In this document: one piece after another, positions 1-64,000 of the stretch | Layout: each line of letters starts with the position of its first letter | Numbering within the stretch: the first letter of the stretch is position 1 | Assembly: GCF_964355755.1 (NCBI RefSeq) | Contig: NC_092674.1 | Coordinates: 19,866,001 to 19,930,000 of the forward strand | Direction of reading: 5' to 3' | Length of the DNA stretch: 64,000 nt | DNA from: Antedon mediterranea | Lineage: Eukaryota > Echinodermata > Crinoidea > Comatulida > Antedonidae | Translations under genes and position numbers: made by a program | Notes under the pieces: generated by a model | The model's input: the letters and a program-made list of their open reading frames with translations, nothing else | Database searches by the model: none | What the model was told of the DNA's origin: nothing

Positions 1-479
1 GCAATTCAATTAACATAGTACCAGTGTGAATGAGTGGTATATTGTAGATGATGCAAAACGTCTTTTTTCAGGGAAGAGTGTTTACCATGCATGCGTATCC
101 GTGAGATTAGTTTTAATATCATAAATTGTTGATACGTGTACAGTTTCCTCTTCCCTGGTACGTGTTAACAATTTACAAACTATCGATAAAAAAAAAAGTC
201 CATACTTAGTTCTAGGTCAGAAATGTCGCAAGCACGTGTGAGGAAGTATAAAACGGATAATAATAGGATCTAATATAATAGTAATTCGCTAATATTATTA
301 ATATATACAGTAAATAATATATTTTTCAGATATATGAATTGTGTAAAAAAATTATCAAAATTTCAGATGTTATTGGTAACGGAATGGGCTGGCCTAGTTT
401 AGATGATATAGTATATTTATGAATTGAATAAGACCATAAATACGGGGCGCCGTATGGGACAATGCTAATTTTGTCGAAA

Positions 480-985
480 TATTACAATTTTGTCTACACA
501 TAATTAATTTTGTCAATACAAAATTCATTTTGTCAACACAAAATTCATTTTGTGTTGACAAAATTTATTCTGTGTGGACAAAATTTATTTTGTCTTGACA
601 AAATTCATTTTGTCTCGACAAAATTAATTCTGTGTAAACAAAATTCATTCTGTGTAGACAAAATTAATTCTGTGTTGACAAAATTAATTCTGTGTAGACA
701 AAATTCCTTCTGTAACGACAAAATTCATTTTGTGGCGACAAAATTCATTCTGTAACGACAAAATTCATTTTGTGTAGACAAAATTAATTCTGTGTGGACA
801 AAATTAATTCTGTGTAGACAAAATTAATTCTGTGTGGACAAAATTCATTTTGTGGCGAATGTATTCTGTGTAGACAAAACTTATTCTGTGTAGACAAAAT
901 TCATTCTGTGTAGACAAAATTCATTCTGTGTAGACAAAATTCATTTTGTTGCAACAAAATTTATTTTGTCGCGACAAAATAAATT
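480..985. repeat. Left-arm tandem array, 20-bp unit
   Basis: About 25 head-to-tail copies of a 20-bp unit (ACAAAATTnATTyTGTnnnG) stay almost perfectly in register. Variation is concentrated in the 3-4 bases between TGT and ACA (TAG, TGG, TTG, CTC, AAC, GGC) and at one base of the AATTmATT core. Any open frame through it is repetitive and has no coding character. Confidence 0.9.
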
Positions 986-2078
986 TTTTTAGCCGAGCCT
1001 ACTCAAGCGTGGGACAAAACGTTTTAACATTTAAATTAGAAGGCGGGGTTGTTATTGGAAACTCGAAGATTGACAGTTATAGGCCTACGATCAAACAGCT
1101 CGCGAATATCATTTTACGACCTCCTCTACACCGGTGAACTTGAATACTTTGCGTCGAGTATAAGTACAGTTTATACTGACGTATAACAATATTATTGTAT
1201 ACTTAAAATTAATTCCGATTCAGCAAAACGGAACACGTAGCCCTCCGGGGTAGCCCTATATGCCTACCAATTTTGGTAATAAATATTAAAGATGGTTGAA
1301 GATTTATATCGATACCGATAATATTGATAAAGAAAATGACAACACTATTTACGATAACATCTGATAAGTTGAGTAGTAATGAAATGATTTTAGTTTATTA
1401 CATTTATTTTAATATAATAGTTAGTATAGGCCTATTTATTCTCATGGGAATTGCGTCGTCTATAGGCCTACCAAGTTTATTTGATAGGAATACTAAATTG
1501 CTAATAGGCCTAACTCAAGGGAACAAAACTATGATATATCTCTTAAGACATATATTATTGTCTCTAATTGGAATAATAGAGATATCTTTATTGAAAAGAT
1601 ATCTTGGTTATAACATCTATTAAAAACTAAGATATTTTAGTTGCCTAAATAAATGACAGTTTGGTACGCCATAGATTATGATATTGCAAATTGTCGTTAA
1701 AAAGTTAAATTTAATTTCAAATTTACGTTTAACTATTAATTTTACTCTCGGTTGCATATTATTATATATTTACACCCTCGAAAGATATAATTCAACTTCG
1801 ACCAAATAGTTATATGGGTGTTCACACAACTGACATATGGCGCCACTCAAGTATCCATTCCCATGGCAGTGTATATAATCTTTCCACCTTCTCCATGATT
1901 GATTTTATTTATTATACATTGGTAATTGCAAATAATTGTTTATAGGTTTACATTGTTCTTTGTACTTTTAATGTACGTATTCAGTCTTTGCCTGGCTTGA
2001 TAAGATTGATGTTAAATAAAAATGCATTTTCCACTAATAAAATATGGAGTTGTATCGAGAAAGTATTGTAATTTCGGG

Positions 2079-2315
2079 CAGAATGGTTTTCGGTCTGGAA
2101 AGGTCATTATTACACTGTCTGGGGTGTTGATATTTATACATCGAATGTTCGAATCGAATCGAATAGCCCCATTATTGAAGCTTTACCTGAAGAGGTCCTA
2201 GACAACTTGCGTAATCTTGGAGAAGCCCAGACCCTCAGTCAAACCAGAATGGTTTTCGGTCTGGAAAGGTCATTATTACACTGTCTGGGGTGTTGATATT
2301 TATACATCGAATGTT
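2079..2315. repeat. 71-bp direct repeat inside the foldback element
   Basis: The segment 2079-2149 (starts CAGAATGGTTTTCGG, ends ATCGAATGTT) recurs almost exactly at 2245-2315. The 95 bp between the copies contains a short stretch (about 2163-2250) that translates cleanly with coding-like composition (PEEVLDNLRNLGEAQ). It could be a captured gene fragment or a remnant of a transposon protein; no family was recognised. Confidence 0.7.
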
Positions 2316-2522
2316 TTATGGGCAATCAGTCCTGAACCTAGCCAACATAGGCTACCTGGCCTACTTACTACTGTAGGGTAAAGGTTATTAGGTTTCGCAG
2401 GGTGGATGATTGTTATAATAAAACTAACGTGAGCAATCTTTTGTAGTCAGTTCTTTAAATGTTTTTTTTTCAAATAACGGACAGCTTTCAGCATCATTAT
2501 TTCTGCAATGATTATTATTATC

Positions 2523-2844
2523 TTAAAGCTATATTGTCCCCTGAAAAAAATGTTTTTTTTAAATCTTTTTGTTGAATATGTTATTTTAATGTCACATAAT
2601 AGTTATTCACTTTCACAAAAAATTGAGTCTGAAAAAAAATTATTTACCTGAAAAAACTGTAATTTAAAGCAAACAATTGTCAAATTGTCTGGAAGCCAAT
2701 GAGTTTTTGGGTAATTTAACTGTTTATTTTGTCTTTTTATAGTTGAAATAATTTTTTCCCCGTTCTTTTTTCTTATGGAAGCATAAAACTGCATAATGGC
2801 CTATTCTTTATTTTTCATGATTTTGGGAAACAATACATCTTTAA
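2523..2844. mobile_element. MITE, TTAAAGATGTATTGTCCC family, copy 1
   Basis: The left end TTAAAGCTATATTGTCCCC and the right end (complement of TTAAAGATGTATTGTTTCCC) are inverted about 320 bp apart. Four other near-complete copies in the window share these ends and an AT-rich centre without genes. This copy is nested inside the foldback element, so it is probably younger. Confidence 0.65.
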
Positions 2845-3299
2845 TTTTAAAATAAAGTATATACATTTTATAAGATTAATAAATAATATTTTAAACGACA
2901 AAATATTAAATAGCCCCATTACTACAATTTTACTTAAGTAATAAGCAGGGCTCTAATGAAAACCATTTTCCGATTTTTTAATATAGAATACATTATAATA
3001 ATAATTATTACTGACGACGTAGATATTAAATTGTCAAAGTATTAATACTGATCATATCTGATATTTTCAGGGGTTCCCTGATATTATAAAATAGATTAAT
3101 ATGATAGCAATAGAGACGGAGGCATGCTCAGCCATAATAACTTAACCAATAACAAATGTCAAAGATATAATAGCTTCACCCTGTCTTGCCCTTTTCACGT
3201 TTAAACTCCGCCTTCTAATTTAAATATTAAAACGGAGCCTACTCAAGCGTGGGACAAAACGTTTTTAAAAACATTTTGTCCCACGCTTGAGTAGGCTCG

Positions 3300-3745
3300 G
3301 CTAACAAAATTTATTTTGTCTCGACAAAATAAATTTTGTTGCAACAAAATTCATTTTGTCTACACAGAATGAATTTTGTCTACACAGAATGAATTTTGTC
3401 TACACAGAATTAATTTTGTCCACACAGAATGAATTTTGTCGTTACAGAATGAATTTTGTCGCCACAAAATGAATTTTGTCGTTACAGAATGAATTTTGTC
3501 TACACAGAATTAATTTTGTCAACACAGAATTAATTTTGTCTACACAGAATGAATTTTGTTTACACAGAATGAATTTTGTTTACACAGAATTAATTTTGTC
3601 GAGACAAAATGAATTTTGTCCACACAGAATAAATTTTGTCAACAAAAAATGAATTTTGTCAATACAAAATGAATTTTGTGTTGACAAAATGAATTTTGTA
3701 TTGACAAAATGAATTTTGTATTGACAAAATTGTAATATTTCGACA
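3300..3745. repeat. Right-arm tandem array, inverted 20-bp unit
   Basis: About 22 copies of the complementary unit (AATGAATTTTGTCnACACAG). It is the inverted partner of the array at 480-985 and forms the second arm of the foldback element. The innermost part adds a small hairpin (3237-3301) in which GAGCCTACTCAAGCGTGGGA faces its own complement. Confidence 0.9.
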
Positions 3746-3782
3746 AAATTAGCAATGTCCCAAACGGCGCCCCGTACATAAA

Positions 3783-5610
3783 TGCCTATCAGTGAGATTA
3801 GTTTGAATATCACGAGCTCTAGGCCTAAATGCGCTAGATATATTAGATAAAATTTTGCTACAAACAAGGTCTACGTTAAGTTAGCGTCGTTGTGCAAATA
3901 TGCATATTATATAGGCTGCATGGCTAATGCGGCATTGCACATCTGCAAATGATTTAATAATAAAAATGACATGATTGAAGATGAAATCTGACGGATGGCT
4001 CCCTCCTAACATTAACATGTGGTTTTTATCTAATAGTTGTATATTATTATGTAGGCTGTCAAACCGGTAATTGAATAATGTTACATTATAATATGTGTAG
4101 TTTTGTTGCAAATTTCATTTTTTGACTGTTTTATACGTTTTTAAAGAACAAGTTACGAACTATTGAACTCACAATCATCATTTTATAAGAACAACACGAG
4201 TCACTAGAAATACAACTACTGTAGGCCTATGTTTTTAGTCGCGTGGACGCGACTCTATAGTTCACTATGTCGGTCGGTCTGTCTGTCGGTCGGTCCGGTA
4301 TCACTATGCGTTTTAGCACGCGACTTATGGCTGTTGGCCTTGTTTTAAAAAGCTGACGATTCAGCGAAATGTCATAAAACTAAAACTATCACCTTATGAA
4401 CAATTTTGTTTAAAGATGTATTGTCTCCCCAAAACATGAAAAAAAAATGAAGATTAATAAAATCAGACTTTGGAATAGGAAAAAATGTTTAGGCCTATAA
4501 AAAGACAAAATAAACAATTAAATTCAATAAAAGGCCAATTAAAATTAAATTACAGTTCGATCCAATATTTGGTAAAAGTGAATAACACAATTGAATATTC
4601 AACAGCAAAAATGTTTAAACAATATTTTTCAGGGGGACCATGCATCTTTAAAGGTTTCAAGACAAATACAACATTAATATTTGTTTGTTTTTTTGTGGCA
4701 TACTACCATTTTGTTCAACAATATTAAAAAGTAGGGTTTTTTTTTTATGCTTTTCCACCATCATTAACTTTCACACTTTTTTCAATGGTATGAAACTTTT
4801 GTTGGTGTCTTTTATTTTATTCCTTTGCAATGTTACTCAGTCTCCCTTTCTCAAATGAAGTAGTAAGAAATTGTCCTAAGATCGAATATAAGAAAATTGC
4901 TTTGTCTTTAAAAAACAATTCATTCATTTTTTGCTGAATATTCTTACATTTAGATTTTTTTTTCTGACGTTATCTTCGCATTTTTGTTTGATTTAATTTC
5001 ATTGCGTGTCTCCTTATAAAAAGTGTTTTATAGTAACAAGAAAGTATGTGTATACTTGACGTTTTGTAACAATGACGCTTTGTTATTTCAATACAAGGTT
5101 GTTAGTGTAACTTTGACAAAGCGAAATGGTACAGTGAGTTCACCTTCATACCAGGGTATATAGAATACTTTACCAATTTAGCGGTGATATCTTTTTAGTA
5201 CTGCACAATACATGTCCTATCCTTTACTGATACTTGTCAAATTAACGGTATTGTACACAGTATTGAGATGATTGTGTATTGAATAATACGATGAACAATT
5301 ACGTCATGTGTTTGCAGGTAGCTTTCTGAACATCACGATTACCTGCTGCTGCAGATCGTGACGCGACTAATTTTAAGCTGTTTAAATTTATCAATAATAC
5401 ATCCAGTTGTTGTGTGTACTACATCAGAATTGCTCCTCCTCCTACTCGTCTCTGTGTCCCACATGTTGAGATGCTGAATTCTTTAAGTTACATGGAACAG
5501 AGTGATCGTGCTACTGTGTGCTAAAGACGTATTTAAACATACTGTCTATTCACCCGTCGTCTGATTTATAATATTTATTTATTCTGGACTATTATTATAA
5601 AGTCGACGAT
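3783..5610. other. Intergenic region upstream of the FReD gene
   Basis: No gene was recognised. A partial TTAAAGATGTATTGTCTCC MITE end lies at 4410-4430 without a clear partner. 4260-4300 is a short simple repeat of GTCGGTCGGTCTGTCTGTCG type. The stretch just before 5611 (from about 5400) should hold the 5' UTR and promoter of the FReD gene; no TATA box was confidently assigned. Confidence 0.5.
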
Positions 5611-8600
5611 ATGACAAACTTACTGATTTTTGCCACTCTGTTTGCCCTATCACGCGTTGATGCGCATGATATGGGAGATAATCCGCACATGCAATCAGAA
5701 TTTGATAAGGATGAAGGAACATATACATACATACTAAAAGTGCCAGTAGATAAGGAAGAGGTAAGTTGTGCATTTCATTTAAAGGTCGGAAAGTAAATCA
5801 AATCATTTGGTTAAATGTTGATATTTGCGTTTGATTTGAGCAGTTCTCACATAATTTTGTCTCAGCCAATAAATCTTTTTGTTGTTACGCACAATATAGC
5901 AGTAACTGATGATTATTAACGTAGGCCTTAATAGCTATCATAGGTAAAAACTTTAGAATTGATCTACACTTTTATTTGAATATATTGACATATATATCGT
6001 GTTATGTATTATACAATAATTCGATAATTGTAGGCATCCTACGACGAGTTGCTTCATTCAGAATTTTAAATACATTAATTATTGGTGCGTTTCTGTGTCA
6101 AATTACATATTCGAAGGCATCGTGTTTTGAAGAAAAAATATTAAACCGACTTTGACATTATTTCAAGCGATTCCAAATAAAAATTACAGTTAGTACACAT
6201 TTGGTTTTTATTATAGGCATAGAGTCTGTAAATTTACGTACCCTTTATTTTGTATTCTTTTTGTACAAATCAGGATTTTTACGTATTTTAAAGTATGAAA
6301 ATGAGCCTGGTACTATGATCCGATTTAAATATTTCCAACTGAGATTTTGATTCTATATAAATATATTGTTTGTATTCTCACTGTGCGTTTTTCAATAAAA
6401 ATTCCAATAGGCCTATATTCCTAAATGTCTTTTTTTTTTATTGAAAATGAAATGAGAATGAAATCAAATTTATATATAGGCTATTAGGATGAACCGGGGA
6501 CTAACATAATAACCTTAGCATGCGAGATATTATATTTTGATGAGCGCATGGTGGGAAAACTTGTAACGATTGGTGATCGAAGACAACTCGGGTCATTAGG
6601 TCAGTGTAAAAACTCGGACGATCAGTGTTCACTAATAAGCATGTTACATGTTCTGTCAACACTGGTCAACAAGCTCCTAATGGAGTCGATTGATTTCAAT
6701 CAAGTATCTTTCTGTCGAGGCGCCTAACATCGGTTAAATCATATTTTTTCACACGTTCAAAAGTGCACTGTACATTTTTGGTGATTTGTTATTTTAGTTT
6801 TCCTGCTAAAAGATGTGAACTACTTTATAAAGAATAGGCCTCTGTTTGAATAATCTGTATTTCTATTCATTTGACTCTTGCTTTTTATTTTTCGCGTACG
6901 TTTAATACAAGAATAAAGGAATCACATTTGTAATGGGGGTACCCCGGTGGGGGGGGGGGGGGGTACACGGTTCAGTGCCACTAAGGTGCATTGGAATAAA
7001 GGAATCACATTTGTAATGGGGGTACACGGTTCAGTGCCACTAAGGTAGGAATCAAATTTGTAATGGGGGTACCCCGGTGGGGGGGGGGGGGTACACGGTT
7101 CAGTGCCACTAAGGTGCATTGGAATAAAGGAATCACATTTGTAATGGGGGTACACGGTTCAGTGCCACTAAGGTAGGAATCACATTTGTAATGGGGGTAC
7201 ACGGTTCAGTGCCACTAAGGTAGGAATCACATTTGTAATGGGGGTACACGGTTCAGTGCCACTAAGGTGCATTGGTATTCGCATGAGCCTAACGGTTTGA
7301 ATGTAAGGAAAACAACAGTCTACTAATTTATAGACAGAATAAATATAGATGTAAAGCTTACGATTTATTTACAACAAAAACACGACTATAAATTATTATT
7401 CTCAAATGAATAAGACTGTTAGACTTGAATGGATACTGGTACAGTTTGCATATACTGTATTATTATACTAATGAATATAATTCTATAGTTAGACTCGGGG
7501 TCGTTCCACTTATAACCTCCATGGTAAATAGAAACCGTACACAATTTAATAACTCTACCATGAGTTAAATAACTATAGTTATAAATGCTTTCGTATAACT
7601 CTCATTTATAGATGAGAAGACCAAATAGAAGCATTCAATAGATAAGTCAAGGAAAGGCCTGTCGATTATTGTTTCATTGTAGGCCTACAGTATTACAAAC
7701 AAGCTTGGAACTCGACTCTCTGTTGTTGTTTGTGAATGAGTGATTTTTTGTTAAGCCGATTGCCGAAGGGAAGATGTGACAAGTTCAATAAACCAAGATG
7801 TCAGTATATCATATTTAAACACAGGTGTTTAAATATTAAAACGGACTTTGAATCTCGGACACAAGTCTGTACGGGATTTACCGATAATTATTAATAATTC
7901 GGTATAATAGCCTGACTACTGGTGCTGCTAATAATTTTAGTAATAATTTATTAAATACCGATATTGATCAACGTTGTATTGTAATGGCTCTGATGACTGT
8001 ACAGACACACAATGTGTCAGCGTTAATCGCTAAAACACCATAACTAATTGGTCTGAATATCTATAATATTATGTAAGCATTGTCATCACATTTATTTTAA
8101 TAATGCTGTTTTGTTTTATTTCTAATTAGATTAGATAATGAATAGATAAAATTAATATAGTAAATTTAATCTCGTGAATTTTATATTTTCGAGAAGTTAT
8201 TCGAAAACGCTAAGTCCACTTACCTGTGAAAAACTGTTGAAACAACCTATACTACAGTATATTCAGATCAGGAAAAGATCCAATATTTTGCTTTTACCTC
8301 TTACCTATGGAAAATTCATCAATAATTTATGCAAAAGATATTGCGTAACAAAAAAAATCGGTATTTTGTTATAGATTAAGATATTTTCTTCCTCAGAAGT
8401 ATATTAAGGTAAATTTAAAAATCATTTATTTTACCACTAATAACATGTGGTAATGTATTGGGACTGGTACTTCTTATTTAAAATCTAAATTTATTTTCGA
8501 TTTATTCTATTCTAGATTACCTGCCAGTGATTTAATTTATTTTGTGCAATTTGTTTCAGTTTCCTCTATTTTCAGAAATTATATAACATTCTAGTTTAAG

Positions 8601-11600
8601 TCTTATTTAATTTAAAGGCCAAAACTCTATGATCGAAATCCTATTTTGTCTTAATGATATATGTATATTTGAGGGGAAAAAAGAAATGCAATAATGACTA
8701 TTAGGCCTATATTGTGTGTGGCACTTTATAGCCTATACATGGAGGTATAAAAATATTTTTATACCTCCATGGCCTATACAAAGATGTGCGTGATAATCAT
8801 ATAAAGATGTGTTTAAGATCCTACTGTGATCGCGGTGTTGGAAACTATTCCTGGGATGATTGGTGTGATGATTGGTCTATGATATCTGTTTTATATTTTT
8901 GGATTATGATATTATATTACTGTATTATATAAAACAGAATTAAATACTGATTTGCATTCAATTTGCTGTATAAAAACTATTTTGGTTTTTTCCAAACAAA
9001 CTTGAGGATAATTAATGAACTGTTTATGAAAGTTGATTTAAATATTAAATATTTCATAATCGTTCGCTGTAAACTGATATCACAATACGGCTATACATAT
9101 CTTATTCGATACAATTACAGAGATTAGAATACATTCTGTATTGCAAAAATAATAGCCCGAACTCCTACTTTTTTACCATAATATACTGTAGGCCTACTGG
9201 GGAATAGACTAAAGGTGTTTAATATACCTCATCACGGATGTAAAATACAGTCAATACTGTTCGATTTTCTAAGTGGTAGAAAATAAACAAACAAAATTCA
9301 AATTGATATTATATCTCCGCCGATTTCCCAATTATAATTGTTTGTTTATTCAAATGTTTAAATCATTACAATAATATATTCCTTGTCGTTTCAGTCAAAG
9401 TGTCAATGCGAAGATGAAATTAAACAGCTACAAGAACAACTGGATGCACTTGAGCTACGCTTCGAAAAGGTTCTCGGTGAGTAAAATCAAACTAAGTCGT
9501 CAACCGTTTGCCTTATTCATAATTTCCGTCGGTTAGAATGGATAGATTTTATAGAACACATAAAAGGTTTATCAAGAAGCATCATACATTATCCATCCTG
9601 TGATTGGCTTATTCGTGCTGTCTCGTCAAGGTTGAAATAAAATAGAAAATAATATAAAATAGGTCAGTTAGAAAATAACAAAGTATCCATATGGGTCGCA
9701 ACCTTATTTATTTATTTAGACTGTACTATTAGGCCTAATAAGTAATAATTATTTCAGGTAAATTGAATTCGGTAACACTTGAGGAAAGTTTGGACCGTGA
9801 TGGTGGTGGTAAGTAGTAGCCAGTTTGTGAACAAAAACATTCTGATTGGTCTATTTGGAAAAGTTAAAGATATATTGTCTCACTGAAAAAATATATATTT
9901 TAAATGTTTTTGTTGAATATGCCATTTTAATGTCACATAAGTCACTTTGACCAAAAATTGGATAAACAAAAATTAAATATCTGACAAAACTGTTTTTGGT
10001 CTGAACCGTTTATTTTATCTTTTTATAAGTGAAAACATTTTATTTTTATTTCTACTAAATATTAAAATTGAGAAATAGTCTATGTTCAAAGTCTTTTTTA
10101 AATTTATCTTCATTTTTCATGTTTTTGGGGACAAAACATCTCAATATCAATCAATAAATATATCAATAATGATATTAGGCTATATTGTCTTCTCAGTGAT
10201 TATTTAGAAGTTGAGAAATCAATTTAATTGAATTCTATCATCCGCTCTCTGATATACCTTACTTATTAATCAATATCTATCAAATTACCGTACCAATATT
10301 TTGCTATGAACTCTCTTAATTTTCTTCCAAAAGACTATAATAATTACGTGTCTTTTGGAAGAAAATAAATGTATTTCGAATTGAACTGAATGTGGTGTCA
10401 TTTTTGCTCAACGTTTAGCATTGGTAATCTGTAGTGTTTTCTTGACCATAATATAACACTCGGCAATTTAAAACAGATTGTCTTGTTGATTTATATTTTG
10501 AGACAAAAAAAAATCATTTGAGTAAGATATATTATTCCAACGCAAGATCAAAGCATGTTAAGATCACCACTTCCTCATGTATCGTTGTTTTCCGTAGGTG
10601 GAAACTTTACTGATGAACTCTCACCATCAGAAAGGGTGATAATAAACGCAGACAAGATCGAAAATAATGATTTGTCTCAAAATGGCAGTCGAGTTGAAGG
10701 TCCTGATAATCTATTCAGTGGATTGGATGCTGATTCAAATAGTACTGGACTTGAAAGTCATCGCGGTATGGTTCGTAGTAGAGGAGATGCACCCGAAAAT
10801 GTTGTGAATATGCTAAATCTCGAAGATCCAAACGATGAAAAGATTGAGCCTCCAGGTTCAATAACTGTGAACGAAAACGATATCAAAGCAAACGGTCAAG
10901 CAGAAGGAAGCGATGAAACCCTGGACAGTGAAGAGGGGTTGACCGTAGAACTGTCTCCAGACAACATCAGGCCAGCTAAAACGGTAGAAGAAAGCGTCGT
11001 AAAGGTGAACGATGATAAGAAACCAGCAGTAGTTATTGATAAACAAGACATAGATGATCCGTGTACTGGTGGATGTGCTTGTTTCAAATACACGTCTGAG
11101 ACGGGTGTGTATGCCATCAAAAAACCTAAAAAGATTAAAAAGAAATCAACTCACATGAAGGTGTACTGCGATATGTCAACCGACAGTGGTGGGTGGACAG
11201 TCATTCAAAGACGATTTGTAAGTTATTTACCTTTTTTATTAATAAAGTTAAATAAAACGTTAAAAATATAAACATATAATTTTAAAAAGTGCAGTATAAT
11301 AAATATGCAAAGGAGAGAAGACTACCAGATAGTGTGGATATCAAGTTTATTTTGAGTGTCAATAGTGAGGAAGAATAAATATAATGAGGAGGATACTAAA
11401 TTACAATTATAAGCTTATCGAAGAAAATGATATTGATGAACATTATTTACTTTATAATAATTGTAATTTGTATGTGTGAGATATTTTGTATTGTAATTCT
11501 TCCCGTATGTGTTGCTATTTTATGTTTTTATACCGAAATAATATGGATCCTAATGGATAATTGTAAAATTTATAGGATGGTACAGAAAATTTCTTCCGCT

Positions 11601-11979
11601 CATGGGCTCATTATGCTAGAGGGTTTGGAAATAAAAATAGCGAATTTTGGATTGGGAATAACTTTATACATGCATTAACAAGTAATGGAAAGTACGAACT
11701 TCGTATAGGTAAGGTTTTGTTTTAGTATCATATTTATACGTGAATTTAAAAATTCAGAAAGAGCTACACTCGTTATATATGCATTATACTTTTTAAATTA
11801 CTCATTTTTAAAAAAAAAAGCACCCAAAATGACTCGAGGATGGTACCGAAAACGAATTAAGGTACTTTTATGTTACCGATTTATTGATTTCAACATGAAG
11901 TACAAAATAAAAATATATGATCAAAAGCCTAAAGCTGGTCTAAACCTCATCTAAACATAGATTTAGGTTTTCTATCTTG

Positions 11980-12011
<32 letters not shown>

Positions 12012-12665
12012 CTTTGTAGTATTCTTTTATTAAAACTTGTTCTTTGTTTTAATAGAATTTGAGGACTGGGAGGGTCAACAAGGTTTTGCCCATTATGACA
12101 GTTTCCGAATCTTGGACGAAGAGAGCAAGTACCGTTTGTTGCTTGGTAAATTTGTTGGCGGCAACAGAGGAGATTCAATGTCCTATCATAATAACACCAT
12201 GTTTACAACTAAGGTAAAGTGAAAGTCATGTACAATTTATTGTCGATTGTTCGATACGAATGTATCTCCAGTGTACAGGAGGAGGTTACCCTAATGATAT
12301 GTTCACAAAATAGCCGTGACGTGTCAAGGGAATTACCATATCTGATAGAACAGTAATTAATTTACTATCAGTAATCCTTTGCAATGTACCTAAGGACATA
12401 AAATAAAATAAAAATACAACAATATACATTACATTTTCAGGATCAGGATAATGACTGGTTCTTTGGTAACTGCGCAGTTCTCAGAAAAAGTGGTTTCTGG
12501 TTCAAGGAATGTAACCATGCTAATCCAAATGGACTATGGATAGGAAAGGGCGATGGATCAGGAAAGAATGGGGCCATCATTACATGGGGTAGTTGGGGAA
12601 CGTACGGATATAAATATTGCATGAGAAGTTTCAAAATGATGGTCAGACCAACACGTTTTAGATAA
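5611..12665 (+). CDS. Secreted fibrinogen-related domain (FReD) lectin-like protein
   Basis: Seven coding exons with GT-AG junctions and consistent phases: 5611-5760, 9395-9476, 9758-9808, 10598-11217, 11576-11708, 12056-12213 and 12441-12665. They give 472 aa. Residues 1-18 look like a signal peptide (hydrophobic LLIFATLFAL, likely cut after VDA). Residues 51-80 (KCQCEDEIKQLQEQLDALEL) form a short coiled coil preceded by two Cys, probably for oligomerisation. Residues about 95-245 are an acidic, low-complexity linker with NFT and NST sequons. Residues 248-470 are a fibrinogen C-terminal domain: VYCDMSTDSGGWTVIQRR, the FWIGN segment, DQDNDWFFGNCA (calcium-site region), KECNHANPNGLW and CMRSFKMMVRP. 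The family includes ficolins, tachylectins and angiopoietin-like proteins, often innate-immune lectins. Ligand and orthology are unknown. A SINE fragment lies in the last intron. Confidence 0.88.
6915..7270. repeat. ~47-bp tandem repeat with poly-G variants (FReD intron 1)
   Basis: About seven units of GGAATCACATTTGTAATGGG followed by GGTACACGGTTCAGTGCCAC and TAAGGTA. Two units are expanded by GGTACCCCGGT plus runs of 11-15 G (around 6950 and 7080), and some carry a GCATTGGAATAAA spacer. The open frames across it are artefacts of the repetition. Confidence 0.9.
8738..8771. repeat. Perfect 34-bp palindrome (FReD intron 1)
   Basis: CATGGAGGTATAAAAAT is followed immediately by its exact complement with no spacer, giving a 17+17 bp perfect inverted repeat in AT-rich DNA. 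It may be the fused ends of a tiny MITE or a cruciform-forming site. No function can be assigned. Confidence 0.9.
9864..10144. mobile_element. MITE, TTAAAGATGTATTGTCCC family, copy 2 (FReD intron 3)
   Basis: The left end is TTAAAGATATATTGTCTCAC and the right end GGGGACAAAACATCTCAA, imperfect inverted repeats 280 bp apart. It has the same internal landmark as the copies at 2523 and 35067 (TGAATATGCCATTTTAATGT after the left end). It lies wholly within the third intron of the FReD gene. Confidence 0.6.
10319..10368. repeat. Hairpin, 16-bp arms
   Basis: TTTTCTTCCAAAAGAC and its complement GTCTTTTGGAAGAAAA are separated by about 16 bases in FReD intron 3. A simple stem-loop with no recognised role. 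Confidence 0.7.
11980..12011. repeat. (ATT)n microsatellite
   Basis: About ten uninterrupted ATT units lie in FReD intron 5, shortly before the 12056 exon. Confidence 0.95.
12255..12418. mobile_element. 3' fragment of a tRNA-derived SINE (FReD intron 6)
   Basis: The stretch with CCAGTGTACA, GAATTACCATATCTGATAGA, CAGTAATCCTTTGCAATGTA and the tail GACATAAAATAAAATAAAAA matches the 3' half of the full SINE at 54576-54930 in the same order. The tRNA-like head is missing, as expected for a 5'-truncated retroposed copy. Confidence 0.75.
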
Positions 12666-14751
12666 CTCTTCAATATTAAAATGGAAAACACTCAATAGTT
12701 AACTGAGGGTTATTGTATGTTTTGTATCGACATTTTTATGGTGAATTTATACGAAAATATTGTAAATGAATGCTTTAAATTGTTCTGTTTTTAAATTGGA
12801 AAATGTATTATTTAGTATTCGAATGGATTATAGGAATAATCCATTTTGATGTGCTGATTTCAACAGTTTGTCATTTTTATCCTTACAAAAAATTAAACCT
12901 AAGTATATTTTTTATAGTGCGGAGTTGATTAACTACAAAATTAATTTGTTTAGGTTTGTAAATATTTCCGATGTGCAGTGTAGCACGGTATACTAAGCCA
13001 AAGGTGACGACGTGTTCTCGATGCGAGTAACTGTTGTCATCAATTGTAGAGAAATACAAATTTAAAAAAAACTAAATAAAACAATTTAATGTTGAACATT
13101 CTAATTATTGTATAAAAAATAAGTTGAGATGTAGTATCTTATTGAAACTCAGTAAACATTTTCTTAGAAACCTAGCCTACAATTCGTCTGGGCCGCAGGT
13201 GGTGGAATTGGTAACTGTAAACTGCTCCAAAGATAGAAAAAACAACTATAATACTAGACTTGCCCCAAGTCTGTATTGTTTTTTTTTTAATTTATTTGTT
13301 TTTATTTCGACCGTGATTTTTGTCTGAAAATACAGACAAACTCAAGTAATACACGTATGAAACGCCATATGTGCAAAAATATTTATATTTTTACTAATAT
13401 TAAGAAAAAACTCCGTCTGGAGCCCAGACTACTATAATACCACCGTTTGAGAGTGTTACATTTTAAAGGGGTGGTACATGACTGTAGCTTATGACTATTA
13501 AAGTAATTTAATGAAAGTATAAATATATATATATATATCTTTATTTTATGGAAACCTGCAGTGAAGTTAAACTTTTTTTGTAACCTAATCACCGACATTT
13601 CCAATTGATATTAAGTGATCATAATAAAACCACTGATTTGACGAACATTCTTTTTTGTCGTCTTTTATTTGTGTGTTGAGACCAAAGGTGTAATCTACTT
13701 AAAAGCATGGTTGGTTTGAGAATAAAATGACATGGACTACTTTTTGATAGAAAACAAATAATAAATTAAGACTTTGATTGATCGTCATAAAAAACTAAGA
13801 TCGAGTCTTCTGTAAAGGAAAACTCCGGATTAAATTGATTGATAAAGCAGAATGAGTCATGTGAAAGAAATCCTATCCTTTCTATCTTAACATTTCGAAA
13901 AACGGTCCTGTTAGCTCTTTTTTTTTAGGGGCTTATTTCACGATACTCGTTCTGCTTGCCGGTGATGAAAAATACATAGACTTTATTATCAATATTGTTT
14001 ATAGGGAGCAGGCGAACACTAAAGTTAGGTTTGCGGTGGTACATCACCATGTGTTTCCAAACTGAGGATGTCTCAAGGTTTCGATTGTTTTGTTCAACCG
14101 TCTTCTGAAAAAAAACTAAAGTATTTACTTAAAATAGCACAGTCTAATTTACATTAGGACGACAACGATCGATGATATGGATAATATGAATTTTTCCGCA
14201 TAAAACAAACGAAATAACCATCTATGCTGCCTTTGATGAAAATAATATTTCCACACGTCAAAATCAATTGTTGTTAGTATGCAAATAGGATTGTGCATGT
14301 GTATGGGATGGGATTGGTGGTTTATTCGCGGTCAATACGAGCCACAGTGTTTTATTTGGTTGATCTTTTACATTAGAGGGTGCCTCATGTATTGTATTGA
14401 ATAGCTTCTAATATTTTACTATTATTATTATTTGACTGTAGACCTACTACAGTAGATGACGTAATTAAGTTAAGTATTATTGTGCCTTGATCGCTAAATT
14501 GGTAGCGAAATATCTGTTTCATGGAAAATATAAAATCGGTATATTTGCAACGTATTTGGCTACTGGTGTCCCAGTGATGAATATATTTAAAACAAATCAG
14601 TAGTTTAAGAAAATCCTGTTATTTATGTACAGGCATAAGCGCGTCACTCTGGTTTGCTATGACGTAATAAGGTGCTTTCCCCTTCTGTCTTGTATGTTTT
14701 TGTTTGGTACAGCAGAGTGCAGAGTGAGATTCAAAAAGTACAAACAAGGCA
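12666..14751. other. Intergenic region between FReD gene and PUDP
   Basis: No further gene was recognised. The 3' UTR of the FReD gene begins here; a candidate AATAAA lies near 13074. (AT)n occurs near 13525-13540. The proximal promoter and 5' UTR of the phosphatase gene should lie in the last few hundred bases before 14752. Confidence 0.45.
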
Positions 14752-17149
14752 ATGTCTGCTCTTCAGAGGCCTAAAATAAGTCATGTCATATTTGATATGG
14801 ATGGTTTGTTAATTGGTAATTATAAATCCCATTTAATATTCTTATTTGATATTAGTGTGCATTGAATAGTCAATATAATATGCTATTTTTCGTAGGCTTG
14901 GGCTAGGCCTATTAAACCAGATATTCAATAACCGCGTATCATTCTTACTGTTTTAAATCATACTGTACGCATTTCGGTCTTGTTGTAAAGCGTTTCGGTC
15001 GCTTTTCGGTTTGACAAACTACAGTATTTATATCTATGCTTATGTAAATTAAACATTTGTATTTGAGCTCTGAATAAACGTTTAGGTCTAATACAATTAA
15101 TTTAATGAATGTTTTGCTTTCAAAATGAAAACATTCATGAATCATAGTGCTCATATTGATGTGCATGAACAATTTGCGTGATTTGACATTAATACTTTTT
15201 TTATTTAATTTCAAGCATGAAACAATAAAAATAAAATTATAACATTGCAATTTCAATCGAGTATTTTGATTCAAATTGCGCACAAACAAGCCAAACTTAT
15301 TTTAATAGTATTTGTTGGCCAAACAAGATTTAGTCAGAGTGAATGTTTGGGGCTTCCTATTACTGTTAACTGTGCCAAATTAGCTGCTGGTTTAAATTAA
15401 ACAGCCCTAGTCTCCTTAACATTTGACATTAACCTGTTGGAACTTTCATGAGTAGGCCTCGGACTAGAGTAATTAAAAAAAAAAAGATATATTTATCTGA
15501 AACCAGGAGGTATATTTACATTTTTTATGTGGTGGGGTGTATCACTAAACTTCATTTTCACTTACACTTAATGTTTGATGAAATGTTACGGTAAGTTTAA
15601 TAAGTAATGTGAAACACCGGGTCATCCGACATGCTCATTGCTTGACCTTAAACAAGATCACGCGACTTTAAATTTTTAAGCACCCATATATTTGTATTAT
15701 TTCAGATACAGAACGTTTGTATACAATAGTTTTTGAAGAACTCTGTTCTGAATATGGTAAAGCTTACACATGGGAAATTAAAGAGCAAAGTATGGGTCGG
15801 AAGCCTGGAGAGGGCGCTAAGATAGCTATTGATTCATTACAGTTGCCGTTGACAGTTGAAGAATTTCTTACAAAAGCTAAAGAAAAGCAAAGGAATGTTT
15901 TTCCACAGTGTTCACTTATGCCTGGTAAGATATCAAAAACAAAGATGTTGTATACATGGATCACAAATCTTAAGAACACTAAAATCAGTGGTTCTTATCC
16001 AAGGCCCACTTTGGTTAACAATGAAGCAAATTTAATAAGTGGTTTTGAATTTCTATAATTTTTCATAACAAAGCATCCAGAGGTTGAATTTGTGACAGAC
16101 ACTGAAATGTTATATATACTGTAGTGTATTTGCTTATTTTATCCCATGGGGGAAATCACTACAGGAAAATATTGAATAAACGGTATTCATGATTCAATAA
16201 CTGTTTTATCTAGGAGCTGAGAAACTTGTAAGACATCTACATCAAAGCAATATACCAATTGCAGTATCGACTGGCTCTGCATCAAAGATTTATGATGTAA
16301 AGACAACAAACCATAAGGAATTGTTTAAGCTGTTTCATCATATAGTGTGCTGTGGTGATGATTCTGAGGTGAAGGAAGGCAAACCACATCCAGCTGCTTA
16401 TACTGTTGCTCTACAGCGATTTGAAGCACCAATCCCAAAGCCAGAACAGGTGTGAAAGTCTGTTTATATAATGATGATAAATTGAACAATTAACAATATA
16501 AACTGAAACAATTAGTCATAACACCAAGCCTTAAACAATCCAAAATTAATGATAACAAATCTGTATGACACATTACAGTAAGTACTGTAAATGATTTATA
16601 CTGTGATTAGGTTTTTACGAATCCAGTTTAAAGTTTAGTTTACATTGAAAAGGTCTATTGCATATACAGTATGTCTAGCCTCACATTTAAGTTTTTTCAC
16701 AAATCTCAGTTTTTCTTTTTTCAAAATTACTTTAAAACTTCAAAATTCTGTTTACCATGCCTAAAATCACCAATCCTAGGCCACAACAATGTTGTGGAGA
16801 GTATGTTAATGAATTAGGAATATTTCAGCCTAGGAAAGTTTCAACCCAGTTGGCTTTGAGGTTTGGAAGGCAGGGTCATAATCACGTCGGCAACAATTTC
16901 AAACTTGACATGTATGCTATTTTCTCTATACTTTAAAATTGAACTAAAACTTTATCTGTCAAATTCCAGGTACTTGTATTTGAAGATGCACCAAATGGTG
17001 TCAAGTCAGCAAGAGCTGCAGGGATGCATGTGATCATTGTTCCGGATGATCGATTAGATGAATCAAAGTCAAAGGATGCACAAATGCGCTTGAAAAGTCT
17101 TGAGGATTTTGTGCCAGAAGAATGGGGCTTGCCTGCATATGACAGTTGA
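14752..17149 (+). CDS. PUDP: Pseudouridine-5'-phosphatase-like HAD hydrolase (PUDP/HDHD1)
   Basis: Four exons (14752-14815, 15706-15924, 16214-16449, 16970-17149) join in frame to 232 aa, near the usual 214-230 aa. HAD motif I is FDMDGLL (nucleophile D15, acid/base D17). Motif II is VSTGS (T114). A Lys in the EGKPHPAA segment serves motif III, and motif IV is VFEDAPNGV with D179. The cap segment between motifs I and II (KEQSMGRKPGEGAK, residues about 45-60) and the C-terminus ending in EEWGLPAYDS are typical of the PUDP/GS1-like branch rather than other HADs. The known role of the family is Mg-dependent dephosphorylation of pseudouridine 5'-phosphate in the cytosol; activity here is inferred. 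A candidate polyadenylation signal (AATAAATAAA) lies near 17361. ZNHIT1 converges from downstream. Confidence 0.9.
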
Positions 17150-18425
17150 TTACAATTATTGCCTGACTACTTTATTTCTAGGCTTAACAAACAGTGTGGC
17201 TTTTAATTACAATATTTATAATAATTACACCTTAAATTTAAAAATGAACATTGGCTGTAATGAGAGTGATGAACTTCATTGGTGTTGCAAATGCATAATG
17301 GTTAGACAGGAAATTAAGCTGTATTGTATTATCTAATACAGTATTGCAACAAGAAAGGAAAATAAATAAATAAGCACCAATTGTAAAGTGAGCTTTATCT
17401 TCAAGAATAATCTGCTGATGCGTATAAGCCCAATACACCATTCCGTTTATTATTTTCGTCCTTTATCCTAAAATGAAATCTCGCAATTACTTGAACAGGA
17501 CACTTTCGAAACAACTGTATTCTTAATTTCAAATAACAAGATTATAATTCATTAATATATTTTTTCGTAAGGTGACAAGATGTACTGTACTAATAGTTTA
17601 CATTTTGAGGTTAGCTCTAAATGAAATTGTCTTGCACTTGCACTAACTTTCCACATGGATTGCAAAGTATAAAAAGTTATCTATACAATATGAATGAAAT
17701 ATGTATAACTATAAATACTGTTACAGATTGTTTTTATTACAATTACAGCAGATCTCCCAAACTCACTCGGTATTGCCGAAAAGCTCACGATATTTTGAGT
17801 CATCTCCCACAAAAAATGCAATTTCTTACCATATTTTTGACAACCAAAAAAAATCTCTTATAATTTCTACTATTCTAGATATTGATGAGAGAATAGAAAA
17901 CATACTAATTTCGGTCTGCAATATGTTTAATAAGTTAAATAATGAGTTGGTACAGCATCTATGGCAAGTATTAGACTTGCCAATATTTTTAGGATTTTTT
18001 TATAGCGCACTCTATGGCTTGATTTATAATTATAGAGCCCTCTATAGTTTCATAAAACCTCCCAATATTAATTTTTCCAAGTTAGGAGGTCTGTACAGTA
18101 ATGTATGCATTCCAAATTTATTCTTCCTTCATTTTTTACAAAAATCTATTCAAATACAGTAATAATTCATGAACTGGTGTTAAATTTCCCTTCTGAAAAA
18201 TGACTGACCAAAAGTACATGTAAGACCTGTACATCAATTCCTCTTTCAAAACTTCATATTTTCTATTTATGCTTTGATGGAAATTGTCATCATCATCATT
18301 TGTATAACTGTGTGTTCTCTAATATACATATGCTTTTTTGAGATGCACGGTTATTGAGCAAAAATGACCAATATTTAATGTCTTTTTTCAATCATACTGT
18401 GCTCCATTATACAGTTGTCTTTGTC
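17150..18425. other. Convergent intergenic region, PUDP and ZNHIT1 3' ends
   Basis: Contains the PUDP 3' UTR on the plus strand and the ZNHIT1 3' UTR on the minus strand. The 153-codon open frame at 17701-18162 is AT-rich, shows no recognisable domain, and is not supported as a gene. Confidence 0.5.
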
Positions 18426-21400
18426 TCACACTGTCCATTTAAGACACCTGCAAAAATAATACCAATTTATAGTAAGTACTTTTTATCATGTATGTAATGT
18501 ATATTTTAAATTTGGAAAGATGTTAATAAAGTAACAATTAAATTATTTTGGTGTTATGTAATATTTCAGAGTTTCTTATGCATTTCCGCAGCAAGTTATG
18601 TGTACAGTATATTATCATAGTGAGCTATTATCGCTACCTAGGTTATTATTTGTATTTGTTTGGATAACGTAAAAACTAAAAGACGCATATTTACTAAATA
18701 GACAGTTATAAACATATAGATATGTGGTCACAGACAACCCGGAACAGCATCCTAATAAAATGGACCACTTTTTATTATTTTACTTAGCCCATCTGTCAAA
18801 AATACAAGCCAGATCTTTATCATGATTCTCAACCCTTTTTCTTGTTTTACTCCGGCTGCGGGGGTTCAACTCTCCGATTGCTCTTGTTGTAAAATATATT
18901 CTTACCTTGTGTCTTGATGAGTTCCTAAACATTTAACACAACAGTATCTAGCACCACATGAAACACAAGTATAATTTGAAGGAAATGTGAACAGCAGTTA
19001 AGGAAAAGAATTCATCATATAAAAGTCATGTTGTAAACCAGACCATATACTGCACAGGTTCAGTACTTGGTTTATAAAATACTAATTGTTTGATAATTTT
19101 CCAACTAAACTAGCCCTAGCTGACTGATTAGAAGAGATGGTAAAGTTATGTTCGTTAATACAGTATATGTCGATACTGCACACAGTCATGCAATTAATTT
19201 ATAATTATTAGCAATGGTGCAGTGGAGAAGAAAGTAGAAACAAAGTTATTTGTTATTTCTGATCAATTTCACTGTAATGTGATTCTTGAGTGGTAGGTAC
19301 AGTAGTAAAACAGACACTGATGGGAAAACAAAAATTTATATTGAAATTTATAGATTAGAAAAAACTTTAGTAAAGGTTATTTACTACCCATGCAATCTGT
19401 ACTATATTATTTTGTTGTGTAGTGGTAATTCTTCCTTTTTGTATTGTATTTTTAATAGTTTTAAAAATGTTATGACACAAGCTTTTAATCTGTATGTATT
19501 ATACATAACCTAGCTTTTAATGTATATTTGTGTATTTAGTTGTAATCTTCTGAATTTGTATAGTATATTTTTTTTTTGTATTTCATGCCAATTTCAAATG
19601 AATTTCTATTTATTTTACTATAGACAATAACATAATATCAGTATCAGTATTCATGTAAGTTTCTTAGTTATATTGGGTCCATTTTATTTATTATTGTTTT
19701 ATCAATCAATTAAGGATTTTTATCATTTCTACATTCAAACAATATCAAAAGGATATCCACAGACATTACAGAAATGCCTTTGAGGTAGAGTTGATGGCGA
19801 TACACCAGCTGTGAAGTAGGTATTTGGTTGCATGTTACTTGTCTGTTCCTCTTCTAATAGCATATTGAACGTCTTGCGAAATCGCTGTTTAAAATGGTCT
19901 CCTCTTGTTTTTCTTTTTTTCTTAGGTGTATTTGATGCTGTAAGTGTAAAGTGAACATTTGATAATTTTTATATTAAATATACTAATAGTGCCGGATATA
20001 TTTTTGTTGGTGTGTTTTGATTACCAACAATGACATATTTTTCTTGCAACATTTTAAAACTATTCCGATTTCACAATAGCTAGTTTGACATCACTTTTGA
20101 TAAACAAGCTAGTAATTTATGTGAACCTAAAATGATCTATAGAATAACCACCCTAACATGATCTAGTGGAATATGTTGGAGAATAAAGATAAGATTAGGA
20201 GATACATAAACCCTACATACACATTTCTGATGGAAAGAAAAGGAGAACTTCTGAATATCAGCTAACCCACTGGAAAGGTTACACTCTTTCCGGTTGAAAT
20301 AACCTAGTTTAATTTGATAAATTAACTTGTTAACAAGTTAGAATCAACCAATCAGCATTTGATTAAGTATCCAAGTCATTGCACACAACCTTATTAGCTC
20401 AATTACCTATAATAGATCATGATAATAATGTATATGAATCATACCTTATCATGCCAAAGGTTCAATACAATAGTTTGAAAAATTTTACTGTTGAGTATAG
20501 TTTTTTCGGAGTATTTTGAGCATTGTGTTGTAAACGTTTTCTATTGGAATGATTTTCTGTTTGTTATTCAAATACAAAAGTACTCAACGAATCTTTATCA
20601 TATTTTGACAACAAAAGTATCAATATGGTATAAACTTATAAATTCCAACAACCCAAAAACCAACTATAACAAAACAGATTAAATTAAGAGTTCAAAAGAA
20701 TAAACAATAAAAATACCTGGTTCTTCATCAAACTGAGGTAATTTCTTCTTGAGTAATACAAGATTAGCTTGAGGATCTTCCTGGAAATTGTCCTGCTCCA
20801 GTGCATCAAGCTGCTTTCTCATCCGCTTGGCACGGGTAAATTTATCAAGTATACGGCGCTGCTGTTGGTCTCTGATGCGCCCTTTTTAATGACACAAAAC
20901 AAAATATTTAATTTAGCTATGAGTATGATCTAAACTTTAAAAATTGAGATAGGCCTATGCAATGCCCTAGTAGGTCTAGGCCTTGTATTAATATTATTAA
21001 TATTATGTCTACATAAAGCGCATTTGTTGATTATTCTCTCCCCTCCTCGACGATCCATCTTGGCCTCACATCAACTCGGCCAAAAACTAATCGGTCAACT
21101 TGGCCCCATTAAAGTATGGAACGCAAAATGTGCAGACGAAGCGAATTGCAAAAAGAATAAAATAATTTTTAATATAGGCCTAGGCCTATTAGTATTATAT
21201 ATTTTTTTATTTTACTGTATTAATCTAATAATATCTACCTAATATATCTGAGAAGATGACGCGAGGCCGAATTGACTTGAATTGAGGGCGAGTTGACGTG
21301 GGGCCGACTTGACTTTGGCCGAGACGGTTTATATTATATTTATGATCGCAACGCAAGTTGGCCTGCACTCAACAAAAGAAGGAAGGGCCATCCATGAGAA

Positions 21401-21765
21401 TAGACCTACGCTGCCTAGGACTCGAGACTAGGCCTACTACTAGCCTAGGCTAGGGCTAGCCTGGCACTATATGGCCTAGTACATAGTAGCCTATCCCCTA
21501 GGTCTAGCCTAGCCTGGTAATGGTATGGTAGAGAGAGAGTGCCGAGATACTGCTGAGTGCGTGCGATCGAAGCGAGAGCCTACTACCCTAGCTAGGCTAG
21601 TCAAAAACATTTTTAAAAAGGGGCCTAGAATAAGACAATCATTTCTTTGATATTCCCATGATGAATAATTAGTGTTTATTTCTAAAACAATATTGTATTT
21701 ATAGTAATAAGTGTGTTACAAAACAAAATATCTTTACGTATACCCGATTCACGTTTATCAGCCAT
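18426..21765 (-). CDS. ZNHIT1: ZNHIT1, zinc-finger HIT protein (SRCAP/SWR1 complex subunit)
   Basis: Minus-strand exons in transcript order are 21765-21744, 20881-20717, 19937-19757, 18986-18906 and 18447-18426. They sum to 471 nt, 156 aa; human is 154. The N-terminus MADKRES is followed by a helical region ending QLDALEQDNFQEDP, then LPQFDEEP, the basic motif KKKRKTRGDHFKQRFRK, and a C-terminal HIT zinc finger. The finger has Cys/His ligands in HFCNVCGFP, TCVSCGARYCCVKCLGTH and RCLKWTV. ZNHIT1 helps the SRCAP/SWR1 remodeller deposit histone H2A.Z in the nucleus. The fourth splice pair is AT-AC of the minor spliceosome (separate entry). The first donor is ambiguous: exon 1 could end at 21738 instead, adding two residues in the same phase. 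A foldback-family fragment sits in intron 1. Confidence 0.93.
18987..19756 (-). other. ZNHIT1: AT-AC U12-type (minor spliceosome) intron of ZNHIT1
   Basis: Read on the minus strand, the intron begins ATATCCTTTTG (U12 5' site consensus ATATCCTTT). Near its end it has TTTTCCTTAAC, the exact U12 branch-site consensus, then 11 nt to the terminal AC. Only this AT-AC splice restores the frame: TGTGG joins ATTTCCT to give CGFPSNYTC, the expected zinc-finger sequence. No GT-AG pair nearby does so. The intron is 770 bp, phase 2. Confidence 0.95.
21048..21331. mobile_element. Foldback-family fragment (GGCCGAGTTGAC modules) in ZNHIT1 intron 1
   Basis: The left part holds TCAACTCGGCCAAAAACTAA and AAAGTATGGAACGCAAAATG. 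The right part holds GTTGACGTGGGGCCGACTTG and TTGGCCGAGACGGTTT. Both match the two ends of the element at 28107-28903. The interior is a different AT-rich sequence with AGGCCT runs, so the copy is internally deleted or diverged. Confidence 0.7.
21395..21605. repeat. CTAG/AGGCCT-rich island 1
   Basis: The stretch is saturated with overlapping CTAGG, TAGGCCTA, GCTAGGCTAG and GTAGCC words without a fixed period, unlike the surrounding AT-rich DNA. It lies in ZNHIT1 intron 1, close to the presumed promoter. Confidence 0.7.
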
Positions 21766-22160
21766 TTTGTCGTCTGCTTTGTTGTTTTGCTCTTTGCTTC
21801 TAGCTAAATCAGTTGATTGGATTGGACAAATAAAACGCGGTTTCCAATTGGACAGGGAAAGTTTGAATAGTTTCAAATAATAAAACTACTTGTAATTTCT
21901 TTATAAATTATGTGTAATAAATAAGTAAAACTATATAAATTGGAAAAATGATAACAGTCTATTGTGTATAATCATTTAAAGCTTGTATTGTATTTTGTAC
22001 AATTACTGCTTTTTATGTGTATTGCCTCTCTGACCAATCAGAGGTGAGATAGCATAATCACAGGCCTAGCGGCTAAGCGGATTTTTTGAAAGAACAAAAG
22101 TCAAGGAAATCAAGTTTGATGGTGCTGAAGTTTGGGCCTAACATTTTATATAATTGTAAG
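21766..22160. promoter_or_regulatory. Candidate bidirectional ZNHIT1/ECT2 promoter
   Basis: This follows directly upstream of the ZNHIT1 start codon on the minus strand and holds several CCAAT boxes: two ATTGG at 21816-21825, CCAATTGG at 21844-21851 and CCAAT at 22034-22038. TTTGAA elements occur at about 21862 and 22085. A GTAAGT near 22155 could be the donor of a noncoding first ECT2 exon joined to the acceptor TTTTCAG ending at 23914. Clustered CCAAT boxes with TTTGAA (CHR-like) elements are typical of G2/M genes such as ECT2. All of this is inferred; no transcription start is visible. Confidence 0.4.
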
Positions 22161-22224
22161 TACATTAACGATGAAACTGATTTATTTTACTCACTAAAAT
22201 GTTATAATATAACATATACTTGGT

Positions 22225-22612
22225 AATTGACTAGCAATATGAATATTAGGTCTACCTATACACTAAACATTTTTGGATAGATACTGATAGGCTACCTAGT
22301 AGGCCCTAACTAGCTAGTCTAGGAGGCCTAGCTAGGCTAGGTAGGTAGCCCTAGCTAGAGGCCCTCTCTAGCTAGGCTAGGCCCTACAAGTTGTTATGGC
22401 AGCTGCTCCAGACAATGCCATGCCTGCCTAGGTAGGCTAGGGCTAATTGGAACTAGGCCTAGGCTAGGCCTACCTATCTAGAGGCCTAGCTAGCCCCTCA
22501 CTCAGAGACTAGGGCTAGGCCTAGGTAGGCCTAGTTAGGCTAATCCTATCTCCTACTAGAGAGTCTAGCAGACTAGTTAGGTAGTAGGTAGGGCCAGGCC
22601 TACTATACTACT
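22225..22612. repeat. CTAG/AGGCCT-rich island 2
   Basis: A second, denser block of aperiodic TAGGCCTAGG, GCTAGGCTAGG and CTAGCTAG words with short interruptions. It lies between the presumed ZNHIT1/ECT2 promoter and the Mutator-like element. It may have spread by slippage or gene conversion between short palindromes. Confidence 0.75.
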
Positions 22613-22688
22613 ACTAAAGTCTTTAAAAAATGTTTTGTTTTGTAATGTTACAAATTACAAATGTATTATTTTTTTACTTATAAATTAA

Positions 22689-23731
22689 TGCCGTGGCTAA
22701 AGATACGGTACCGTATCCTAACTTCCGTTTACTAAAGGTACGGTAAAATTGCATTACGTCATAATCAGCCAATCAATGGGGTGCTGGTACGTGTGTGATG
22801 TCATCGTATAAGGACTTTGGATTTTTTTTCACATCGCATCTGTAGAGAATGCCTATCGGCGGCGCCAGGTTGCATGGATGTGTGCGCTGATGATTCTGTG
22901 ACTCAGCCTCGGGGCTAGACCTAGCAATATGTTGAATCCAGAATCGTTGATGCTGTAGTAATAGAGCAAGATCATGTGGTTTGTGGACGTTACATAAAGC
23001 GTTTAAAGCATGCACTCAATCTCAAATATTATTTCATTATAAACCATTATACACTACACTACAGTAGAAATATGTTGATAGCCAAATTAGAAAAAGGAAT
23101 TATAATTCAATGTTGGAAGTTGTGTTCATTCGTCCATAGTTACACTATGAGTATGAGGGTTTTATTTTTATTCCAAATGGCCTATTTACTTTAGGCCTAT
23201 ATTTTTTAATACACTTTGTTTACAGATGGTGACCATAAACAAAAATCAAATGCGGACAATAAAGGGGCCCTCAAATACTATGACTTAGACAATAGACCTA
23301 GCCCCAGGTCTTAGTGACAGAAATCAGCACACACATGCAGCTGGCCCCAGCCTGGCAAACAAACTCATATACCGAGACTACAGGTTATAGCATGGTTATA
23401 GTACGTAGTAGGCCTCTTTTGAAACGGTAAATTTCTGTATTCTAGAATTAAAATCAACATGTTTTAGCCTATCAATAATAACAGACGTAGGCCTAGGCTA
23501 CATTTAGTTTTGTCACACGACTGGGATAATAGCGATAAATGAAGCATAAAGAAAATGTTAAGCCGCCGGTTGATCACTGTTTTCGCGATATGAAAAAAAA
23601 TCCCAAGTCCTTATACGATGACGTCACACACGTACCAGCACACCCCATTGGCTGATTATGACGTAATGCAATTTTACCGTACCTTTAGCAAACGGAAGTT
23701 GGGATACGGTACCGTATCTTTAGCCATGGCA
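22689..23731. mobile_element. Mutator-like non-autonomous element with 9-bp target duplication
   Basis: About 156-bp terminal inverted repeats (TGCCrTGGCTAAAGATACGG outward) bound a 1043-bp element. It is flanked by perfect direct copies of ATAAATTAA at 22680-22688 and 23732-23740. Long TIRs plus a 9-bp duplication are the Mutator/MULE signature; other long-TIR groups cannot be excluded. No transposase is present. Each arm carries a CCAAT motif and, near its inner end, TGACGTCA (right arm, exact CRE) or TGATGTCA (left arm). The element lies about 200 bp before the ECT2 start codon, probably in a 5' UTR intron. Confidence 0.85.
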
Positions 23732-23941
23732 ATAAATTAAAGCCATAGCTTGTGTGTCCCTCGACAATTTTTTTATTAATATTCTTTTCCAAAAAGGGTG
23801 GGAGGCCCAAATAATTAGATAGGCCTAGGCTTAGTGGGTCACCCACCACAATTACTGTACATCTGAATGAACATAATTGTATTTTACACTTATTAAGTAT
23901 TCTCATATTTTCAGATCTAAAGGATAAGTAAACTTTTAAAG

Positions 23942-26900
23942 ATGTCATCCATTTTGTTAGCGCAAGAGTCTCAAATTGACATGAGTTATGCTTGTCAAGG
24001 TGACCAGACAGTTCAAGAAGATCATTGTAAGTTCACATGCAGAGATTAGTAAACATAGTAATTAAGTGAGAATATCAAACAGCCAGAAAGATACAAGCAG
24101 AGATGTATCATCTATGTCCTAGGTTGGCTAGGATTCATTCCGCATCAGTCAACCCGGGAAATTCAATGACCAAGATAAACTGCACTGTTGCACTAGCTTA
24201 CAATTGTACATTTGTTCCTAGTTGTCTATGACCCAGTTTACACAATTATGGATAAATCTTCTCAATTTACAGTTTATGAAAGTGATTACTGATATATGAT
24301 TTATTTTAAAACAGCTTTTTAAAATTTCAATCTTTCATAAATATATACATAAAATAGTAGATTTGAATGTAAATGTTTATCACAGGTGAAGAAGAAATGA
24401 TACCACTTGATGTTCGTATTTGTGTTGTTGGTGAAGTACTTGCTGATAAAATTGAGCTTGCACGTTCCTTAGAGGTAAGATTTTTGTGCCTTTTATTATT
24501 TAAGAAGTAAATGCTTTGTGAGGAAAAGAGTAAGAGTGAACAGAGTTATGGATTCATAGTAGTTTCTTGTTTTATATGTTTAATTTTGTGACAACCGATG
24601 ACTTATGACATCCTATGAAGGTACTATTCACGTTGTTACGTTTGGTTTGGTAAAGTTGCCAGACTCAATTTTCATTGATTCTAAATCCAGATGACGACCC
24701 CACATAGATTATGTTACATTTTGACCCTTTTTTGGGTCTACAATCGTCACAAAAAAATGAGAAATTGGTTAAGGACATTGTGTTTCATTGTTGCTAACTG
24801 TTTTTGTGAAAGAGAGAAGATTATTATAATTATTATGTGTGTTTATTAGAGAAGTATTCATTGTTAATAATCAACACAGAGTCATATACACCACCTGTAA
24901 TTATTAACCAAAATGTTTGTTAATGTCAATGCTTTAATTTTGTAGAAACTGAAGTTTCCTGTTTTGTACTCGCCTGATGGTAGTGAATATTACCAGCACT
25001 CTGAGCAGTTTGACACTGTGTTTGTCATTGATAATTTTGAAGGAGCCTTATTCAAGAGACTAGCGCAGTCAGAACATCGTGTTATTGGACCTTCTGTTAT
25101 CTTGAGTTGTGCGAAAGATGCTCAGGTTTGTTATATCTCAGTCATTTCTGTTTAATCAAAGAAAATCATCTATTGCAAAAATTTTGGTACAGAAAGCTTA
25201 TAGGTGTCATCAAATGTATACTGACCACCTAGATGTATATTGTTATATGTAAACAATAAAGCATTTTTGTAATGCACATCCAATGCCAGCAAAGTGATTA
25301 CTTTGGTCAGGGAAGAGTCAAATTTCACTACTTTTCCCTGCATTGGTTACATCATCATGCTTATAAAATAAGTCTCATTTAAGGCCTGTAGAGTGAATTA
25401 AAAGCAGGGTAAGGAGTAAACCCCTGACCTTGGGATTGTATCTTATCTGCCTGGTTTTTATTTTATTAAATGACCATGGATACTGTAAACTTTGAAATTA
25501 TTATTATTATTATTGTGTTTTTTAGCAACTTCCCTATAACTCAAGGCCTGTTTACTGCCAGCATATGTCAAAACTTGTTGTTTGCTTCACTGGATTTCTG
25601 GAGAAGGAACTCCTAAAAAGAATGGCAGAGCTTGTACATCACATGGGAGGCAGTGTCCGTAGAGAATTCACTTCTAAAGTCACGCATCTCATTGCTAACA
25701 CACCTTCTGGAAATAAGTATAAGGTGAGAAAGTATATCAAATTTGAAATTGATAATTTGTCATTGAAACTTGTGACCTGTGTATTCACACTTAAAAGGAC
25801 AATTGACAGATAAATAGGTAATAATACCAGCTGCTGAATACCATGGGATTTTAACATACTTGAAAGGCCTTTTAAAGCTTGGTATTTTTAAAATGGTATC
25901 GACTAATATAATTATGTTGCATCTAAATTATTGTAATATTTGGGATGGAGAAATTGTGGCATATTGATATTGCGTAAACTGAACTGGCTTCCTCATTTAT
26001 AATAAACAATCTATTGGACTATTCTAGTTATATCATTTTTAAATATTAAAACCCTATTTTTTCACATTTATTTTCTGTAAATTTAAATATGATTTTGTAA
26101 AAATGAAAATAATTATCTTCCTTAAGCTGCTTTCACATGACAGCCAAATTTGATCCAGCATCTGGCATCCTGAGAAAAATTTTGTGGAAAATGGATTCAG
26201 TGGTAAAGCATAGGATTGTTCATATAAAAATCATACAATTTTAATCCATACCTAATTCGAACTCGAGCGATGGGTCAAGAAGCCATTTGCTGAAATTGTA
26301 CAATTTTTTCTTTTGACTGAATGACATCGCTAGACAACGGATTATCAAATTCATGCTCGATGTGAAAGCTCATTCATAGCTGAGGAGCTATTGAAGTAAT
26401 TGCCTGCAGATATACAATCATTAGGTCTATGTAGTCTTGAGATCTTTCCTAAATTACAGGTTAATGTGTACACATTGTGTGTGTGAAAGATAAATAAAGA
26501 AAGTAATAATTTTTGCTGAATTTTATTACGTTTTAGGCTGCTGTGAGTCTGGGAACTCCTGTCATGACACAACAGTGGGTACATGAGACCTGGAAGAACC
26601 GTGATGATATCAGCATCAGTTCACTCTCGGACAAAATGGTAACTTAATTTTCAAAGATTCACTTCCTACCTGTTTATTTGCAGTTAAATTTTAAAACAGT
26701 ATAGCTACTGTATTATTAAATATTAATAGTTCATATTAATGCATTGAATATAAATAAGCTGGATATGAGAATGGTTCAACCATCTTCTTGACAAACTTTG
26801 AAGATTGTGTCTTTAAAAGTAATAGGGACTTTACGAAATAGGGTAGTACGACAAATATCCTGTGTTCGCTAGAGCATAAAATCATATACAGTCAACATAG

Positions 26901-29900
26901 CCGTTTTATTAGTTAAGCACCATTGCGCGAAGACGACAACGACCGACATTCTCTCCACACCTGACTCGTGGCGCTGGGCCTTCTACAGAGCTTGGCTCTG
27001 GTGATACATTAGCCTTCCTAGCTAGGGCCTCGCATTCAAACGCCGCTTTTAACACAGCCATTTTAACCCAATAAAAATGTTATTTCATTAAACAATTAAA
27101 TTAGAAGTTCAAATGTTATTTAGAGTTTTAAAAATTCCATGTTTAAGTGTAATTTGAACTGTGATTTAACGTTATATTAACATTATTTCTAGTCGTTATC
27201 CGTAAATGGCAAAATGGCAGCTTTATCGTTCTCAAAAAGTTAAAACGACGGAATTTCACGCTAAGCTCCGCCCACTTTGTTAAAGCTCATGCATATGAGC
27301 GCTGTCCTGACTTTATGGCTTCCCGTCATGTTTTGTAAAGTCCCTAATTACACCAAGTAGAGAGAAAGCATTTGTTTTGTAGATTTTCTTATCAGAATAG
27401 TCACAATCATATACAAATTACTTTCAATTCTTAAAAAGCCCTACTTTCAGTTTTTGTCATCTCTACGTAGTGAAAGTGAAATCACTGACTTTCTGTTTTT
27501 GTCATTTTCTTGAATATGTTTCTATAAATATTTATCAGATGATGTATAAGATGAAGCCCTTTCATAAGTGTGTGTTGAGTTTTATTGGATTTTCTGAGGA
27601 AGAACAAAAACAAATGCAAGACATTTCTACAGAACAAGGTAAGCCTTTCAGCTGAATTGTATGTATGTGCCTTTCATCTGAAGTGAGTGAGTGGCCGAGC
27701 GGTTAAGACAGTGGAACCCTAATTACGTAGCCATAACATCGGCAGGGGTTCGAGGCTGACTCACTCCATGGTTCTGGTGGTAGAATGAGTCTTCTCGGAT
27801 AAGGATTATAAACCGTAGGTCCAGTGTACACATCTAGCTCGTGTGCACTTTAAAGAACCTAGTACATCTTTCGAGACAAGTAGGGGGTTACCCCGGTGTA
27901 CTAGAACATCACAGCCACTGATCACCAACTGGGCCCTCTGGGAGACCAGTCTTTGACTTAAGAGGTTACCCAGTATAAATATATATTTCAATTCAATCAA
28001 AGTAATTATGTATTTGATTTATTTCAATACCATACAAGAAGAAAATATGACAGGTACAAACAACAAAGATGTAGTCATTACCATGGTGTCAGCTATCTGA
28101 ATCCCCGGTTTCGATCCAAGTCGGCCCTAAACCGTCTCGGCCCCAAGTCAAGTCGGCCCCAAGTTAACTCGGCCTCAAGTCAACTCGGCCTCACGTCAAC
28201 TCGGCCAAAAAATAATCGGTCAACTCAGCCCCGTTAAAGTATGGAACGCAAAAAGTGCAAATGAAGGGGATTGATAAAATAATATTTCTTCTTTTTTAAC
28301 TATGAATAATTCTGACTTTTAATGAATATTATTATTTAGACAATAATATATTTAGCAAAAGAAATAGGAATGATTTCACCAACTTTCCTTTAATTATTTA
28401 CGTTTAATAAAATTTCGTAGCTGAGCCTCCCTGCGCGTTTGCCAGCTTTTTCGATATCTACAACTGCTACGTGTTTTCGCTGACCGGGGGATTCCCCTTT
28501 TTTAAAAACGCAAATCATGCACAAAAACGATGTACGATCATTTTTTCTATGGCCAAATGGTGGAACGTATGCCTCCGTCTTCGATTTCCTAATATACGGT
28601 ACCTGCACGTGTTTTTTTGTAACACGCGGGTACTTCTATTCATATCGGCAATGAGTTCATTTTTTTATATGATATTATATTTTTTATTTCTTCATTTTTT
28701 TTAAAACGTGGATAGTAAGAATCGTAATAATATTAAGCACTTTTTGCGTTCCATACTTTATTGTGGCCGAGTTGACCGATTAGTTTTTGGCCGAGTTGAC
28801 GTGAGGCCAAGTTGACTTGAGGCCGATTTGACTTGGGGCCGACTTGACGTGGGGCCGACTTGACTTTGGCCGAGACGGTTTGGGGCCGACTTGACCTGCA
28901 CCCGAATCCCCACATCCTAAAGGGCTTCCCTTCTACATAAAAACAATGTCTTTTTGATATGTAACTCAAAATTGATAATAAGCTTAATAAAATAGAAACA
29001 TAGGTATAACTTAAAGATGTATTGTCCCTTTAAACACAAAAAAATGAAGGTCAAAATATTCTAAATTTAAAGTGGCCATATCAAAGTAATATTAAAGTTA
29101 TTCACTTTTAGTCGAAAATTTGAGCCAAAAAACAACAAGTTTACGTAATTAACAGGTAAATTAGTTTGATTACATTTCATCTGGAAAATCGTCACGAGCG
29201 AAAGTAAACAAAGATTTCAAACCATGAGTATGCATTACGCATATGCTAAATTAGGATTGTTTACAACTCGTCACTGTTAAGAAGGTATTTTCACACAGAT
29301 CATGAGGAAGTTTTATGATTATGCATACAGAGTAGCCAAACAAGCGCGTTTCATTATGGGATATGTTTTGATTGAAAACTTTGACTGGAAGTCAAAGTTT
29401 TTTTTTAAACAAAAAAACGTCTGTATTTCAATTAAATTTTTTTTTTTTTTCCAAAAATTGTTGGTGATAGTTAATAACTATTATGATACTTCAAAATGAC
29501 CCACCTTTTTTCGTAATCTTTTATTTTTTTTTTTTTTTGGAATTCAAAGGGACAATACATCAAATCAAAAAATGTTAAAACTGCCTCAATATAAATTTAT
29601 TAACACAACATGTTTCGGACATAGCCCATCATCTATATATAGATGATATTGTGTTTTCAACGCAACTCTACAATTGTCAATTGAATAAAAAGAAAATACC
29701 AATTTATTCAATACCAATTATTTGTACTCATACAGGTGGATCTATATCAGAGCCTTCTGATCAATGCTGCACACACATTGTCGTCGATGATATCAATTTA
29801 TCGTCATTACCATTTGAAGTACGCCCAAAGCTGACTGTTGTTAAACAAGAGGTACGTAAGCTACAATGATATCCTATATGCTAAAATATTACTGATGAAA

Positions 29901-32900
29901 TTGATAATTTTTAAATAATAATTATTTTATATAGAATCTATCAAGATTAAACAATTCATTCTCTGTTGATTTCTCAAAACACATTTGTACATAGAAACTT
30001 TGTCCAAGTGCCTCTGAACATTACTTTATGGCTATAACATAAGTCTGATTGATTGATGTTTGTGCTTGTACCTTTGGACAATGCATATTTAAAAAGAATT
30101 TTTTTTGCAATTAATAAAATCCATTTCTAATTTGTAGTGGTTTTGGAGCAGTATCAAGATTGATGCATGTGCTGATGCTGATATGTACATATTTAACAAG
30201 GTAAAACTTCATAGATGTTTACAATTATATGATGATTAAATTGTATCATCGTGTTTATAAACTCATGGTGCTTGGTCCGGATTGAGCCCTTGGTTCACCA
30301 AGCTACGACTTTGAGAAGACTTGTACTGTTAAGCGTGAACTTTATTTATCTCTACTTTTATGACAAACACAAACGAAACTAATTAAGTATTTTCTGAATT
30401 ATATTATTTTGAAGATGGCAACACCAGCAAGATCAACTTCTGTGTCAACCCCATCATCCAAATCTCGAAAACGTCGAAGATTGCGTGAAAGTATCGCTCA
30501 ATTTAGCCATGACACAGATAACATGGAAACGCCAGGGTTGCCTCGGAAGCGTAGATCAAGCGTGTTAAATGAGACAGGGATATCAGCATCGTCAGTTCTG
30601 GATGCGTCGCAGACACCAGAGACTGCTTCTATGATGAATGGTGAGTTTTATAATAAATATACAAGACTAGTTTCCATAAATTGCAAACCATCGCTATAGC
30701 ATTTCTATTACAAATAATATGACTAATGACTCTACATTAGCGGGTGCCTGGCTAGTTCTTGTTTTAAAATCATTAAGAGTCTTTCAACAGATGTAGGTAC
30801 AGATTTCCACTGAATATTAGCCTTCCAATTGAAAGGATCTCAAAAGTGTTTTTTTTTTTTGTTCCTATTTGGTATTGAATATTTTTTTTATTATTAATGT
30901 CTTTGATTTTGTTCTTAGGACTGTGCACTCCAGTAGAAGTTGATCAAACCCCCAAACAACCAGTTTCAAGGCGACAACAAACTATGATGGAACTACTGCA
31001 AACAGAAACCAACTATGTAGCTATACTGAGTACAATTATTAAGGTGGATCACATTTTTGTATATTAAATAGGTTTATTTTTGCAATCTAAAATGAAAACA
31101 AATCTTATCAGTTTGATAAACCAATTGTATTTAAAAAAAAACTCTGGTAATTAATAGTAAAATCTAATTTTGTGAAAAACATATTAATCCTGCAGTAAGA
31201 ATGTTATACAAGATGAAAGTTTGTTTTCCTGTAATTCAGAATAAAGCATAGCATTTGGTGGATAATGGTGGATACAATAGTTGCCACTACTTCTATTTAG
31301 TCCTGTTTTATTTAAAATCTAAATCCCCTGCTTGTAATTTCTTGAAGATTTTCAAAGAACCTCTTGAGCAGCATCAGGTTGGAGGTGCTCTACTGCCACA
31401 AGAAGACATCAAGACCATGTTTGGCAAGATTCCAGATATCTACTACGTTCATCGACGCCTCAAAGAAGACCTTCAAGAACTGCTCAAGGACTATTCAGAA
31501 GAGAAAAGTATCGGAAATATTATTGGGAAACATGTACGTCTACTACTACTTTCTAACATTACTGAGTGTTAGGGAACTTTTGATTTGTGATGACCTTTAT
31601 CCTTTGACCTATTCTGTCATTTGTCGGACCTAGAATCCACCAAAACTGAATCAAGTTGAGAAGCATGCCCATATGTCCCTGCATGCACACGATTAAACAT
31701 AACTAGTTCCTATGTAAAATCGAAATATCCCTTGTATTCAATCAGTACCTCAAAACCTCCACCGTGTACTTAAGTAATGAATGTGATGCTTAACTTGATA
31801 TTGTTAAAATACAACTACTGTTTGTGACACACTTCTGCTATTTTAATGTTTTCATTCTCAAAATAGAGGTATTAAAATAACAGAAGAATTTGCAACATAC
31901 ACATACTGGCATAATGCCTTAATTAAATTATCTTATACATGCTGTATATTTTCTTTCAACATTTGGTTGTTCATATTAATGCAATGTTGGTATTTTATCT
32001 TGTAGTCTGGAGATATAATGAAGGCATACCCACCATTTGTCAACTTCTATGAGATGATCAAACAAACTGTAGAGAGATGTGAGAAGACTCAACCACGCTT
32101 TCATGCTTTTTTAAAGGTAATAAATACAATCAAAAAGCTCAGGTCTGCATTAACATTAATGTCCCTGCTTCTAATCCATTGCATCAATATTATTTTGCTC
32201 TGTCTTTAGACTGAGAATGAGTGATCCCAAAATATAATATCAGCCATTTATGTACTGTATCATGATACAATAGTTTATTAGTAATTGTACTATTTAGTTC
32301 CATCAATATTTGTGTCGTTGTCAACCTTTTTCATAAATTTTTGTCAAAATTTACATAGTTTTAAATTAATTCCTAATGATCAATTTGATTTAGATTCAAC
32401 AAAGTAAACCAGAATGCAGTCGTCAGAGGTTAGCAGACTTGTTAATCAGACCAGTTCAAAGGTTACCTAGCATGATCCTGCTACTGTCAGGTAAATTATT
32501 TAAGGCCTCTTCACACATAAAATGTAATAAACTGGATTGATACATTCACACATGCTAGGTACAGTGTAAAGTACAGACACATTAAGGGTCACCTTCAATT
32601 GAAGTTTTTAAAACCAGTTCTTTTAATATCTCTGTAATATCTCAACATTTTTTATATTTTATTTAATAATTATATTTCCTAGCGTTTATGGGACAATCTG
32701 CAGATTGAAACTGCTTATAAGTATGACATTGACAAATTAACATGTAGCATTTGTTTGCATAGATTTTTTAATTTGTTACAATCCAAGTACATATGACATC
32801 TGGCCCTAGAGTAATACAGTGCTCAGAATAATTTTGACATAACATTGTATTTAAGGTGCAACATTCTATAGTCTCATATGACCTTTTTCTTGTGGATATG

Positions 32901-35900
32901 TTAATACTATTATTATAGTTTATACTATATTGTTATTAATGTTTATAATTTCTATTTTTTCTTTCAGTTATTATAGCAGTTCATTTTCAAAATCTTTATG
33001 TGATTTAGCATTCTTAAGTTTAAAATAATGTTGACAATTGTTTTCACTCTTTGTTTTTTCTATGAAGATCTTTTAAGGCGGACAGACAAGTCAAACCCAG
33101 ATCACTCAGCTTTAGAAAGAGCACTTGATTCATTGAAGCAAGTCACTGAGTAAGTACAAATATATTTACATTTTTGTTTGAAATTAAACCTATCTTTCCA
33201 TGCACTAAAGTTAAGTGTACATATAACAGACTTAAGGCCAATTTACACAGTCGAGCGAGAAAAGCATGTAACTTCTCCCACATAGAATCTGTGTATATTC
33301 TGAACGGGTTTACGCTCAACCACCTGTGTCGTTTTGTGTAAATGTTAATAAGAAATAGCGTAGATTCTATATTTTTGTTTTAACACTTACCATTAATGCT
33401 CGTCTGTGTAAATTGGCCTTTAAGCTGATTAGAATCATATCCATATATGATCAGTTTACATGCATCCATGTTGTTGCCCATCCAATGTCACTCCTACAGG
33501 TTTTAAAGGTTTAAGTACCTTCCAATCATATTACAACCTGGTTATATCAAATGTTGTGTCTTGCTTGAATGCTAAAGCTAAGCGAGAGAAATGAGTATGT
33601 AAACATGGCTACATTAACTTGTGACAAAACAAAAGATGAATTATCTGAAGAGAAAATTTGTTTAAATCTAGACATATAAATGAGGATAAACGCAAGACAG
33701 AAGGGCATACTCAGATGTTTGACGTCATCAGTGAAATAGATGGTGTTCCGCCAACACTTTTATCTGCCCATCGCAGCTTTGTCACAAGGATTGACACTAT
33801 AGAGATTGGTGATCGTGAACATGGCAAGGGGGATAATTTCTCAGAAAAGGGAGGGAGTGTATCAATGTTTTTATTTACAGATTTATTAGAGGTAAGATTT
33901 AAACAAAATATTTGTCTTTAGATATCAGTTAAAACTTTAGGCTAACCATTAAAAAGGCAGTAATAGAACCATTGAATAGAACTTTTGTCCAATAGAAAAT
34001 AGAATAGAATAGAAGAGGTGAACATGTTCTAAAAATTGTTTAAAAACAAGGCATGAGTTCTAATAAAATTGCTTGTCTATAGTATATTAGTTACTCTCTA
34101 TAGTAACACTCTTACATATGGAATAGAGCAAAATAGAGAATGAAATCATTAACAGAAACTGTAGCAATGAAGAACAATTAGTATTAATTTTATTTGATTT
34201 TAGATCTGTAAAAGAAGAAGTAAAGCAAGCACAACATCTCATAAAAGTCCTGCTCTTAGCAAGACATCCAAATACTACAAGCATATTGAATTGTTACCAT
34301 TATCGCATATAAGGCGAGTGTTGGATGTTAAAGAAACGGAAGGTAAGGAAATGCATTAAAAAAATACAACTTTATAAATGTCGGTTCCATATGCGTATTA
34401 CATTGGATGGAGACGGCTTACTTGAGTTTGTAGCTATTAAAATATACAATAAATTTCAAAGCTGACAGCCAATCAGGTGTTGTTTTGTTTTTGCCATCTA
34501 TTATTAATAAATGGTCTTATTAAAAGTTATTTATTAAAATGTGTACCATTAAATATGATATGTTTATACTAGTTTACATCTATAATTCCATATATTTTGA
34601 GCTGTTTCTATGCATCAACTTTTTGAAGTAAATCTTGCATCATACTGTAAGTATGTAAGTGGCATAATGCATTGTTTCAATAACAAATTATTACTGCTTT
34701 CAGATTGTAAAAACACATTTGCATTGCTTTGTAAACCACCAATGGAAATATCGGACCGCACCGACAGACTGTTTATGTTCACATTGACTGGTGATGAAAA
34801 GAGTAAAACACAATGGTTAAAGACACTCTCACAACACATGGCAAATATAACATGTAAAGCCAACTCGGTAGGTTTACTTATTTCTAATCTTATTCTACTG
34901 GGCCTTTTACATTACCACTGCTTTATCATTTGTGAATAGCATACTGTACCAATTTGTATATAATTGGTAATGATGGTTTTATTCTGGACATACAATATGG
35001 TATGAAAGAAAGCTCAAAGGATTTCTTTAGTATTATGCCTAGGCTTTTCAATATTAGAGACAATTTTTAAAGATGTATTGCCCCCCTGAAAAAAATGATT
35101 CTTAACAATTTTATTGTTGAATATGCCATTTTAATGTCACCTAATATTTATCCACTTTGACCAAAAATTGAATAGAAAAGAAAATGTATATACAACATAT
35201 ACTCAAATTGGCTTTTGTTGAATTTAACCATTTATTTTGTTATTTTATAAGTGAAAACATTTTTTTTTCTACAAAAGTGATTAACCTTATTAAAACTTAA
35301 AATAAAATTAAAACAAAATACTGTAAACTATTCAAAGTGTGTTTTTATTAATTTTTATTTTTTTGGTAGACAATACATCTATAAATAAAATATGTATATC
35401 CACTGATACTAGCTATGTAGACACAAAGTATGCTGAACTTAAGTACACTAATATCTAGCAAAATATGCATTTATCATCCAACCAGTTAACTACAATGGAT
35501 AAATAATGTAATTTTAGTTACTGGCAAATGTTACATTCTCCATCTGTTTGATGCACTTTTTAAGCTCTGTCTACACTAGTTCGATAACAAAAAAAGTGTG
35601 ATGTACCCAAATGTGGTAGTGATATTCCCAAATACAGTAGTGATATGACATCATCATGTCCATGAGTATATCATATTTTTTTCACATAAAGTGTAGACAA
35701 AGCTTTACACATAATATTCTAAAGTATGCTTTAGTTTTTCATCACTGCTACGACATTCAACTGGCATTCACCTACATTTGATATTTTGAGTTCTGCACAC
35801 CGGTAAGTTGATTCTGTATTTATTTATTATTAACATATTGTTTTCTTTTTCAAGGCAAGCTTCATACTTAAAATTGAACCAGAGGAACTTGAATTGAGTA

Positions 35901-37083
35901 AAAGTGATTTTGAAAATAGTAAACTTGGAAAAGCAATGAGGTAATTTTATATATAATTTGTTTATTAGTTAGAAGGTTCGTCTGGATCCAAAACAAAAAA
36001 AAATCTATAAAATAGTTTCAGGGATGAGATTTCTCCGTGGAGTGAGTGACCCTGAAGTCTTTCTTTTTGGTGCGAAACTGCAATAGCGCCGGAAATATTA
36101 AAAGTTTTTCTATTTTTCTGTTACTGTATACTTTTTGTCTTTATTTTAAAATTAAAATTGTTGTAAAAGATGAAAAAAGTTTATTGTACTGTATCTTGTA
36201 ATTGTTATTTTTAATAGGAAAGCAAAGAAGGCAACCAGAAAGGTTGGCAGGACATTCTCATGGAAAGGAACGCCGCATCGTTTACAACGAGCTATGTCAT
36301 CTTTGTCAAACGCCAGTCCTATGTTAAATGACCAGGTGACAACGTTAGTTGGCACACCAAGGTCAAGAACAGGTGCCAGACTGGCGTCAGTAGCCACACT
36401 CTCACGGGTATGTTTGATTGATTTATTTCAGGTTCTACCATATTTTAGTGCCAGTTTAATGTGTTTTACTTAAGCCCCTTTCTCACAGAGCTGTGTGCCA
36501 GGAATATTGCGTGAATATACCATTACCATGCCGGTATGGTTTTCTGTGAGAACGGGTCGTCTCGTGGCATCATGCCGGCATCGACATGACCTGCTTTAGA
36601 CCTAGTAATATTCTAGGGATATTCCCCGCAATGCCAGACGGGAATTCTGTGAGAACGTAATGCCGTTATATTCCGGGGTTATATTTAATTCCCCATCAAG
36701 GTATATGCCAGTAACGATACCGGCACGACGCCACCATAATACCGGTATATTGCAGGCACATCTGTGAGAAAGGCGCTTTACATCCTACTTTATTCATTTT
36801 TATGCAAATCAAAATCCAATTGATTCAAAACTAATGATAATATTAGTCCATTAAATCATTTAAATTTAAACAATGTTTAATTGGAATTATGACATTTAGA
36901 AGTAAAGCTCCTCCAACACTGATAGTGCCATCACATTAAAGACAGAAATAAATAACATTTTAATTTTATTCTTCTTCTTCTCGTCATCAGGTTATGTCAT
37001 CTCCTGTGCGTTCTCGGCCTCCACATACACCCAAGATGATAAAAAATGCAACTATTGGGCCTTCGTCATCAAGTTGGTTGTGA
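23942..37083 (+). CDS. ECT2: ECT2, Rho guanine-nucleotide exchange factor for cytokinesis
   Basis: Twenty coding exons join without frame breaks to 884 aa (human about 914): 23942-24026, 24386-24474, 24946-25125, 25526-25723, 26537-26638, 27539-27638, 29736-29851, 30138-30200, 30415-30640, 30919-31043, 31348-31533, 32006-32116, 32394-32490, 33068-33149, 33672-33891, 34204-34342, 34704-34867, 35852-35940, 36218-36407, 36991-37083. Three BRCT repeats span residues about 38-118, 124-213 (with TQQWVHETW) and 223-312 (with KQEWFWSSIK). A basic nuclear signal RKRRRLRE lies near 329. The DH domain (about 405-595) ends LIRPVQRLPSMILLLSDLL, and the PH domain is about 620-760. The basic tail has KAKKATRKVGRTFSWKG and candidate CDK sites (STPSSK, HTPK). 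The family activates RhoA at the equatorial cortex, with BRCT repeats binding the centralspindlin partner and restraining the DH domain. Introns 5, 6, 14, 17 and 19 carry MITEs. Confidence 0.95.
26824..27345. mobile_element. MITE with AGGGACTTTAC termini (ECT2 intron 5)
   Basis: The left end AGGGACTTTACGAAA and the right end TTTTGTAAAGTCCCT are inverted. AAT directly abuts both ends (26821-26823 and 27346-27348), consistent with a 3-bp target duplication as in PIF/Harbinger-type elements. The interior has no open frame. Confidence 0.75.
27683..28000 (+). mobile_element. tRNA-derived SINE, copy 1 (ECT2 intron 6)
   Basis: The head contains A-box-like TGGCCGAGCGGTTAAGACAG and B-box-like GGGTTCGAGGCTGACT, the pattern of a class II (Leu/Ser-type) tRNA. 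A shared body with TAAACCGTAGGTCCAGTGTA and TGCACTTTAAAGAACC follows. The tRNA arms do not pair properly and the body continues, so this is a retroposon and not a tRNA gene. Confidence 0.85.
28107..28903. mobile_element. Foldback element of GGCCGAGTTGAC modules (ECT2 intron 6)
   Basis: Both ends are inverted arrays of ~16-17-bp modules such as AACTCGGCCTCAAGTC, followed inward by TACTTTAACGGGG-type and GTTCCATACTTTA sequence. GAATCCCC flanks the element at 28099-28106 and 28904-28911, an apparent 8-bp target duplication. The centre (about 28270-28735) is AT-rich without a gene. It resembles a small foldback element; the superfamily is unknown. Confidence 0.8.
29011..29563. mobile_element. MITE, TTAAAGATGTATTGTCCC family, long subtype (ECT2 intron 6)
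   Basis: The left end is TTAAAGATGTATTGTCCCTT and the right end AAGGGACAATACATC. The interior (TTTGTTTACTTTCGC-type and ACTTTGACTGGAAGTCAAAG segments) is shared with the copy at 40478-41388, read on the opposite strand. This longer subtype differs internally from the ~300-bp copies. Confidence 0.75.
31829..31888. repeat. Hairpin in ECT2 intron 11
   Basis: TTCTGCTATTTTAATG faces ATTAAAATAACAGAA across about 30 bp: an imperfect inverted repeat, perhaps the end of a tiny element. Confidence 0.5.
33232..33423. mobile_element. MITE, TTAAGGCCAATTTACACAG termini (ECT2 intron 14)
   Basis: The left end TTAAGGCCAATTTACACAG and the right end CTGTGTAAATTGGCCTTTAA are nearly perfect inverted repeats bounding 192 bp with no coding capacity. 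TTAA at both edges suggests a TTAA-like target. Confidence 0.85.
35067..35384. mobile_element. MITE, TTAAAGATGTATTGTCCC family (ECT2 intron 17)
   Basis: The left end is TTAAAGATGTATTGCCCCCC and the right end GTAGACAATACATCTATAA. The interior TGAATATGCCATTTTAATGT and GTGAAAACATTTTTTTTTCT segments are shared with the copies at 2523 and 9864. Confidence 0.75.
35560..35707. mobile_element. MITE, AAGCTyTGTCTACACT termini (ECT2 intron 17)
   Basis: The left end TTAAGCTCTGTCTACACTA and the right end AGTGTAGACAAAGCTTTA are inverted repeats 148 bp apart. The interior contains an internal near-repeat of AAATnnnGTAGTGATAT. Confidence 0.85.
36470..36780. mobile_element. MITE, AAGCCCCTTTCTCACAGA termini (ECT2 intron 19)
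   Basis: The left end TTAAGCCCCTTTCTCACAGA and the right end TCTGTGAGAAAGGCGCTTTA are inverted. The 311-bp element is GC-richer than the intron and has many CCGGTAT and TGCCGG words, some in internal inverted pairs. Confidence 0.85.
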
Positions 37084-37860
37084 GGTCACAGGTTAACTTG
37101 TGAATAGATACCGTTGAGTCTTTGCACCTTGTTTTATTACATCTTTATTGAATACCTGTAGTGGATCCTATCAAGTCTGTATATTATTCTCAATCAAACA
37201 ATTTTCAATATTGGATCCACCGGGATGTTTTATATTATTATACAATTAATGAAATCATATCTTTTTAAATTAAAAGTTTTTCAAGTATTATTGTAAAATA
37301 GTAAAATATTATAAATTTGAAAAATTGAAAAATCGATATTCTATGCAATTTTTGACAGCAGGAAAATAGTGGTGTTGCTCTTGATGTTCACCTCATTATG
37401 AACATCACATTATTTTGGCCACAGCAACTTTAGCACATTGATTAATGTCTTACTACTTTAATAACATTTCCACAATTTGTAAACAATTTCTATTACATTT
37501 GACAATATACTTTTACTGTCAGTCTTACTTGCATTGTACATAATAGTAGGTGGTGTGATAAAAAAAAAAGGATTCTAAAATAATATTTTGATTATATCCG
37601 ATATTAAGCAAAGTAAAACAATTATTTCATCACATCCTGATATAAGTCTACCATACTAGTTCAGTTATGTGTAAATAGGGATCACACTGGTAGTGGACTA
37701 TTATTCAAGTTATATTGTTGCTGGGCGTGTCTTTCACACATTTTAGTCTTATTTTAAAACCTAATTTCCAGTAAATTGGATTCAGCTTTACTTTTATAAT
37801 CTCACTTATGTTCAGAAGATAACATTCTTTTTATAGAATTCTAAATTGAAATAATAAATC
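37084..37860 (+). other. ECT2: ECT2 3' UTR (approximate)
   Basis: AT-rich sequence following the ECT2 stop codon. A plausible polyadenylation signal AATAAA occurs at 37853-37858. The end is a guess from that signal. Confidence 0.4.
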
Positions 37861-38056
37861 CAAAAATGGTGAAAGAAAAGAAAGTTTTGTTTTGGTATCA
37901 CAGGATGATTTTTGTAGATGAATGTTTTGCGTTTCAAAATTGCACGATGTTGACTCAAATTTTACTAAAATAAGAGGCAACATCTACACAGTTATAAACC
38001 ATACATTTAGTCATAGATTCCCCAACTACGCCAAATTTGGCTTTAATTAATATATA

Positions 38057-38213
38057 CAGTCAAGTCTTTCAATACCGGACACCTTTGGGTTGGCCTATAT
38101 ATCTTGTTTTCCAGAAAGTCTGGTATTTGGAATGTGTTTTTAATGGTAAAAATTTATTTGGGACGTCTGGTCTCGAGAATTTTCAGAGAGTCCGGTATTG
38201 GGAAAGATAACTG
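38057..38213. mobile_element. pogo-like MITE, CAGTCAAsTCT termini, copy 1
   Basis: Starts CAGTCAAGTCTTTCAATACC after TA and ends GGTATTGGGAAAGATAACTG before TA. The 157-bp element matches the ends of the copies at 46038 and 49079. CAGT-starting ends and a TA target are typical of pogo/Tigger in the Tc1/mariner superfamily. Confidence 0.8.
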
Positions 38214-40263
38214 TATACATAGGCCATATGACTGGAGGCCAAGCACCCAGTCTTTTTAAATGGCCTAACAAATAGGGGAGAGTTAGCTATGGACACGATC
38301 ATTTGTTTAACATTGCTTGGCAAGCTGTGACCACCATACCTACATTGTATCGCCTTGTAGTATTCTATCTATCCCTACTGATAGTTTTATTAATTACAAT
38401 CTATATATGTGGTGATTGGGGTTTAATCCTGTAATGAGAAACTGAAATGTTGTAAATATGATAAGTAATAATATTCTGTATAGTTAGCATTATTATTTAT
38501 TTTACATAATTAAGAATGGGAATAATTGGACTGAAAGTAGAAGATGGAACACAGAACATCTACCCCATGAACAATCATCCTTAGGCTACTGTTCTAGGAT
38601 AAATACCAATCAGGACATCTACCCCATTCATTAATGCTTAGATAGTAGCTGACATGTCGGGGGTTTGTCCTGAATCAAAGAATAACCTGGGACCTTCATT
38701 CATGAAAGTCTGGCTTTGAGAGATCTTCTGATTTGATTAAGTTTCTTGATGTCCAGTGGTTAGGAAAGTTGAATAATATTGTACGCTATATTTAAATTAG
38801 AATGACAAATATAGACGGCACTACCACACACAACCATATCCTTTCAATGTTCGTAGTGATATTGATTTCTCTATATTTTTTTGCATTTACAATCACACAA
38901 AATTATTTTTGTCTACAATGTTGGATTTAGACACCATGACCTGTTTTTTTGGTATTAAATTATGATTTTTATTTCTGTGTGCTATCAATTAAGAACTGAA
39001 CTGATTATTTAATTGTTTTACTTCCTTTAGATATTTTGTAATTTACATGTATTTCCTCCAAAGAGGATACTATTTATTTACAATTCTTTTGAATGAATGA
39101 AATGTTGAATTAACTATTTTGAAATTAATAATAATAATAATAATTGATGCAAAATTACAGCAAAGTACTTACTACATTTAATTTAAACTTCTTAATCTGT
39201 CAACTGTTGGCACTGGTTTTATTTCTGTAACCTACTGTGTAATGGGCCTAGTTATTTTACTGTGCAGTTGGTGTATTATATTTAAATGAAAATGGGTGTA
39301 CCGTCTACTACAAATACCTAATTAATTCATATTCGTTTGTTCCTTTATACTGTTCCGTTTCACGGAACGGAAGACAGTGCCGTTTTGTTGAAAAATTATT
39401 ATTAATTGATTGACAACAATTATGTTAACAAATATTTGTTTTGAATGTATTTCAGGACTAATGTTAAAATAAATTACTATAGGATTTACAATGCCAATTC
39501 AACTCAGTCAATGTATATTAATACTGTAGTACTGTATAAAATAATTCTTAAAATGATATGGTATAGTTATCACAACATTAATGGAACTGATAACATGTAA
39601 TTGTTATTTGTATTTAAAATACATATACTGTAATAATAGGCTAATTGGTAAGAATAATAATTATGAATCATTCCTCTTAAGTTTGTTACATTTGTACTTT
39701 AAACTTAAAATTGGTGGCCCGGGTACAGTATTAAAAAAAGTGTATTTTCATTCATATTTGCACTAAAAAATGAACCTTTAGTGGACTTGTCGCCATATAG
39801 CCCTACTGAACACTCGTGTTACTAGAACCAATCTAAACGTGTATGCCTAATAATTCATATTTTAATGGCCGTGGTTTGTGGAAATACTATTTAAAAAATC
39901 TAGCGTTGTATGCATTTATCGAATAAAAAAAATGACGATTAAAAGTATATTTATTATTAGTTTAATTAGCATTTTGCGATGTTTTTTTATTTCGCACAGA
40001 GCCTTCTACATTGTCCTGCTATGGTCTAATAACGATGTGACAATAAGCAATCATGATAATGCTGTCATGAAGATATTTTAGAAAAAAAATCCTGACATTG
40101 GCGTGTGTTTTCATTGAATTCCTTGTCACTGACTTTGAAAATGTTCATGAAAGAAATTTAGGATCATTTTTCTAACGGTTAAGTCAAAGATAACTTTCAA
40201 TAATGTTTCCCAAGACCATCCACATTTCTACAATAGCCTATTATTGTTACGCGTTTAGTTTAA
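38214..40263. other. Intergenic, no gene seen
   Basis: AT-rich sequence downstream of ECT2 with scattered TACAGTA words and a short (AAT)n run near 39127. The open frames present are short, AT-rich and lack recognisable domains. Confidence 0.5.
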
Positions 40264-40373
40264 AGTTACGTCAGTGGTTACGTTGTTTGTTTACGTTAGT
40301 GTTACGCTGTTTGTTTACGTTAGTGGTTATGTTGTTTGTTTACGTTAGTGGTTACGCTGTTTGTTTACGTTAT
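40264..40373. repeat. ~28-bp tandem repeat
   Basis: About four units of GTTACGCTGTTTGTTTACGT plus TAGTG, with small length differences. The open frame across it is repetitive. Confidence 0.85.
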
Positions 40374-40477
40374 CAATATCAATTTATTTAGAAATTGCAC
40401 CTTTACATCGGTGGCACACACATGAAGTGGTGCATCTATATTGTACACAATTAACATAAAATGACGGATACGGATAC

Positions 40478-41388
40478 TTAAAGATGTATTGTCCCTTTGA
40501 CTAATTCAAAAAAATTATTTTTTTATATTTCGAAAAAGTGGGTCATTTTGAGGGATCATAATAGTTATTAACTTTCACCAAAAATTAGTCCAAAAAAAAT
40601 AATTTAATCGAAATACAGACGTTTTTTTGTTCAAAAAATAACTTTGACTTCCAGTCAAAGTTTTCGATCTAAACATATCTCATAATGCAAAGAGCTTTTT
40701 TTTTTCATTTATTCATAGGAATCACCTTTATATCGGTGGCACACATTATCAGTTAATGGTGCATCCATTTTACAGACAAAATACAAAGAAACATCAAGGT
40801 ACAAAGTTCTAAATACTAACACATAACATCAGAACAAAATGTAAACTAATTAATTAATTAGATCTGTATGAAAATACATAATACGTAAACTGTATTTACA
40901 ATATATATTATAAATCAAAGAGCTTCATAGGCAGGATATAGAAAAAAATCAAGATCAAATAAGTTAAAACTGCCTCAATATAGATTTATTTTAACGACAT
41001 GTTTCGGGCATCTATATTGAGGCAGTTTTAACTTATTTGATCTTGATTTTTTACAATATACATATATATATAACTTGTTTGGCTACTCTGTATGCATAAT
41101 CATAAAACTTCCTCACGATCTGTGTGAAAACACCTTCTCAACCGTGACAAGTTGTAAACAATCCTAATTAGCCCGTGGTTTAAAATCTTTGTTTACTTTC
41201 GCTTGTGACGATTTTCCAGACGAAATGTAATCAAATTAATTTTACCTGTTTATTACGTAAACTTGTTCTTTTTGGCTCGAATTTTCGACTTAAAGTGAAT
41301 AACGTTAATATTACTTTGATATGGCCAATTTAAATTTAGAATATTTTTTTTTCCATTTTCTGTGTTTCAAGGGACAATACATCTTTAA
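40478..41388. mobile_element. MITE, TTAAAGATGTATTGTCCC family, long subtype with nested insertion
   Basis: The left end is TTAAAGATGTATTGTCCCTT and the right end GGGACAATACATCTTTAA. The interior matches the 29011-29563 copy in reverse orientation but is interrupted around 40690-41060 by extra DNA. That DNA includes a hairpin and a second copy of a CATCGGTGGCACACA-type repeat, also seen at 40397-40445. Confidence 0.8.
40942..41052. repeat. Long hairpin, ~42-bp near-perfect arms
   Basis: The arm 40942-40984 (AAAAAATCAAGATCAAATAA onward) is complementary to 41011-41052 across a 26-base loop with GACATGTTTCGGGCA. A related core, AACATGTTTCGGACATAGCC, lies at 29608-29627 beside another copy of the host MITE. 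It appears to be a small hairpin insertion within the MITE. Confidence 0.85.
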
Positions 41389-41470
41389 GCTAATTTAAAA
41401 AGTTAACAAAAATTAAAATTAGTACTATATACTGTGGCAATATTGTCTGACATGAGTTGATACATTTTAG

Positions 41471-41627
41471 TTAAGCTTGGTTCCCACTAGAACGTAACGC
41501 AAGGACGTAAACGCAACGCAAGCGTTTTAACCAATGACAAGCGAAGTAACCATCGCTTGTGATTGTTCAATTCACTTGCGTTGCGTTACGTCCTTGTGTT
41601 GCGTCGCTAATGGGAACCACGCTTTAA
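41471..41627. mobile_element. MITE, AAGCTTGGTTCCCACTAG termini, copy 1
   Basis: The left end TTAAGCTTGGTTCCCACTAG and the right end CTAATGGGAACCACGCTTTAA are inverted. The interior repeats the theme AACGCAAGGACGTAAACGCA on both arms. The 157-bp element is flanked by TTAA-like ends. Confidence 0.85.
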
Positions 41628-41813
41628 ATATATATATATAAATCCAAAGGCAAATTACTTAAAATAATGACAATGCTGTGGGTATATTCAGTGGCTGGAT
41701 CTCAATGGAGATACAAAAAAAAAAGCGAAAAGCTAAATCAAAACGATAAAGTAAACAGCCAGAAAAGTTAGCAGAGCTTTCGAGCAACACTAGCCCTTAT
41801 ACATAAAGCTTGG

Positions 41814-42240
41814 TTCCCACTAGAACGTAACGCAAGGACGTAAACGCAACGCAAGCGTTTTAACCAATCACAAGCGGTAGTTACTATGTTAGTGGAATCG
41901 TTACGTTATAGTTTTGTTCTATAGTGTTTTTATTTTATTTATTTATTTCTTTATTCTGATATAAAATCAATAGGATAAAAACACAAAAAAGTACCGAGAC
42001 GGCAAACTTATTTCCATTGTGGTCCTAAACAAATATAACAGAATAAACAAGGAAAACCACCAGTGTATTACGATTATAGTGGTAAGTTTTAGTTACGTTG
42101 ACGTATGTTACATTAGGATTGGTTCCCACTAGGACGAAACGCAAATACGTAAGCGCAACGCCATCGGGTTGACCAATGATGACAGATTAAATAATCCATT
42201 CCTTGTGATTGGTCAAATTAATTGCGCTCATGATTAAAGA
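41814..42240. mobile_element. Degraded copies of the GGTTCCCACTAG MITE family
   Basis: One full left end occurs at 41814-41880 (AAGCTTGGTTCCCACTAGAA onward) and a diverged one at 42118-42190 (TTGGTTCCCACTAGGACGAA). No matching right ends were seen, so these are solo or rearranged copies. Confidence 0.65.
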
Positions 42241-44275
42241 TAGGGGTTGGTATAATAGCACATGTAAGTAACCTACTGGTATTCGTTTATTATACTTCAT
42301 TTACATGACATCAGGAAATGAAAACAAATGTTATATTATAATGATATAATATATCGTTACTCATGAGATGGATAATATCAATTATAGATTTTGATTACGT
42401 AACAACATTTTAGTAAGCATGGAAATGTACAATCAACTTGGTTAAGATTTATAGCGTGTGTACACTTTCGTATTTTATTTATTTTTAGATTTCGCGAAAT
42501 TAAAGAGACGAATAAATCATTTTGTTGGAAAGCGTCCATATGGAAATCTGCAGAGACGAAGGATGAAATTAGGCCTGGCAGGCCTACTATTTTAGTCACT
42601 ACTAGTTCAAGATTAGGTATTATGCCCCCTTAAAAAACAATTATAGATAATGAATATTATTTACGGCCCTAGTATTTTAGAATTGTAAACCTTATAAAGA
42701 AGTTGTCAAAGCTATCTTTATTGTGCTCCTCTAGATTGTTCAGGGACTCATTTAGAATTCAAACCATCCTCGTAATATTAAGCAATTTTTTAAACCAAAA
42801 TAACACCACCAGAACGTCACAATGAACTTTATGTAGTTAGTTAAGTTAAAATGCAAGTTTACTTTTGTCATTGACACAGGTTGACTCATTTCCATAAAAC
42901 ACATTACACTCAACTATACTGTACATTGTTTTGTTAATTGTTGATATTAATCAATAAATAAAACATCAAAAGGCGTGAACGAGGTACTTTCATCTTGCTA
43001 TTGTATTCGCAACCCACCTTAAAATCGATCCAAGGCCTGGGTATTATTTTAAAAGCCTGCCTACATGCACACTCACAACTGAAGAAGTCACATGTAAGGC
43101 AGCATGAATGAATATTCTTTATTTATAGTGCCACCCAATTTTGATTTTATTTACTTTGTGTTACTTTTGTAATCGAGAAAAGTTTTCCGGAAAAAAAAAT
43201 TGATTGATTGAATATAATATACACGACGTCATCTTTGACTATACCCCCTCTATAGTTTGTTCCCTCTTACACTGAAACTTCTTTATTACGTTTAGCGCAA
43301 CATCAGAATACTACCATATAAGGTAGGGACAAGTGAAACTTTGAATTCCTACCAGTTTTTTGGCTTTTAAACGGGCCTACCAGTTTACAGTTTTTCTAAA
43401 CGGTAGCAGATATTTATCACCATTTATATTTAAATTTAAAAACACATTTAGGCCTAACTAAAGTTGTGTCGAAAATTATTTTTATAATACAAAATAGGGT
43501 TTAGCAGGCCTATCGTTAATTTAGGCCCAATCAATGTCTGTGATAATTATCGGTATCAGGGATTAAGTTTTTTTTTTAATTTGAAACACAAGAAATCCAA
43601 AATATGACGTAACTATTAGGTACTGTATCATCGTTTTATGTAAGTAAAGTCGCCGGAAGTTGTTCAATGGACGATTGTTTCCTGTATTATCAGTAATAGC
43701 TATATAGCGGATATAATTAATCTCAATTAGATAAATGTCCATCGTCACATGGTTACGTGCAGTTACGGTAGTCCCGCGTTTGGTACCAATGCCTTCTGGG
43801 TATACTCATATTTGATTGACTTTTAGGGTAGGATAGCCTTGAATTAACAATTAATAAGTAAAGTGAACTTGGCTATTAGTAGCACATACAATATTAACTA
43901 AATTAATACCACGCACCTTTATTAAAGATGCATATATCATATACTGTAATACAATACTTGTTTTTATTTAGTAAGATGTATGTTGAGTATAAACTACTCA
44001 AAGTGCGTGATTTCCATACGTATTGTACGTGCAAACAAATAAAGTATGCGCGTAAGTGAAATAAGAACTTACTTTATTTTCCAGAAGATCGGTGGAAAAA
44101 GAACTATTTAAGTTTTATTATGTATGTGGTTATTTTAGTATGCTGAGTGAAATTTTACAAATTAGAAAATTATTAAATATTACTCTTCAATTAAATTCCG
44201 AATTTGTTAATAAAAAAAAAGATATACAGAGTATTCTAAAACCGAATCGCAAGAAAAAAATGAAATAATGTAATA
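42241..44275. other. Intergenic, no gene seen
   Basis: AT-rich sequence without recognisable coding exons or complete mobile elements; only short chance open frames and scattered AGGCCTA words. Confidence 0.45.
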
Positions 44276-45054
44276 ATGTCTGGGGCACGACAATGGTATA
44301 AACTATGGCAATCGCCAAAATGTCTGGCCCCGCCCTTGTTTCACCTTGCGATACCACTCTGTGACGTAGAAAGTATCTTTTTGCATGAAAGTGCATTGAA
44401 GAACCCCCACGTAGTTTTCGTACCTGAGTACGCACTACTAACTAAGTGGAGTCGGATAACTCATGGTAAATGTTCATCCGCTGAAGTTTTTTATTTGAAC
44501 TTTTACAACTTGCAGTGGGTAATGCATTATTTTTCATCTAAATACGCGTATACAGATTCATTAGATTGTGAATATGTACGATTGATGTGTAAACAATTTG
44601 TTTCATAGTGTTTTATTTTTTGAACTATTTTATTTGATCTACATCTATTGGCGGAAGTGCACGATACCAGTCGGTCGTTGACCCAAATTTGGGAACAAGG
44701 TAGATGTGTGTATTGGTAGTTACTGAAGTGTACACCTCCGCTCTACAGTGCAGAACAGCGTACTATTGGTGTGTAGCAATTGGTGTGTAGCGATTGTTGT
44801 TCGCGACGCTAAGTCATCAACAAATTCAACAATAGTTTACAGTAAAATTCAGGATTGATTCATGCATTTCATTGCGTGTTTTTATTGTTTGAATATAAAT
44901 TAAGATAACTGGTTTGTTAAATACAAAGGTAACGCTTATAATTGTGTAATAAAACAGGCGATTTATATTTTAGTGCTAGGCCTGGCTTAGCGGCTGTCAT
45001 CAGCTAGTATTAGACGTCATCAACGCAAAGTACCACCGTTAGGGTTGGTCCAAT
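44276..45054 (+). promoter_or_regulatory. Presumed YAP promoter and 5' UTR
   Basis: This precedes the YAP start codon. It contains GC-richer patches (CCCCGCCC at 44330, GGCGGAAGTG near 44650, the latter an ETS-like site). The 110-codon open frame at 44276-44608 has no recognisable domain and is probably not translated. The transcription start cannot be placed. Confidence 0.35.
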
Positions 45055-45464
45055 ATGACCAACATGGATCCAAAGCATGTCGTTCATGTAAGGGGTGACT
45101 CGGATGTCGATTTGGAAGATTTATTTAATAAGTCGTTAAATCCTCGCCAGCTAGATCAAGTTAAACAGCCAAATATTCCATGGACTATGCGCAATCTACC
45201 AAAATCATTTTACCAAGAACCAGATAGGAAACCACTTCATTCCCGAGAATCAAGCACCGACAACACATCTCGTTTAATTGGAATGCATGTTGTACATAAC
45301 CGGGCACATTCATCACCTGCTCAAATGCAAGAGATTGACCGTAGTACCCAAGATCAACATACGCATTTACGAGAACAAAGTTTAGATGTAACTGCAGATG
45401 ATATGCCAATGCCACAAGGATGGGAGATGGCTAAAACCCCACAGGGTCAACGCTATTATTTAAA
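45055..45464 (+). CDS. YAP1: YAP1/Yorkie transcriptional co-activator, first coding exon only
   Basis: This exon gives residues 1-136 plus two bases; the donor GTAAGT follows, phase 2. The TEAD-binding region is clear: VRGDSDVDLEDLF (residues 12-24) and MRNLPKSF (45-52). Three LATS sites of the form HxRxxS are present: HSRESS (S67), HNRAHS (S86) and HLREQS (S109). They match human S61, S127 (14-3-3 site) and S164 in order. The exon ends inside the first WW domain (MPQGWEMAKTPQGQRYYLN, first Trp 123). YAP binds TEAD factors in the nucleus to drive growth genes and is held in the cytoplasm by Hippo/LATS phosphorylation. The alternative in-frame Met4 cannot be excluded as the start. The rest of WW1, any WW2 and the activation domain lie beyond the window. 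Confidence 0.92.
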
Positions 45465-45721
45465 GTAAGTTTACATATTAATTAAAACCAAATTTCAGTG
45501 CCTTTTATTTTTTACTTGGAACAGTAACTTGCGAACATTGATTAAAACTAAAAATACTTGGTAAGTAAAGATGATAGAGCGAAACGTATCTAAGATTTAT
45601 TAAGGGAACCATTGAACTGTCCTTTCTTGCTCTTATTATGTTGGAGGGAATGTTGGGGCAGAGGGAACCAAACGAAAGATAGGAGGCGCACCAGAAAGGA
45701 CACTATAGATTTATTACTAAC

Positions 45722-45906
45722 TAAAGCGTCGTTCCCACTAGCGACGCAACTCAAGGACGTAACGCAACGCAAGTGAATTGACCAATCACAAACGATGGCT
45801 TATTCGCTTGTGATTGCTAACTGTCTTTAACTTCGCTTGTCATTGGTTAAAACGCTTGCGTTGCGTTTACGTCCTTGCGTTACGTTCTAGTGGGAACCAA
45901 GCTTTA
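45722..45906. mobile_element. MITE, AAGCTTGGTTCCCACTAG family, copy 2 (YAP intron 1)
   Basis: The left end TAAAGCGTCGTTCCCACTAG and the right end CTAGTGGGAACCAAGCTTTA are inverted, with AACGCAACGCAAGTGAATTG and GCTTGCGTTGCGTTTACGTC inside. It is the same family as 41471-41627. Confidence 0.85.
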
Positions 45907-46037
45907 GTGATGCCATATCCTCTTCCAATCTTGTATAAAACAAAAACAAACTCTCCAAAATGAAAAGGAATAGTATTAAATGAGTACAGTATTATGTATA
46001 TTTGAGGGGTTTGTGGGAAATGATGGTAATAAAAGTA

Positions 46038-47353
46038 CAGTCAACTCTCCCAATACCGGACACCCTTGGGCGGGCATATATTTTCTGGTTTTTCGAAAGT
46101 CCGGTTTCCTGAAAACATATTTTTTAAGTCATCACATTGTCACTGAAAATGCTTTGAATCACCGGTCCGAATGCTGCCCGGTACGGTCTCCTAGCGTAGG
46201 GAAGGCCTAGGCTAGGCTATGATTGTGTCAATCTAGTTTTAATTAAATAAATACTGATAGGCCTAGGCCTACTTTATTAATATTAAGCTACAGTAATTCA
46301 ATTTACCTTTTTTAAAAGTTACATTATTTACTGTACCAATAAAACATTACAATAGTAAATTATTGTTTCTCAATGTGTTTTTAACGGCAAAAAGGCCTAC
46401 GTACGTACGTACGGTGAACATAATTTCGGTCTGTTTATTGTTTTTCGTGAGCTAGCTAGCAGCAGCAGCATGGGGCTTTGATTGATGCGCATGTGCAGAG
46501 GTGTCATAATCAAATAAAAACGCCCACACCTAGACCACATGTTTTTTAAGCTCCTTTATTTTGACGTAATTTGATAGAAATGATGAAAATTGATTAGGTA
46601 AACGAGCCAAGCAATAATGACACAATAATTAATTGGTAACATTTCAAAGTTTATTAACACTAGTTAAGTCAAGTTCATTCCGTTTACGTTTTGCCATAAT
46701 GATTTCCAAATTTATAATGATGCACATTTTTAGTGAAACATTCCTTTTTAAAGTCCTATTGCAATTGTGAATTTAACAATAATTTAAACAAAACAAAGAC
46801 ACAAAGTGGAATGTAAATTGAACTTTATTAAAAAACAATTCATATGCTAAAAAACAGGGAGTTGTTAACAACTCCCTGCTAAAAACAATAGACATTAAGA
46901 CATAGCGCTTCGATGTGAAAAAGCCCACCGCAGTTCGATACGCAACAAAGCAATTGCCGCCTCGTGGGTTAACAATGAACTGACCTGTCAATCACAGTGT
47001 AGTGCTCCATGGCAACATTATTTGATCGTACCGCGAAACGTCGCGCACTTCATGCATGGTGAGGGTATGGTTAAAAGCTTTTGTACATTGTGAATGTATT
47101 GAATCCGAGTCAGCGACGACGATGTTACGTTGTTTTCGTAAATATTTGGAGTTTTTTAACTGTCAGTCCGGTTTTCAGACGCTAATTTTCGTGTTTTGTA
47201 CTTCATAATTTGTCCGGAATCCGGAATTGGGTATTCCGGTTTTCATGATAAATTACAGTACATTTAGAATAGGGACAAATTGGGCCCTCCAAAAAAGTCC
47301 GGTTTTTCGTGAATTCCGGTTTTGGGAGAGTCCGGTATTGGGAGAGTTGACTG
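46038..47353. mobile_element. pogo-like non-autonomous element, 1.3 kb (YAP intron 1)
   Basis: Starts CAGTCAACTCTCCCAATACC after TA and ends GGTATTGGGAGAGTTGACTG before TA. It shares termini with the copies at 38057 and 49079 but has a longer interior with no transposase frame. Subterminal CCGGTTTTC/TCCGGTTTTTC motifs repeat near both ends. It encloses a perfect 24-bp palindrome at 46855-46878. Confidence 0.85.
46855..46878. repeat. Perfect 24-bp palindrome
   Basis: CAGGGAGTTGTT is followed directly by AACAACTCCCTG inside the pogo-like element, flanked on both sides by GCTAAAAA-type sequence. No role can be assigned. Confidence 0.9.
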
Positions 47354-49078
47354 TAGTAGGACTAGTTAGTACTATTGCTATTGCTAACATCCCAAAACCC
47401 AATTGCAAAAGGAACAGTACATCTAATTCTAATTAAGGTAGAATGAGTACTGTAGTTAATTGTGTAATATGACCTTACCTACTAATGTTATACTGTACTT
47501 AAGGATATTAAGATGATTTTGACATCTACAATTTTAAGCCATTCCCCTTCTTTTATATCATATTTCCTATATGTAAATTATTCCTACTGTATATATTACA
47601 CAAGATAATACCTTTACTGTCCATGAATTATGTGAAGTGGTATTACTTAGTAACTTACACTGGGGGGCATTCTATTTTGCAAGACATTGTTTTAAGCCTT
47701 GGAATGAATGATGATTCAGATGCACTACTACTACAGTATGCTCTATATATAGTGTATTTCTGTATGTAGTGTCTGACTAATGACTCAAATCTTAGTTCTC
47801 TCTATCAACATTTAGTGTTGTTTACATGTGATTTATATCCACTGATTAGAAGTCACTTGTATGGCCTTCCATATAGCTCTCAAACTCACAATCTTCTTTC
47901 TGTAAACAGCCACTAAACAATGCTATAAAATCTGTGGTCAATCAGTAGTATAAATTGTCCCTCTGCGCATTTCCTCTTTTTATTGATGTCATCTGATGGA
48001 CTAAAGCACTGTAATACATACACTCAAGATTCTTTCTATCTGTCATTAATGTGTTTAGCAAGTTTCTTTTATTTCTGGATCTCATTTCATAGCTGATTGC
48101 TAAGGGAGTTCAAAATGAAGTTCATGGTCATAATACACAATTTTCTTTCTTGCCTTTTCTAATCAAACTGCTCAAATCTTAACATTAACAAGAAAAACCT
48201 GTTTCTTTATAATTAAGCTAATTTTCTCTTAGGAACAGAATTTATTTATGTGAATGTGATAAACATGCCTGTTTCTGCCACAAACAAATCGCAGATTAGC
48301 TTTAAATAATGGGTGAAAAAATTAAATTACTGCAAGAACAGGACACATTCGTCTACACTGTAGAGTTTAATAAATAAAGTACACAAATGGCAACGCATAT
48401 TAGAATTCCACCGATTATCTAACTACAATCATCTCCTTATAATTTTAATATAATAATTGTAATTTAGCTATAGGAGTAGTATTAAAACAATGTGAGCGAC
48501 AGTCTCCTGAAGAAAAATAAAATACAGGTTATTTAGTAGCATATAAGGCTAATATCTATAAATCATTCATAAATACAGTAGGTAGTTTTAACAAATGTAT
48601 TATAAGAAAATGGATCATAAATGCTGCATTCAACCTATCTCTTCACCTCATCTCCAGGGCCTCATTCTTTTCCAATGTTTTTTTAATGACTGCTGCATGG
48701 TAGTGGAGTGTGTGAGTGGATATGAATGCATCCGTACTAGTAGTTTCCTGTGTTGGACAGAAAATGGCATTTTAAAATGTAGTTTAGTTCATTTATTAAC
48801 AAGAAAAAATATTACATTATTGTGGAAATCTGAACCAAGCCTAGTTATGTATTTGATTGAGAAACAGCAGACAAAAGGACTTTTTGAACTAATTACTGAA
48901 CATGGTATATTTTGATAGTAGTAATACAGTAAGTCATGATAATTATATAATATTAAAATATGGAAATACATTCAGTAAACATACCTGATAAAAAAGGTTG
49001 TTGGCTAACCGATTTAAATGAAACCGATATAGTTATGCTATATACAGTACTAATACCATTTTATAGTACAGTCAACTC
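47354..49078. other. YAP intron 1 segment, no gene seen
   Basis: AT-rich, with no recognised repeats apart from scattered TACAGTA words. The 106-codon frame at 48595-48915 lacks any domain. Confidence 0.45.
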
Positions 49079-49219
49079 TCTCAATACCGGACACTCTGAA
49101 AACCGGAAACTCTCCCAATACCAGACTTATCTTGAAGTCCAAATTGTACCAAATTCATTTTTACCATTAAAAACATATTTGGCCAGCCCAAAGGTGTCCG
49201 GTATTGGGAGAGTTGACTG
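49079..49219. mobile_element. pogo-like MITE, copy 3
   Basis: A 141-bp element from CAGTCAACTCTCTCAATACC to GGTATTGGGAGAGTTGACTG. It carries an extra internal ACTCTCCCAATACC repeat near the left end. It abuts, or landed in, the left terminus of the ATACGGTAT-rich element that follows. Confidence 0.85.
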
Positions 49220-49221
49220 TG

Positions 49222-50108
49222 GGCCTGCTGCAACTGCTCAAAATACGGTATAAAAATACGGTATTTTTTGTACCATGTTTTAGTACCCCGTTTCTGCTAA
49301 CAATACTTCTTGGGTGGTCATGTTAAAATTCATCCTTTTTACCCAAATTGCCATTCCTTTATTTGGTCGATAATTAAAAGTCACAATAAAGGAAGTTTTA
49401 CGTCTCACTTTCAACAGCCTAGCCCTAGTGATAGAGATGTTGTGAGAGCACAGAAACCATCGTATTGAAGACAAGTAATTCGTTCCCTCCCCGAGTTATT
49501 GTCTTTTACATGTTGTACTGCTTTCGCAGGCTCTTCAGCTTTAAGTTTACTTGCTTTGGAGACAAGTCTATTGTCCGTACTCCTGCTTTTTTTAGAAATG
49601 TCTTTATAAATGTGGTTGTCCCTTTGATTACCTTTTAGTTGGCCGGACATTTTAGGTTCCCCTCCTTCCCCACACAGATTTATAATTATAGTAAATACTG
49701 TGATGTCTTCGATCCACATTTTCGCGAATACAGGTACAGTATATCTATGCATGTGTGTAAAACAGCTGACAGCGACAGAAAATAAAAACATGATGTTGAC
49801 CTTATGTTGCAGGTAACAAAAATACGGTATTTTTTATTGGCAGCAGAAATGGTTACAGAAAATATGGTATAGATTTGAAAATACCGTATTTTATCAACAA
49901 ATTTGGTGGGGAAAATACGGTATACAAAATACGGTATACAAAATACACTATACAAAATACGCTATACAAAATACGCTATACAAAATACGCTATACAAAAT
50001 ACGCTATACAAAATACGGTATTTTTTTTATAAGCGCCGTTTTCGCTGCAAACAAAATACTGAATATATACGGTATTAAATACTGTATTTTATTTGGCAGC
50101 AGAAACAG
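49222..50108. mobile_element. ATACGGTAT-rich element, copy 1, with Myb/SANT-like remnant
   Basis: The ends are CTGCTGCAACTGCTCAAAAT and GGCAGCAGAAACAG, matching the copy at 62700-63579. On the minus strand (about 49450-49680) a broken frame reads KGNQRDNHIYKDISKK and later KDNNSGRERITC. This recalls the Myb/SANT-like DNA-binding proteins of PIF/Harbinger transposons. The 3' part holds a ~15-bp tandem run of TACAAAATACGCTA (about 49915-50020). Confidence 0.6.
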
Positions 50109-50249
50109 TATTTCAATATAAAATAACAATGCTGTAGTTGCAATCTTTTGGAAACTGTGTGGCTTTATTCTTGTTCGCCTATTTGCTTGTTTTTATTTAT
50201 TTTCTCCTGCTTACTGTAGTTTATTTGGTTAGAACTGGAACTGCATGAC

Positions 50250-50301
50250 GTACAGTATGTAAAGATTACATACTGTACAGTATGTAAAGATTACATACTG
50301 T
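50250..50301. repeat. TACTGTACAGTATGTAAAGA duplication
   Basis: Two adjacent copies of ACAGTATGTAAAGATTACAT joined by ACTGT. Each is itself partly palindromic (ATGTAAAGATTACAT, ACTGTACAGT). Confidence 0.8.
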
Positions 50302-50680
50302 AGGTGCCAAGAAGTGAAGTAGGGTAGGTTAGGGTACAGTATAACATTGCAGGTTATAGCGATAAAAACTTTATTTTTGTTATTATATTTGAACCATATT
50401 TAATGAGGTTGATCCATCCAGCAATTGGTGATCATTTGGGACCCTCAGAACAGATACCTGTACACTAGCGTAGGTGTATATCGAACGGATGTTACCGGTA
50501 GGTGATACAGTACCTGTACTAGCTAAAGGGAAGTTTTGTTCTTACAGCAGGTGTGTGTGAAGTGGTGTTCAAATACAGTTGACTTGGTGAAAACGCTAGT
50601 ATAACTTGAGTTAGAACACACTTCTGTAATTTACTCATATTATAGTGTGCACTTGTTTTTCCAAGTCAGTTTGTTTCATA

Positions 50681-50705
50681 CTCTCTCTCTCTCTCTCTCT
50701 CTCTC
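50681..50705. repeat. (CT)n microsatellite
   Basis: About twelve uninterrupted CT units. Confidence 0.95.
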
Positions 50706-51340
50706 GAAGTGCCATATCATGACTTTGGCTTTGTTTCATACTATTGACGCTAATGAAGCATAAGGCAAACTATATTAAAACTCGACCACTATGTATGAGC
50801 AAGATAGAAGGGTAGTGAGAAGGTTTATTGTGCCTTAATACCACCTGCTACCATGGCCTTTACAGGTGCCATTAGTAGAAGAAAGACTTGCTTTTGCTTG
50901 GTAGAATTCAGTTTAGTATTTAGTAAACAGGTTGAATTATATTCACTATTGTTTTTTTTTGTGTGATACACTAAAAGCTATAAGCATTTATTGCACATTG
51001 TCTTGTTTTTGTTATACTAACAAATTTAATAATTGATTAAATTTGCTTTGGAATTAAGGAGATTAGTACTATTATAAAGTTGAATAAAAACTTTTTAAAT
51101 ATGGTGACATCAACTTGTTTATAATATTTGATTTTTTAGACACATTAAAACAACTAATCTTGATTGATTCTTGATCAAACGATTTCTGTGGAGTCAGTTT
51201 TAGCTACAGTAACTAATGCAATCACAGTCTGTTTTTTACCTAGACTCAATCCTGGGTCATTGAGATGAGGTCAAATGACACTGGGCTAACATTTGACATT
51301 CAAACTGTGTTAGTAGATAGTATATCCAGTGATGTCATAG

Positions 51341-51985
51341 GCTGTGTTTATACAACACCCTAAATTTGAACACGTCTTTAATTTTTAGCGTGTTGCACGG
51401 GCCGAGGTCAACCCCACAAAAACCTTGCAGTTATACATGAAATCTTAATACCGTGTTATATCGTAGTTCATAATCCTAAAGTTGTATATATACTTGCATG
51501 CATTATGAATTAATATGATTTTATTAAGGATTTTAATAAAAGAAGGATTTCGTTTAAAATTTAGTTTATACAGTTATTGAGTTTTTAAATCTGCTTTTGA
51601 AATTAAAAAAAAAAATATTTCAGAATTAGGATAAAACTATGCTACATTTTGCCAAATTATGCCAACATTTGATTAGCGTTAATGTTAACTGCTAAATTGG
51701 TTAAAATATGCAAAAAAAGGCACAATTATCTACTAGATTTGGTCAACATTTTCACAGGACATACTTTTATTTAACGAGAGGTCAAAACAATACCCTGAGG
51801 ACACTTCCAACAGGCCAACAGCAACCGGGAATCCACACAATTTTAAGATTCAGCCAAGTAGCCTTTTTTGCAATTAAAATCTCATTACAGGGAATCTCTT
51901 CGATGTTATACAATCACACTTCTCATAGGCGTGTTGAATATGCGTGTATTACTGTAGCATGTTGTATAAACGCACCCATAGTGAA
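51341..51985. mobile_element. Possible degenerate TIR element
   Basis: GGCTGTGTTTATACAACACC at the left faces a complementary version (GTTGTATAAACGCACCCATA) at the right. The match is partial and no target duplication was found. The 95-codon frame inside is without a domain. Confidence 0.35.
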
Positions 51986-52173
51986 GGCTACCTGACAAAC
52001 TGGGTTTATTGTACAGGTAGTAAAAGTGAGGTTACAGTACAACGCACTCTTTTTATCAACAACTACAAAAACTGTTCTCACAGTAAAACCATTTTGTAAT
52101 GTTTCATTAGAAACAGGTGCTTTGGTTCTCTCAGAAATAGGTCCTAAACAAAACGATAATGTTGAAATGAATA

Positions 52174-52782
52174 CAGTACAGAAAGAAATTACTGCTTCGT
52201 AGCTACACGTAGCCTATGCGTAGGTAGATCGTAGGTCATTGATCTCTCCTACGCTGTATTGTCCATAGCCTACTGTACGATGTATTGTTTGTGTTGAACG
52301 TTCTGATACTATATTTAGAATGAATTGTTTACGATCTTTTTTCTCGGCATCGTTTCTGGATGGACTGGACGTTCGCTGTTTATTAGTTGGCCGATTCGTT
52401 GATGTCCACCTGTGTTGGATCGTGTCTCTATGTTTTTACATCGTGGGAAATTTATATTTACATTCGCCATTGAGTAGGTAAATACACGAAGGAAACGATT
52501 ACAATTAAAAAATATTATTTATTTTTAGTAATTTACAACTTGGTCCTCCGGCAGTTAAATTTACCACATTAATTTCACACCTTCTTACTTCACTTAAGAA
52601 CATCGCAGGGTTGTTTATAATATAGGTTACGAACTACCTACGAAGTTCAGAACGTAGCTCATTGAAAGTTGAATTGAGGTTACGAAGCCAAGCAATGGAA
52701 CCTACGAAGCCAACAACGTAGCCTACGTTCTATCTACGAAGCTACTTCGTAGGTAAAGTTGCAGTACTTTCTTTCTGTACTG
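52174..52782. mobile_element. MITE with CAGTACAGAAAGAAA termini
   Basis: The left CAGTACAGAAAGAAATTACT and right AGTACTTTCTTTCTGTACTG ends are inverted and lie next to TA on both sides. The subterminal parts of both arms contain many CTTCGTAGCTAC, CCTACGAAG and CGTAGGTA words, themselves palindromic. Length about 609 bp, without a gene. Confidence 0.8.
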
Positions 52783-54079
52783 TAGTATTAATAATATGTA
52801 CTGTATACAAATAAACAAAAGTTTTTTGTTTAAATATAAAAAAAGTGATTTTTCAAGAATGATCAAAGATTTATTGCCATGATCATGTGCTAATTCCTCA
52901 TTCAGGATATACCTATAGATTCTAATTAAATAAAAACAAACCACAATTCTATTATAATTTATTAATCTGCCAGCTTGCTTTTAAAACCACAAAACTTCTT
53001 TTTAACCGCCCACTCATTTTTATCAACTTATTGTAAAGTAAATTAATCCAATGGCACAGGTTTAAGAAATCAAGTTTTCCTGATACATACAGTAGTCTTG
53101 TGTTTGGCTATTTTCCTCAAAATTTATTAATACATTGAAGGAAGTCTTGTCATTTTATTTAAAAAGCACATGTATAGGCCTACAGTAATTATCGTTTGTA
53201 TTTAGTGTATACAGTATATAGGGTCATTCCATCTCAGATCACCCAATGAGTTAAACCCTACCTCTTCCAATTTTGATGAAATTTGGTATATGGGTGATTC
53301 ATAGCAATTAAAGTCAAAATTTCAAATTTTAACTTTATCGGACCAACGGTTTTCGAGATATCGCAATTTCAATTTTCGGTTTTTACGCAAAAAAGGGCGC
53401 GTCCGCCACGTTTCAAAGAGCTGTATCTCGGGAACTATAGGTTCAATTTTAAAAGCAAAGGTATTTTTGTAAAGGGGAGACCATAAGGAATCTAAATATA
53501 CTAATTGTGTGTGTTTTATGTTAATTTTAAGTTTAATAAAACTTTGAAATATATTTTGACCTTGAAATTGACACCGTGGAACACGCCCGATTTGTTGGTG
53601 ACTATCACGAAAAATGTAGCCCTACGTGTCAACTACAACATATAAAAAAATTGGAGGGGTTTTTTTCTTTGTTTCCATGAAATTACAATTTGAAGTTGAC
53701 ATACCTCTTCCTTTTAGTGTATTTTTTGGTGTTGTTATATACTTATACACAGTGTGAACACTAACTGTTAAGGTGTCTTATTGTTACGCTTTCTCATCAG
53801 GCCCACTTAAACACTACAGTAGATATATTTTGATATGAGAAATACTGGGTAACTCACATACTTTTCAAATCAATTTTGACACATAGTTTAGTGTCCTTAC
53901 TATGTTATTTTAGTGTATTTTGGTGTCTGTCCATGCATTACTTCAATGTCAATTTGATGTATTCCAAAAATAATTTTATTTACAAACTAAATATTATTAT
54001 AATGTTACAATTGTCTATGTCTGGCCTTTACTCCTTGTCATCTGGCCAATTCAAACAGTATTTAGAAATGTTGTGGCGT

Positions 54080-54695
54080 TCATTTTGGGAAATTACTGTA
54101 ATTCCTAGTCGAAGAGGATTTTATAAACGGAGAGGCTATAATACAATGTACATTTGATTCAGGAATCCAACAACAGTCTTCTTTGGACGGCCAATAAAAG
54201 ATTTTCGCTGGCCCATGAGGATGCATAAATTTAATTTGATAATCCCCAAACTCTTCTGAGACATCCACAACCAAATGGGACACCATCATAACTACAGCAC
54301 ACAAATTCTGAAGTCTAATAATGGTGGGTTGTGTATCAGCAACAATTTCATTTTCATCACTGAAAGATTCTTGAATCACTACCACATCCGGAGGGTTTAT
54401 CTGGGTACTAAGTTTGTAGACCTGCATCTGTGCCAGATAAACGTGAACAAAGCGATGATATTGTAATGTACCCTTGATGGTCTGGGCGAGGTTGAATCTC
54501 GGCTTTATTTCTTTTTCCACAGTAGATACCTCATCTATTCCCACATGAAAAAAGTTGATGCCTGGAATGTCCATATGAGCGAGTCATATGGCCGAGCGGT
54601 TAAGGCAGGGGCGTCGTTTACCGTACCTAAAGAGCCAACAACAACATCGGCAAGGGTTCGAGGCCGACTCGCTCCTAGTTCTGGTGGTGGAACAA

Positions 54696-54729
<34 letters not shown>

Positions 54730-55182
54730 AGTGTACACAGTTATAACCTGTGTGTACTTTAAAGAACCCAGTTCATTATTCGAAAAAGAGTAGGGGGTTA
54801 TCCCGGTGAACTGGTTCACACAATAGCCCCTGTATCAGGGGGATTACCACCTATCTGATAGGACAGTGATTAATTCACTATTGGTAATCCTTGGCCACAT
54901 TGCCTAAAGACATAAATAAAAATAAAAAATTACACAGTAGTCGAACATACTGAGAGATGTGAGAATATGACATTCAGTCAAACGCTGTAAGCTTCTCTTA
55001 GTGACAAGCCTCTTAACTGTTCCACCTATGCCATCACATGCACTCTTGCCATGTGATGTAGCGAAAAAATTCCCCTCGGCGTCTAAACCAAAATCTTCCT
55101 GGTGGTGGCAAAGGTTAATAAAGTTATATTTGTTTTTGTATTGGCCGCCACATCCATCTGTGAAATAATGAACTTTTTTCAT
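54080..55182 (-). pseudogene. Transposase-like gene remnant split by a SINE
   Basis: On the minus strand the first part (55182-54930) reads HYFTDGCGGQYKNKYNF, then a Leu-Cys-His-His segment and FFATSHGKSACDGIGGTVKR. The reading continues after the SINE with DIPGINFFHVGIDEV and on to 54080. Conserved DGCGGQYKN and HGKSACDGxGGxxKR blocks are known to me from repetitive invertebrate proteins and look like a DDE-type transposase core, though I cannot name the superfamily. The 5' part is missing and the SINE interrupts the frame, so it is dead. The last residues run toward the transposon arm. Confidence 0.7.
54576..54930 (+). mobile_element. tRNA-derived SINE, full-length copy inserted in the transposase
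   Basis: The head has A-box-like ATGGCCGAGCGGTTAAGGCA and B-box-like GGGTTCGAGGCCGACTC. The body contains TAAACCGTAGGTCCAGTGTA and ACTTTAAAGAACCCAG, and the tail GACATAAATAAAAATAAAAA. It shares its head with the copy at 27683 and its tail with the fragment at 12255. It must be younger than the transposon it interrupts. Confidence 0.88.
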
Positions 55183-56639
55183 GGTTGGTAGTTTTGATTT
55201 TAAATAGGGGATGACAACCTTTAAAAAGGCATCAGTAACTGATGTATGTTCTCTGCAATCACTTATTATGCATTAATATGCATAATAACATAGTAAGGAC
55301 ACTAAACTATGTGTCAAAATTGATTTGAAAAGTATGTGAGTTACCCAGTATTTCTCATATCAAAGTATATCTACTGTTTAAGTGGGCCTGATGAGAAAGC
55401 GTAACAATAAGACACCTTAACAGTTAGTGTTCACACTGTGTATAAGTATATAACAACACCAAAAATACACTAAAAGGAAGAGGTATGTCAACTTCAAATT
55501 GTAATTTCATGGAAACAAACAAAAAAACCCCTCCAATTTTGTTATATGTTGTAGTTGACAAGTAGGGCTACATTTTTCGTGATAGTCACCAACAAATCGG
55601 GCGTGTTCCACGGGGTCAATTTCAAGGTCAAAATATATGTCAAAGTTTTATTCAACTTAAAATTAACATAAAACACACACAATTAGTATATTTAGGTTCC
55701 TTATGGTCTCCCCTTTACAAAAATACCTTTGTTTTTAAAATCGAACCTATAGTTCCCGAGATACAGCTCTTTGAAACGTGGCGGCCGCTCCCTTTTTTGC
55801 GTAAAAACCGAAAATTGAAATTGCGATATCTCGAAAACCGTTGGTCCGATAAAGTTAAAATTTGAAATTTTGGCTTTAATTGCTATGAATCACCCATATA
55901 CCAAATTTCATCAAAATTGGAAGAGGTAGGGTTTAAAATTCCATTTTTTTTGGGTGAACTGAGATGGAATGACCCTATATGTAGTAGTAAAAAATATTAT
56001 GTTATAAAAGGTGATTCCCTGGACTCGGTCAGCGTGTGACACTTTCAGCTCATTGGGCATCTGGCCTAAGCCTACATCTCCACAAAATGAGTCCTATGAA
56101 GTCTTTTTTTAAAGTGTATATTTCTGATTTATCGGTATAGTTTAATTAAAAGATGCCCATTTCATTTTTTTGTTATGTTAAACCAATTGATTATACCATT
56201 TATTTGGATTTACCAAAATTAAATCATTAGTGTAAATTTGAGTCATTTTTAATAAAAAGCTTGTTGATTAAGTACTAACTCAATGTTTAAAATATACTCT
56301 GTTAAATAAGTACTCATAGAAAATGAATGGTAAAGTCCTTAATCAAATAGGCCCAACAGCACTGCTAACTTTGAAATGTTAAATTCAGTGAACCTACTGC
56401 AATATAAATACAGTATTATTTACAGTACTGTATATTGATTTAAATGCATGTTGCTATGATAGACATGTAGTCTAGTAGGAAGGAGGGGTTACCGTGCACC
56501 CCCATGATGTATTTTTTTAATGTACATTTTTGTAATCCTGAATATATGTAATTAACATTTTTTGATGTTCCCAAGACGAAATATTGTCCCATGGGGTTTT
56601 TTTGGGGCCATTTTGGTGGCCATCTTGGATTTATCAAAA

Positions 56640-57570
56640 TCATAAATATAGACGATACTTGTCAAAGACTGATCATAGAGGTCTGATTTTGGTCTTAAAT
56701 TGTTCAGAATATGCACATTTCTATGTACTATAATGAAAAGTTTTTGTTCAAAATGGCCGTAAATGCCACTTTTGACCTTTGACCTTGTTTTTACATAAGG
56801 GTGATATCTTGGTAACCTCTGGTCATAAAGATTTTATTTTTGTCTTAAATTGTTCAGAATATCCATATTTATATTCGCTTTAATGGAACATATTTTTGAA
56901 ATTTGACGGGAAATATCATTTTGACCTTTGACATTATTGAATAACGATTTTCGCAATAATTTAGGTTATTTTTGTATTCGACCTATATCTTGACAACGAG
57001 TGATCATAGAGGTTTGATTTTGGTCTTATATTGTTCAGAATATGCACTTTCCTATGTACTATAATAAAACATTTTCATACAAAATGACCGGAAATACGAC
57101 TTTTGACCTTTGACCTCGTTTTTACATAAGGGTCATATCTCGGTAACCAATGGTCATAACGATTTTATTTTTGTTTTAAATTGTTCGGAGTATCCATATT
57201 TATATTAGCTTTAATGAAACATATTTTTGAAATTTGATGGAAAATATCACTTTTGACCTTTGACATTATTTCCACCCGAGGGTCATATCTCGGTAACCCC
57301 TGGTCATAAAGACTTTATTTTTGTCATAAATTGTTCAGAATATCCATATTTATATAAGATTTAATGAAACATATTTTTGAAAGTTGGCAGGAAATACAAC
57401 TTTTGACCTTTTACTGTACCTTGTTTCCACCCGAGGGTCATATCTCGGTAATCTCTGGTCATAAAGACTTTATTTTTGTCATAAATTGTTCAGAATATCC
57501 ATATTTATATAACATTTAATGAAATACAACTTTTGACCTTATTTTCACTTGAGGGCCATATCTTGGTAAC
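56640..57570. repeat. Left-arm tandem array, ~150-bp unit
   Basis: Diverged direct repeats. Landmark TTGTTCAGAATAT (or variants) recurs near 56700, 56848, 57028, 57180, 57326 and 57486. Perfect DR1 motifs (complement of AGGTCAAAGGTCA) lie at 56773-56785 and 57104-57116. Confidence 0.8.
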
Positions 57571-58252
57571 AAATTTTTTTTGTCTAAGATTGTTCAAAAC
57601 ATACATATTTCTATCCACTCTAATGAATATTTATTTAAAACAATGATCATAAATGTTACTATCAATTGTCACATTTAACACCTTCCACAGAATTCTCATA
57701 CAGTAAGAATTTTTTCTGTTTTAAAGTAAAAATAAATTTAAAAGATGTAAATAAAATAACAACATGCTGAGAAAAAGGGAAAATTACAGACTTTATAAAA
57801 AACTGTTGAATATACATGCTATCCACTCTAATGATGATTTATCCTCAAAAACTGACAATAAATGTCATTTTTTACCTTTGACCCTTATTTAAATATAATT
57901 TACATATAATGCGAGAATTCTTAACAATTCTCAAATTAGAAAAAAGTATCCGATAAATAATTAAAAAAAAGTGTCTGATAACACGTTTCATTACATAAGT
58001 ATTCATAATTAAAGGTGGCTACAGTACTTTTAGGTCTGCAAACAACTTTTATCCAATAGAATGTGTTTATTGTCCAATTGGAAGAGACAATAACAAAATT
58101 AATGTCAACATCTTCATAATCTTAATTTATTTTGGAAACAGTACTGATAGACGGCTACAAAAATACATTTTCTAATCAAATTCTATTCTTCATTAAATGG
58201 AAAATTTAGGGAAAGAAAAGGGGATAATTGTATTTTACACGTGGATGGTATT

Positions 58253-58625
58253 CTTGACATAACACTCGATCTGAGGACAGGTACCTTCCACCCATATACA
58301 CCAAACCAAACAATACGCCATTATGTACACCACAACATGTATACCACTAGCAATAAATAAACGACTCTCAAACATCTCATCCGATGAAAATTCGTTTAAT
58401 GCAGCAATACCTCAGTACCAAGAAGCACTTAGAAATAATAGATATGAACATGAGCTACACCTGAACAAACAACCAAAAAGAAAACCCGAAACAGAAACAT
58501 CATTAATTTGGTTCAATCCTCCGTACAGCAAGAACGTAAAGACCAATATCGGACCCAAATTTTTACATTTAGTGGATGAGTGTTTCTCACAAGGCCATAA
58601 TCTCCGAAAGACTTTTAATGTTGGC
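58253..58625 (+). pseudogene. Retroelement protein fragment (Penelope-like?)
   Basis: Reading on the plus strand, LDITLDLRTGTFHPYTPN (58253 onward) is followed, after a frame change, by INKRLSNISSDENSF. Then come LIWFNPPYSKNVKTNIG and KFLHLVDECFSQGHNLRKTFN (58323-58622). These blocks recur in retroelement proteins of cnidarians and other invertebrates, downstream of reverse transcriptase and before a GIY-YIG-type end. Assignment to Penelope-like elements is from memory and tentative. It is frameshifted and truncated. Confidence 0.55.
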
Positions 58626-58628
58626 ATT

Positions 58629-59160
58629 GATTGCTGGTGGTATCTACAATATCTAAGGTTACGCACGGTATACTTATGGTCGAACTTTAGAGGGTCTGCC
58701 AGGGCCAAGGCAGGGTACAGATAGTTTGTAATAGGTTGGTATTCCTTACAATGTGCTAAATCATATAACATTGGTTGCTGGTGGTATCTACAATATCTAA
58801 GCTAGGCTAGTTGGGAGAAGGGGGTCGTTAGTCGAACTTTAGAGGGGTCTGCCAGGGCCAAGGCAGTGTACAGATAGTCTGTAATAGGTCATTTGGTATT
58901 TCTTACAATGTGCTAAATCATATAACATTGGGTGCTGGTGGTATCTACAATATCCAATCTAGGCCATTTGTGGGAAGGGGATCTCTAGTCGAACTTTAGA
59001 GGGGTCTGCCAGGGCCAAGGCAGTGTACAGATAGTCTGTAATAGGTCATTTGGTATTCTTACATTGTGCTAAATCATATAACATTGGCTGCTGGTGGTAT
59101 CTACAATATCTAATCTAGGCCATTTGTGGGAAGGGGGTCTCTAGTCGAACTTTAGGGTGT
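58629..59160. repeat. ~160-bp tandem repeat, about 3.5 copies
   Basis: Units begin GCTGGTGGTATCTACAATAT and contain GTCTGCCAGGGCCAAGGCAG and ACAATGTGCTAAATCATATA. Copies start near 58632, 58776, 58932 and 59090 with small indels. Confidence 0.9.
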
Positions 59161-59649
59161 CTGGCACTTGCGGTGCAGCAGACAATTAGTCTGTCGTTAC
59201 CCATTTAGTATTGTATGAACACAACTTGTTCATTTGGCATTAATTTTGAGTGGTACCTCACTCAGCTATGCTATCACCATTTGTAGGCCCTCCCTCGGGG
59301 GGTCTGGTGGGCCTATTGCAGAGGACAAAATGTTTGGTGATATGATATTGGTATATAGGATGCAAATGGGCATCCCATGGTGGTGAAATTAGGTGGTATC
59401 TCTCTCATCTAATTGGTGCCGATTTGTTAGCACCTTTCGTGTCCCCCGGTATAGACGCAGCAGGGGGTACCCGGCAGACTTCCATTTACATTGACTTCAA
59501 GTGACCTCCAATTAACACACTTAAATAGTCAGATAGTGGTACCTAGCTCATCTAACCAAATGTATCTGGGCTGCCTGTCTACAGCCAGCCATTTACTGAG
59601 TATTCAGTACAGTAATACAATAAATACTAAGCGGTCAGAAGATGCTACT

Positions 59650-59680
<31 letters not shown>

Positions 59681-60040
59681 CGATTTATATAGCGCCATTC
59701 CAACAGTCATTGTTCATGGTGCTACCAAAAATATCAGAAAATGTGAGTTTTGAGTAGTGACTTAAAGGTGCTCAATAATGATGTTTGTTTAATGTTCAAA
59801 GATAGGTGGTTCCAGAACCTACTGTAGGTCCAGCAATACTGAAAGTCCGATCTCCCCAACTATGTTTGCGCCTCTGAATGTCCAGTAGCACCTGATGACT
59901 AGATCTTAGTTCTCGCTTTCTCTTATTGATTGTCGATCATTCTGAGAGGTATTTGAGAGCGCAACTATTTATGAATCGGAGCACCAGCAGGATCTTAAAT
60001 TGAACACACAACTCCACTCCAAATACGATCGCCTCGGTCT
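59650..60040 (-). pseudogene. 3' end of a non-LTR retrotransposon (CR1/L2- or Jockey-like)
   Basis: The minus strand reads GDRTFSIAGPT and, in a shifted frame, WNHLSLNIKQTSLLSTFKS then LLKTHIF, the typical C-terminal end of a non-LTR reverse transcriptase ORF. It is followed by GGCGCTATATAAATCG and a (GATT)n tail (plus strand AATC repeats at 59652-59678). Microsatellite tails are usual for CR1/L2-type elements. Frameshifts and 5' truncation show it is dead. Confidence 0.7.
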
Positions 60041-60482
60041 TATATATATATATATCAAGAAGTTGACCAGGAATATGTCCTCTATACATTTGACCATAGA
60101 GGGTTAGATGAAGGCACTTCCTCTTATTTGGAAATTTCCTGATGTAGGGCATGCCAAACTGTCATTTAATCATTAAAACAAGATATCACACTAGTATGAA
60201 TGAACTACAGGGGCATAGTGACAGGACAGTCTGGTCATGCAGTCCTATTCTTTCAGCCCATCTTATTGATCTAGTTGAGAAAACGACCATGGAGTTGAAA
60301 GAGTATGAAGATGATGAACAAGAAATTGAATTTGAGGTGGACGATGACTGAACATCTATTGCAGTAACTTGATAAATGGGTTTTGAATGAGTATATGTAG
60401 ACCTACATATACATAGTTTTATTTTGAAAACAGAAACATTCTTACTATATAAGAATTCTGTGAAAATTGAGGTCCTCACTCC

Positions 60483-61370
60483 TGGATATTCTGAACAATT
60501 TATGACAAAAATAAAGTCTTTATGACCAGAGATTACCGAGATATGACCCTCGGGTGGAAACAAGGTACAGAGTAAAAGGTCAAAAGTTGTTTTTCCTGCC
60601 AACTTTCAAAAATATGTTTCATTAAATCTTATATAAATATGGATATTCTGAACAATTTATGACCAAAATAAAGTCTTTATGACCAGGGGTTACCGAGATA
60701 TGACCCTCGGGTGGAAATAATGTCAAAGGTCAAAAGTGATATTTTCCATCAAATTTCAAAAATATGTTTCATTAAAGCTAATATAAATATGGATACTCCG
60801 AACAATTTAAAACAAAAATAAAATCGTTATGACCATTGGTTACCGAGATATGACCCTTATGTAAAAACGAGGTCAAAGGTCAAAAGTCGTATTTCCGGTC
60901 ATTTTGTATGAAAATGTTTTATTATAGTACATAGGAAAGTGCATATTCTGAACAATATAAGACCAAAATCAAACCTCTATGATCACTCGTTGTCAAGATA
61001 TAGGTCGAATACAAAAATAACCTAAATTATTGCGAAAATCGTTATGCAATAATGTCAAAGGTCAAAAATGATATTTCCCGTCAAATTTCAAAAATATGTT
61101 CCATTAAAGCGAATATAAATATGGATATTCTGAACAATTTAAGACAAAAATAAAATCTTTATGACCAGGGGTTACCAAGATATGACCCTTATGTAAAAAC
61201 AAGGTCAAAGGTCAAAAGTGGCATTTACGGCCATTTTGAACAAAAAATTTTCATTATAGTACATAGAAATGTGCATATTCTGAACAATTTAAGACCAAAA
61301 TCAGACCTCTATGATCAGTCTTTGACAAGTATCGTCTATATTTATGATTTTGATAAATCCAAGATGGCCA
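60483..61370. repeat. Right-arm tandem array, ~150-bp unit
   Basis: Inverted counterpart of the left-arm array. Exact DR1 motifs AGGTCAAAGGTCA lie at 60870-60882 and 61202-61214; other units have one-base variants such as TGTCAAAGGTCA. Confidence 0.8.
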
Positions 61371-61511
61371 CCAAAATGGCCCCAAAAAAACCCCATGGGA
61401 CAATATTTCGTCTTGGGAACATCAAAAAATGTTAATTACATATATTCAGGATTACAAAAATGTACATTAAAAAAATACATCATGGGGGTGCACGGTAACC
61501 CCTCCTTCCTA

Positions 61512-62699
61512 CCCTACTAATGCTGTAATGGGTTAAATAGTTATTTTAAACTTTGAATCAGTTACTTACAGTTATATTTTTATAGAGTCTGATAAAATGT
61601 TTAGCTAATCAGTTAGTGTAAATTATTAAACCGTTCTTCATTTACATAATTATATTTTTTGAGGACTGCAATATTTGCCTGATTGTATTGCAAGACTACT
61701 TTTACTTATATTTGCAGTCTACCACAATTGTAGACTTGTCCAATTAGCTTGTCAGTTTTGGATGTTGAAAGAATAGTATGTGTTGATATTTTAGAGAGAG
61801 GTCCAGTGGGAAATCTTTCTGATAATTTGTTTCAAGTATTTCCTCTTCAGATTGTCACCAATATGACCAGGTTTTGCACTGCCTAAACTAATCATTCAAA
61901 ATTTTATTGTTCAAAAACGTTATATTTGTTCTTATTCTCTCTTGCTAGCCCTACTGTACTACAGATATTTTATTCTCCCAACTTCAACACACTAGGTGCA
62001 TTTATGGAAGTTTCAGAGAAATTGGTAATTAATCATTCTTTTATGAGTGTTTAATTGCTGTCTTTCTGGATTTAGCCAGGTTTCAGAGGCTGTAGTTGAC
62101 CCAGCAAATGTGTAGGCACACTTTGGGACTGTATAGTGACCTTTCAGATATAATAAACAAAAGATTTTAATGTATGCAAATTATGCTACTTTTGTGCAAA
62201 AAGTTAAATTGTAAAACTGTTATCTGGTGCCATTTATTTTTCGTAAATGTTTTATTGGTTTGAGGATGCGTCTCAATTCTCAGCAAGTTCTGGGTGCTTA
62301 AATCCAACTCCGACAGCATTGTACAGCGGGGCTCTTTAGGCTTTAGATATTTCATAAACACTATTGGTAGCTTGGTGGTATTGCCAGCTTGGTGGTATTG
62401 CCAGCTTGCTAATTTCATGGTCTTGCATTAAAACCCTGATTCTGTTAATGTACTAGGACACCAAAGACGAATAATATTATCTATTGCACACTGTATTTTA
62501 GTTCATTACGAAAGTTCATTTGACCATACTAATGAAATATGAAATATTTTAATGATGCAAGTAGTGTGTTTTGAAGCAAACTAACTTGGTTCTTTGCCAG
62601 TAGTACTATTTTTGGTGGTGGTTTCATTATTGCTGAATTAGTCATTTCTTAGAAGAGATCAAGATTACCAATAGACATCCAAAGTTTTCTACGGTCCGT
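61512..62699. other. YAP intron 1 segment, no gene seen
   Basis: Ordinary AT-rich sequence. A short direct repeat GCTTGGTGGTATTGCCA occurs twice near 62369-62403. No exon of YAP (no WW-domain continuation) was found. Confidence 0.45.
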
Positions 62700-63579
62700 C
62701 CTGTTTCTGCTGCAACTGCTCAAAATACGGTATAAAAATACGGTATAAAATACGGTATTTTTTATACCGTATTTTTTAGTACCCCGTTTCTGCTAACAAT
62801 ACTTCTTGGGTGGTCGTGTTAAATTTCATCCTTTTTACCCAAATTGCCATTCATTTATTTGGTCAATAATTAAAAGTCGCAATAAAGGAAGTTTTACGTC
62901 TCACTTTCAACAGCCTAGCCCTAGTGATAGAGATGTTGTGAGAGCACAGAAAACATTGTAATGGGGACAAGTAATTCCTTCCCTTTCCGAGTTATTGTCT
63001 TTTACAATCTTTTACTGCTTTCGCAGGCTCTTCAGCTTTGAATTTACTTGCTTTGGAGTCTATTCCGTACTCTTGCTTTATTTTTTTAGAAATGTCTTTA
63101 TAAATGTGGTTGTCCCTTTTATTACCTTTTAGTTGGCCGGACATTTTAGCTTCCCCATCCCCTCCTTCCCCACCCCCTCCTTCCCCATCCCCTCTTTCCC
63201 CATCCCCTCCCCCTCCTTCCCCACACAGATTTATATAGTAAATACTGTGACGTCTTCGCTCCACATTTTCGACGAATATCTATACACGTGTGTAAAACAG
63301 CTGACAGCGACAGAAAATAAAAACACGATGTTGACCTCATGTCACAGGTAAAAAAAAAATACGGTATTTTTTATTGGCAGCAGAAAAGGGTACAAAAAAT
63401 ACGGTATAAATTTGTAAATACCGTATTTTATCCACAAATTTGGTGGGGAAAATACGGTATACAAAATACGGTATTTTTTTTATGAACGCAGTTTCTGCTG
63501 CCAAAAAAATATGGTATATATATACGGTATTCAAAAAATACCGTATAAAATACGGTATTTTCTTGGCAGCAGAAACAGG
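62700..63579. mobile_element. ATACGGTAT-rich element, copy 2, with Myb/SANT-like remnant
   Basis: Termini CCTGTTTCTGCTGC and GCAGCAGAAACAGG are perfect inverted repeats. ATACGGTAT words crowd both ends in both orientations. The minus strand (about 63000-63150) reads KGNKRDNHIYKDISKK and KAEEPAKAVKDCKRQ, the same Myb/SANT-like remnant as copy 1. A pyrimidine-rich minisatellite (CCCCATCCCCTCCTTCC type) occupies 63150-63225. Confidence 0.75.
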
Positions 63580-64000
63580 GCCTACGTTACCTTATTTGAC
63601 TTGACACTTGATCACCAACTATACTGAGCTGATTTGATTTTACATAAGAGTACATTTTGTGGAAGCCTAGAGGTGACCAAAACTTGGTCTTTCAGTTGGT
63701 CACAGACAGCCCATCCAAAAATACAGTATGAACAAAAACTCTTGTCTTTGAGTCAGTTACAGTTTTAGAAGTCCCTCTCAATGAGTATGGATTACTTTAG
63801 TTTTGGACTTTGACAAACTTCACTTTAGCAGGCCATCTTCCTAATGTAAATATTCACAGTATTAGTCATGATATAGCTGTTAATATTAGGTGGTTGGGAA
63901 TAAACATTCCTAATAAAATGCACCCTGCTGCTGCCTAGGAATGCAATTTACAACTTTCCATTTCTATATGTAAAGAATTTGTTTATTTTCTCAAACCCAG
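63580..64000. other. Window end, no gene seen
   Basis: Still within the presumed YAP intron 1; no repeat or exon was recognised. Confidence 0.4.

Follow-up and report, generated by a model that had tools for sequence, protein, structure and literature searches.

A predicted U12-type AT-AC intron within the HIT zinc finger of ZNHIT1 in the crinoid Antedon mediterranea

The 64,000 nucleotides of Antedon mediterranea DNA analysed here (“the window”) contain a complete ZNHIT1 gene, which lies on the minus strand between positions 21765 and 18426 and comprises five exons. The coding part of exon 1 (21744..21765, encoding MADKRESG) begins with an ATG at 21765 and ends at a GT donor, from where the reading frame runs on into exon 2 (20717..20881), a segment defined by GT-AG flanks and homology to human ZNHIT1. 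Exon 3 (19757..19937) follows an AG acceptor, is likewise supported by homology and stops inside the zinc finger's first CxxC (...HFCNVCG), directly before an AT donor. Exon 4 (18906..18986, FPSNYTCVSCGARYC...), recognized by homology and by the finger itself, encodes what remains of the HIT zinc finger, and exon 5 (18426..18447) supplies the C-terminus CLKWTV, identical to that of human ZNHIT1, and the stop codon. Joined, the exons yield an uninterrupted frame of 156 amino acids that aligns with human ZNHIT1 from end to end (E 1.6e-60), and the HIT zinc finger is found in the predicted protein. Introns 1, 2 and 4 have GT-AG termini. No second copy of ZNHIT1 was found in the genome (354 Mb, 18 contigs searched), leaving a single locus, and collections of viral and prokaryote contigs yielded no intron-bearing relatives of the gene. 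A COX1 search revealed no mitochondrial sequence in the assembly. An automated annotation based on GT-AG introns would probably miss ZNHIT1 or truncate it at the finger.

ZNHIT1 is flanked by genes on both sides. Tail to tail with it, the plus strand at 14700-17150 carries the exons of a hydrolase of the HAD family (Pfam Hydrolase/HAD_2), possibly a pseudouridine phosphatase of the PUDP/HDHD1 type. An ECT2 gene is positioned head to head with ZNHIT1, and its exons at 24946-25813 (plus strand) match the BRCT0 and twin BRCT domains of ECT2. Upstream of ZNHIT1, inverted repeats at 22681-23739 enclose about 750 nt; their arms measure 93 nt (22681-22773 and 23647-23739, 95%) and 60 nt (22778-22837 and 23585-23644, 93%), and the element looks like a non-autonomous DNA transposon.

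Intron 3 of ZNHIT1 (18987..19756, minus strand) is 770 nt long, has a G+C content of 26%, lies in phase 2 and carries the termini AT and AC. Its borders read ...TGTCTGTGG/ATATCCTTTTGATATT ... TTCTTTTCCTTAACTGCTGTTCAC/ATTTCCTTCAAAT, the intron starting with ATATCCTTTTGA and ending with TTCTTTTCCTTAACTGCTGTTCAC. According to Basu et al., U12-type introns are marked by a /ATATCCTT donor combined with TCCTTAAC located 10-15 bases upstream of the 3' end (PMC2426677). Both hallmarks are present: the 5' splice site ATATCCTTT (19748..19756) matches the consensus at 9/9 positions, and so does the branch site TTCCTTAAC (18997..19005), for which the pattern sought was TTCCTTRAY at a distance of about 10-15 nt from the 3' end. 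The second A of the branch site is 18998 and the last intron base is 18987, in agreement with the 11 nt from branch A to AC end given in a preliminary description of this DNA. The intron terminus is AC, and the junction 19757/18986 keeps the protein, encoding CGFPSNYTC where the human protein has CGFPSPYTC. From these signals, ZNHIT1 intron 3 is almost certainly a U12-type AT-AC intron, whose removal by the minor spliceosome is predicted. The preliminary description had proposed such an intron at precisely these coordinates, and the sequence, the minor-spliceosome genes of the genome and a control intron in PHB2 all support it.

For PHB2, the intron listed in Drosophila is of the AT-AC U12 type and that listed in human is of the U12 type (PMC2831892). 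In the PHB2 gene of A. mediterranea an AT-AC U12 intron was also found (ATG/ATATCCTTT...AACCTTAAC...GTAC/CTG; context ...AIM/ATATCCTTTCTAA ... AACCTTAACATTGATTTGTAC/LGEAI...), removal of which restores AIM/LGEAI; the query was the human protein. The anatomy of this intron is that of ZNHIT1 intron 3. More generally, AT-AC (A-type) U12 introns, such as those of PHB2 and STX6, share with it the ATATCCTTT donor, the TCCTTAAC branch site at 10-15 nt before the intron end and the AC terminus, whereas the ZNHIT1 intron differs from these two in its host gene and in its position between the first CxxC and the remainder of the HIT finger. The GT-AG U12 introns, which make up the majority of minor introns, share the spliceosome, the donor core TATCCTT and the branch site with ZNHIT1 intron 3, but differ from it in the terminal dinucleotides. 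The class of AT-AC U12 introns is well known, and the ZNHIT1 case is a new but ordinary addition to it.

All four minor snRNAs are present in the genome (354 Mb, 18 contigs) above the Rfam cut-offs; within the 64-kb window Rfam detected none of them. U12 (125.7 bits, E 1.1e-24) and U4atac (97.6 bits, E 1.5e-15) are each represented by one gene, U6atac by one clear gene (136.6 bits, E 1.6e-33) and U11 by two (88.6 and 82.9 bits, E 1.1e-14 and 2.3e-13). The U12 gene carries GTAAGGAA, which can pair with TTCCTTAAC leaving one A bulged, the 5' end of both U11 genes is AAAAAGGG, complementary to CCTTTT of the donor, and U6atac carries AAAGGAGAG. The two U11 genes, on contigs C5 and C8 (L002:1501-1629 and L003:1501-1628), have diverged yet appear intact. 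A second U6atac copy (L005:1501-1602, 33.7 bits) is shortened and degenerate and is probably a pseudogene. Among the protein components, CENATAC is present as collinear exons, and the DIM1 family comprises two genes: the first is TXNL4A-like, and the second, diverged and TXNL4B-like, is probably TXNL4B. In human cells CENATAC is required for virtually all A-type minor introns; these depend strongly on this factor, and their splicing is less efficient than that of the GT-AG type (PMC8280824).

Most likely, ZNHIT1 intron 3 is an old intron that has been kept, not a recent gain. It interrupts the frame in phase 2 at the position of human Gly121 (predicted c.362/363). Minor-intron densities in deuterostomes are vertebrate-like and fairly even, tunicates excepted (PMC10639083), and the usual directions of change are loss of U12-type introns and conversion from U12 to U2, where losses outnumber conversions and AT-AC introns seldom convert to the U2 type (PMC2831892). 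Taken together, the even densities, the rarity of AT-AC conversion and the excess of losses over conversions make retention of an old intron the most likely history. A lineage-specific gain, or a conversion from U2 to U12, is improbable: it would run against these usual directions and the fairly even deuterostome densities, and nothing positive speaks for it. The words “in this lineage”, used in the preliminary description for the dependence of H2A.Z loading on the minor spliceosome, imply a peculiarity that finds no footing in these densities or in the share of AT-AC introns among human minor introns, which amounts to ~24% (PMC8280824). In a literature search neither ZNHIT1 nor the Arabidopsis gene was named as a minor-intron gene, a weak negative result as gene lists are usually placed in supplements; where ZNHIT1 and splicing occurred together, other matters were concerned, e.g., skipping of mouse Znhit1 exon 2 upon loss of CWF19L2.

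U2-type AT-AC introns are known in some genes (PMC2831892; PMC8280824), and intron 3 might accordingly be removed by the U2 spliceosome, either as such an intron or through a GT-AG junction nearby, reads across the latter having been named in advance as an observation that would speak against a U12-type intron. When all frame-keeping joins were enumerated, nine restored the zinc finger, with the terminal pairs AT-AC, TA-CA, AT-AT, TC-TT, CC-TT, CT-TC, TT-CC, TT-CT and TT-TT. No GT-AG junction is among these nine, and AT-AC (19756/18987) is the sole recognized pair. Exactly CGFPSNYTC results from three joins, so that the claim that this splice alone rebuilds the sequence does not hold literally, but stands once recognized termini are considered. 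Nine GT-AG or GC-AG alternatives near the junction are open, and each of them deletes at least half of the finger. Furthermore, exon 4 is preceded by over 60 nt that contain no AG, and hence a U2-type acceptor could not restore the finger. The U2-type AT-AC introns of sodium-channel genes have a G at +5, whereas the ZNHIT1 donor has C at this position and the U12-type CCTTT from +5 to +9, together with a perfect U12 branch site at the canonical distance. Removal of intron 3 by the U2 spliceosome is therefore very improbable.

Taken singly, neither U12 motif is rare. RTATCCTTT occurs twice in the window against 2.4 expected, and the branch site combined with AC once against 4.0 expected; what carries weight is that both motifs occur at one junction whose place is set by homology. 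With the window modelled as a first-order Markov chain, the chance that any of the nine joins combines a perfect donor with a branch site that is likewise perfect and lies 5-25 nt ahead of an AC or AG end is ~1.4e-8. The second perfect donor motif is found at 38836-38844 (plus strand), in keeping with a number of donor motifs at chance level for the window. As a candidate U12 intron it was rejected, given that the same strand offers no partner branch site and no gene is evident there, and it is attributed to chance. That the locus might be a pseudogene or an assembly artefact with a broken finger, as the interruption of the genomic frame at the finger could suggest, can hardly be entertained in view of frames and splice sites intact in 5/5 exons, a full-length alignment with the human protein and the status of this locus as the only ZNHIT1 of the genome.

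As a U12-type intron, ZNHIT1 intron 3 would be removed by the minor spliceosome via the established pathway. The donor would be paired by U11, whose place U6atac would then take, and TTTTCCTTAAC would be paired by U12 with the branch A bulged. Joining of GG/A would restore the glycine within the zinc finger, and CENATAC and TXNL4B would lend the help that they give to A-type minor introns in human cells. In an unspliced message, the open frame of exon 3 ends at 19735 with an in-frame TGA (19735..19737, minus strand; ...CGYPFDIV followed by the stop). Retention would thus place a stop ~20 nt inside the intron and leave a protein without most of the finger, and nonsense-mediated decay of the intron-3-retaining message is expected.

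A genome has minor introns in only a few hundred of its genes, and these host genes set what fails upon failure of the minor spliceosome. Human ZNHIT1 is specific for SRCAP, and when it is lost H2A.Z deposition is deficient, from which it would seem that EP400/TIP60 does not make up for the loss (PMC10027472). Since ZNHIT1 is single-copy in A. mediterranea and SRCAP-specific in human, it may reasonably be inferred that SRCAP-type H2A.Z deposition depends on minor splicing, the role of the crinoid protein being assigned by orthology; the dependence of H2A.Z loading that the preliminary description had asserted as a fact is kept at this strength. The more far-reaching proposal, that the intron is lineage-specific and minor splicing rate-limiting for SRCAP-type H2A.Z deposition, as a regulatory link that other animals lack, is decidedly improbable. 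With a minor intron placed within the finger of a single-copy, SRCAP-specific subunit, H2A.Z deposition would be one of the processes for which minor splicing could be limiting in this animal.
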